In this document: piece by piece, positions 1 to 44,609 of the stretch | Layout of the letters: each line of letters opens with the position of its first letter | How positions within the stretch are numbered: position 1 is the first letter of the stretch | Assembly (NCBI GenBank): GCA_031279765.1 | Contig: JAITHU010000043.1 | Span: 1 to 44,609, forward strand | Reading direction: 5' to 3' | DNA length: 44,609 bases | Origin: Mycoplasmataceae bacterium | GTDB lineage: Bacteria > Bacillota_I > Bacilli_A > Mycoplasmatales > Mycoplasmoidaceae | Program-made: the position numbers and the translations under genes | The notes under the pieces: generated by a model | Database searches by the model: none | What the model was told of the DNA's origin: nothing | What the model saw: only the letters and a program-made list of their open reading frames with translations

Positions 1-1138
<1,138 letters not shown>

Positions 1139-1180
1139 TTATATATATTATATTATTCGCGTGAATAAAATAATATTAGT

Positions 1181-1239
1181 AAAGCAAACATATATTAATG
1201 TTATTCATGGTAAAGTTACCTTTATATATTGTTTGCTTT
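1181..1239. other. Long imperfect inverted repeat in divergent intergenic region
   Basis: The arms aaagcaaacatata (from 1181) and atatattgtttgcttt (to 1239) pair with one bulged base. They enclose a second small repeat around ggtaaagttacc. The element sits between the divergent starts of parE and the surface-protein gene, so it is not a simple terminator for either. It could be an operator or a cruciform, or a leftover terminator. Function is not known. Confidence 0.5.
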
Positions 1240-1306
1240 ATTTTATAGTATAAACTAGTAACATTTATTGCTAAATATGCATTTTTTTTAAAAAATGGAA
1301 AAAATG

Positions 1307-1324
1307 ATATATATATATATATAT
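1307..1324 (+). repeat. (AT)9 dinucleotide tract running into a start codon
   Basis: Nine AT units end in the ATG at 1323. Two further ATG codons at 1295 and 1304 lie just upstream in one shared frame. That frame differs from the gene frame by one base at the present length; one more AT unit would fuse them. Slippage could change either start choice or promoter spacing. Confidence 0.75.
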
Positions 1325-2894
1325 GGAACAAAATAAAAATAATCAATTACAACAACAAAAAGAAAAAAAATATTTATATTATTTATTAATGATGTCTACT
1401 GCTTGCATTATTGCATTAATATTACTTCTATTTTTACCTAAATCGTGTGCTAGAAATACTTCTTCTTTACCAGAAATAAATATCGATAGTGAAACAGGAA
1501 GTGATTCATTGCACTCATTAGATGATGAATTAATATATGATGCTAGTTTTACTGATGTACAAAACCCTGACTATAGTAAAATAGAGTGAGAAATACAAAC
1601 ATCATCACCAGATGTATATGACTATATTGAATATTCTGTTTCTTCAGATAATTCAAAATTTACATTAAAATATAAAGGTGCTGATGTTGTTAATCAAGAA
1701 GGAAATAAATTTTATAACAAATATATATTCGCTGATCAAATAGATGGTCAATCTTTAGTATGTAATCCAGATATTACATTTAATGTAAATGTTAAATATA
1801 ACGATGGAGAAAATACAAGAATTTTTTCTAATGCAGAAGTTGTTATTGAAGCTTATGATAATTCTTTTTTATTAACAAGAGATGGAAGTGGCACAATTAC
1901 ATATTTTCCTTATTTTAATTATTCACCAAATAATTTAACTGAATTTTGTAAAGTATGTGGAGGATCAACAGCAAATTTTGATGATTTTACATTCACTAGT
2001 GCCCAATTCAACACTCTTCAAGGAGTCCATTTTGGAGAATCGTGGGATGAATTAGAAGAAATTGGTAATAATTTTTATTATTGATTTGATTTCGGACCAC
2101 ATAATAATATAAATCGTTCAACGTTAAAATGTTTAAATTTTCCAAAAAACGTTACAAAAGTTGGTGATAATTTTTGTTATCAGTTTACACAAAGAGCAGA
2201 TTTATTTAAGATACCGAATGATTTCATTTTACCAGAAAATATTATTGAAGTTGGTGACATGTTTTTAAGCGGCTTTTTTTGAAATGGTTCAATGACTGGA
2301 ACAGATCCCATTATATTTCCAGATGGTTTTACAATTCCAAAAAAAATAAGAAAAGTAGGAACCAATTTTTGTAATAAAATGTTTTATGGAATAGGTGAAT
2401 TTACAAGTACTAATAATGAATTAATCCTTCCTGATTCTTTTGAATTACCAGAAGAATTAGATGAAGTTGGTAGTAATTTTTGTGCTAGAATGTTTTATGG
2501 AATAAATTTTGATGTTCCACCAATTAATTTAAAAGTTCCAAAACTATCTAATTCATTTGTTTTTGATGCTAGTACCAACTGTTTTTGTGATCAATTTTTT
2601 AGAGAATCTAAAATTAAAAAATTAAATAAAAATTTTACTTTTAACAATCCTAATTTAGTGGATTATGGCAATGCATTTAATGAGTTTTTTAGATTATGTA
2701 CACTTTTAGAATATGGTAACAATGAAGAAGGTACTATGTTGTCATTTACAGACAACACAACATTGCCATTTAAAGATTGGTTTTTTCAAGGAGATACTTT
2801 CATCGTAAATGGTGTTAACGATGAGAGTATTTTGGAATCAGTTACTGGCAAATGAATGTCACCATTTGTTCCTATTTCTATAGCGAGAGAATAA
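1323..2894 (+). CDS. DUF285-type surface protein with N-terminal membrane anchor
   Basis: A 523-residue surface protein read through four TGA(Trp) codons. Residues about 1-25 are polar and rich in N, Q and K; about 26-40 are a hydrophobic segment ending in LPKSC, a possible lipobox with Ser at -1, so it is either a lipoprotein or an anchored protein. From about residue 230 it carries repeats of the pattern LPxxFxLPxxIxxVGxNFCxxMF, typical of mycoplasma DUF285 leucine-rich-like surface proteins. The block GVHFGESWDELEEIG and the terminal SIARE match the protein encoded at 14810-17280, so they are paralogues. The ATG at 1323 lies at the end of an AT tract, which may tune expression. Binding partner unknown; exposure to the host is inferred from the family. 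Confidence 0.8.
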
Positions 2895-2930
2895 ATAGTT
2901 ATATAATATAGTAAGTAAATATTTCGTATT

Positions 2931-3773
2931 ATGGATCCTATAATAAAAATCGTTATTATTAGTTTTGTTTTTGCGATTATTGGTTATTTATTCGGCAGCA
3001 TTCTTTTCGCAGCGATTTTTGCGAGAATTTTTAAAAAGGATATTAGAAAATTAGGAAGTACTAATCCAGGAGCTACTAATTTTTCTCGTGTAATTAGTCC
3101 ACAATTATCTATTTTAGTTTCATTATGCGATATGGCAAAATGTTCGTTATCAGTATTAATTTGCTGAATTATATATAGATATACAATATATCCAGATTTC
3201 ACTCCTATTAACGATATTGTACCTATGGAAAATAATATTACATACCAATATGAATCTTTATATACTTTGGTATTTTTAGGTGGTTTTTTTGCAATATTAG
3301 GTCATTGTTTTCCAGTTACATTTCTAATTGTGTTACTTTTTTCAAAAGAACATTATAAACGTGCCATTGATTATAAAGGCGGAAAAGGTGTTTCTGCAAC
3401 CGTTGGATTAATTATTATGATTTCACCATGAATATTTCTAATCATATTTGCTGTTTGATTTTTTACAATCATTATTTCAAGATATAGTTCTTTATCTTCC
3501 TTACTGGCAATTACTCTTTCGATGTTTCTTATTTTAATTCCTAATTTAAATTTTTTATATTTATTTGACAATTCGGTTTTATATAATCCTGGATTGTATG
3601 CACCTAGAGATGATGTAGCAAAAATTTCTTATGAATTTAACTCTGATCTTATATTTGGTTTATTTATCATTATGTTTTGTTCCACATTTCTCGTTTTAAT
3701 GCGACATAAATCAAATATTTATCGTTTATTACATGGGAAAGAAAGTAAAATTAGAAAACACAAAATGAATTAG
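2931..3773 (+). CDS. plsY: Glycerol-3-phosphate acyltransferase PlsY
   Basis: Integral membrane enzyme that moves the acyl group of acyl-phosphate to glycerol-3-phosphate, the first step of phospholipid synthesis. The 280-residue product has several hydrophobic segments and the three PlsY motifs: GSTNPGATN near residue 43, the glycine-rich YKGGKGVSA near residue 147, and the C-terminal LMRHKSNIYRLLHGKE. The end is basic (KIRKHKMN). It is longer than usual (about 200 residues in Bacillus) because of inserts around residues 95-110 and 200-230. Three TGA codons are read as Trp. A TATAAT box at 2902 lies 23 bases before the ATG. FakA, which makes acyl-phosphate from exogenous fatty acids, is encoded 4 kb downstream, so the two enzymes form a fatty-acid salvage route. 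Confidence 0.93.
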
Positions 3774-3857
3774 TTATGAATACACATTTTGCTAACCAAT
3801 AATTAAGTTATCCATAAATTTATTGTTTTTCTGCTAAAAACTATCAACGATAAATTT

Positions 3858-4670
3858 ATGAATCGGGAAGAAATAATATCAAAACAATGTTTGAATAAAG
3901 AATTAGCTGGTCATGGTATGGCGCAAGCTAAATGAGAAGGTAATGATGTCATTGCTATTAGCCGTGGAAATTCAAAACACTATGATTCATTAGAAAATAT
4001 AACTATTAATCCCGCAGTAGAAATTGACGGAGTAATTTTTTATTGAGGAACTTATCCTAAAGATCAAACAAATCCTTTATCAGGAGCAAGAGGAACGAAA
4101 TTAAATAAAATGCTTTTAGAAGGTGGCAAATTATATTTATATAGCGATAACTTAATTAAGAAAGATTATTATTTTGTTGGAGTTTTTGAAGTTATTGATC
4201 ACGAATTAAGAGTTAATCAATCAGATAAAATGCAAAGAAAAAATTCTATTCTTTTTAAACTTAAAAAAATATCTAATGATGAAGATTTTCATAAAACGCA
4301 TATTACCAATATTAAAAACAAATCTAATGATGAAATGAAATGTTATCTTCAAAAAATAAATGAAGAATTTAGTAATGAATGAATAAATTATAAATTATTA
4401 TTAAATAACGAATGTAAAAAGAAATTTAATCATAGTGGTGTTTATATCTATAAAGACGAAGACAAGAAAATTGCGTATGTCGGACAAGCTGGAAGTTGTA
4501 CAAAAAGATTAATCCAACATTTTGATCATATTGAATTTTTATCTGATTCAGTGGTTTTTAAAGTAATCGAAACAACGCGTTTAGATGATTGTGAAAGAGA
4601 ATGAATTTCTAAAATGAAACAACAAGGTTACAATCTTTCCAACAAAACAAACGGTAACAATCCATATTAA
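3858..4670 (+). CDS. GIY-YIG domain nuclease with unknown N-terminal domain
   Basis: A 270-residue protein. The C-terminal part (about residues 193-270) is a GIY-YIG nuclease domain: GVYIYKDE, then IAYVGQAG, a conserved Arg in TKRLIQHF, the acidic DDCEREWISKM and a final GYNLSNKTNG. The first 190 residues are not recognised; they contain a conserved-looking stretch around FYWGTYPKDQTNPLSGARG that might bind DNA or hold a second activity. TGA is used for Trp four times. It stands alone between plsY and the tyrosine phenol-lyase-like gene, without a methylase beside it, so a homing, repair or standalone restriction role are all possible. It is not UvrC, which is far longer with the nuclease at its N-terminus. 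Confidence 0.7.
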
Positions 4671-4755
4671 TTTGTAAGTATAACAAAATAAATATTGATT
4701 GTTTTATAATATATAGTGTAAAATATCTTCACTTATTACAACAAACTAATTAGTT

Positions 4756-6204
4756 ATGAATAATATCAAAAAAACAAACGGACAAAATTTCGAGATGCTA
4801 GAAATGCATAAAGTTAAAATAATTAAAAAAATTAACTTGTTGAATATTGATGAACGTTTAACTGCAATAACAAACGCTGGTAACAATACTTTTTTATTAC
4901 ATAATAAAGATATTTTTTTAAATATGTTAACCGATAGTGGTGTTAACGCCATGAGCGATGCGCAACAAGCTGCTAGCATGATCGCTGATGATGCTTATGC
5001 TGGTAGTGAAAGTTTTTTTAAACTTGAAAAAACTTGTCAAGAAATATTTGGTAAAAAATTTCTTGTACCAGCTCACCAAGGAAGAGCTTGTGAGAATATA
5101 ATTTGCAAAACTCTAGTTAAAGCAAATACATTTGCGTTAACAAATCATCACTTTACAACTACAAAAGCACACGTTGAATTAAATGGTGGTAAAATGATTG
5201 AATTGTTAGCTAATGAAGGATTCAAACCAGAAAGTACAAATCCTTTTAAAGGTAATGTTGATCTTAAAAAATTACAGGATTTTATTTCAAAAAATAAAAA
5301 AAATATTTCTTTTATGCGAATAGAAGCGGGAACTAATTTAATTGGTGGACAACCAGTTTCGTTAGAAAATATGATTAAAACATGTGAATTGTGCAAAAAA
5401 AATAATATCATAACAATATTAGATGCTAGTTTACTTACAGATAATTTATATTTTATCAAAATACGTGAAAATAAATATAAGAATATGAACATATCAGAAA
5501 TAACAAAGATTATTTCTAAACAATTTGATATTATTTATTTCTCTGCAAGAAAATTAGGTAGTGCAAGAGGTGGATGTATTTTGTTAGATGATAAAAAAAT
5601 ACTTGCAACAATGCAAGATTTAGTTACACTATATGAAGGTTTTATCACTTATGGAGGAATGAGTATATCTGAATTAGAAATGATTAACATTGGTTTACAA
5701 GAAGCAATGACTATGGAAATGATTTCACATGGACCGATGTCAATAAAATTTTTAGTTGATCAATTAACGAAAAATGGTGTACCGATGATTACTCCAGCTG
5801 GTGGTTTAGGTTGCCATTTAAATGCAATGAAATTTTGCGATCACATTCCAAAAGAACAATATCGAGCTGGCTCATTAGCAGCAGCTATTTATTTAATTTC
5901 TGGAATAGCTGGTATGGAACGTGGAACAATTAGTGAAGAACGTAATCCTGATGGTACTGATCATATCGCAAATATGGAGTTAGTTAGACTTGCTTGTCCA
6001 CGTCGTATATTTACAAAATCGCAACTTGAATTTGTAATTGATAGAATTACTTGATTATATAAAAATAGAAAATTAATTGGTGGATTAAAGTTCAAATTTG
6101 AACCAAAATTGTTGCGTTTCTTTTTAGGAAAACTTGAACCAACAAGTAAGTGACAAGAAAAGTTGGTTAAAAAATTTAAAGATGATTTTAAAGGTAGTTT
6201 ATAA
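4756..6204 (+). CDS. Tyrosine phenol-lyase-like PLP beta-eliminating lyase
   Basis: A 482-residue member of the tyrosine phenol-lyase/tryptophanase family, PLP enzymes that split tyrosine to phenol, pyruvate and ammonia (or tryptophan to indole). The sequence follows tyrosine phenol-lyase more than tryptophanase: LTDSGVNAMSD, DDAYAGSESFF, VPAHQGR, HFTTTKAH, GGQPVS, MERGTIS and VRLACPRR. The PLP lysine is Lys266 in FSARKLG and the pyridine-binding Asp is Asp223. An Arg that contacts PLP in both classic enzymes (Arg217 in Citrobacter tyrosine phenol-lyase) is Leu226 here (DASL), so activity or specificity may differ. The last 50 residues lie after a TGA(Trp). No tnaB-like permease is adjacent. 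The reaction is reversible in vitro, so a link to the aromatic genes at 17-32 kb is possible but only an inference. Confidence 0.82.
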
Positions 6205-6216
6205 ATATATCAATCA

Positions 6217-6644
6217 CTATTTCTTATCTATTTTTAATCAATCAATAATATTAATGATATCTATTCCGCCTTGTTTATTTGGAATTTTATTTTTGTTGCA
6301 CAAAACAATTTTACGATACGCATTTGGTAATGACAATAGTTGTTTAGTTTCTCTATTGTAGTTTTCTTCATTTAATTAATCACAAACTTGAATATATAAA
6401 ACTTCATTTTTTCTTTTAGCAACAAAATCAATTTCTTCATTATTTCTATTTTTCATTGTATACACTTGATAATTAGAAAATTGTAATTCCAAAAACTAAA
6501 TTTTCTAATCTGTAACCATATAAGTAATTATTGTTTTAGTAAAGTTGATTTTCCAATTCTTCGTATTCCAGTGATTATTTTTATGAATTTATTGTCTTTT
6601 TCACTTAATAACCATGTTAAGTACTTATTCCTTATCAATTCCAT
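6217..6644 (-). pseudogene. Decayed AAA_14/DUF4143-type ATPase
   Basis: The minus strand from the ATG at 6644 reads MELIRNKYLTWLLSEKD and a Walker A segment, ITGIRRIGKSTLLKQ, then stops. Further on, in other frames, come YGYRLENLVF, then NNEEIDFVAKRKN and YIQVCD, a TAA, and in the same frame a tail with GGIDIINIIDWL. These are the start, the DUF4143 part and the C-terminus of a common mobile-associated AAA ATPase family of about 400 residues. Most of the middle is deleted, with at least one frameshift and one internal stop, so it is not functional. It fills the gap between the tyrosine phenol-lyase-like gene and fakA. Beyond these fragments I see nothing in that gap. Confidence 0.78.
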
Positions 6645-6669
6645 ACATATATTTTGTGTAGTTGTGCTT

Positions 6670-8448
6670 TTATAGTTTGTCACTATTCATCGCACCTATA
6701 ACTACTTGATATACATCCTGCATACTTTCAATATAATTAACTTTAATTTTTTGTTTATTAGCAAAATAATCTTTAATCGAATTTAAGAAACTTTTATTTA
6801 TTTCTTTACCTAAAAAAACATAAACAATTTTATATTTCTTAAATTTACCAATAACACTACTTGCAAGATCTTTGAAAGCAACTTCGAAATTAGGTGATGA
6901 ACAAACAATATCTTTATTGATAATGCCAATAAAATCATCTTTTTTAATATCTAATTTACCGATTTTAGTAATTTTTGTAGAACGTGATATCTTTCCATGA
7001 CTCAACGATCAAAAAACTCTATCAAGAGTTTTTATATTTGTATTAAAATCATGCATTGGAACAAATGCTAAACACATCATATATATATTAGCGATAGATC
7101 CAGCATTAAAAAAGTGTACATTTACGTTCGGAGGAAGTAATTTAATTGCTTCCTTAATTGCTAAAATTTCGTTAGAATTTTCTAGTAATACAATTATTTT
7201 ATTAGATTTTACTTTTAATAATTTGGAAACAAAATTTTTAATTGAAGAATTTCCACCTTCTTTTTCAAGAATATATTCATCAACACCTAGTTGTTTTACA
7301 AACAACTCACCTAAAATTAAAGTAGGAACAGAAACAATTATTTTTACATCATCAGTTCGTTTTTCTTTAACACCAAATAATAAGGCATCTTCTAGAGTTG
7401 TACCTGGATTTTTTTCCAAGAATTGATTAGTCATATTTTCTATTTTTACTTTATCGAACTCACCGAAACGTGAAGCAAAATATAATACTTGATATGGCTT
7501 AATTGTATGAATATGAACTTTTACTTTTTTATCATCAACAACTAGTACAATAGAATCACCCATTCCCGAAATTTCTTTTTTAAAAAATTTTTCATCAAAT
7601 TTGTCTTTTTCTTTTTGTGAGATATGAACACGTGTACCTATTGTGAAAATAAATTCAGTACAATATCCGAATCCATCGTTAGTATCAGTTTTTAAACCAA
7701 CTATTGACATCTTTTCCACACGTTCTTCAAGTTTTTTCTCAACTGAAGAGTCATTTGTTTTTTCTGTTAATAACGCTTTACGCATACCAATCAAATATCT
7801 TACTAAACCATAACCACCTGAATCAACAACTTTTGCTTCCTTCAATTCAGGAAGAAGTTCTGGAGTTTTTAATAATATTTTTTCTGCTTCTTCAATTGCA
7901 AAAGTTAAAAGTTCATTAACATTTTTATATTTTTTTTTATTCTTAATTAATTCTTCGCTAGTAACACGAATTACAGTAAGAATAGTTCCTTCAACCGGAT
8001 TGCTTACAGCATTATATGCTACTCTTACAGCATTATGAAAACAATTAATTAGTTGTTCGATATTAATTTCTTTTTGATTATCAACTATTCCTGATACAAA
8101 ACCTTTAATAATCTGGCTAAATATTACTCCAGAATTTCCACGCGCATTCATTAGCAAAGCTCGAGCATATTGTTTACATAATGTGAATAATTCATTGTAT
8201 TCGTTGTTTTTTATTACATCTGATGCACCACTAGTTGTTAATTTAAGATTTGTTCCTGTATCACCATCGGGTACTGGGAATACGTTTAATTCATCTATTT
8301 TCTTATAATTATTAGATATTTCTTCACCACCTAATAAAAACATTTGTTTTAACGTTGGTGCATCAATACTAAGAATATTTTTTTCAGTAGTAATTATTTT
8401 CTTATCTTTTTCAATATTTTTTTCACTACTTTTTTTTTTCTTTGTCAT
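6670..8448 (-). CDS. fakA: Fatty acid kinase, DhaL-DegV-type subunit FakA (YloV family)
   Basis: Kinase subunit that phosphorylates fatty acids presented by a FakB carrier, giving acyl-phosphate for PlsY and PlsX. The 592-residue product continues through a TGA(Trp) at 7009-7011; treating that TGA as stop would split it wrongly. After a lysine-rich N-terminus comes the DhaL nucleotide domain with the Mg-binding NVFPVPDGDTGTNL and NARGNSGVIFSQI, then PVEGTILTVIR and VVDSGGYGL. The middle and C-terminal parts follow the YloV family (GYCTEFIF, VHIHT, DVYQVVIGAM). Length matches the usual 550-590 residues. It lies 106 bases downstream of ftsH on the same strand. No fakB is in the window. Confidence 0.88.
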
Positions 8449-8554
8449 GCTTTTTAAAATGAAATAAAGTAAATATAAATAATTTTTCTAACAATAAAAT
8501 TGCTACTATTTATTATAACATAACATTCAAAGTAATTAATTTTAATTTTTACTA

Positions 8555-10711
8555 TTAATTTTTCTTAGAAGTAGAACTTTTTTTTTCTGAACCGCCTAAT
8601 TTACTTTTTTGTTCAATTGCTTCTGGAGGTAATTTTAAATTTTTGTGGATGTAATCAATTTGTGGTTTAACAATTGTTTCTAATAATAATAAACATTCAA
8701 CGATAATTTCTAATTCTTTTGGATTTTTTTCAATAATATCTTTTGCTTTTTTAAAAGAATCTTGAATAATTTTTTCAACTTGAAGATCTATTTTTAAAGC
8801 AGTTGTTTCAGAATAAAGTTTTTGTGCGTATGGATTGGTTGAACCTTCTGTAGGGATAAATTGTGTCATTCCTACCGCACTCATACCAAGTTGCATTACA
8901 ATACTACGAGCGATTGCTGTTGCTCGATATAAATCATTTGCAGCACCTGTTGAAACTGCCTCAACACCATATTTAACAGCTTCAGAAGCACGTCCACCTA
9001 ACAATGAAACAATATTTGAAAGAAGTTCATTTTTTCTTTGAATAATTGTTTCTTGTTTTTCTGGATTAGAAATTGTATAACCTCCGGCTTTTCCACGAGG
9101 AATAATTGTAATTTTTTCTACTTTTTCACTACCAGGAGTATATAAACCAACTAAAGCGTGTCCCGCTTCGTGATAAGCAATTTGTAATCTTTCATTTTCT
9201 GTTATTACTCTTGTTCTTTTTGCAGGACCAGCAATTACACGATCAATCGCTTCATCTACTTCATCAATACTAATAACAGTTTTGTTAAATCTAACTGCTA
9301 ATAAAGTCGCTTCATTAAGAACATTTTCTAATTGTGCACCAGAAAAACCAGGAGTTCTTCTAGCGATATCTAATAAATTTACAGCTTGTGAAATATTTTT
9401 ATTTTTTGCATGAATTTTTAAAATTGCTTCTCTTTCTTTAATATCTGGTAAATTTATTTGAATATGACGATCAAATCTTCCTGGACGTAATATTGCTTCA
9501 TCTAATACATCTAAACGATTAGTTGCTGCCATAACAACAACACCAGTTTTAGTAGAAAATCCATCCATTTCAGCAAGCAATTGATTTATCGTTTGATCAG
9601 CGATTCCTCCACCACCACCAATTAAATCATTTTTTCCTCTTTTTGAAGCAACTGAATCAATTTCATCGATAAAAATAATTGCTGGAGCAGCTTTTTTTGC
9701 TTTTGCAAATAAATCTCGTACACGTTTTGCACCAACACCAACTAACATATCATCAAATGCAGAACCAGAAATTTGAAAGAAAGGAACGCTCGCTTCTCCA
9801 GCAACCGCTTTTGCTAATAAAGTTTTTCCTGTTCCGGGAGGACCATAAAATATAACACCTCTAGGTGTTCGAGCTCCCATAGCTAAATATTTCATAGGAT
9901 TTTTTAAATAATCAACAATTTCAATTAATTCTTCTTTTTCTTCTTCGATTCCAGCAATATCGGAAAATTTAATATTTGATTTAACTGTTTTAGCGGATGA
10001 TTTACCCATAGAGAATATTCCTCCACCTTCACCGTTTTCTTGCCCCCCTTGTAATTGAGACATTTTTCTAAAATATCAAATAAATAATCCGATAAATAAT
10101 ATTGGGAAAAATAATGAACTTACAAGACTTAAAATATCAATGCTCTGTGGTGGTAAAGAAAGTCTAGCGGTACTTGTATATTGTAATCATTCAATAACTG
10201 ATTCTGCACCTGACGAAGGAACTGTGTAATCGCCAATGCTTCATTTATGTACGGTAGTTCCATTTTCAATTTCCGTTGCTTCTTTTACGAAAAATTTTAT
10301 AAAAGCTTTATTATTATCACGAATATAAAAAGAAAAACAAGTAAAATTATTAGAATAATTTTGTCATTCCAAATTAGCGATAGAATTTTTTTCTCATTCG
10401 CTTATTCCGCCAGAAATAGCATAATTTTTACTTTGGTTATTTTCTTGATAATTAATTGTTAATTCTCCAGCAACATCTTGAACATTCTTTGGTGTAATGG
10501 TTTTTGGAGCACTTAAACACGAAGAAAATAGTCATCCACAAAAACCAACAACAATCGCAATTAAAATTATTGTTATTCAATTTACTTTAAATTTTTTATT
10601 GTCTCCATTTTCATCAACTGGAGAATTGTAATAATTATTATTTGGCGAATTAATAATTTCATCTTTTTTTTTATTAGAAGAATTATTTTTTTTTTCAATA
10701 CGTGATAACAT
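8555..10711 (-). CDS. ftsH: ATP-dependent zinc metalloprotease FtsH
   Basis: Membrane-bound AAA protease that removes damaged or unassembled membrane proteins. The full product is 718 residues. A lysine-rich N-terminus is followed by a first membrane segment (about 45-65), an extracytoplasmic domain to about residue 190, and a second membrane segment ending in WYFRKMSQ. The AAA module has Walker A GPPGTGKT near residue 290, Walker B IIFIDEID and the second region of homology RPGRFDRHI. The zinc site is HEAGH, about residue 510. The start at 10711 was chosen because the membrane part upstream of residue 217 is continuous once TGA is Trp. A TATAAT box lies about 13 bases upstream. The hydrolase gene precedes it on the same strand. 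Confidence 0.95.
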
Positions 10712-10749
10712 GTTACTAATTATTATTATAAATAATTTTAATTAATACT

Positions 10750-11517
10750 TTATTTATTTAAAAAATTAATGATTACTTCCTTTGTTTCTAAAAAATTTTC
10801 GATATCCGGACTATGTTTTGCGTTCTTAATAATTTCGAAATATAAATATTTTTTATTAACAATAGATTCAAAATATTCTTTTGCATCCATCGGATCTATA
10901 ACATCATCGTTTTCACCAAAAAAAACTAAAGTTGGTACATCTATCATTTTTAAACCATTTTCAATATTAACCAAAACATCATCAGAAACAATATCGTTCA
11001 ATAGTAAAATTGAATGTAAACTATTGTTACTTGGTGTTAATCATTTTTTAATACCACCAATACCATGTTTTTTCATCATATCAAATGCTTTTGCTATTAT
11101 TCCAGTATCTTTTTTTTTCACAGATTTTTGCAATGGATCTTGTAAGATAACAAATTTTGTTATTTTATTAATTTCTTTAAAAATTGCTCCAATTACTCCT
11201 CCACCCATTGAATGACCAAATAAAACTATTTTTTTTAAATTATGTTGCTTGATAAAATCAAGAACATAATTGCAATAATCTGTAAAAAAAAGTTGTGAAT
11301 TATAATCAGTATTTTTACCATGATTTGGTAAATCTAATGTAAAAACATTGTAACCATTTTCATAAAAAAAATCAAGAATAGAACGATGTTTAAATCATGT
11401 AGAATTATATCCGTGAATAAAAAGAACATTTCCTTTTGCAAAAAAAGAAAAAAAATGTTTACGAATATATTCTTTTTCATGAACATGCATTGCTTTTTTA
11501 TTTTTTATATTCATCAT
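10750..11517 (-). CDS. Alpha/beta hydrolase
   Basis: A 255-residue serine hydrolase of the alpha/beta fold. The nucleophile elbow is GHSMGG near residue 100, preceded by an oxyanion-type strand VLFIHGYNST. The acid is probably in FFGENDDVIDP and the histidine in NAKHSPDIE near the C-terminus, so the triad looks complete. Similar proteins in mycoplasmas are annotated as lysophospholipases or esterases; the substrate here cannot be told from sequence. Two TGA codons are Trp. There are two adjacent ATG codons (11517 and 11514); I took the first. No signal peptide. It ends 38 bases before ftsH on the same strand and could be co-transcribed. Confidence 0.82.
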
Positions 11518-11600
11518 AATTATTATAAAAAAAATATATACAATGTATTATTACACTTAGAATATCTAATTATGTTATAATTTTACCATAGTATAACGAT

Positions 11601-12917
11601 ATGAATATTTCAGACATTAAAGAAGAAGGACAAAAAATAATAGTTGATGTTTCTTTTAACGAAAATGAATGAAAGAAAACTCAAGAAAATACGTTAAAAG
11701 AATTAGCAAAAAAAGTTAAAGTTCCTGGTTTTAGGAATGGTAAAGCTCCTATAAGCAAAATAAAAAGTTATGTAGACCAAAACGAATTATTAGGTAAATC
11801 TGTCGATAAAATAATAAAAGCAAATTTTGCTAACATTTTAGAAAACTCAGATTTACAAAAAAAAGATTTTATTGAAAATTATCCAGAAATTGTTCCTATA
11901 GTTGTTGAAGAAAATAAATTAGAAGTTAAGTTTACATTTGAACGCTTACCGAAAGTAGAATTACCAGATTATAAAAATATACCAGATTTAATAAAAAACG
12001 AAATACAAGTTAATGATAGTGATATCGATGAATATATTAGTAAAATAGTTGAAAAAGATATTCTTCTTTCTCAAAAAGAAAACGGTATTATTGCTAATGG
12101 TGATTTTGTTGTTTTCGATTATAAAGGAACACTTGATGGTGTTGCTTTTGCTGGTGGAGAACAAAATGATGCTGAACTAGTTATTGGTTCAAAAAAATTT
12201 ATTCCCGGTTTTGAAGAAAAAATGATTGGTTTAAAAGAAAATGAACAAAAAACAATAGAAGTTACCTTTCCTAGTGACTACCCACAAAAAGATTTAGCAG
12301 GAAAAAAAGCAAATTTCGAACTTAAAATTAAAAAAATTAGCACTAGAAAAATGCCAGATTTGAATGATGAATATATTGCTAGTTTACAAATACCTAATGT
12401 TTCTAATTTAACTCAACTTAAGGATTTTGTTAAAAAAGATATTACAATTAAAAAAGAAAATTATAACAAACAACTAAATGTTGAAAAGATAGTTAATTTT
12501 CTAATAAAAAATGCTAAAATTGAATTTATTCCAGAAAAAATGATTAGTTACGAAAGTGAAAAAATTTTTCACCAATATCAATCACAAGCAAAACAATATG
12601 GTATAAGTATTGAACAATTTATTAATTTTCAAGGATTTAGTACAATTGATGATTTTAACAAAATGATTGATGTGACAGCATCAGAAAATGTTAGTTATTC
12701 ATTAGTTATTGATAAAATATCAGAAGAAATGAAATTAACAATATCAGATAGTGAAAGCGAAGAGTACTATAAAGCTGTTGCGCAACAATATCGAATTTCA
12801 GTAGAAGAATTAAAAAAAATAATTACAAAGAACGATGAAATGCTAGAAACTATCGAAATATCAATACTACGCAACAAAACATTAGAAGAATTATTAAAAT
12901 TAAATAGCAAGGAATAA
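11601..12917 (+). CDS. tig: Trigger factor (ribosome-associated chaperone and prolyl isomerase)
   Basis: Chaperone that binds nascent chains at the ribosome exit. The 438-residue product has the ribosome-binding loop GFRNGKAP near residue 45, an FKBP-type isomerase domain at about 160-245 (GDFVVFDYKGTLDG, VIGSKKFIPGFEE) and a long helical C-terminal arm domain rich in K, E and N. Length agrees with the family. One TGA is Trp near the start. Two -10-like boxes lie upstream: an extended one (TGTTATAAT, box at 11576) 20 bases from the ATG and a weaker TATAAC at 11592. rpsD follows after 46 bases. Confidence 0.94.
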
Positions 12918-12954
12918 ATTGAATAGTATAATATTTTTAATATAATTAAATTGC

Positions 12955-12959
12955 AAGGA
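12955..12959 (+). promoter_or_regulatory. Shine-Dalgarno site of rpsD
   Basis: The sequence aagga lies five bases before the rpsD ATG. Clear Shine-Dalgarno sites are scarce in this window, so it stands out. A TATAAT box for the same gene is at 12927. Confidence 0.6.
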
Positions 12960-12963
12960 ATAA

Positions 12964-13584
12964 ATGTCACGTTTTTTAGGAAGTATAAATAAAAAATCAA
13001 GAAGATTAGGATTTTCATTATTAGAGAATAACAAAGAGTTTTTAAAAGGAAAGAAACGTTCTTACGCTCCTGGCCAACATGGATTTAGCAAAACTCCAAA
13101 AAAATTATCTAATTACGGAGAACATTTGCGAGAAAAACAAAAAGTTGCTTTCCTTTACGGTTTAAATGATAAACAATTTAGAAGATTTTTTAGTTTAGCA
13201 AAGAAAATTCAAGGTTCAAATACATTAAATTTAATTCGTTTGATGGAAAGCCGTCTTGATAATTTAGTTTTTAGAATGAATTTTGCTTCAACAAGAAAAT
13301 TAGCACGTCAACTAGTTAACCATCGACATATTTTAGTTGATGGAAAAATTATGAATATTCCTTCAGCGATTATAAAAGTTGGTAGTGTTATTGAGTTAAA
13401 ACCAAAATCAAAAGATTTGGATCTTGTTAAAAAAGCTTTAGAAAATAATGCTAGTGTTGTTCCATATGTTGAGGTTGATAAAGAAAATAAAAAAGGTAAA
13501 TATTTACGTTTATTAGAAGAAACAGAACTTAATCCAGAAATTAATGAAACTTATGTTGTTGAGTATTACAATAGGTTAGTTTAA
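12964..13584 (+). CDS. rpsD: 30S ribosomal protein S4
   Basis: Primary rRNA-binding protein of the small subunit. The 206-residue product has the expected layout: basic N-terminus with the conserved YAPGQHG block, then the S4 RNA-binding domain at about 95-160 (ESRLDNLVFRMNFASTRKLARQ, split by me as ESRLDNLVFRM and ASTRKLARQLVNHRHI) and the C-terminal PEINETYVVEYYNRLV. The N-terminus lacks the four-cysteine zinc site found in some homologues. No internal TGA. It has its own promoter and Shine-Dalgarno site after tig, and it is followed within two bases by the small membrane protein gene. Confidence 0.96.
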   Translation: MSRFLGSINKKSRRLGFSLLENNKEFLKGKKRSYAPGQHGFSKTPKKLSNYGEHLREKQKVAFLYGLNDKQFRRFFSLAKKIQGSNTLNLIRLMESRLDNLVFRMNFASTRKLARQLVNHRHILVDGKIMNIPSAIIKVGSVIELKPKSKDLDLVKKALENNASVVPYVEVDKENKKGKYLRLLEETELNPEINETYVVEYYNRLV

Positions 13585-13585
13585 A

Positions 13586-14083
13586 ATGTATAGAATGCAA
13601 AGAACTTGTTGCATGTTATCACTTTTAGGAATGTTAGCAGGTATTCTATTAGGAATTGGTTTAATCATTGTTGGGGTTCTTTGAATTGTTCTTTCTTCTA
13701 ACATAGGTGTTGGTTGTATTAGTTTTGTAATAAGTATTTTTTTAGTTGTACTACCAACAATTTCTTATTGTGGTTGAAATAATGCAGTAAGAAAAAAATA
13801 CATTTTAAAAACAAACTTATTGCCAATACTTTCAATATTTTTTTGTGGAATTTTTGGTGTTGCAATAGCGTATTTATGATTCACTAAAAGAGATGAATGC
13901 TTAGAGGAAATTAGTATTTTAGAAAAAAGAAAAAATAAAGATAATCAAGTTGATGCTAAACGAGATGAATATATAAATTCGATGATCAAAAAATTTGAAG
14001 AAATGCACAAAAGTGGAATGATCACAAAAGAAGAACTTGAAGCGAAAAAAAATTCTCTTCTACGTAAAAGAGAATTTAAGTAA
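13586..14083 (+). CDS. Small membrane protein with SHOCT-like C-terminus
   Basis: A 165-residue protein that starts two bases after the rpsD stop. It has three hydrophobic segments (about 12-37, 41-60 and 77-97) and a charged cytoplasmic tail. The last 30 residues, KKFEEMHKSGMITKEELEAK and a final NSLLRKR, look like a SHOCT domain, a short helical-hairpin motif thought to mediate oligomerisation. TGA is Trp three times. I do not recognise a specific family. Tight coupling to rpsD suggests co-expression, but that need not mean shared function. Confidence 0.7.
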
Positions 14084-14099
14084 ACAATTTACTTTTTTT
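14078..14099 (+). terminator. Hairpin shared by two convergent genes
   Basis: The arms aagtaaa and tttactt with a three-base loop are followed by a T run on the plus strand. The hairpin overlaps the stop codons of both the SHOCT-like gene and the ferredoxin gene, so it may serve both directions. Confidence 0.55.
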
Positions 14100-14280
14100 C
14101 TTCAAGAATTATTGCCGAAACAGGACATGCATCTTCACAACGTCCACAACCAATACATTTATTTGTATCTATTTCAGCTCGATTAGTTTTCTTGCTTATT
14201 TTTATCGCTTTTTTTGGGCAAACAGAAACACATGTTCCACACCCTATACAACCACTACTTACTTTTCCTACTCTTCCCAT
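14089..14280 (-). CDS. Ferredoxin with two [4Fe-4S] clusters
   Basis: A 63-residue electron carrier with two full cluster motifs: CIGCGTCVSVCP at about residues 11-22 and CIGCGRCEDACP at about 42-53. This is the clostridial-type bacterial ferredoxin, with the usual acidic C-terminus partly replaced by lysines. No redox partner gene is adjacent, so the electron donor and acceptor are unknown. Ferredoxins of this kind occur only patchily in Mollicutes. It converges on the SHOCT-like gene and shares a hairpin with it. The ATG at 14280 directly precedes the conserved GRVGKVSSGCIGC. Confidence 0.9.
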   Translation of the reverse strand: MGRVGKVSSGCIGCGTCVSVCPKKAIKISKKTNRAEIDTNKCIGCGRCEDACPVSAIILEEKK

Positions 14281-14324
14281 ATATCGACATTATACACAAG
14301 CATTTTTAATTAATTAAAATAATT

Positions 14325-14330
14325 TATAAT
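14325..14330 (+). promoter_or_regulatory. -10 box of the tRNA-Glu/tRNA-Gln unit
   Basis: TATAAT ends ten bases before the first base of tRNA-Glu. No obvious -35 element is visible in the AT-rich sequence upstream. Confidence 0.6.
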
Positions 14331-14340
14331 TGATGTATAA

Positions 14341-14417
14341 GGCCCGTTGGTGAAGCGATTTAACACTCACGCCTCTCAAGCGTGCATTCATGGGTTTGAA
14401 TCCCGTACGGGTCACCA
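14341..14417 (+). tRNA. tRNA-Glu, anticodon CUC, atypical
   Basis: A cloverleaf folds well: acceptor ggcccgt with acgggtc, D stem gtg/cac, anticodon stem cacgc/gcgtg, encoded CCA. The body matches tRNA-Glu. The seven-base anticodon loop ctctcaa gives anticodon CUC, not the usual UUC. The D loop has GA where GG is normal at 18-19, and the T loop has tttgaat where ttcgaat is normal. So the near-universal G19-C56 pair is replaced by A19-U56, which still pairs. This suggests a functional but divergent second tRNA-Glu. Confidence 0.85.
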
Positions 14418-14418
14418 T

Positions 14419-14492
14419 TGGGAAATAGCCAAGCGGTAAGGCCCTAGTCTCTGAATCTAGTACCATTGGTTCGAATCCAATTTTCCCAGCCA
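14419..14492 (+). tRNA. tRNA-Gln, anticodon CUG
   Basis: Acceptor tgggaaa with tttccca gives the U1-A72 pair typical of tRNA-Gln, with discriminator G and encoded CCA. The D loop (GG present) and T loop (ttcgaat) are normal. The loop ctctgaa gives anticodon CUG, again with C at position 34. The last anticodon-stem pair (31-39) is T-T, a mismatch. It follows tRNA-Glu after one base. Confidence 0.88.
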
Positions 14493-14502
14493 ATTAAAAG
14501 TT

Positions 14503-14541
14503 AAAAGCAGAACGTAATACTTATTAGTTTCTGCTTTTTTT
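14503..14541 (+). terminator. Rho-independent terminator after the tRNA pair
   Basis: A ten-base stem, aaaagcagaa with ttctgctttt, is closed by a loop of about 16 bases and followed by a T run. A TATAAT at 14543 directly after it probably starts the TM2 gene. Confidence 0.85.
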
Positions 14542-14565
14542 GTATAATATGTATGTAAAAAAAAT

Positions 14566-14808
14566 ATGACTAATAAAAAAACAAAAATTAATAAAATACT
14601 TTTTATCGTTATTGGTGCGTGACTTTTGGGGTTTATTGGTGCTGACCGATTTATGAGAGGACAAATAGGATTAGGAATCGTTAAACTATTACTTGGTTGA
14701 CTTACATTTGGTATTTGATACTTAATAGATCTAATTATTGCAATTACAAAAGTTGGTTCTTATCCTGGTCCTGATTTTGAATTCGAAAACGGCCGTTGAA
14801 CAAAATAA
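14566..14808 (+). CDS. TM2 domain membrane protein
   Basis: An 80-residue protein made almost wholly of a TM2 domain: a lysine-rich start, a first membrane helix (about 10-26) that includes the hallmark GFIGADRFMRGQIGLG, and a second helix with GWLTFGIWYLIDLI. Five of its codons are TGA(Trp). TM2 proteins are small two-pass membrane proteins of uncertain function. It has its own promoter (TATAAT at 14543). Its stop lies one base from the stop of the convergent surface-protein gene, and I see no hairpin between them. Confidence 0.8.
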
Positions 14809-14809
14809 G

Positions 14810-17280
14810 TTAATTTCTCGCTATTGAATAACTATTACCCTGAATTGGAGTAACTGGAAATCCACCATCACCAAGTAGTTTGAATGCATCTAAAAACATT
14901 TCATATACAAAAAGACTTGAGGAACCACTATTTAAAGGTATATTGATGTACGTGTTAGTGGCTTCATTACCGTAATTCAAATTATGACAATACATAAACA
15001 AACCATAGCAAAAATAATTACCTATTGAATACCAACTACTAGGTAAATCAAACCCATAAGGCAAAGAAGCAAGATTTAAGCAAACAGTAAACAAACCATA
15101 GCAGAAATAAGCATCTATTGATTGTAAATTTTGTGGCATATTAAACCCAGTTGGCAAATAAGTAAGTGACGTACACGTATCGAACATTCTTCTACAAAAA
15201 CCATAACCAACACTCATAACCGCCTGTGGTAAATTAAAACCATCTGGTAGAGAGGTAAGAGAAGTACAACCTACGAACATACCGGAAGCAAAAAAATCTC
15301 CTACTCTAGTTATCGTTTGTGGTAAACTAAAACCATCTGGTAGAGAGGTAAGAAGAGTGCTGCCATTAAACATATTGGCACAAAAATTATTCCCAAAAAT
15401 ATAGTTAATATTTGATGGAAAATTAATTTCCGTAATTGAAATCATTGGAGAAGATCGAAATAAATTAGCACAAAAATTATTACAATTTATAGTTGTTAAT
15501 GCATCTCATTCACTACCAAAATGAATTCCTCTTATACCATCGTAATAACCATCGTAATTTATACCACCATTAGAATTAATGTTACATAACGCATATAATG
15601 ATGTTCCTGGAGTTCCAGCATCACTAGAATACGGCAAATAGTGAACTCCACCATCATATCCAATAAAATATGAATTAGGTAACAACGAAACAACATTAAA
15701 AACAATTGCATACACTCCGGTATTATAAGGAGATTTCGAACAACTAATTTCAATATTATAACTATCAACGGTAGCAGTAGTTGATGAAGTTCAAATTAGT
15801 ACACCACTATTAGAAATACTTAAACCAGTTAGTCCATCTGTGTTTGAAATATTTCATATCGCTCCACTTAACGATGGATCAGCACTACAAGTAGCTGTAT
15901 AATTTTCTGAACCAGTAGCATTTTGATCTGTGCTAATAGTTGAATTTCCGCTTATTACTATTTGTGTAGAAATAATTGTTAATGTGAATTGTAAATTGCC
16001 AGTAAGATAATCATTTTTTGAACATTCAATAGTAATGTTATAAGTTGCAACAGCAATGTTATTGTTATAGCTAAATACACCACTATTATCAATACTAATT
16101 TTACCACTTAAACCATCATAATTAGTAATGTTTCATGTTCCACCAGTTAGTGCATTTCCACTAACAGTTGCTATATATTTTTTTGTACCAGTAGTATTTT
16201 GATTAATAGAAATATTATTTCCATCAGTTTCACCGGCTATTACTATTTGTGTTTCATTTATTACAAAAGTAATAGTAATATTAAATGAAGAATAACCTTG
16301 TTTTGAACATCTAATACTTATATATTTAGTTGCAGCTACATCAGTATATGGTGAAGTTCATGATAATTGACCAGTTGCTCCATCAATTGTTAAACCACTT
16401 TGACTACCACTAGTAATTGTTCACGTAACACCTCCAAGTGTTTCATCTACACATAATGCTGTATATGTTTTATTACCAGTATTATTTCTATTAACTTCAA
16501 TAGTATCTATTGCATAACCACTATCTCCTGGATGAGTTGGATCTTCGTTTAATTCATCTACTATTATTTGATCAGAAACAGTAATATTAACTAATAATGT
16601 TCCTTGTTTATAATCGGTTTTTCCACATGTGATAGTAATAGAAATAGTTTGTCAATTACTTGTGAAACTACTGTCTCATGATAATATTCCATTTGTTGGA
16701 TTAAGTGTTAATCCAGCAATAGCAGTTGCATAACTTCAATTACAATTATCTAATATAGTTCCATCATATTTACCTACATATGTTTTACTACCTACATCAT
16801 TTAGTGGTACGGTAATTTGTGTTGCTAATGTACCATCAGCAGATTCGATATTAATTTGTTGCTCGGTAACAATAAATGTTACATCAAGTGCGCCGCTATT
16901 GTAACCTTCAAGTGAACAAGTAATTGTATAAATAAATGTTCCAGTACTTTCAAATTTGTAAGTTAAAGTACCATCATCAGAAATTTCAACAGTATGATTA
17001 GCGTTTTCTCCAACTTGTTGTATATCTCATTCACAATCAGTTGAAACAATTAATTGATTATCGTAATATGCTTCATATGTTTTATTTTCTTCTAAATCAG
17101 TTTTTGCTTCTATTGTTTTTTCACCATGAATTTCAATTTTTTTAATATTAGAACAAAAGCATGATTGTAAGAGTAAAATTAAACAAATTATTATACCAAT
17201 TAATATAACAATAACATTGAATATTGTAAAATTTTTAATTAACTTTGTGCTAGAGTTTTTTTTTTTTTTTCACTTATCAC
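14810..17280 (-). CDS. Large Ig-like/DUF285 surface protein, start out of frame at A15
   Basis: The reading frame (about 823 codons) encodes a lysine-rich N-terminus, a membrane segment ending in LILLLQSC (possible lipobox), five tandem repeats of about 95 residues, each ending with a pattern like ITCSxxxYxxG, and from about residue 545 a DUF285 region with repeats such as TSLPDGFxLPQ and a terminal YSIARN. The GTG at 17280 (GTG ATA AGT GAA) is the only plausible start, but it is out of frame by one base across a run of 15 A. A run of 16 or 13 would give a product beginning MISEKKKK. The frame itself is closed just upstream by TAA with no ATG. So the gene is either switched off by slippage or affected by a homopolymer sequencing error. 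Paralogue of the protein at 1323-2894. Confidence 0.75.
17256..17270 (-). repeat. A15 homopolymer in a surface-protein start region
   Basis: Fifteen A on the coding (minus) strand, four codons after the GTG start. Length 15 puts the start out of frame, while 13 or 16 would restore it. It codes for a run of lysines when in frame. Confidence 0.8.
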
Positions 17281-17300
17281 ATAATTATTATATGAAAACT

Positions 17301-17318
17301 ATATATATATATATATAT
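17301..17318 (-). repeat. (AT)9 tract upstream of a surface-protein gene
   Basis: Nine AT units lie 20-40 bases upstream of the GTG start, about where a promoter spacer would fall. A tract of the same length sits at the start of the paralogue at 1323, so this may be a shared expression switch. Confidence 0.6.
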
Positions 17319-17377
17319 GAATTAAGCTAATTTTATTAAGTATTTTCCAACAAAAAATTAAAAAAAATCAATAGTAA

Positions 17378-17383
17378 TATAAT
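17378..17383 (+). promoter_or_regulatory. -10 box directly before tkt (leaderless start likely)
   Basis: TATAAT ends six bases before the tkt ATG, so transcription should start at or next to the A of the start codon. It would drive the tkt-aroA-aroC-aroK/pheA operon. Confidence 0.6.
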
Positions 17384-17389
17384 AGTATT

Positions 17390-19324
17390 ATGAACAAAGC
17401 GGTACAAACGATAAAATTATTAGCATTAGAAGCGATTGCGAGTGCTAATTCAGGTCATGGCGGAATCGCTTTAGGTGCTGCCAATACAATATATGCATTA
17501 TTTCATGATCATTTAAATTTTGATATAAAAAACAATGATTATTTTAATCGTGATAGATTCATTCTATCATCAGGCCATGGAAGTGCATTATTATACGCAA
17601 CAATGTGTGTATTTGGTTTCAATGGAATTAATGTAGATGATTTAAAAAGTTTTAGAAAATTCGATAGTAAAACACCTGGTCATCCAGAATCTTTAATTAC
17701 TCTAGGTATTGAATTTTCTACTGGTCCATTAGGTCAAGGAACAAGTAGTAGTGTTGGTTTTGCTATTTGTGAACAACACTTAGCAAATTTAATTTCACCA
17801 AAAGTTATTAATCATTACACATATGTAATGATGGGTGATGGTGATTTAGAAGAAGGCGTTACACAAGAAGCAATAATCATTGCTGGAAAATTAAAACTAA
17901 ACAAGTTAATTTGGTTATATGATTCTAATGATGTTCAATTAGATGGTAATGTACAAGATTCTACTAACTGAGATGTTAAACAAATATTTCAAGCTAGTGG
18001 TTGAAATTATATTTTTGTAAAAGAACCAAAAGTTGAAGAAATTTCTAAAGCAATCGCAAAAGCAAAACTTTCTTCTGATAAACCAACACTTATTGAAATT
18101 AAAACAATAATAGGTGAAGGAGTTGATGAAATAGAAGGAACTAACAAAGCACATGGTTTTACACCTAATTTTGAAAAAGTAGATCAATTAAAAAAAAAAT
18201 GAAATTATTCATATGATAATTTTGTCATACCTAATGATGTAAAAGAAGATTGTGAAATTTTACAAAAACGATGTAAAAAAAATATTGATGAATTTAATTT
18301 AGAATTAGAAAAATTGAAATCTAACGATAAAGAAAAATATGATTTGCTTGAAAAAATTCTAAATGATAAATTTTATATAAACTATAATGAACTCGAAAAA
18401 ATTACTACACCTGAAAAATATTCTTCTAGAGAATTTGTTGGTTTGGTATTTAAAAACATATGAGATAAAAATACTAATTTTTTAACAGTAAATCCAGATA
18501 TTTCATCATCAACAAAAATTGCATGTTCAAACGCGAAACAAAATATTCAAGTTGGGGTAAGAGAATTTGTGGCAGCTGCAATTGTTAATGGTATTGTTGC
18601 TCACAAAGGAAGTCGTGCTGTTTTTTCATCGTTCCTTTCTTTTGTTGATTATTGTAAAGCTTCGTTAAGAATTGCTGGTTTATCTTCACTTCCGGCGTTG
18701 GGTGTTTTTACACATGACTCAATTCTTGTAGGCGAAGATGGTCCTTCACATCAACCAATTGAACAAATACCTTCATTGCGATTGATTCCTAATTATTTTG
18801 TATTTAGACCATGTAATATAAAGGAAGCAATTGCGGCATTTAAATGATATTTTGAAAATTCTAAACCAGTTGCAATTATTGGTTCACGATCTGGTTTTAA
18901 ACAAATTTATAATAACGATATTTCTATTGATGAAATTAATAAAGGAGCTTATGTATTAATAAATGAAAAAGATTATGATTTAATAATTATTTCAACAGGA
19001 AGCGAAATTGCATTAAGTTATGATGTTATTAATTTGTTAAAAGAAAAAAAAATAAAATGTCGATTAATTTCTTGTGTTTGTCTTGAATTATTTCGTAAAC
19101 AAACTGAGGAATATAAAAATAATTTATTAGGTAATAAAAACAAACCGATTGTTTCAATTGAATTAAGTATGCCGTATATGTGGTATGAATTAGCGGATTT
19201 TGCTATTGGTGTTGAAACATTTGGTGTAAGTGGAAAAATGGAAGACATTGTTAAAAATTTAAAATTTGATCCACAATCGGTTTGTGATAAAATTTTAAAT
19301 TTTTTAAAAAAGCAAAATAAGTAA
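17390..19324 (+). CDS. tkt: Transketolase
   Basis: Thiamine-diphosphate enzyme of the non-oxidative pentose phosphate route; it can make erythrose-4-phosphate, one of the two substrates of DAHP synthase. The 644-residue product has the N-terminal HGSALLYATM and thiamine-binding GDGDLEEGVTQEA (near residue 150), the conserved Glu in VGVREF (near 392), and FTHDSILVGEDGPSHQP in the pyrimidine domain. The segment around residues 250-300 looks looser than in typical enzymes. Several TGA codons are Trp. It is the first gene of a unit with aroA four bases after its stop, so here it appears dedicated to the shikimate route. A second transketolase elsewhere would support that. Confidence 0.93.
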
Positions 19325-19328
19325 CAAT

Positions 19329-20495
19329 ATGGAAGAATGTAAAGTACTAGACAAATTACCAAAAGGAGAAATTGTTGTTCCACCATCAAAAAGTATTTCG
19401 CATAGAATGGTAATATGCCAAATGTTAGCGAATGGTAAATTAGAAGATATTGCAAATCTTGGAACTTCTAATGATATCACAGCTACAATTAACGGAATGA
19501 ATACTATTTGCAATAGTAAAAATAATAATGATATTATTACTATTGATTGCAATGAATCAGGTTCAACACTACGTTTTTTAATTCCTATCGCTATTGCTAT
19601 TTCAAATAAAACATTTATTTTTACTGGTAGTGAAAAATTATTTGAAAGACCGCTTAGTGTATATGAAGAAATTTTTTCAGAAAATAATATTGATTTCAAA
19701 AAAGAAAAAGGAAAATTTATTGTTAGTGGTTCATTAAAACCAAATAAATTCTATGTTAAAGGAGATGTTAGTTCGCAATTTATTTCTGGTCTATTATTTG
19801 CTTTACCTTTATTAGATGGAGATAGCGAAATCATTATCACAACTAAACTTGAATCAAAAGAATATATTGACTTAACGATTGATGCAATGAAACAATTTAA
19901 TGTTTTTGTTGTTAAACAAACAAATGGTTGAAAAATTAAAGGAAAGCAAAAATACAAACCAACAAAAGTTTATGTAGAAGGAGACTATTCACAAGCTGCA
20001 TTTTGATTAGTTGCAAAAGCACTTGGAAACGATGTTTCGTGCGTTGGTTTGAATTCAAATAGTATTCAAGGGGACAAAGAAATTATTAATGTTATAAATC
20101 AAGCAACTAATAAATTAAATCCTATTGTTGTTGATGCTACGAATATTCCTGATTTAGTTCCGATCATAACTGTATTTATGTGTTTTTTGAATGGAACTAG
20201 CAAAATTATCAACGCAAGTCGTGTTAGATTAAAAGAAAGTGATCGTTTACATGCAATTACTACAGAATTAAAAAAACTTGGTGCAGAAATTGAAGAATTA
20301 CCAGATTCTTTAATTGTACATGGAAATAAAAAATTACACGGCGGAAATGTCGATGCATGAAATGATCACCGTATCGCAATGTCTTTAGCAATTATTTCTA
20401 CAAAAATTTTTGATGAAATCAAATTAAGTGGTTACGATTCGGTAAAAAAATCATATCCAACTTTTTGAAATGATTTTGAAAAGGTAAAAAAATAA
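19329..20495 (+). CDS. aroA: EPSP synthase (3-phosphoshikimate 1-carboxyvinyltransferase)
   Basis: Sixth step of the shikimate pathway: joins PEP to shikimate-3-phosphate. The 388-residue product shows the family motifs in order: PPSKSISHR (residues about 18-26), NESGSTLRFLIPIA, DVSSQFISGLLFA, RVRLKESDRLHAI and the C-terminal WNDHRIAMSLAI. It is a little shorter than the usual 420-430 residues. The form ESGSTLRFLIPIA is, from memory, typical of clostridial AroA, which may hint at the source. TGA is Trp four times. Its stop overlaps the aroC start (TAATG), so the two are probably translationally coupled. Confidence 0.95.
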
Positions 20496-21490
20496 TGAAT
20501 AAGTGAGGAAAAAATATTAAATTAGAAATTTTTGGTACTTCTCATGGAAAAGAAATAGGTATTACAATTTATAATTTACCAAAAAATTTTGCATTAAATA
20601 TGGATGCGATACGTGATGATATGAATCGACGTCGTCCTGGATATACTATCATTTCTACTCCAAGAAAAGAAGCTGATGAGTTTGAAATTTTATCAGGTGT
20701 TGAAAAAAATATTTTAAATGGTGAACCATTAAAAATGGTGATTCAAAATACAAATATTAAAAGTAGTGATTACAATAGTATTTTAAGACCAGGACATGCT
20801 GATTGAACAGCGTTTTTAAAATATGGTGAAGTTTTACCAGGTGGTGGACAATTTTCTGGTAGATTAACTGCTCCAATCGTTTTTGCTGGTGCAATTGCAA
20901 AACAAATATTAAATAAGAAATTTAATATTATCATTACTTCAAAAATTTTAAGTGTTGGTACTCAAAAAAATCCTACCAACGAAGAATTAGAAAAGATTGT
21001 TTTAAAAACACAAGAAAAATCAGATTCGATTGGTGGAGTTATTCAAGTAAGAGCAACAAATATTCCTAAAGCATTGGGTAGTGATTTTTTTGGTGGTATA
21101 GAAGCGCTATTATCTACTTTATTTTTTTCTATACCAGCAGTAAAAGGTGTAGAATTTGGAGATGGCTTTAAATTAAGTGAATCATATGGTAGCATGACAA
21201 ATGATGCAATTTATGCGGATGAAAATAAAAATATTTTTTCAAAAACAAATCACATGGGTGGAATACTAGGAGGAATTAGTAACGGAATGGATATCGTTAC
21301 TAATATTGCTATTAAACCAACACCTTCTATTAGTATTGAACAAGATAGTATTAACTATAAAACATTTCAACCAGTAAAAACAAAAGTTACTGGTAGACAT
21401 GATCCGTGTATTGTTCCAAGAGCACTAGTAGTTGGAGAAGCAATGATGGCAATTGGTCTATTAGAATTAACAGAGGAAAAAAATGAATAA
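20495..21490 (+). CDS. aroC: Chorismate synthase
   Basis: Last step of the common pathway: FMN-dependent removal of phosphate from EPSP to give chorismate. The 331-residue product (usual 350-390) begins MNKWGKNIKLEIFGTSHGK and carries RRRPGYTIIST, RPGHADW, the FMN region GGGQFSGRLTAPIVFAGAI, HMGGILGGISNGMDI and GRHDPCIVPRALVVGEAM. The SGRLTAP form, instead of SARETA of enterobacteria, is the clostridial type. The usual GEPVFDKLDA region is shortened. TGA is Trp in the first codons and again in HADW. It overlaps aroA by one base and aroK/pheA by eight. Confidence 0.95.
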
Positions 21491-22526
21491 TTATTATTTA
21501 ACCGGAATGATGGGAAGTGGTAAAACAACAATCGCTTCTGGTTTATTAAACAAAAGTAAAATAAATAAATTTAAAATAATTGATATTGATTCATTAATTG
21601 TTAAGGAAACAAAAATGTCAATTAATGATATTTTTGCTAAATACGGAGAAAAATATTTTCGTGATTTAGAAACAAGAACATTAGAAAAAATAAGCAAGGA
21701 AGATAATTTAATTGTTAGTTGTGGCGGAGGAATTATTTTACGTGATGAAAACTTAAAAATAATGAAAGAAAGTGGATATGTTATTTATATTAATCGAACA
21801 ATTAAAAATATTATTTCAACAATTAATACTTCAACACGTCCATTATTAAAAGATGGTGTTAAAAAAATAAGAGAAATTTTTAAAAAAAGAAAACAAAGAT
21901 ACTTTTCTAGTGCTGATTACATTATCGAAAACAATAAAAGTGTTAATGATGCAATTACTCAATTGTTAAATTTTTCTAAACTACCTATTGTTGGTTTTCA
22001 AGGAATTAATGGTTCATATTCTAACATTGCTGCTAACAAATATTTTAATAAAAAAGAAAATAAATTCATTTGTTTTCCTACTTTTGAAGAATTATTAGAT
22101 AATTATGAAAAAAAAATAATTGATTATGTTGTAATTCCTATTTTTAATTCTACAACTGGTGAAATTAAACAAACAACTGATTTAATATCAAAATTAAAAT
22201 ATAAAAAAGAACTAACGAAAATTACAATTCCAATTCATCATAATTTGTTAGCGTTGCAAACTAGCAAAAATATAAAAAATATTTGATCACATCCACAAGC
22301 TTTAAAACAATGTAGTAAATTTATCAAAGAAAATAAGTATGTACCTATGGAAAAATTGAATACAGCAATTGCATGTAAAGAATTAATTGATGTAAATGAT
22401 AACAACGTTGGTGTGATCGCTTCAACACTAGCAGCTAAAATTTACAACTTAAAAATCATTGCAAAAAATATCGAAGATAAAAAAAATAATAAAACAACTT
22501 TCTTAATATTAAAAAATAATTTTTAG
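21483..22526 (+). CDS. Shikimate kinase fused to prephenate dehydratase, no ACT domain
   Basis: A 347-residue bifunctional protein. Residues 1-165 are shikimate kinase (AroK): P-loop GMMGSGKTT, IDIDSLI, YFRDLETR, SCGGGII and the lid Arg in STRPLL. Residues about 168-347 are prephenate dehydratase (PheA): GFQGINGSYSNIAA, VIPIFNSTTGEI, PIHHNLLAL, WSHPQALKQC, NTAIACKEL and AKNIEDKKNNKTTFLIL. The product of the second part, phenylpyruvate, leads to phenylalanine. The chain ends right after the catalytic core, so the C-terminal ACT domain that binds phenylalanine for feedback control is absent. The catalytic TRF motif is TTF, so the Arg is lost. The two domains are in one frame with one TGA(Trp) between. 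It overlaps aroC by eight bases. Confidence 0.92.
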
Positions 22527-22528
22527 AT

Positions 22529-22534
22529 TATAAT
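22529..22534 (+). promoter_or_regulatory. -10 box before the 22.5-kb surface protein
   Basis: TATAAT, three bases after the aroK/pheA stop and nine bases before the next ATG, so a leaderless or near-leaderless message is likely. Confidence 0.5.
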
Positions 22535-22543
22535 ATAAATTAA

Positions 22544-23587
22544 ATGAAGTTATCAAAAAAAAATATCATTTTATTATCTAGCGCATTAGTTGCTTTTGTT
22601 GGAATATTAATACTTATCATTTTATTGTCTATTAGCTGCAATAAAAAAACTACACAAATTGAATTAAATAAAACAACATATACCTTTAATAATACACATT
22701 CAACTCATGTAAATGCTACTGTTACAAATCCTATTGGCGATACAACTTGAGCTATTGATAATTCGGAGTTATCAAATAATTTTTCAATTGATTTTTCTAA
22801 TGAAGACGGAAATCGTTGCGAAATAATTTATAGTTTATATGTCTTGTCAGAGGTTACATTTAACTTAACAGCTACTAATAATGGTACGAACGCTTCATGT
22901 TCTATTACATTAAAAACTGATTCAGCACCTGCTACTGTTACATCTTATGAAATTTCTACACCAACTTTTACTATTGATTATGTTAAGAATTCTGCGATTA
23001 CATCATCTGTTACCTTAACCACAATCGATAGTAACGGTGATACTATTACTAATAATTTAACTTATTCTATATATCCTACTTTGCCAAATGGTATAACTAT
23101 AGATCCTAACACTGGTGTTATATCTGGTACTGCAACTGATTGAGCTTTTAATAATGGCAATTATTGGATTACTCCTAATTGTACTGATTATCCAACTGCT
23201 GATGTAAGTGATTTTCAAATACAAATAAGAGGTGATTATCCTACATTTAAACCTGGTACTAGTACTGGTGATGGTTCTTTTGATGGAATTTTTTTTACAT
23301 TTAATAATGGTGATACAATCGATATTGGCGCTGATGGATTAATAGGGAATGTTTCTGGCACTCCTATCTCTGCTCCCGATCTTGTTTATAGTTGTAATCA
23401 ATCCGATCGAGATGGATTAAGTTTCAATTCATCTACTGGAAGATTTAGCGGAACATATACTGGTGGTTGAGGCGGTGAACCTTATTTATATATCGGTGTT
23501 TCTTCTAGTAGTTTAGGAATAAATTACCCTGGTCAAGCTTATACCGGAAAACCAGTTATTGTGTTTTTTTTGGATCATCAAAGTTAA
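22544..23587 (+). CDS. Putative-Ig repeat surface protein
   Basis: A 347-residue exported protein. A lysine-rich start and a long hydrophobic segment end in LLSISC at about residue 32, a plausible lipobox with Ser at -1. The rest is rich in T, S and N with Ig-like modules: LPNGITIDPNTGVISGTATD is a clear putative-Ig (He_PIG-like) motif, echoed later by LSFNSSTGRFSGTYTGG. There is no DUF285 region. Three TGA codons are Trp. It lies between the aro operon and a restriction-modification pair, with its own promoter. Function unknown; surface adhesion is the usual guess for the type. Confidence 0.75.
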
Positions 23588-23641
23588 TTTTAAAATTTAT
23601 TTGCAATGTTCTTTTTGATTTTAAAAAGATAATGTTTAAAA

Positions 23642-23647
23642 TATAAT
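23642..23647 (+). promoter_or_regulatory. -10 box before the DpnA-like methylase
   Basis: TATAAT ends six bases before the methylase ATG; no room for a leader with a ribosome site. Confidence 0.5.
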
Positions 23648-23653
23648 AAAATT

Positions 23654-24403
23654 ATGGTAATTTTAGGTGATAGTTTAATAGAATTAAAAAAAATTAAATC
23701 TAATAGTGTAGATTTAATTTTTTCTGATCCTCCATATTTCTTAAGCAATAATGGAATATCTTGTCAAAATGGTAAAATGGTTTCTGTAAATAAAGGCAAA
23801 TGAGATAAATCTAATGGTTTTAAACAAAATGTTAAATTTCATAGAACTTGAATTAAAGAATGCAAGAGAATATTAAGACCTAGTGGTTCGATAGCAATAA
23901 GCGGAACTTATCATTCTATTTACCAATGCGGATACATTTTGCAAGAATTAGGTTTTAAAATTTTAAACGATATAACTTGGTTTAAACCAAATGGAGCACC
24001 TTGTTTAGCATGTAAAAATTTTACCGCAAGTCATGAAACAATTATTTGAGCATGTAAATCAGAATCCACAAAACATACTTTTAATTATGAAAAATTGAAA
24101 AAATGAGATGTTTCAAAAGATCAAATTAATCATTATGGTAAGCAAATGAGAAGTGTATGAAGTATTCCATTAACTCCTCAATCTGAAAAAATCCATGGTA
24201 AACACCCTACACAAAAACCACTAGAATTATTAAAACGCATTATTGCTGCTGCTAGTAATGAAGGTGATACGATTTTAGATCCATTTATGGGGAGTGGAAC
24301 AACAGGAGTAGCAGCTAAAATTCTTAAAAGAAATTTTATAGGTATCGAAATGGAAAAAACGTATGTAGATCTTGCTAATAAAAGAATAAATACTTTAAAT
24401 TAA
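23654..24403 (+). CDS. DpnA-like DNA adenine methyltransferase
   Basis: A 249-residue amino-methyltransferase. The catalytic motif SDPPYFLSNNGIS is near residue 30 and the AdoMet motif LDPFMGSGTTGVAA near residue 210, the motif order of the beta class. The N-terminal half follows DpnA of Streptococcus closely (DPPYFLSN, SVNKGKWDK, GKHPTQKP), so N6-adenine methylation is likely; the target may be GATC-like but that cannot be read off. TGA is Trp several times. It overlaps the start of the putative cognate nuclease (TAATG). It appears intact, unlike the methylase at 32470. Confidence 0.88.
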
Positions 24404-24980
24404 TGATAAAACACGGGAATGGTGGAAAAATAATACACAATCTGGTATAAAATACGAAGGAAAAGTTGATTTAGCAACATTTTTATCATCTATTCCAGGT
24501 TATAAAGTTAAATCAAATATTTATTCTGGAACCGGAAAAAGAAGTAAAGCATATTTTGTTTATTTTAATAATGACGAAAAATCTATTGCACAAATTTTTA
24601 AACAAGGAACTATATATAATTTTTTAAAGAACGAACATAATATAAAGTGAAATGATTTTGTTTCTTCCAGACTAAATCCAGACGATGCAATTTATGTTCC
24701 TAAAATAAATACCTTTTTTATTATTGAAGTTAAATTTCAAGCAGTTAGTGGTAGTGTTGATGAAAAACTTCAAACATGTGATTTTAAGAAAAAACAATGA
24801 AATAAAATTATTTCGAAATTAAATTGAAACATAGAATATATTTATTTACTTTCTGATTGATTTAAAGATAAAAAATATAAGGATGTTTTGAATTATATCC
24901 ATTCAGTTGGTTGCAAATATTATTTTGGATGCATTAACTTAAAAGAATTAGGTTTGCCTACTTCAAAAAACATAAAATAA
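24403..24980 (+). CDS. Putative type II restriction endonuclease with anomalous start
   Basis: About 192 codons, probably the nuclease partner of the preceding methylase. A PD-(D/E)xK site is visible: LNPDDAIYV followed by FFIIEVKFQ near residues 85-105, then SVDEKLQTCDFKKKQW. I do not recognise the specific family. The ATG that overlaps the methylase stop is out of frame by one base: one extra A in the AAAA run after ATGAT would join it to the frame (MIKTREWWKNN). The open frame itself starts after a TAA at 24396-24398 and has no ATG, GTG or TTG near its start, only ATT at 24399. So it is a point frameshift, a rare ATT start, or +1 recoding at the methylase stop. Five TGA codons are Trp. Confidence 0.65.
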
Positions 24981-24984
24981 ATTT

Positions 24985-26370
24985 CTACTTTACTTTTTTT
25001 AACAAATCATCAATTTGTTTTAAAACCTGTTTCTTGTTCGGACCACCAATTGATTTACGTTGTTCAACAATATTTTTTAAATTAATCGCTTTATAAATAT
25101 CATTAGTAAATAAACTATTAAATTTTTTATATTCATCAATTTTTAATTGGTTCAATGTTTTATTTTGTTCAATACAATAACGAACTATTTTTCCACTTAT
25201 TTCATGTGCTTCACGAAAAGGAATATTTTTCTTTACTAAAAAATCAGCAACATCTGTAGCGTTCATATAACCTTTTTCTGAAGCTTCTAGCATAACGTTT
25301 GTATTGAATTTTAATTTAGGAAACATTTTTGTGAATAATTCAATACAAGCATCAACAGTATCGATTGCATCAAATAAACCTTCTTTATCTTCTTGCATAT
25401 CTTTGTTGTATGATAATGGTAAACCTTTCATTACAACAAATAATGAAAACAAATCTCCATATACTCTTCCTGTTTTTCCTCTAATTAATTCCGAAATATC
25501 TGGATTTCTTTTTTGTGGCATCATTGAACTACCAGTACTAAATTCATCTGGTAAAGTTACATATTTATAATCATTACTTGCTCATATAATAATTTCTTCA
25601 TTTATTCTTGACATATGCATCATAAATGTTGCTAATGAAAATAAGTGTTCTAAAATATAATCACGATCACTAATAGCGTCCATTGAATTAGCAATCAAAT
25701 TTTTGAAACCTAATTGTTTAGCAACAAAATTTTGATCAATATTAAAAGTTGTTCCACATAATGCACCAGATCCAAGTGGCATATAATCGCTACTAGTTAA
25801 ATTGTTTTCCATTCTTATTAAATCGCGATAGAACATTTGACAATATGCTAACAAATAATGTGCTAATGTAGATGGTTGCGCTTTTTGCAAATGTGTAAAA
25901 CCTGGAACAATATCATCAAGGTGTTTTTTAGCAACATTAATTATTGCGATAATTAATTCTTTTATTTTTTTTATAAAAATATTACATCTATTTTTAATAA
26001 ACATATGCATATCTAATGAAACTTGATCATTTCTGCTTCTAGCGGTATGTAATTTTTTTCCAACATCACCAATTCTATCAGTTAGCACTTGTTCAACAAA
26101 CATATGAATATCTTCTCCATCAGTAATTTTTATTTTTTTCATTTCGATATCACTCAAAATTTTTTTTAGTGTTTTGATAATTAATTCACTATCTTTTACA
26201 CTAATAATTTTTTGTTTCCCTAACATTGAACAATGTGCTATAGAACCAAGAATATCTTCTTTGTATAATTTTTTATCAAATCTTAATGAACTATTAAAAT
26301 CATCAGCTTGTGGATTTAATGAACCACTATAAACACCAGATCATAATTTATGTTTTTTCTTATCAGCCAT
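24985..26370 (-). CDS. argH: Argininosuccinate lyase
   Basis: Splits argininosuccinate to arginine and fumarate, the last step of arginine synthesis. The 461-residue product has the fumarase-superfamily signature GSSMMPQKRNPD near residue 280 (with the catalytic Ser loop), TARSRNDQV, GFTHLQKAQP (His-Leu-Gln motif) and MPLGSGALCGT. Two TGA codons are Trp, one in the segment that joins the two halves (IIIWASNDY). It starts three bases after the argG stop, so the two form an operon. No argA-argF genes are present in the window, so citrulline must come from elsewhere. Its stop nearly meets that of the convergent nuclease gene. Confidence 0.95.
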
Positions 26371-26373
26371 AAA

Positions 26374-27690
26374 TTATTTCTTTTTATTTTTATTTCAATT
26401 AATTATTCTTATTGATTTAATTTTTTGATATCCAGCTGTATCAGAAGGAGTAAATCCTCCAAGAACATCCATACTTACAAACGATTCATCGTATAAACTA
26501 TTTGGAGAACTACGAATAATTGCATTAACTGTTCCTTTATATAACTTTGCAATAACAAAACCATTAACATGTTGTTGTGAATTATTAAAGAACGCCATAA
26601 TTGCATCAAATTCTGGAGAATATCAAAATCCTTCGTAAACAATGTAAGATAATTCATTAGCAAGATTGTATTGTAATTTTAGTACTTCTTTATCTAAACA
26701 AAGCATTTCCATATGATGATGACATTCTGAAATAATAAAAGCTCCAGGATTTTGATATATACCATGATTTTTTAAACCATTAACTCTTGTTTCAACAATA
26801 TCAGTGTTTCCGATTCCGTGTTTAATACCTAATTTATTCAACTGGTTTACAATTTCTAATGCACCAACGTATTGTTTAATACTTTTGTTAGAACTATTTA
26901 ACAATTCTAACTTAACTGGAATTCCAGCTTTAAAATGTAATTTAATATTTTCTGGAGTATTAGATACTTCTTTAAATCAAGGTTGAGGAACTAATTTATA
27001 TATATCTTTTTCTGGTGGTTCTACATCAATTTTTTCTAGTATTCCAGCTTCGCTACTAATATATGCAATATTATCATCAGTTGAATAAGGTTTAGTAGAA
27101 GTATGTTCAACTTGAATATTTTGTGCTTTGCAAAATTCAAGTAGATCTTTTCTTCCTTCAAAGTAACTTAAGAATTCTTCATCTGCTCACGGAACAATCA
27201 TTTCTACACTATGATTCAATGAACGACAATTAATCATAAAACGTGTAGTATCATTACCTTTAGCAGTACATCCGTGAGCAATAAATTGTGCTTTTTCTTG
27301 CTGAAGAATTTTAACAGCTGTTTTTGAAATTATTGCTCTAGCAGGAGAACAACCCATTAAATATTTTCCTTCATATTTAGAACCAGTTTTTAAAATTTGA
27401 AGAATATAATTTTCAACAAATTCTTTCTTTAAATCAACAACATAAGCTTTACTTGCACCAGTTTTCAAAGCTTTTGCTTTTACCTTTGTTAAATCATCAC
27501 ATTGTTGACCTACATCAGCGGTTAATGTGATAACATCATACCCTTTAAGAGAAAGATATTTTAAAATACTTGAAGTATCTAAACCACCAGAATATAACAA
27601 AATAACTTTTGGTTTTTTTCCATTAATTTTTGGAATAATTTTAAAATTTGGATTTTTATAATTTTTATTAAGTGTTTGTTTTTTTATCAT
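26374..27690 (-). CDS. argG: Argininosuccinate synthase
   Basis: Joins citrulline and aspartate at the cost of ATP. The 438-residue product carries the N-type P-loop LLYSGGLDTS near residue 34, GCSPARAIISK, HGCTAKGNDTTRF and the later IGNTDIVETRVNGLKNHGIY. An N-terminal extension of about 25 lysine-rich residues precedes the fold. Several TGA codons are Trp. A TATAAT on the minus strand at 27700-27705 is nine bases from the ATG. The gene is divergent from aroQ across a 53-base gap. With arginine deiminase elsewhere this could form a citrulline cycle; alone it suggests citrulline uptake. Confidence 0.95.
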
Positions 27691-27699
27691 GCTATATAA

Positions 27700-27736
27700 A
27701 TTATAACAATTTATTTTTTCTGTACGGTATTATAAT
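27700..27736. promoter_or_regulatory. Divergent argG/aroQ promoter pair
   Basis: The 53-base gap holds TATAAT on the minus strand (27700-27705, nine bases from the argG ATG) and TATAAT on the plus strand (27731-27736, seven bases from the aroQ ATG). Both messages would be leaderless or nearly so. The compact gap could allow joint control of the arginine and aromatic units; no operator is evident. Confidence 0.55.
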
Positions 27737-27743
27737 TTAATAT

Positions 27744-28202
27744 ATGAAGCTATTAATTTTGAATGGACCTAATTTAAATATGTTAGGAAAAAGAGAACCA
27801 GAAATTTATGGCAAAGAAACACTTGAAGATATAAAAAAGAAGTGTAATTTAGAAGCAAAAAAATTAGGTATTTCTATTGAATTTAAACAAAGCAACTCTG
27901 AAAGTGAATTAGTTACATGAATTCAAGATGCACTTAATAAATTTGATGGTATAGTTATTAATCCTGCTGCATATACACATACATCGGTTGCAATTCTTGA
28001 TGCATTAAAATCAGTACAAATCCCAACAGTTGAAATTCATTTATCAAATGTATTTCAACGTGAAGAATTTCGTCATCATTCATATGTTTCATTACAAGCA
28101 AAAACTGTTATAAGTGGTGCTGGAAGTAATGGTTATTTATTAGCAATAAATGCTTTTAAATTAAATGAAAATATTTGAATTAAAAAAAATGGAAAAAAAT
28201 AA
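27744..28202 (+). CDS. aroQ: 3-Dehydroquinate dehydratase, type II
   Basis: Third step of the shikimate pathway. The 152-residue product is a typical type II dodecameric enzyme: [18 protein letters not shown] at the start with the catalytic Tyr, [45 protein letters not shown] with the active His and Arg, and [11 protein letters not shown]. Two TGA codons are Trp. The 3' end overlaps the next gene by 14 or 38 bases, depending on which ATG (28189 or 28165) starts that gene. It heads the aroQ-aroE/DAHP synthase-aroB unit. Confidence 0.95.
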
Positions 28203-30174
28203 AATAAAAAAAGCTGCTGTTATTGGAATGCAGGGTATAGAAAAATACTCTTTATCTCCAATAGTTCACAATTATTTTTTTAAGCAAACTAAAATACCTG
28301 GACAATATTTTGCTTTTCCTGTAGAACAAGATAAGTTAGTTGAATTTTTACAAAAACTAATAAAAGAAGGTTATGATGGTGTTAATTTAACAATCCCTCA
28401 TAAGGTTGAAATTTTAAAAAATAAAATAATTAATCAGAAAGATGAAAGTGTTTTATCTATCGGTGCGACAAACACATTAAAATTTATTGATGGAAAAATT
28501 AAAGCTCTTAATACTGATGGTTATGGTTTTATTACTTATCTACAAGAAAAAAATAAAAATTGAAATCCAAAAAAAACTAACGCATTGATATATGGAGCTG
28601 GTGGAGCAACAAGAGCAATAATTTTTGGTTTAAAGAAAAGTGGTGTAAAAAATATTACTATTTGTAATAGAACGCAAGAAAATGCTGATTTATTAGCGAA
28701 AGAATTTAGTTGCAAAACAATAAAGTGAGAAAATAAAAATAAAACAAAAGGTTTTAATTTAATTATCAATTCAACATCATGCGGAATGAAGAACGTTAAT
28801 AATCTCGATATTACTTTTGAACAAAATGATAAAGATACAATTGTTTACGATATTGTATACACACCATTAAATACACAATTTTTAATTAATGCACAAAAGA
28901 AAAAATTAATTACAATTGATGGACTAGGAATGTTAATTTATCAAGCAGCTAAAGGTTTTGAAATTTGATTTGATAAAAAACCAAAAGTTACAAAAGAATT
29001 ATTTGATCTATGTTTAGAAAAGTTAAATAATCAATGATCTCATAATTCGTGAGTTAATTCATTAGAAAAAAAGCATATGCCTACATATGAAAACCAAAAA
29101 GATTTAGCAGATGTTAAAAAAAAATTATTATCTAAAAAAGATTTAATTAATATTGATAAATTAATAAAACTAAATAAAGATTTAGCAAATGTTGAAAAAA
29201 ATAAATCATTCATCATTATGGGCGGGGATTGTTCAGAAGTTATGTGAGACTACAAACCAAGTGATGTTAATGCAACTATCAAAACATTATTCGAAATGAA
29301 AAAAATACTTGCACAAAAATATAAAAATATTTTTTTATTTGGAAGGATGGCTGGACAATTCGCTAAACCACGTTCGAGTGATACAGAAATTGTTAACGGA
29401 GTAACTTTGTCAACATACAAAGGTGATATTATTAATAAAACTAATCCTAATATTAAAGATAGAACACCTAATCCAAAATATATGCTTGATGCATATGAAT
29501 TATCAGCAAAGAAGATGGAACTAGTGGAAAAGTATGATGATTTATTTACATGTCATGAAGCTTTGTTGCTTGATTACGAAGAAAATTTTATTAAAAAAAA
29601 TAAAAATAATGAATATTATTTATCATCAACATATCTTCCATGAATTGGTGAAAGAACCAGAAACATAAATAGTGCACATGTAGAATTTTTAAGTAATATT
29701 ATTAATCCTGTAGGTATTAAAGTAAGCGAAAAAACAGATACTGAAGATTTAATAAAAATAATTAAAAAAATTAATAAAAACAATGTTAATGGAAAAATCA
29801 TTTTAATCATTAGAATGGGAAGCGAAAAAATTAATAATTTTTTGCCAAATATTATTAAAAAAATAAAAGAAAGTAAATTAAACGTTCTTTGAACTTCTGA
29901 TCCTATGCACGGTAATACGCAAACAATTGATAATATGAAAACAAGAAAATTAGATGATGTCATAAGTGAAATTGATAATTTTATAAAAGTATGTAAAAGC
30001 AATGGTGTTTATCCAGCGGGAATACATCTTGAAATGACCGGATTAAATGTTACTGAATGCATTGGTAAATTTTGTGAAAATTTAAAAGGAAACTATACAA
30101 CTACATGTGATCCAAGATTAAATGGTAAACAATGCATTTATATTGCTACTCATTTAGAAGATGCAAAAAATTAA
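28165..30174 (+). CDS. Shikimate dehydrogenase fused to class II DAHP synthase
   Basis: A single 669-residue frame, open once TGA is Trp, encodes two pathway enzymes. Residues about 15-275 are AroE (step 4): SLSPIVHN for shikimate, NLTIPHK with the catalytic Lys, NTDGYGF, the NADP loop GAGGATRAI and [11 protein letters not shown]. Residues about 290-669 are a class II (plant/mycobacterial-type) DAHP synthase (step 1): [67 protein letters not shown] and CDPRLNGKQ. The junction codons between 28921 and 29221 contain no TAA or TAG. The synthase lacks the N-terminal extension that binds phenylalanine in the mycobacterial enzyme, so feedback control may be absent. ATG 28189 is an alternative start. 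It overlaps aroB by 14 bases. I know of no common fusion of these two. Confidence 0.93.
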
Positions 30175-31306
30175 AATAAAATTATTAAATAACAAATATG
30201 ATGTACTTATTGATGATAATTTAATCATTAATAGTGGAAATTATATAAGTAAAATAATTCCTAATAATAGCGGAAATATTAAAGTAATTATTATTACAGA
30301 TGATATCGTTAATAAATACTATGCAAATGATTTAATTAATTCATTAAACAAATTTAAGTATGTTACAAAAAAAATTGTTATTCCTCATGGTGAAAAAAGT
30401 AAATCATTTTCTATTTATGAAAAATTAACTAACGAAATTTTAGAATACGGTATTAATCGTAATGATTTTATCATTGCATTAGGTGGAGGAGTTGTTGGAG
30501 ACTTATGTGGATTTTTAGCTTCAACATTATTAAGAGGAATTAGTTTCGTTCAAATTCCAACTACCTTACTTTCACAAATTGATAGTTCTATTGGTGGAAA
30601 AACAGCTATTAACGTTGAAGCTGGTAAAAATTTAGTGGGAACTTTTTATCAACCGAAATTAGTTTTGATAGATCCAAAAACTTTACAAACCTTAGATAAG
30701 AGAAATTTATTTTCTGGATTCGCTGAAGTAATAAAGTCAGCTATTATTGCTGATAAAAAATTATTTTCATATTGTATTAATAATTTTATGTTACTTACAA
30801 AAAAAGATACTTTATTCTTGCAAAAAATCATTTTTGAAACATGTTGCATTAAAGCAAAAGTAGTTAAACGTGATGAATATGAACGTTTAGGAATTAGAGC
30901 AACATTAAATTTAGGTCATACATTTGGTCATGTATATGAAAAATTAGTTAATTATGATGCAAATAAAATTTTACATGGTGAAGCAGTTTTTTTAGGGTTA
31001 TATCATGCAATTGTTTTAGCAAAAAATTTAAAGGTGTTACGAGAAAGTGATTTTAGTACATTATTAAGTTCTTTCAATGCTATTAAACTTTTTGCTTTAA
31101 AAAGTCTTAAGAATTATAAGTTCGACAAAAAGTTTGTTGAATATATGCTAAACGGTATGAAAAAAGATAAGAAATCAACAAGTAATTCGTCTTATAACGT
31201 TGTGTTACCTTCACAAATCGGTAAAACGTTACTACATAAAAACGTTAGTTATGATGATGTAAAAAAATCAATCATTGAGACACTAAAACATATTAACAAC
31301 AAATAA
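30161..31306 (+). CDS. aroB: 3-Dehydroquinate synthase
   Basis: Second step of the shikimate pathway: NAD-dependent cyclisation of DAHP. The 381-residue product has IPHGEKSKS, the dinucleotide loop ALGGGVVGDLCGFLAST near residue 108, QIPTTLLSQIDSSIGGKT, GFAEVIKSA with the active Glu and Lys, and the zinc-ligand block LNLGHTFGHVYE, followed by HGEAVFLG. All metal ligands seem present. No internal TGA at all, unlike its neighbours. It overlaps the preceding fusion gene by 14 bases, so its translation is probably coupled to it. Confidence 0.95.
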   Translation: MQKIKIKLLNNKYDVLIDDNLIINSGNYISKIIPNNSGNIKVIIITDDIVNKYYANDLINSLNKFKYVTKKIVIPHGEKSKSFSIYEKLTNEILEYGINRNDFIIALGGGVVGDLCGFLASTLLRGISFVQIPTTLLSQIDSSIGGKTAINVEAGKNLVGTFYQPKLVLIDPKTLQTLDKRNLFSGFAEVIKSAIIADKKLFSYCINNFMLLTKKDTLFLQKIIFETCCIKAKVVKRDEYERLGIRATLNLGHTFGHVYEKLVNYDANKILHGEAVFLGLYHAIVLAKNLKVLRESDFSTLLSSFNAIKLFALKSLKNYKFDKKFVEYMLNGMKKDKKSTSNSSYNVVLPSQIGKTLLHKNVSYDDVKKSIIETLKHINNK

Positions 31307-31308
31307 AA

Positions 31309-31314
31309 TATAAT
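31309..31314 (+). promoter_or_regulatory. -10 box before ilvE
   Basis: TATAAT begins two bases after the aroB stop and ends eight bases before the ilvE ATG. It would allow separate leaderless transcription of ilvE, or ilvE may be read from the aro unit. Confidence 0.5.
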
Positions 31315-31322
31315 TTATAAAT

Positions 31323-32402
31323 ATGGCGGAATTTAAATTTGTTGAAAACAAAAATAGTATCGATAAACAAAAAATATCTAGTATTTTAGCTAGTATTAAA
31401 GAAAAACCTGTATTTGGAAGACAGTTCACTAATTATATGGCACATATTAAATACGAAAATGGTGTGTGATCAAATCATGAAATTATTCCATTTGCTAATA
31501 TTTCATTATCACCAGCTGCGTGTGTTTTTCATTATGGACAAGAAATATTTGAGGGTATTAAAGCTTATAAGTGAAATGATAATAGTGTTCATAGTTTTCG
31601 CGTTAAAGATAATGCAAAAAGATTTCAATTTTCAGCAAAAAGATTAGTATTACCAGAATTACCAATAGATGATTTTTGTGATGCGGTTACGAAACTATTA
31701 AAAGTAGAACAAGATTGAGTACCAAAAGAAGAAAATATGAGTTTGTATATTCGTCCTTTTATGATTGCCACCGAACCTTTTTTAGGTATAAAAGAATCTA
31801 ATATAGTAGATTTTTATGTAATTTTATCACCAGTTGGTCCTTATATTAGTGGTGTTGCTACCATTTGGTTAGAAGATACTTATTTTAGAGCTGGTCCTGG
31901 CGGAACTGGCAATTCTAAATGTGGTGGAAATTATGCCGCAAGTTTATTACCAAAAAAACTCGCAGCTAAGCAAGGATGTAATGATTGTTTATTTTTGGAT
32001 GCAAAGAAAAATAAATATATCGAAGAGTTTAGTGGTATGAGTTTCTTTTGTGTTGATAAAAATAATATTTTATACACTCCAAAAATTAACGATTCTATAT
32101 TAGATTCCATTACCAGAGATAGTATTATTAAAATTGCTAAAAAAATGAAATACAAAGTTAAAGAAACAAAAATTATTTGAAAAGAACTTTTAAATAAAAT
32201 AAAAAATAAAGAAATAGTAGAAATATTTGCTTGTGGTACAGCAGCCGTTGTCAGTCCTGTTGGCGTTATAAAAGGAAAAGACTTTGAAATAAAAATTAAT
32301 AATGGTGAAATAGGAAAAATTAGTAAATTATTAAAAGAAGAATTAGTCGGTATACAAACAGGGAAAAAAACAGATAAATTTGGTTGGGTAGTAAACGTTT
32401 AA
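31323..32402 (+). CDS. ilvE: Branched-chain-type aminotransferase (IlvE family)
   Basis: Fold-type IV PLP aminotransferase. The 359-residue product follows the larger (type II) branched-chain enzyme: [27 protein letters not shown], the PLP lysine Lys199 in [25 protein letters not shown] and a C-terminal [10 protein letters not shown]. The last residues are shorter than usual but the fold seems complete. No ilv or leu genes are in the window. Its place at the end of the aro unit suggests that it turns phenylpyruvate into phenylalanine, a side activity known for some members; direct specificity is not readable. TGA is Trp in four or more places. Confidence 0.9.
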
Positions 32403-32469
32403 TGGTTTAAAATTAGTTGTAATATTCTTAATTTGATAAATATAATTTAATAAAAGATATTACAAAAAA

Positions 32470-33395
32470 ATGGACGTGAAAAAAAAGATAGTTTGAGATT
32501 TGTTTGGGGGGGTCAGAACTCTGTTTACAATGCACTCAAAAAAGATAATAACTATGTAATATATACTTTTGATGTTACATCACCAACAAGAAAAAAACAT
32601 TTAGTAATCGATTTAGCTCAAGAAAATATAGTAAATGTTTTTAATAAAAAAATCAAAAGTGGAGAAATTAAAAAACCAGATATCATTATATCTTCAACGT
32701 TATGTCAATCATTTAGTAGCATTACATCGATGAGGAAAGATGAAAATGGTAACAAGGGTACTTCCGGTTGAATATTTAAGGAATACGATGAAAAAGGAAG
32801 AAAATTATCAAAACCAAAATTTATACTAAGAGATGAAAAAAGTTTTGAAAAATTAAAAAGTGGATTTACAAAACATTTAAAATGAAAAACACAAAATTTT
32901 ATTGCAAAGTTAGGTTCTCAATGTATAAAAAATACAATAGAATTAATAAAATATTTTAAACCAAAGTATTGGTATATTGAAAATCCAAACACTTCTAGAT
33001 TATGACAATACATTGAATATTGTACAGATTTTTTTAATTATTTAAAAAAAAATAACATGAGTTATTTTTTTAACAAAGCTACCTATGGTAAGTATGGTTA
33101 TCCCACAGCAAAATATACTTACTTTTTATCTAATGTTAAATGTGAAAAACCATGTTTATTATTTGGTACAATCGAAAAACCATGATATTGATCAAATGAT
33201 GAAAATGGTAAAAAATGTATGAGATTAAAAGCAACTAATAGAATAATAAAATCAAGAATCGCAGCATTTGGATATTTTACAAAATCTGGAAAACAAAAAG
33301 AAAAAATAAGTAATTATCAAACATGCGAAGCTGGTAACAATAGCTTGATTCCTAAAAAACTTATAAATGATATATTTCTAAATTTTAAATTTTAA
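32470..33395 (+). CDS. DNA cytosine methyltransferase-like gene, out of frame at G7
   Basis: From the ATG at 32470 one reads KKKIVWDLFGG, the AdoMet motif I. The frame then breaks at seven G. With eight (or five) G it continues as DLFGGGQNSVYNALKK and on to about 309 codons. Downstream are KPDIIISSTLCQSFSSI with the Cys of motif IV, LGSQCIKNTIELI and YWYIENPNTS, an ENP form of motif VI. The family is a C5-type or related methylase seen beside McrBC-like nucleases. As sequenced, only a fragment could be made. TTG at 32493 opens the downstream frame but would lose motif I, so no active enzyme. The stop is two bases before the McrB-like start. G7 is striking in DNA this AT-rich. Confidence 0.75.
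32506..32512 (+). repeat. G7 homopolymer in methylase motif I
   Basis: Seven G, coding for the Gly run of AdoMet motif I. Length 7 shifts the frame, while 8 or 5 restores it. G runs of this size are otherwise absent from the window. Confidence 0.8.
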
Positions 33396-33396
33396 T

Positions 33397-34971
33397 ATGG
33401 CAATAGCACAAAATATTATAAATATATTATTACGTAATTATATTGAATATAGTATAGTTGATGATGAGAAAATCAAAGAATATTTAAATTTGAATGATAA
33501 ACACAAATTTAATACTGGATATTTAATTTCAGAACAAAAAACGAATCAATATTATCCTAATTTTGTAAAAAATAAAAATAGCGATAAAGAGTGATTTTTA
33601 AATTCGCAAATTAAAGATGATGAATTAAAGTTTCTAATAAAAGAAATTAATAAAATTTTAAATTTCAATAATGGTGATGATTTACTGCCAATAATATTTG
33701 AAAATAATGATTTTTTTGAAGAAAAAAATTATGAAATGTTTATTCCTAATCAATTTGGTGGTTCATTAGATAAAAACGTAAAGAAAGATAAACTTAAAGG
33801 TATATGTTTCTTTGATAATAATAATCCTACTCAACTAGCGGAAATACAAAATAGAAATGTAAAACAGTTTATCATTGAAAAATTCAATGATAATTACCAT
33901 ACAAAATTAACTATTGATAATAAAGAAAAAAGGCCTAGTAATGGTGCTGTTATTCCAAAGAAATTAAAGGAAAGTGGTATTAAATTCAAAATAATTTTTT
34001 TTGTAAAATATGAATTAAAACAACAAAATGAACAAGAATTGATAAACAGTGAACAAAATATTCATAACAATAACTCTACATCTAATCATGTTTTTGATTG
34101 GTTTAATAAAATAATTTATGGTATACCTGGTAGCGGAAAATCTTATTATATTAAAAAAAATATTGCAATTGCAAATAAAATAAAACCAGAAAATCAAACT
34201 AGGATTGTTTTTTATCCAGAATATACTTATTCTGATTTTATTGGCGCTATACGTCCGATTACTAATACAAAAGAAACTAACGATAATAAAATTTATGATT
34301 TTGTTGCTGGACCGTTTATTAAATTATTAAAAAAAGCAATAGATAACTCTAATGAAAATTATTTATTTATTATTGAAGAAATAAATAGAGGAGATGCACC
34401 AGCAATATTTGGTGAATTTTTTCAATTATTAGATAGAGATGATAATGGTGTTTCAGAATATCCTATAACTAACTCCGATTTATCAAATTATATTTATAAC
34501 AACGAAAACAAAAATGTGTATATACCAAAAAATTTGTTTATCATCGCAACTATGAACACAAATGATCAAAACATTTTTGTTCTTGATACTGCATTTAAAC
34601 GTAGATGAGAATTTGAAAAATATGAAGAGGAATGTTCCGCTAATGATGAAATTAAAATATGTGCACATGATTTAACATGAGGAAATTTTCGCAAAACAGT
34701 TAATGAAAAAATTGTTTCTATTCAAGATAAGAATGATTCATTTGGTGATTATAGAATAGGAACATATTTCCTAAAGGAAACAGAAATAAAAAATGCTGAA
34801 AAATTTAAATATAAAATTTTTGATTATCTATTTAATGATGTAAAAAAATTCGATAAAGAATTATTATTTGGAGAACTTAAAAATTTGGATGAAATTTTTA
34901 AAGAATTCAAAAAATGACAAGATGATATTGAAAAAGATTTTTTTGATATTTTTCCAAAATTAAAAAAATAA
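33397..34971 (+). CDS. McrB-like AAA+ GTPase subunit (LlaJI R1-like)
   Basis: Motor subunit of a restriction complex. The 524-residue product has an N-terminal domain of about 225 residues that I do not recognise, presumably DNA-binding, then an AAA+ module: Walker A YGIPGSGKS near residue 242, YSDFIGAIRP (the McrB-type YxDF block), Walker B FIIEEINRG near 325, and the sensor IATMNTNDQNIFVLDTAFKRRW. A second TGA(Trp) series continues to the C-terminus. It sits two bases after the methylase and six before the LlaJI-type nuclease, so the three form one operon. It looks intact. Confidence 0.85.
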
Positions 34972-34976
34972 ATTAT

Positions 34977-36134
34977 ATGGAAATTAAAAAATGAAAATCA
35001 GAAAATAGTTTTGGGTATAAGCACGAAAATTCACAAATTCTCATATCTTTTCCAGAAGAATTGGATATTGAATGCGATTCCAATGATTTAATTAATATTA
35101 ATAAAAAAAATAATAGAAAAAACTTAAGGAATTTTTTTAATGTTTTATACAAAAAAAAAACAAACTTAATAAAATCAAATAAATTAATTCATTCATCAGA
35201 TCACATTAATAATCTATTTGTTTCATTTGAATGAATTATTAATGCATTTTTAAATAACGGAATACCAAAAACATTTAATTATATTTTTTCAAATAATTTA
35301 AAAAATAAAATTAATTGAAAAAAAACATTTGATTCCGGTGTTTATTTTATCAATAAAAAAATTGTATTTAATAAAATAATATGTAAACAAAAAAATAAAT
35401 TAGATGATATGATTACATATAGTTTTATTAAATGTTTTAATATCGCAATAGAAAATATTGGATGATTATATAATATTAGCAAAAAAATATACATTCAAGA
35501 TAACGTTAGTAACGATATATTGTTATGTTATTTAAAAAAAGAATTAGTTAAAACGTATAAAATTGAAAACATACACATGATTAACCATATGATTAACATT
35601 TTAGATAGTAAAAACAATGGGTTAAATGAAAATAATTCTGTTACATTATTACACAATGAATTTTGAAATATTTACGAAAATTTAATTTGTAAAATTTTTT
35701 CAAATTATAAAGAAATAAATCCGCACGCTAAATGGAAAAATATTGAAGGAATTGAAAAAGATGCATCAAATTTACGTCCAGATTGTATTCACAAAGATAA
35801 ACAAAATAATATATGAATTATTGATGCGAAATATTACCATTCTGGAGATGGATATAAGGGGATGCCACAGACTTCTGATATACAAAAACAATTTATATAT
35901 GGAGAATGAATGAAAGAATATATTAATAAAAATAACATCGATAACATCAACAACATTTATTTGTGTTTTATTCTTCCAGGAAAAAATATAAACTCTATTA
36001 AGCATATTTCAACAGCTACAATGGAAATATTCAACAATAACATATATGCATATCAAATAGATTTACAAAAATTAATAAACAACGAATATAATGAAATTTC
36101 ATTTGAATACTTGCCTATTCCTGTTCAATTTTAA
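34977..36134 (+). CDS. LlaJI-type restriction endonuclease subunit (McrC-like)
   Basis: Nuclease partner of the McrB-like motor. The 385-residue product has an N-terminal McrC-like part and a C-terminal PD-(D/E)xK domain: LRPDCIHKDK near residue 265 and IWIIDAKYYHS near 282, followed by MPQTSDIQKQFIYGEWM, a block characteristic of the LlaJI family as I recall it. Ten or so TGA codons are Trp. In LlaJI itself, R1 and R2 cut unmethylated target DNA and need protecting methylases; classic McrBC instead cuts methylated DNA. Which rule applies here decides the meaning of the off-frame methylase. It appears intact. Confidence 0.82.
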
Positions 36135-36181
36135 AAATAAATTTTTTATTTAAAAATAAATATGTTAAAATAATAGAATAT

Positions 36182-37921
36182 ATGAAAAAATTTTTTAAAA
36201 AAATTTTTCTTTTATTAATGCCAATAGCTATTTTTTGTGTTGGTTGTGGCGAAACACCTCCACCTTCAATTCAAAAAGAAATAACTTTTGAGTGAGAAAA
36301 CAACAAAGATACTCTATCTGGAATTGATAAACATGTTAAATTATTTGCGAATATTAAATACGGAAATGAAACATCACCAATTGCAACGTGAACAATTGGT
36401 ACACTACCTCAAGGAGTATCAAAGAATATTAATAACAACTATGTTACTTTTATTCTTGATGAAACAGATACAGTTAGTGTACAAACAATTAATATAAAAG
36501 CAAAATATAAAGATATTGAAAAAAATACTATTTTAAATATTAGTCAATGGAATAAACCAATATACGATTACAACATTACATTAAACATGTCATCAGCTAA
36601 TATTACACAAGCAAATTTAGTTTCATTGAATAACCCAATTGTTTTAAACGCATCTATTACAGATTTAAGTGGTGGCCCAATTAGTGATAATGTAACATGA
36701 TCTGGTGATGATACTTTACCAAGTTATATTACAGTTACAAAAAATAATAATGAAATTAAATTTTCACTAGTTGATAATGAAGAAACTAGTGCTAATACAT
36801 ATACGATCGATGCATCATATAGTGTTGGAGCTGGAGCTGCAACAAAAACATTCGTTTTATCAACAGAAAATTATGAGTATTGAAATCCGGTTTGAATTCC
36901 TAAAGAAATGCTTAATATCCAAGGAACTACTCTTAATGGATTTAAAACTGGTGTTAATCTTTCATCATATACAACAATGCATATTCCAAAAGAGATAACT
37001 ACTATCGCTAATAATAGTTTTTTTGATCAAAGTGCTACTTCTTCAAAAATACCATCAAATATTAATGTATTAGATATGTCATCAGCTAGTGTGTTAACTA
37101 ATATCGGACAACGTGCTTTTTATGAAGCTCCATTTAGTAATACATTAATATTTCCTAGTTCGTTAACAACATTAGGAGGCGAAGCGTTTTGTTCTTCTAG
37201 CATTGCGGGTGTTAATTTATCACATTGTAATCTATTATTAACAGTACCTGGTGGTTGTTTCGGAGATTGTAATAGTATTTCAACAATAGATTTTAATAAT
37301 AATTTACAATATATCCAAAATCCAATAGGAGCAGCTGGTTTTGGTGCATTCGAAGTTAATGGGCTTAGTTATTCTGGTAGCTCATTTACTGGTACATTAA
37401 AATTGCCAAGTGGTATTCGTGAATTAGGAAATGCCGCATTCGCTAATTTAGGAGCACAACCAGGTACAACAACGAATGTAGTTGCTATTAATTGAAATAG
37501 TTGTACGCAATTAACAAGAATAGGAAGAGGATGTTTTGCATATGTTCCTATGGCGCCAAATACTAAAATAATTTTTCCCGATGGAATTACTTATTTGGAT
37601 TCGTTTTGTATACAAACAAATAACATTACTGAAGTTGAAATACCTGCAAGCGTTTCAACGATTAATGCTGATGGACTAGCAGATATGAGTAATTTAAAAA
37701 TTGTTAAAATACATCGTACAAGTTCAGTTTATCCGTATGCTGATGCTGATAAAACAGGATATTTATCGACTCTTCCTTTTGGTCTTTGAGTAAGAAAAAC
37801 AAAAATAGAACCAGGAAAAAATATAACAAGCGAATCTGGTGCATATATGGAAGTACCATCTTCATTATTATCAACATATCAAAGTACATGACCTAATTGA
37901 ATCGCTTTCCAATCATATTAA
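36182..37921 (+). CDS. BspA-like leucine-rich repeat lipoprotein
   Basis: A 579-residue lipoprotein. A basic start and hydrophobic core end in the canonical lipobox CVGC at about residue 22. The first part (to about residue 230) is Ig-like and rich in T, N and S. The rest holds BspA-type repeats (LRR_5 class) such as LTNIGQRAFYEAPFSNTLIF, FPSSLTTLGGEAFCSSSI and IPASVSTINADGL. This LRR type differs from the DUF285 type of the other surface genes here, and the YSIxRN ending is absent. Several TGA codons are Trp. BspA-like proteins bind host matrix or serve adhesion in other bacteria; that role here is inferred. No repeat tract lies at its start. Confidence 0.82.
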
Positions 37922-37932
37922 TTTTGAATTAA

Positions 37933-38235
37933 TTAGTGAAGATTATTACGCTCGAATATTTCCGAATGTTCTTCTAGTTTGGCTTCTATTTTATCTATTC
38001 TAGTTTCAATCTTATCGAATCTAGTATTAACTTCAATTCTAATTTCATTGATATTTTTATTAATTCTTTCTTCCATAGTAAGCAATAATAACTCCATTTT
38101 TGTTGGTTGTTTAGGTTTAGAAGGTTTATTATTTGGATCATCAGATTTGTTCATCTTTTCTAATACAATTATATCTTTTTCTAGATTCTTGTTATTTTGA
38201 GAAGAAAGAATTGTATATTTATTAATATTCTTCAT
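37933..38235 (-). CDS. Small coiled-coil protein, copy 1
   Basis: A 100-residue charged protein. The N-terminal 40 residues (MKNINKYTILSSQNNKNLEK and so on to NKPSKPKQ) are nearly identical to those of the protein at 42339-42665. The C-terminal half is a heptad-like helix, with VNTRFDKIETRIDKIEAKLEEHSE, here quoted in parts as RFDKIETRIDKIEAKL, that ends in FERNN in both. It resembles in style the DUF16-type coiled-coil families of mycoplasmas, but I cannot assign it. No membrane segment. The ATG is preceded by the hairpin agaag-gta-cttct. A trimeric or dimeric coiled coil is likely; function unknown. Confidence 0.7.
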   Translation of the reverse strand: MKNINKYTILSSQNNKNLEKDIIVLEKMNKSDDPNNKPSKPKQPTKMELLLLTMEERINKNINEIRIEVNTRFDKIETRIDKIEAKLEEHSEIFERNNLH

Positions 38236-38261
38236 AGAAGTACCTTCTATATATTAATATG
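38107..38261 (-). repeat. 155-base direct repeat, copy 1
   Basis: Covers the first half of the small coiled-coil gene plus its hairpin and the upstream AT-rich region. It aligns without gaps to 42537-42691 with four mismatches by eye. Confidence 0.85.
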
Positions 38262-38367
38262 CGTTTTTTTGAGAAAATACTTATTTTAACAAAGAATAAT
38301 AGATTCAAATTTTCAAGTATTTTTTGATATTTTAATATAAATTACGTTTTATTTTTTTTTAACGATA

Positions 38368-38441
38368 TGGAGCGGGTGATCGGAATCGGACCGACGTATG
38401 CAGCTTGGAAGGCTGCGGTTCTACCATTGAACTACACCCGC
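38368..38441 (-). tRNA. tRNA-Gly, anticodon UCC
   Basis: Acceptor gcgggtg with cacccgc, anticodon stem gcagc/gctgc and loop cttccaa (anticodon UCC), CCA encoded. It is three bases downstream of tRNA-Leu on the same strand. Confidence 0.92.
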
Positions 38442-38444
38442 AAT

Positions 38445-38530
38445 TGGTGCTGAAATCGGGACTTGAACCCGAACTGCATTACTGCAACAGGATTTTAAGT
38501 CCTGTGTGTCTACCATTCCACCACTTCAGC
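38445..38530 (-). tRNA. tRNA-Leu, anticodon UAA
   Basis: Class II tRNA with a long variable arm (tgcagtaatgca). Anticodon stem cagga/tcctg and loop cttaaaa (anticodon UAA), acceptor gctgaag with tttcagc, CCA encoded. It reads into tRNA-Gly. Confidence 0.92.
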
Positions 38531-38629
38531 AAATAGTATAAATTAATTATAATTTACTATTTTATAAATACAAATAATTAATTATTTTTTAACTAAAACA
38601 AATTTATACTTATTTTAATATTATTTAAA

Positions 38630-39247
38630 ATGTTTAATATATATATAACAGAATGTAGTTCAATAAGTGCAAAAGGAGAATTAAATAAATATAGCAAACT
38701 TAAGAGATACATCAACAAAAACGACAAGCAATTAGCGATATGTTCAATGAAATACAAATATTTTTTTGTAAAAAAACACAATTATGATATTAATGATTTA
38801 GTATTAACAAAAAAACCATATGTTAAAAATGCTAAATATCATTTTTCTATTTCGCATAGTTACCCATACTGTGTATTTTGCGAATCAAAAAATGAAATTG
38901 GAATAGATGTTCAATACATTAATAAAAAAATAAATTATTCAAGAATTATGAAAAAAAAATTTTTTGATGAAGAAAAAAAATATATTAAAAATGATATAAA
39001 AAAATTTTATAAAATTTGGACATGCAAAGAAGCATTATATAAAGCATTAAACAAACAAGATCAAAAGAAAAATAAATTAACGAATTTATTTATAAATAAC
39101 AAAAAAAATAAACTATTTTCAATTGTTAATAAAAAAAAATATTATTTTGTTTTTAAATATATTAAAAACTTTATTTTGTGTGTTTCGAGTACTAACGAAA
39201 AAAATAAGCTAAAAATTTTTAATTTTAAATATTCATCGTTTGAATAG
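38630..39247 (+). CDS. Sfp-type 4'-phosphopantetheinyl transferase
   Basis: A 205-residue protein of the Sfp/AcpT group, which transfers phosphopantetheine from CoA to carrier proteins. Motifs: YHFSISHSYPYCVF, GIDVQYI (Mg-binding Asp) and FYKIWTCKEALYKAL (WxxKEAxxK). It is slightly shorter than Sfp (224) and very rich in K and N. Most mollicutes rely on the small AcpS type, so this may replace AcpS or serve another carrier. No carrier protein, polyketide or peptide synthetase gene is in the window. It stands alone between the tRNA pair and the surface-protein remnant. Confidence 0.85.
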   Translation: MFNIYITECSSISAKGELNKYSKLKRYINKNDKQLAICSMKYKYFFVKKHNYDINDLVLTKKPYVKNAKYHFSISHSYPYCVFCESKNEIGIDVQYINKKINYSRIMKKKFFDEEKKYIKNDIKKFYKIWTCKEALYKALNKQDQKKNKLTNLFINNKKNKLFSIVNKKKYYFVFKYIKNFILCVSSTNEKNKLKIFNFKYSSFE

Positions 39248-39253
39248 TTTAGG

Positions 39254-39292
39254 TAACTTTATTTTTTATCAAAAAAATATCTAATAAAGTTA
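39254..39292. other. Inverted repeat after the transferase gene
   Basis: The arms taactttatt and aataaagtta are exact, ten bases each, with a 19-base loop. It lies just after the transferase stop and before the surface-protein remnant. No clear T run follows, so terminator function is uncertain. Confidence 0.45.
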
Positions 39293-39295
39293 GTT

Positions 39296-39484
39296 ATGTT
39301 TCGTGATTGTCCTTCTCTACAATTTGGCAATAATATTAGTAATACATACTTGCATACACCTACTATTACTGGTGGTGGTACTAATATGTTTCAAGATATG
39401 TTTCGTGATTGCACTATTTTAAATGGTGCTGGTTTTCCAGACTCACCAACTGCAAATCAGGATTATTCAATTTTTAGAAATTAA
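39296..39484 (+). pseudogene. C-terminal remnant of a DUF285 surface protein
   Basis: 62 codons matching only the last part of the large surface protein at 14810-17280: MFRDC repeats, FGNNISNTYLHTP, GAGFPDSP and a terminal YSIFRN. No signal or anchor is present and the sequence upstream is not a surface protein. It is probably what remains of a full gene after deletion, or a donor cassette for recombination with intact paralogues. Confidence 0.7.
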
Positions 39485-39582
39485 TAAATATGTATTACAC
39501 AAAAATTTTTGTTTCTAGTGTATTAAATTAACAAGAACGTATCTATTAGTTGTTAAAGTATAATTAATTAAAATAAATTAAT

Positions 39583-40824
39583 ATGGAAATTTTCGACGAA
39601 TTAAAATGACGCGGATTAATAAAAGATATCTCTGATGAAAAAAAAATAAATAATTTTTTTTCTAAGAAAGGACAAATTTATATTGGTTTTGATCCTAGTT
39701 TTAAATCATTACATCTAGGAAACTACCAAACTTTGTGTGTATTAAAACGTTTACAAAAAGCTGGTCATAAAGTTCATGCGTTGATTGGTTCGATAACTGG
39801 TTTGATTGGTGATCCGAAACAAACCGAAGAAAGAAAAATGCAAGCTAAAGAACAGATTGAAGAAAATGTGAAATTACTTTCTATACAACTTAAAAAACTT
39901 ACTGGGTTAGAAAAAATTTGAAGTAATATTGATTTCTATAAAGATATGCATGTATGAGATTATTTACGAGATATCGGAAAAATGATAAATGTAAATTATT
40001 TATTAGAAAAAGAAGTAATTTCCCGTCGTTTAGAAACTGGAATATCATACGCAGAATTTTCTTATACATTGTTACAAGGCTATGATTTCTTACATCTTTT
40101 TGAAAAAGAAAATATTATTTGCCAATCTGGTGGTAGTGATCAATGAGGGAATATTACAACTGGGTTAGAAATGATTAGAAAAACACACGGATTAGAAACT
40201 GATGCTTGTTGTTTTTCTATTCCACTATTATTAAAACCAGATGGAACAAAATTTGGCAAATCAGAAAGTGGAGCTGTATATTTAGATGCAAATGTTACTT
40301 CACCATATGTGATGTATCAATTTTTAATAAATCAACCAGATTCAATGATTGAAGATATGTTAAAACGCTTTACATTTTTATCAAAAGAAGAAATAGAAAA
40401 AACAATGAAAGAACATAAAGAAGATGTTTCAAAAAGAATTGCACAAAAAAAATTAGGAAAAGAATTATTGATCGATATTCATAGTAAAGAAGCATATGAA
40501 AAATCATTAAAAATAAGTGAAGCGTTATTTTCTAACAAATTAGATACATTAGAAAAAAACGATTTGTTTGAAGCGTTAGTTGGTACTAATAATATTACAA
40601 ACATTAACGAAAAAGAAATAAACATTGTTGATTTATTGATTGTTGCAAATGTAGTTAAATCAAAAACTGAAGCAAGAAAGTTAGTTGAGCAAAAAGGTAT
40701 ATATGTAAATAATGTGTTAATCGATAATTCTTCAATAATTATTAATAGCAAAAATTCAATTGATAATAAATTCTCATATATTAAAAAAGGGAAAAAAGAT
40801 TATTATTTAATTATTTGAAAATAA
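39583..40824 (+). CDS. tyrS: Tyrosyl-tRNA synthetase
   Basis: Charges tRNA-Tyr. The 413-residue product has the class I HIGH motif as HLGN near residue 44, the tyrosine-binding QGYDFLHLF and SGGSDQWGNI, the KMSKS motif as KFGKS near 224, and a C-terminal S4-like RNA-binding domain (VKSKTEARKLVEQKGIYV). Length is standard. Six or so TGA codons are Trp. A TATAAT at 39559 lies 18 bases before the ATG. I looked for T-box features in the 98-base leader region and saw none. ffh follows after three bases. Confidence 0.95.
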
Positions 40825-40827
40825 ACT

Positions 40828-42168
40828 ATGTTTAAAACAATGATTGCTTCGATTATTACGAAGCATATGAAGAAAAAACTTAACAATTGAACAATCAAAG
40901 AAGAAGATGTTGTTGATGTTTTAAAGGAAATTCGTGTTGCGTTATTGGATGCCGATGTTAGTTTGCTTGTTGTTAAAAATTTTATAAAATCAATTAGAGA
41001 AAAAGCGGTCGGTTATGTAATTGAACAAGGACAAGATCCAAGTAATGTTTTATTAACGATAATTAAAGAAGAATTAATTTCCATTCTTGGAAAAAAAACT
41101 GCTAGTATTAATATTAATCAAAAGGTTACAAAAATAATGATGGTTGGTCTTCAAGGAAGCGGAAAAACAACTACTTGTGCAAAAATTGCAAATTATTATA
41201 AAACAAAGTTTAACAAAAAACCACTATTGGTTGGTGTTGATATTTATCGTCCTGCTGCCATTGAACAATTACGTGATTTAGCTTCCCAAATAGATGTAGA
41301 TTTTTTTGAAAAAGGTACACAAGATCCAGTTAAAACTGTTCAACAAGCAAATGAATTTGCTGAAAAAAATGATAACGATTTTATAATCTACGATACTGCT
41401 GGTCGATTGCAAACAAACGAAGAATTAATGCAAGAATTAAAAAATATTCGAAACAAGGTATCACCTAATGAAATCTTATTAGTTGTTGATGCAATGAGCG
41501 GACAAGATATATTAAACGTTGCAAAAGAATTCAATGATGTTTTGACATTATCAGGTTTTATAATTACTAAATTAGATGGAGATGCGAGAGCTGGAGCGGC
41601 ATTATCAATTATATCATTGTTAGATTTACCAGTTAAATTTACTGGTACAGGAGAAAAAGTTGGTTCATTAGATATCTTTCATCCAGAAAGAATTGCTGAT
41701 AGAATTCTAGGATTGGGTGATATTATGACATTAGCTGAAAAAGCAAATGAAGTTGTTGATCAAAATAAAATAAAAAAAACATTTACAAGAATGTTATCAG
41801 GAAAAATGGACTTAGAAGATTCTTTAACATTAATGCAACAAATGTCAAAACTTGGTTCTATGGGTTCAATTTTGAAAATGATACCAAATATGCCTTCTAT
41901 AAATGATTCACAAATTGGTGATGCAGAAGAGAAAAAGAAAATATGAGAAATTTTAATGAGTTCAATGACTTTAAAAGAAAGAAGAAATCCACATTTGTTC
42001 AAAAAAGAACCTAATAGAAAAATACGTGTTGTTAAGGGTTCGGGAAGAAAACCTGATGAATTAAATAAATTATTATCAGAATGAGAAAAAATAAAAAAGA
42101 AAATGGAAGAAGTTGGTGGAATGATAAAAAAAGGAAAAAATCCATTTGGACAATTTGGTAATTTATAA
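40828..42168 (+). CDS. ffh: Signal recognition particle protein Ffh
   Basis: GTPase that binds signal peptides and SRP RNA to target proteins to the membrane. The 446-residue product has the N domain (LKEIRVALLDADVSL), the G domain with GLQGSGKTTT near residue 107, VDIYRPAAIEQL, YDTAGRLQ, ITKLDGDARAG, and the Met-rich M domain (LTLMQQMSKLGSMGSILKMI) with the final KNPFGQFG. Three TGA codons are Trp. It forms an operon with tyrS. No hairpin terminator is clear downstream. Confidence 0.95.
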
Positions 42169-42218
42169 TTTTACTACTTCTTTTAATTTTTAAGATCTAA
42201 TGTTTTTCTAGAGAGATG

Positions 42219-42326
42219 TTATTTTATCTTTTTTGATTTACCTGTTATTGTATCCAATACTAATTCATCATCTTCTACTTCGATATGTATTATGATGTTA
42301 AGTTTATTAGTATGTAAAAAATTCAT
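42219..42326 (-). CDS. Possible 35-residue acidic-basic peptide
   Basis: A short open frame 12 bases after the stop of the small coiled-coil gene copy 2, same strand. It reads MNFLHTNKLN, then HIEVEDDELVLDTI and a lysine-rich end. It may be a true small gene or the tail of a lost one. I see no homology and no Shine-Dalgarno site, so support is weak. Confidence 0.25.
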   Translation of the reverse strand: MNFLHTNKLNIIIHIEVEDDELVLDTITGKSKKIK

Positions 42327-42338
42327 AAAAAATTTTAT

Positions 42339-42665
42339 TTATTTTAAATTATTACGTTCAAAAATTTTTGAATGTTTTTTTAATATGTGTGAATGTTCTT
42401 CTAATTTAGCTTCTATTTTATCAATTTTCTTTCCTTGTTCTAGTTGGATTGTTTCAATATTATCAAATCGAGTGTTGACTTCATTTCTAAACTCACCAAA
42501 TTGTTGAATCAATAAATCAATTTTTGATGTTTTTTGTTGTTTAGGTTTAGAAGGTTTATTATTTGAATTATCAGATTTGTTCATCTTTTCTAATACAATT
42601 ATATCTTTTTCTAGATTCTTGTTATTTTGAGAAGAAAGAATTGTATATTTATTAATGTTCTTCAT
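42339..42665 (-). CDS. Small coiled-coil protein, copy 2
   Basis: A 108-residue paralogue of the protein at 37933-38235. The first 40 residues are nearly identical; the C-terminal coiled coil differs (IQQFGEFRNEVNTRFDNIET, IDKIEAKLEEHSHILKKHS) yet ends in the same FERNN. So a constant head joins a variable helical tail, as if tails had been exchanged. Upstream DNA is shared, with the hairpin agaag-ata-cttct directly before the ATG. Function unknown. Confidence 0.7.
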   Translation of the reverse strand: MKNINKYTILSSQNNKNLEKDIIVLEKMNKSDNSNNKPSKPKQQKTSKIDLLIQQFGEFRNEVNTRFDNIETIQLEQGKKIDKIEAKLEEHSHILKKHSKIFERNNLK

Positions 42666-42691
42666 AGAAGTATCTTCTATATATTAATATG
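42537..42691 (-). repeat. 155-base direct repeat, copy 2
   Basis: Matches 38107-38261 with four mismatches and no gaps. Both copies are in the same orientation, 4.4 kb apart, flanking tRNA-Gly, tRNA-Leu, tyrS and ffh. Confidence 0.85.
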
Positions 42692-42722
42692 TAATTTTTG
42701 AAAAAAATACTTAAAAATAAAT

Positions 42723-43151
42723 CTATTGTTCGTCTTTAAATATTTTTTTACTTTCGAAATTAGCAAAAATTACTAAAACAATTGCAAAAATACTAAGTAC
42801 AAAATTCGAAATTGAAAGAATGAATGTATTATCATTACTTGAAATGATGTGTGTTGAAATATTAATATACAAGTTTATTAATAATGCAATAGAAATCATA
42901 ATATTGATTTGCTTTGTTCGTTCATATTTTCTTGATAATTTTCAAATATAGATTAACAATAGCAAATCAATTATTCAAAATACTGAAACTGCTGCACTAA
43001 TCAATTGTGTAAAAAGATCACCAATTACATCGTTTCATTTTAATAATAAAACAATATTTCAAGCAATACCAATTAAAAGAATAATTGTTTTTATTAAAAA
43101 TAAAAAATGAATTTTTCAGATAGTTTTTTTGAAAAATATTCTTGAGCTCAT
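42723..43151 (-). CDS. Four-segment membrane protein, unknown family
   Basis: A 142-residue hydrophobic protein with four likely membrane segments (about 15-32, 45-66, 76-98 and 106-127) and a short charged tail. Four TGA codons are Trp (for example IAWNIVLLLKW). The start at 43151 gives a basic N-terminus of about 14 residues. It is divergent from the type III modification gene, with 33 bases between. No conserved motif is recognised. A role with the neighbouring restriction gene is not implied by the sequence. Confidence 0.6.
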
Positions 43152-43184
43152 TTGTTGTTTTTATTATAATTTAAATAAAAAGAA

Positions 43185-44609
43185 ATGAAACTAGAGAGAG
43201 GGAGAGAGAGAGAGAGAGAGAGCTTCTCTTGAAAAATACAAACAAGATAAACTTGATGAATTGGAATTAAGATTAAAAGATCATATCATCATAAAAAATA
43301 ATTTTAACGCATTAAAAGAACTTATAAATTTAGCAAATACAAAAGAACAAGTTGATTTAATTTTTCAATGAGGATCGCAAAACCCAGCAACAGGATATTA
43401 CTTTGAAAAACGAATAGAAAATTTTAGAGATACAGCTAGATATTTAAAAAAAGTTGATGAAATTAATAAGGGCGGAGAAAACAAATTGATCATTGGCGAT
43501 AATTATGATGCACTTAATAATTTAATTGCGGCTGGTTATAAAAATAAAATAGATATTATTTATATTGATCCTCCTTATGGTATGAATAGTGAAGGTGAAT
43601 TTGCAGATACAAATTATGATAATAAATTAGAAAGAGATTCGCTTTTATCGATGTTAGAACCAAGGTTGGAATTAGCAAAACAATTGTTGAGTGATGAAGG
43701 AGTTATTTTTTGTAGCATTACTAATAATAACGTCGCTCACTTTAAACTAATTTTTGATAAAACTTTTACAGAGAAATGTTTTATTGGTAATTTGATATGA
43801 GATAAATCAAATTATCAACAAGGAGCAAAAAATATACAAGAAAATAATGAATATATTTTGGTTTATTCAAAAACTAATTGTGAAAATAAGAAAATTTTGA
43901 TGACTAAAGATTTTTTAGATTTAAGTAAAAAGATACGTGTAGAAGATGGAAAAAAATATTATTTAGACTACCCATTTGATACATCTTTTGGACACGATAA
44001 ATTAGTTGACAGACCTTCTATGGGTTATACATTTTATTTTAATGAAAAAACAAAAGACATTATTGTTAAGAATGATTACAATCGTGATTTAATAATGAAT
44101 AACCCTACTAATAATGCTGAAAATATTTATTCAACAGACAAGTCATTAATTCAAAAAGGTTACACACCTATTAGACCTCCATTAAGAAAGGGAGGTGTTT
44201 TAGGGTGTTGGTGTAGAGGCATAACAGATGCAAAATTTTATGTTGATAAAAAATTATTGGATATACAAAAAACTAAAAAAGGTTATTCTATAAGACCAAA
44301 AATTTTTATTGATGAAAACCGAATAGACCAACTAGAACATCCAATTGAATCTATTTTAAAATTTTCAAGTAATGGTGGCACAATTATGTTATCTTCAATT
44401 TTAGGTAATAAATCTTTTTCAAATCCTAAGCCTGTTGATTTAATTTGTTTTTTGTTGCAATCATATTCGAAAAAAGATATCTTGGTTCTTGATTTTTTTG
44501 CAGGTAGTGGAACCACCGGTCAGGCTGTGCTAGAATTAAACAAAGAAGATAATGGGAAGCGAAAATTCATTCTTTGTGTAAATGATTCTGGAAATTCTGA
44601 TGAAATTTG
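43185..44609 (+). CDS. Type III modification methylase (Mod), partial, out of frame at AG repeat
   Basis: DNA methyltransferase of a type III system; the 3' end lies beyond the window. In the main frame: DLIFQWGSQNPATGYYFEKR, GDNYDALNNL, the catalytic YIDPPYGMNSEGEF and the AdoMet motif FFAGSGTTGQAVLEL, the arrangement of Mod proteins. The ATG at 43185 (TATAAT at 43165) leads into an AG repeat and then hits TAA, because the number of units is wrong by one. One more AG, or two fewer, joins the frames. In the main frame a TAG lies directly before the repeat (43192-43194), so no upstream start can serve. This is the classic layout of phase-variable mod genes. TTG 43486 would miss the conserved N-terminus. 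The res partner should follow outside the window. Confidence 0.85.
43193..43222 (+). repeat. (AG) dinucleotide repeat in mod
   Basis: Four AG units, a GG interruption at 43201-43202, then ten perfect AG units, three codons after the ATG. The interruption may limit slippage to the ten-unit part. Confidence 0.9.

Follow-up and report, generated by a model that had tools for sequence, protein, structure and literature searches.

A shikimate kinase-prephenate dehydratase fusion without an ACT domain, probably free of feedback control, in the draft genome of a Mycoplasmataceae bacterium

In regulated prephenate dehydratases (PDTs), such as those of Chlorobium tepidum (2QMX) and Brucella (6VH5), the catalytic core is followed by a C-terminal ACT domain that binds phenylalanine. 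In the P-protein PheA the dehydratase follows another catalytic domain, chorismate mutase. A PDT that ends with its core is encoded on a plasmid of the reed-beetle symbiont of Plateumaris pusilla, a bacterium with a reduced, AT-rich genome and a phenylalanine route; this protein is unfused and 228 aa long, and provisioning of aromatic amino acids has been argued as a nutritional role in that symbiosis (PMC7289800). Control may also be exerted at the entry to the pathway. The class II DAHP synthase PA1901 of Pseudomonas aeruginosa, which serves phenazine synthesis, is a type IIB enzyme without the alpha2a/alpha2b elements of type IIA enzymes and does not respond to Trp, Tyr or Phe (PMC6435475). 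In Mycobacterium tuberculosis, the chorismate mutase is regulated by the type IIA DAHP synthase in a complex (PMC6435475). AroK takes part in other shikimate-pathway fusions, such as the AroE-AroK proteins of other Bacilli (e.g. L004), in which partner and order differ from those described below.

The window analysed here is a stretch of 44,609 nucleotides (contig JAITHU010000043.1 of assembly GCA_031279765.1) from a Mycoplasmataceae bacterium, hereafter G000, whose 613-kb draft assembly has 48 contigs and 27% GC, is 83% complete and is read with genetic code 4; the code, the GC content and the size agree with a mollicute. Its genus is represented by 36 species and its family by 95. In one gene of the window, aroK::pheA, shikimate kinase (SK) and PDT share a single reading frame. 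The initial annotation had proposed an AroK-PheA fusion with exactly the gene coordinates listed below, and Pfam confirms the domain order, with SKI at residues 10-162 (1.9e-38) followed by PDT at residues 170-345 (2.6e-47). The features of the gene, in translation table 4, are as follows.

21483..22526 (+), aroK::pheA fusion gene, 347 aa (table 4, Pfam domains)
21510..21968 (+), shikimate kinase domain, residues 10-162 (Pfam and alignment of 24 AroKs)
21990..22517 (+), prephenate dehydratase core, residues 170-345, with no ACT domain behind it (Pfam, alignment, model)
22143..22145 (+), codon TTT for Phe221 at the Glu site of the PIEN motif (E. coli E159); Glu in 30/30 aligned relatives
22284..22286 (+), in-frame TGA read as Trp268 (table 4)
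22497..22499 (+), codon ACT for Thr339 at the Arg site of the TRF motif (E. coli R279); Arg in 30/30 aligned relatives

The frame is open only if TGA encodes tryptophan; with the standard bacterial code a stop at 22284 would interrupt it. In-frame TGAs occur in most conserved genes of the assembly, and the seven pathway genes contain 24 TGA versus 4 TGG codons. An open frame of 347 codons would be expected by chance at this composition with a probability of about 6e-14. Third-position GC is 0.117 and 0.114 in the two halves of the fusion, and the genes on either side are similarly low. The TGA reassignment, the Glu-to-Phe change at residue 221 and the fusion of AroE to DAHP synthase are points beyond the initial annotation.

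The protein belongs to the PDT family PF00800 by a wide margin (161.4 bits against a cut-off of 25.2, profile positions 1-178 of 181) and stops with the PDT core at residue 345 of 347, where an ACT domain would start. All 29 homologues measured outside the genus extend 86-103 residues past the core, enough for an ACT domain; the homologue in a second species of the genus (G047) extends by 4. The fusion protein thus lacks the C-terminal ACT domain of the regulated PDT-ACT architecture. The initial annotation had also reported this absence, and it holds both in the protein, by Pfam, and in the 83%-complete assembly, in which no ACT domain was found.

Both halves look like working enzymes. The SK half retains every residue that is invariant among 24 aligned AroKs (e.g. 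G11, G13, K14, D36, R60, G81-G83, R119 and R136), including the P-loop and the shikimate-binding residues of PF01202. Of the 19 positions that do not vary among 30 relatives, the PDT half retains 17. Work by Zhang et al. in 2000 reportedly identified N160, S208, Q215 and T278 as the catalytic residues of the E. coli PDT, and their equivalents N222, S269, Q276 and T338 are all in place. Residue numbering was checked against the E. coli PheA sequence. These comparisons used domain-wise alignments, since full-length alignments mixing SK-only and PDT-only rows misplaced the N termini of the PDTs; in a second alignment with chorismate mutase-PDT rows, the mutase part of some rows was set against SK. 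An AlphaFold model of the PDT core, built on a 31-sequence alignment, has a mean pLDDT of 94 and a pTM of 0.86, and the model of the full-length fusion has a mean pLDDT of 91.5 with no segment below 50. The core model has the periplasmic-binding-protein-like fold of the family, its thirteen best matches in the PDB being PDT-family entries, among which 3luy is labelled as a chorismate mutase and GqqA as an acylase; the top solved structure is 6vh5 (TM 0.89 by query length). The gene with its two halves is genuine, and both halves are predicted to be active from the residues that they retain.

The predicted core fold is the same as that of 2QMX and 6VH5 (29-31% identity, TM 0.86-0.89 by query length), but in place of a C-terminal ACT domain the window protein has an N-terminal AroK, and it carries Phe and Thr where those enzymes carry Glu and Arg. 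Like the P-protein, it places PDT behind another catalytic domain. Its partner, in contrast, is shikimate kinase, which acts three steps before chorismate mutase, and a regulatory domain is missing; the chorismate mutase of G000 is a separate protein. The reed-beetle symbiont PDT likewise ends with the core, but it belongs to an unrelated bacterium, keeps the Glu and has Lys at the Arg site. By analogy, that protein fits the idea that nutritional symbionts may shed the phenylalanine brake.

The two exceptions among the invariant positions form a pair. The initial annotation had noted that the motif TRF reads TTF, as it does at residues 338-340, but it had overlooked that the Glu of PIEN is also replaced, by Phe221, so that PF00800's usual combination of PIEN Glu and TRF Arg is absent. 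At these two sites (E159/R279), 38 aligned PDTs, some of them close relatives of one another, read Glu/Arg 34 times, Glu/Lys twice, Arg/Glu once and Phe/Thr once (the window protein), and only two of these rows depart at both sites. The charges are opposite in 37 of the 38, being swapped once, and the window protein has neither charge. This is the pattern that a salt bridge would give, and a salt bridge between E159 and R279 is suggested by this covariation. Sequencing error was considered as the source of TTF and rejected, since several base changes are required at both codons: Phe221 lies three away from every Glu codon, and Thr339 lies two or more away from every Arg codon. Because TTF is coupled to the change in PIEN, a single TTF-to-TRF variant, which the initial annotation had proposed, is not the right test. 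PIEN and TRF are both tied to substrate binding (PMC8192741, PMC10845154), E159 is reported to be important in E. coli for binding the substrate (PMC8192741), and the Thr of TRF, which the window protein retains, has proved essential in an enzyme from a fungus (PMC11980547). In the proposed mechanism, the charged Glu-Arg pair in the cleft of the PDT would have been replaced in G000 as a pair by Phe/Thr, probably with altered kinetics and with the predicted activity kept. A stand-alone PDT of 187 aa without ACT, found outside any aro cluster in G330, another Bacilli genome (L065:1765-2328, +), has the pair swapped to Arg/Glu (AIRN and TEF).

The genes around the fusion encode most of a route to phenylalanine.

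17390..19324 (+), transketolase, source of erythrose-4-phosphate, upstream of aroA
19329..20495 (+), aroA, EPSP synthase
20495..21490 (+), aroC, chorismate synthase, overlapping aroK::pheA by 8 bases
27744..28202 (+), aroQ, type II 3-dehydroquinase
28165..30174 (+), aroE fused to a short class II DAHP synthase, 669 aa
30161..31306 (+), aroB, 3-dehydroquinate synthase
31323..32402 (+), ilvE-type class IV aminotransferase, a candidate for the last transamination

The chorismate mutase is a small type II protein of about 85 aa on contig 16. In G047 the pathway is more compact, with chorismate mutase-aroA-aroC-aroK::pheA facing aroB-DAHP synthase-aroQ-aroE on opposite strands within about 7 kb in all; AroE and DAHP synthase are separate genes there and fused in frame in G000. 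Chorismate-binding enzymes of the Trp, folate or menaquinone type were not found in five genomes of the genus, and TyrA, sought as a PDH_N match at E<=0.1, was absent from G000 and present among the five only in G051. With neither a chorismate-binding enzyme nor TyrA found, the visible pathway of G000 leads only to phenylalanine.

The same five genomes contain no match to an ACT domain at E<=1, whereas 14 of 14 control genomes do. A separate ACT protein that binds the enzyme would have undone the claim of lost control; it was looked for, and none was found in the 83%-complete assembly. The DAHP synthase, which the initial annotation had called trimmed, is indeed so: it lacks a stretch of about 56 residues where type IIA enzymes have alpha2a/alpha2b, its residues 163 and 165 joining positions 176 and 233 of 5uxm, and it aligns with PA1901 (6BMC) in one continuous stretch. 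It is thus a class II enzyme without alpha2a/alpha2b, as type IIB enzymes are, and like PA1901 in this respect; unlike PA1901, it is fused to AroE and lies in an amino-acid pathway. Three class II DAHP synthases were found in the genus, and each is without positions of about 165-225 of the PF01474 profile. At Rfam gathering thresholds the window shows neither a T-box nor any other riboswitch. As judged from sequence, these results support the loss of both classical control elements, so that the earlier statement that both feedback points are gone stands at that level. With no ACT domain found in the assembly and a DAHP synthase without the segment of the aromatic-amino-acid site, no allosteric braking by phenylalanine is expected. 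The accompanying view that such loss is what a reduced genome would show fares less well: reduction alone is insufficient, as the pathway is simply missing from most species of the genus (aroC occurs in 5 of 36).

The AroK of the fusion is found in 5 of 320 genomes of the order, all five in one genus, and the five proteins form one clade (99/98). G047 has the same ACT-less fusion (45% identity), with Glu and Arg both in place. In G040, G051 and G054 AroK is a stand-alone protein of 163-170 aa directly after aroC, and PDT was not found. G040 (L017/L067) and G054 (L019) have aroC, aroK and chorismate mutase, and neither PDT nor TyrA was found in them. On contig 42 of G051, TyrA is fused to a PheC-type cyclohexadienyl dehydratase without ACT (L066:2647-4260, +); the best dehydratase match of the PheC half is 5jos (E 9.6e-43), and its sequence family is unrelated to PDT. 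A non-homologous replacement of the phenylalanine step within one genus is therefore likely, as far as these sequences indicate. The same fusion was sought elsewhere, as the initial annotation had suggested, in overlapping sets from the order (320 genomes), class (395) and phylum (392), about 660 distinct genomes in all, and among the matches listed G047 has the only other AroK-PDT fusion. The Bacilli genomes that carry AroE-AroK fusions likewise have no AroK-PDT fusion among the matches listed. The matches looked at in phage and plasmid collections searched with the PDT core are ordinary PDTs. Neither an AroK-PheA fusion nor a phenylalanine-making mollicute was found in the open literature, a scope that leaves out most subscription papers.

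The fusion likely originated when adjacent aroK and pheA genes were joined and the ACT tail was lost. A Streptococcus suis plasmid has the order aroA-aroK-pheA, in which aroK and pheA share 10 bp, and the fusion could arise directly from such an overlap; in other Bacilli, e.g. family f23, PDT precedes AroK. AroC trees place G000 with G040 and G051, apart from G047, and neither these nor the AroC+AroK trees make G000 and G047 sisters (p-AU about 0.035), so that a single fusion would require later losses of PDT or gene transfer. In the PDT tree the branches of the window protein and G047 are long, and their sisterhood is neither supported nor rejected. The fusion may have preceded the split, with PDT lost later; it may have been transferred; or two fusions may have occurred.

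These results favor, with reasonable though not high confidence, a bifunctional AroK-PDT enzyme in a phenylalanine-only pathway, predicted to be active despite the Phe/Thr pair and insensitive to phenylalanine. The enzyme would be cytosolic; its N-terminal half would phosphorylate shikimate, and its C-terminal half would dehydrate and decarboxylate prephenate to phenylpyruvate. The pathway would run from DAHP synthase to chorismate and through the small separate chorismate mutase, PDT and an aminotransferase, apparently to phenylalanine only, and phenylalanine, to which the fusion is probably insensitive, would not allosterically brake the flux. One objection is that two otherwise invariant PDT residues are changed, one of which (E159) is reported to matter for substrate binding in the E. 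coli enzyme (PMC8192741). An unlikely reading of this change is that the PDT half is a decaying or non-catalytic tail on an active shikimate kinase, with phenylalanine made by another enzyme of the PheC type or not made at all. The loss of the two residues in G000 only, the three congeners with stand-alone AroK and no PDT found, and the unrelated TyrA::PheC of G051 would agree with this, and the PDT half could be drifting if a PheC were present in G000. Both changes, however, fall on one charge pair and not at random, and 17 of 19 invariant positions, the codon bias and the predicted fold are kept; G000 also retains chorismate mutase and everything upstream of it in the pathway, and the TyrA-linked PheC is absent from G000 by the PDH_N search. 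The missing 17% of the assembly could hold a second PDT, TyrA, PheC or ACT protein. It figures again in the slightly more doubtful proposal that feedback acts by another route, through a phenylalanine-binding protein encoded there, control of the SK half or transcriptional control. Enzymes without a regulatory domain can be regulated in complexes, the M. tuberculosis chorismate mutase being an example (PMC6435475), but five related assemblies lack ACT, the window lacks riboswitches at Rfam gathering thresholds, and the DAHP synthase lacks alpha2a/alpha2b.

The altered pair may also be read as a change of function. BacA is a non-aromatising prephenate decarboxylase. It is improbable that the PDT cleft became free to change through the loss of ACT and the joining to AroK, with Phe/Thr giving altered substrate use or an altered product, e.g. 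by non-aromatising decarboxylation of prephenate, and a shade less probable still that the PDT half has BacA-like chemistry or acts on another cyclohexadienyl substrate. The only two changed invariant sites do sit in the substrate-binding motifs PIEN and TRF (PMC8192741, PMC10845154), and the charge-swapped pair of the ACT-less G330 protein indicates that this pair can be retuned; the equivalents of N160 and T278 are retained, however, the gene context is that of a plain phenylalanine pathway with an aminotransferase, and the G047 fusion has the standard residues. That the fusion or its odd residues are artefacts of assembly or sequencing is very hard to credit, even in a fragmented draft of 48 contigs: the G047 fusion was assembled independently, the frame is unbroken through the junction, and the number of base changes needed at Phe221 and Thr339 is as given above.

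Other genes of the window are of interest in their own right. argH and argG are adjacent (24985-27690, -) and specify a route to arginine from citrulline that is unusual for such a genome. An enzyme of the tyrosine phenol-lyase/tryptophanase family (4756-6204, +) scores below both equivalog cut-offs, and a 4'-phosphopantetheinyl transferase-like protein (38630-39247, +) is a surprising find in so small a gene set. Judged by eye, 32493-36134 (+) holds a DNA methyltransferase-like ORF and, behind it, two that resemble McrB and McrC; together they may form a restriction locus. Two small ORFs (37933-38235, - and 42339-42665, -) have near-identical N-terminal halves (MKNINKYTILSSQNNKNLEKDIIVLEKMNKSD...), an apparent duplication.

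The AroK-PDT fusion is a rare variant of known enzymes and not a new kind of enzyme. A near-complete phenylalanine route is unusual in a 0.6-Mb genome, the order being almost entirely without aromatic amino-acid synthesis. The coupling of E159 and R279 offers a testable explanation both for the odd TTF motif and for the conservation of the two residues in PDTs. Across the genus, the last committed step is an ACT-less PDT fused to AroK, a PheC fused to TyrA, or a step that was not found, which makes this genus a compact natural experiment on the loss or replacement of feedback control.
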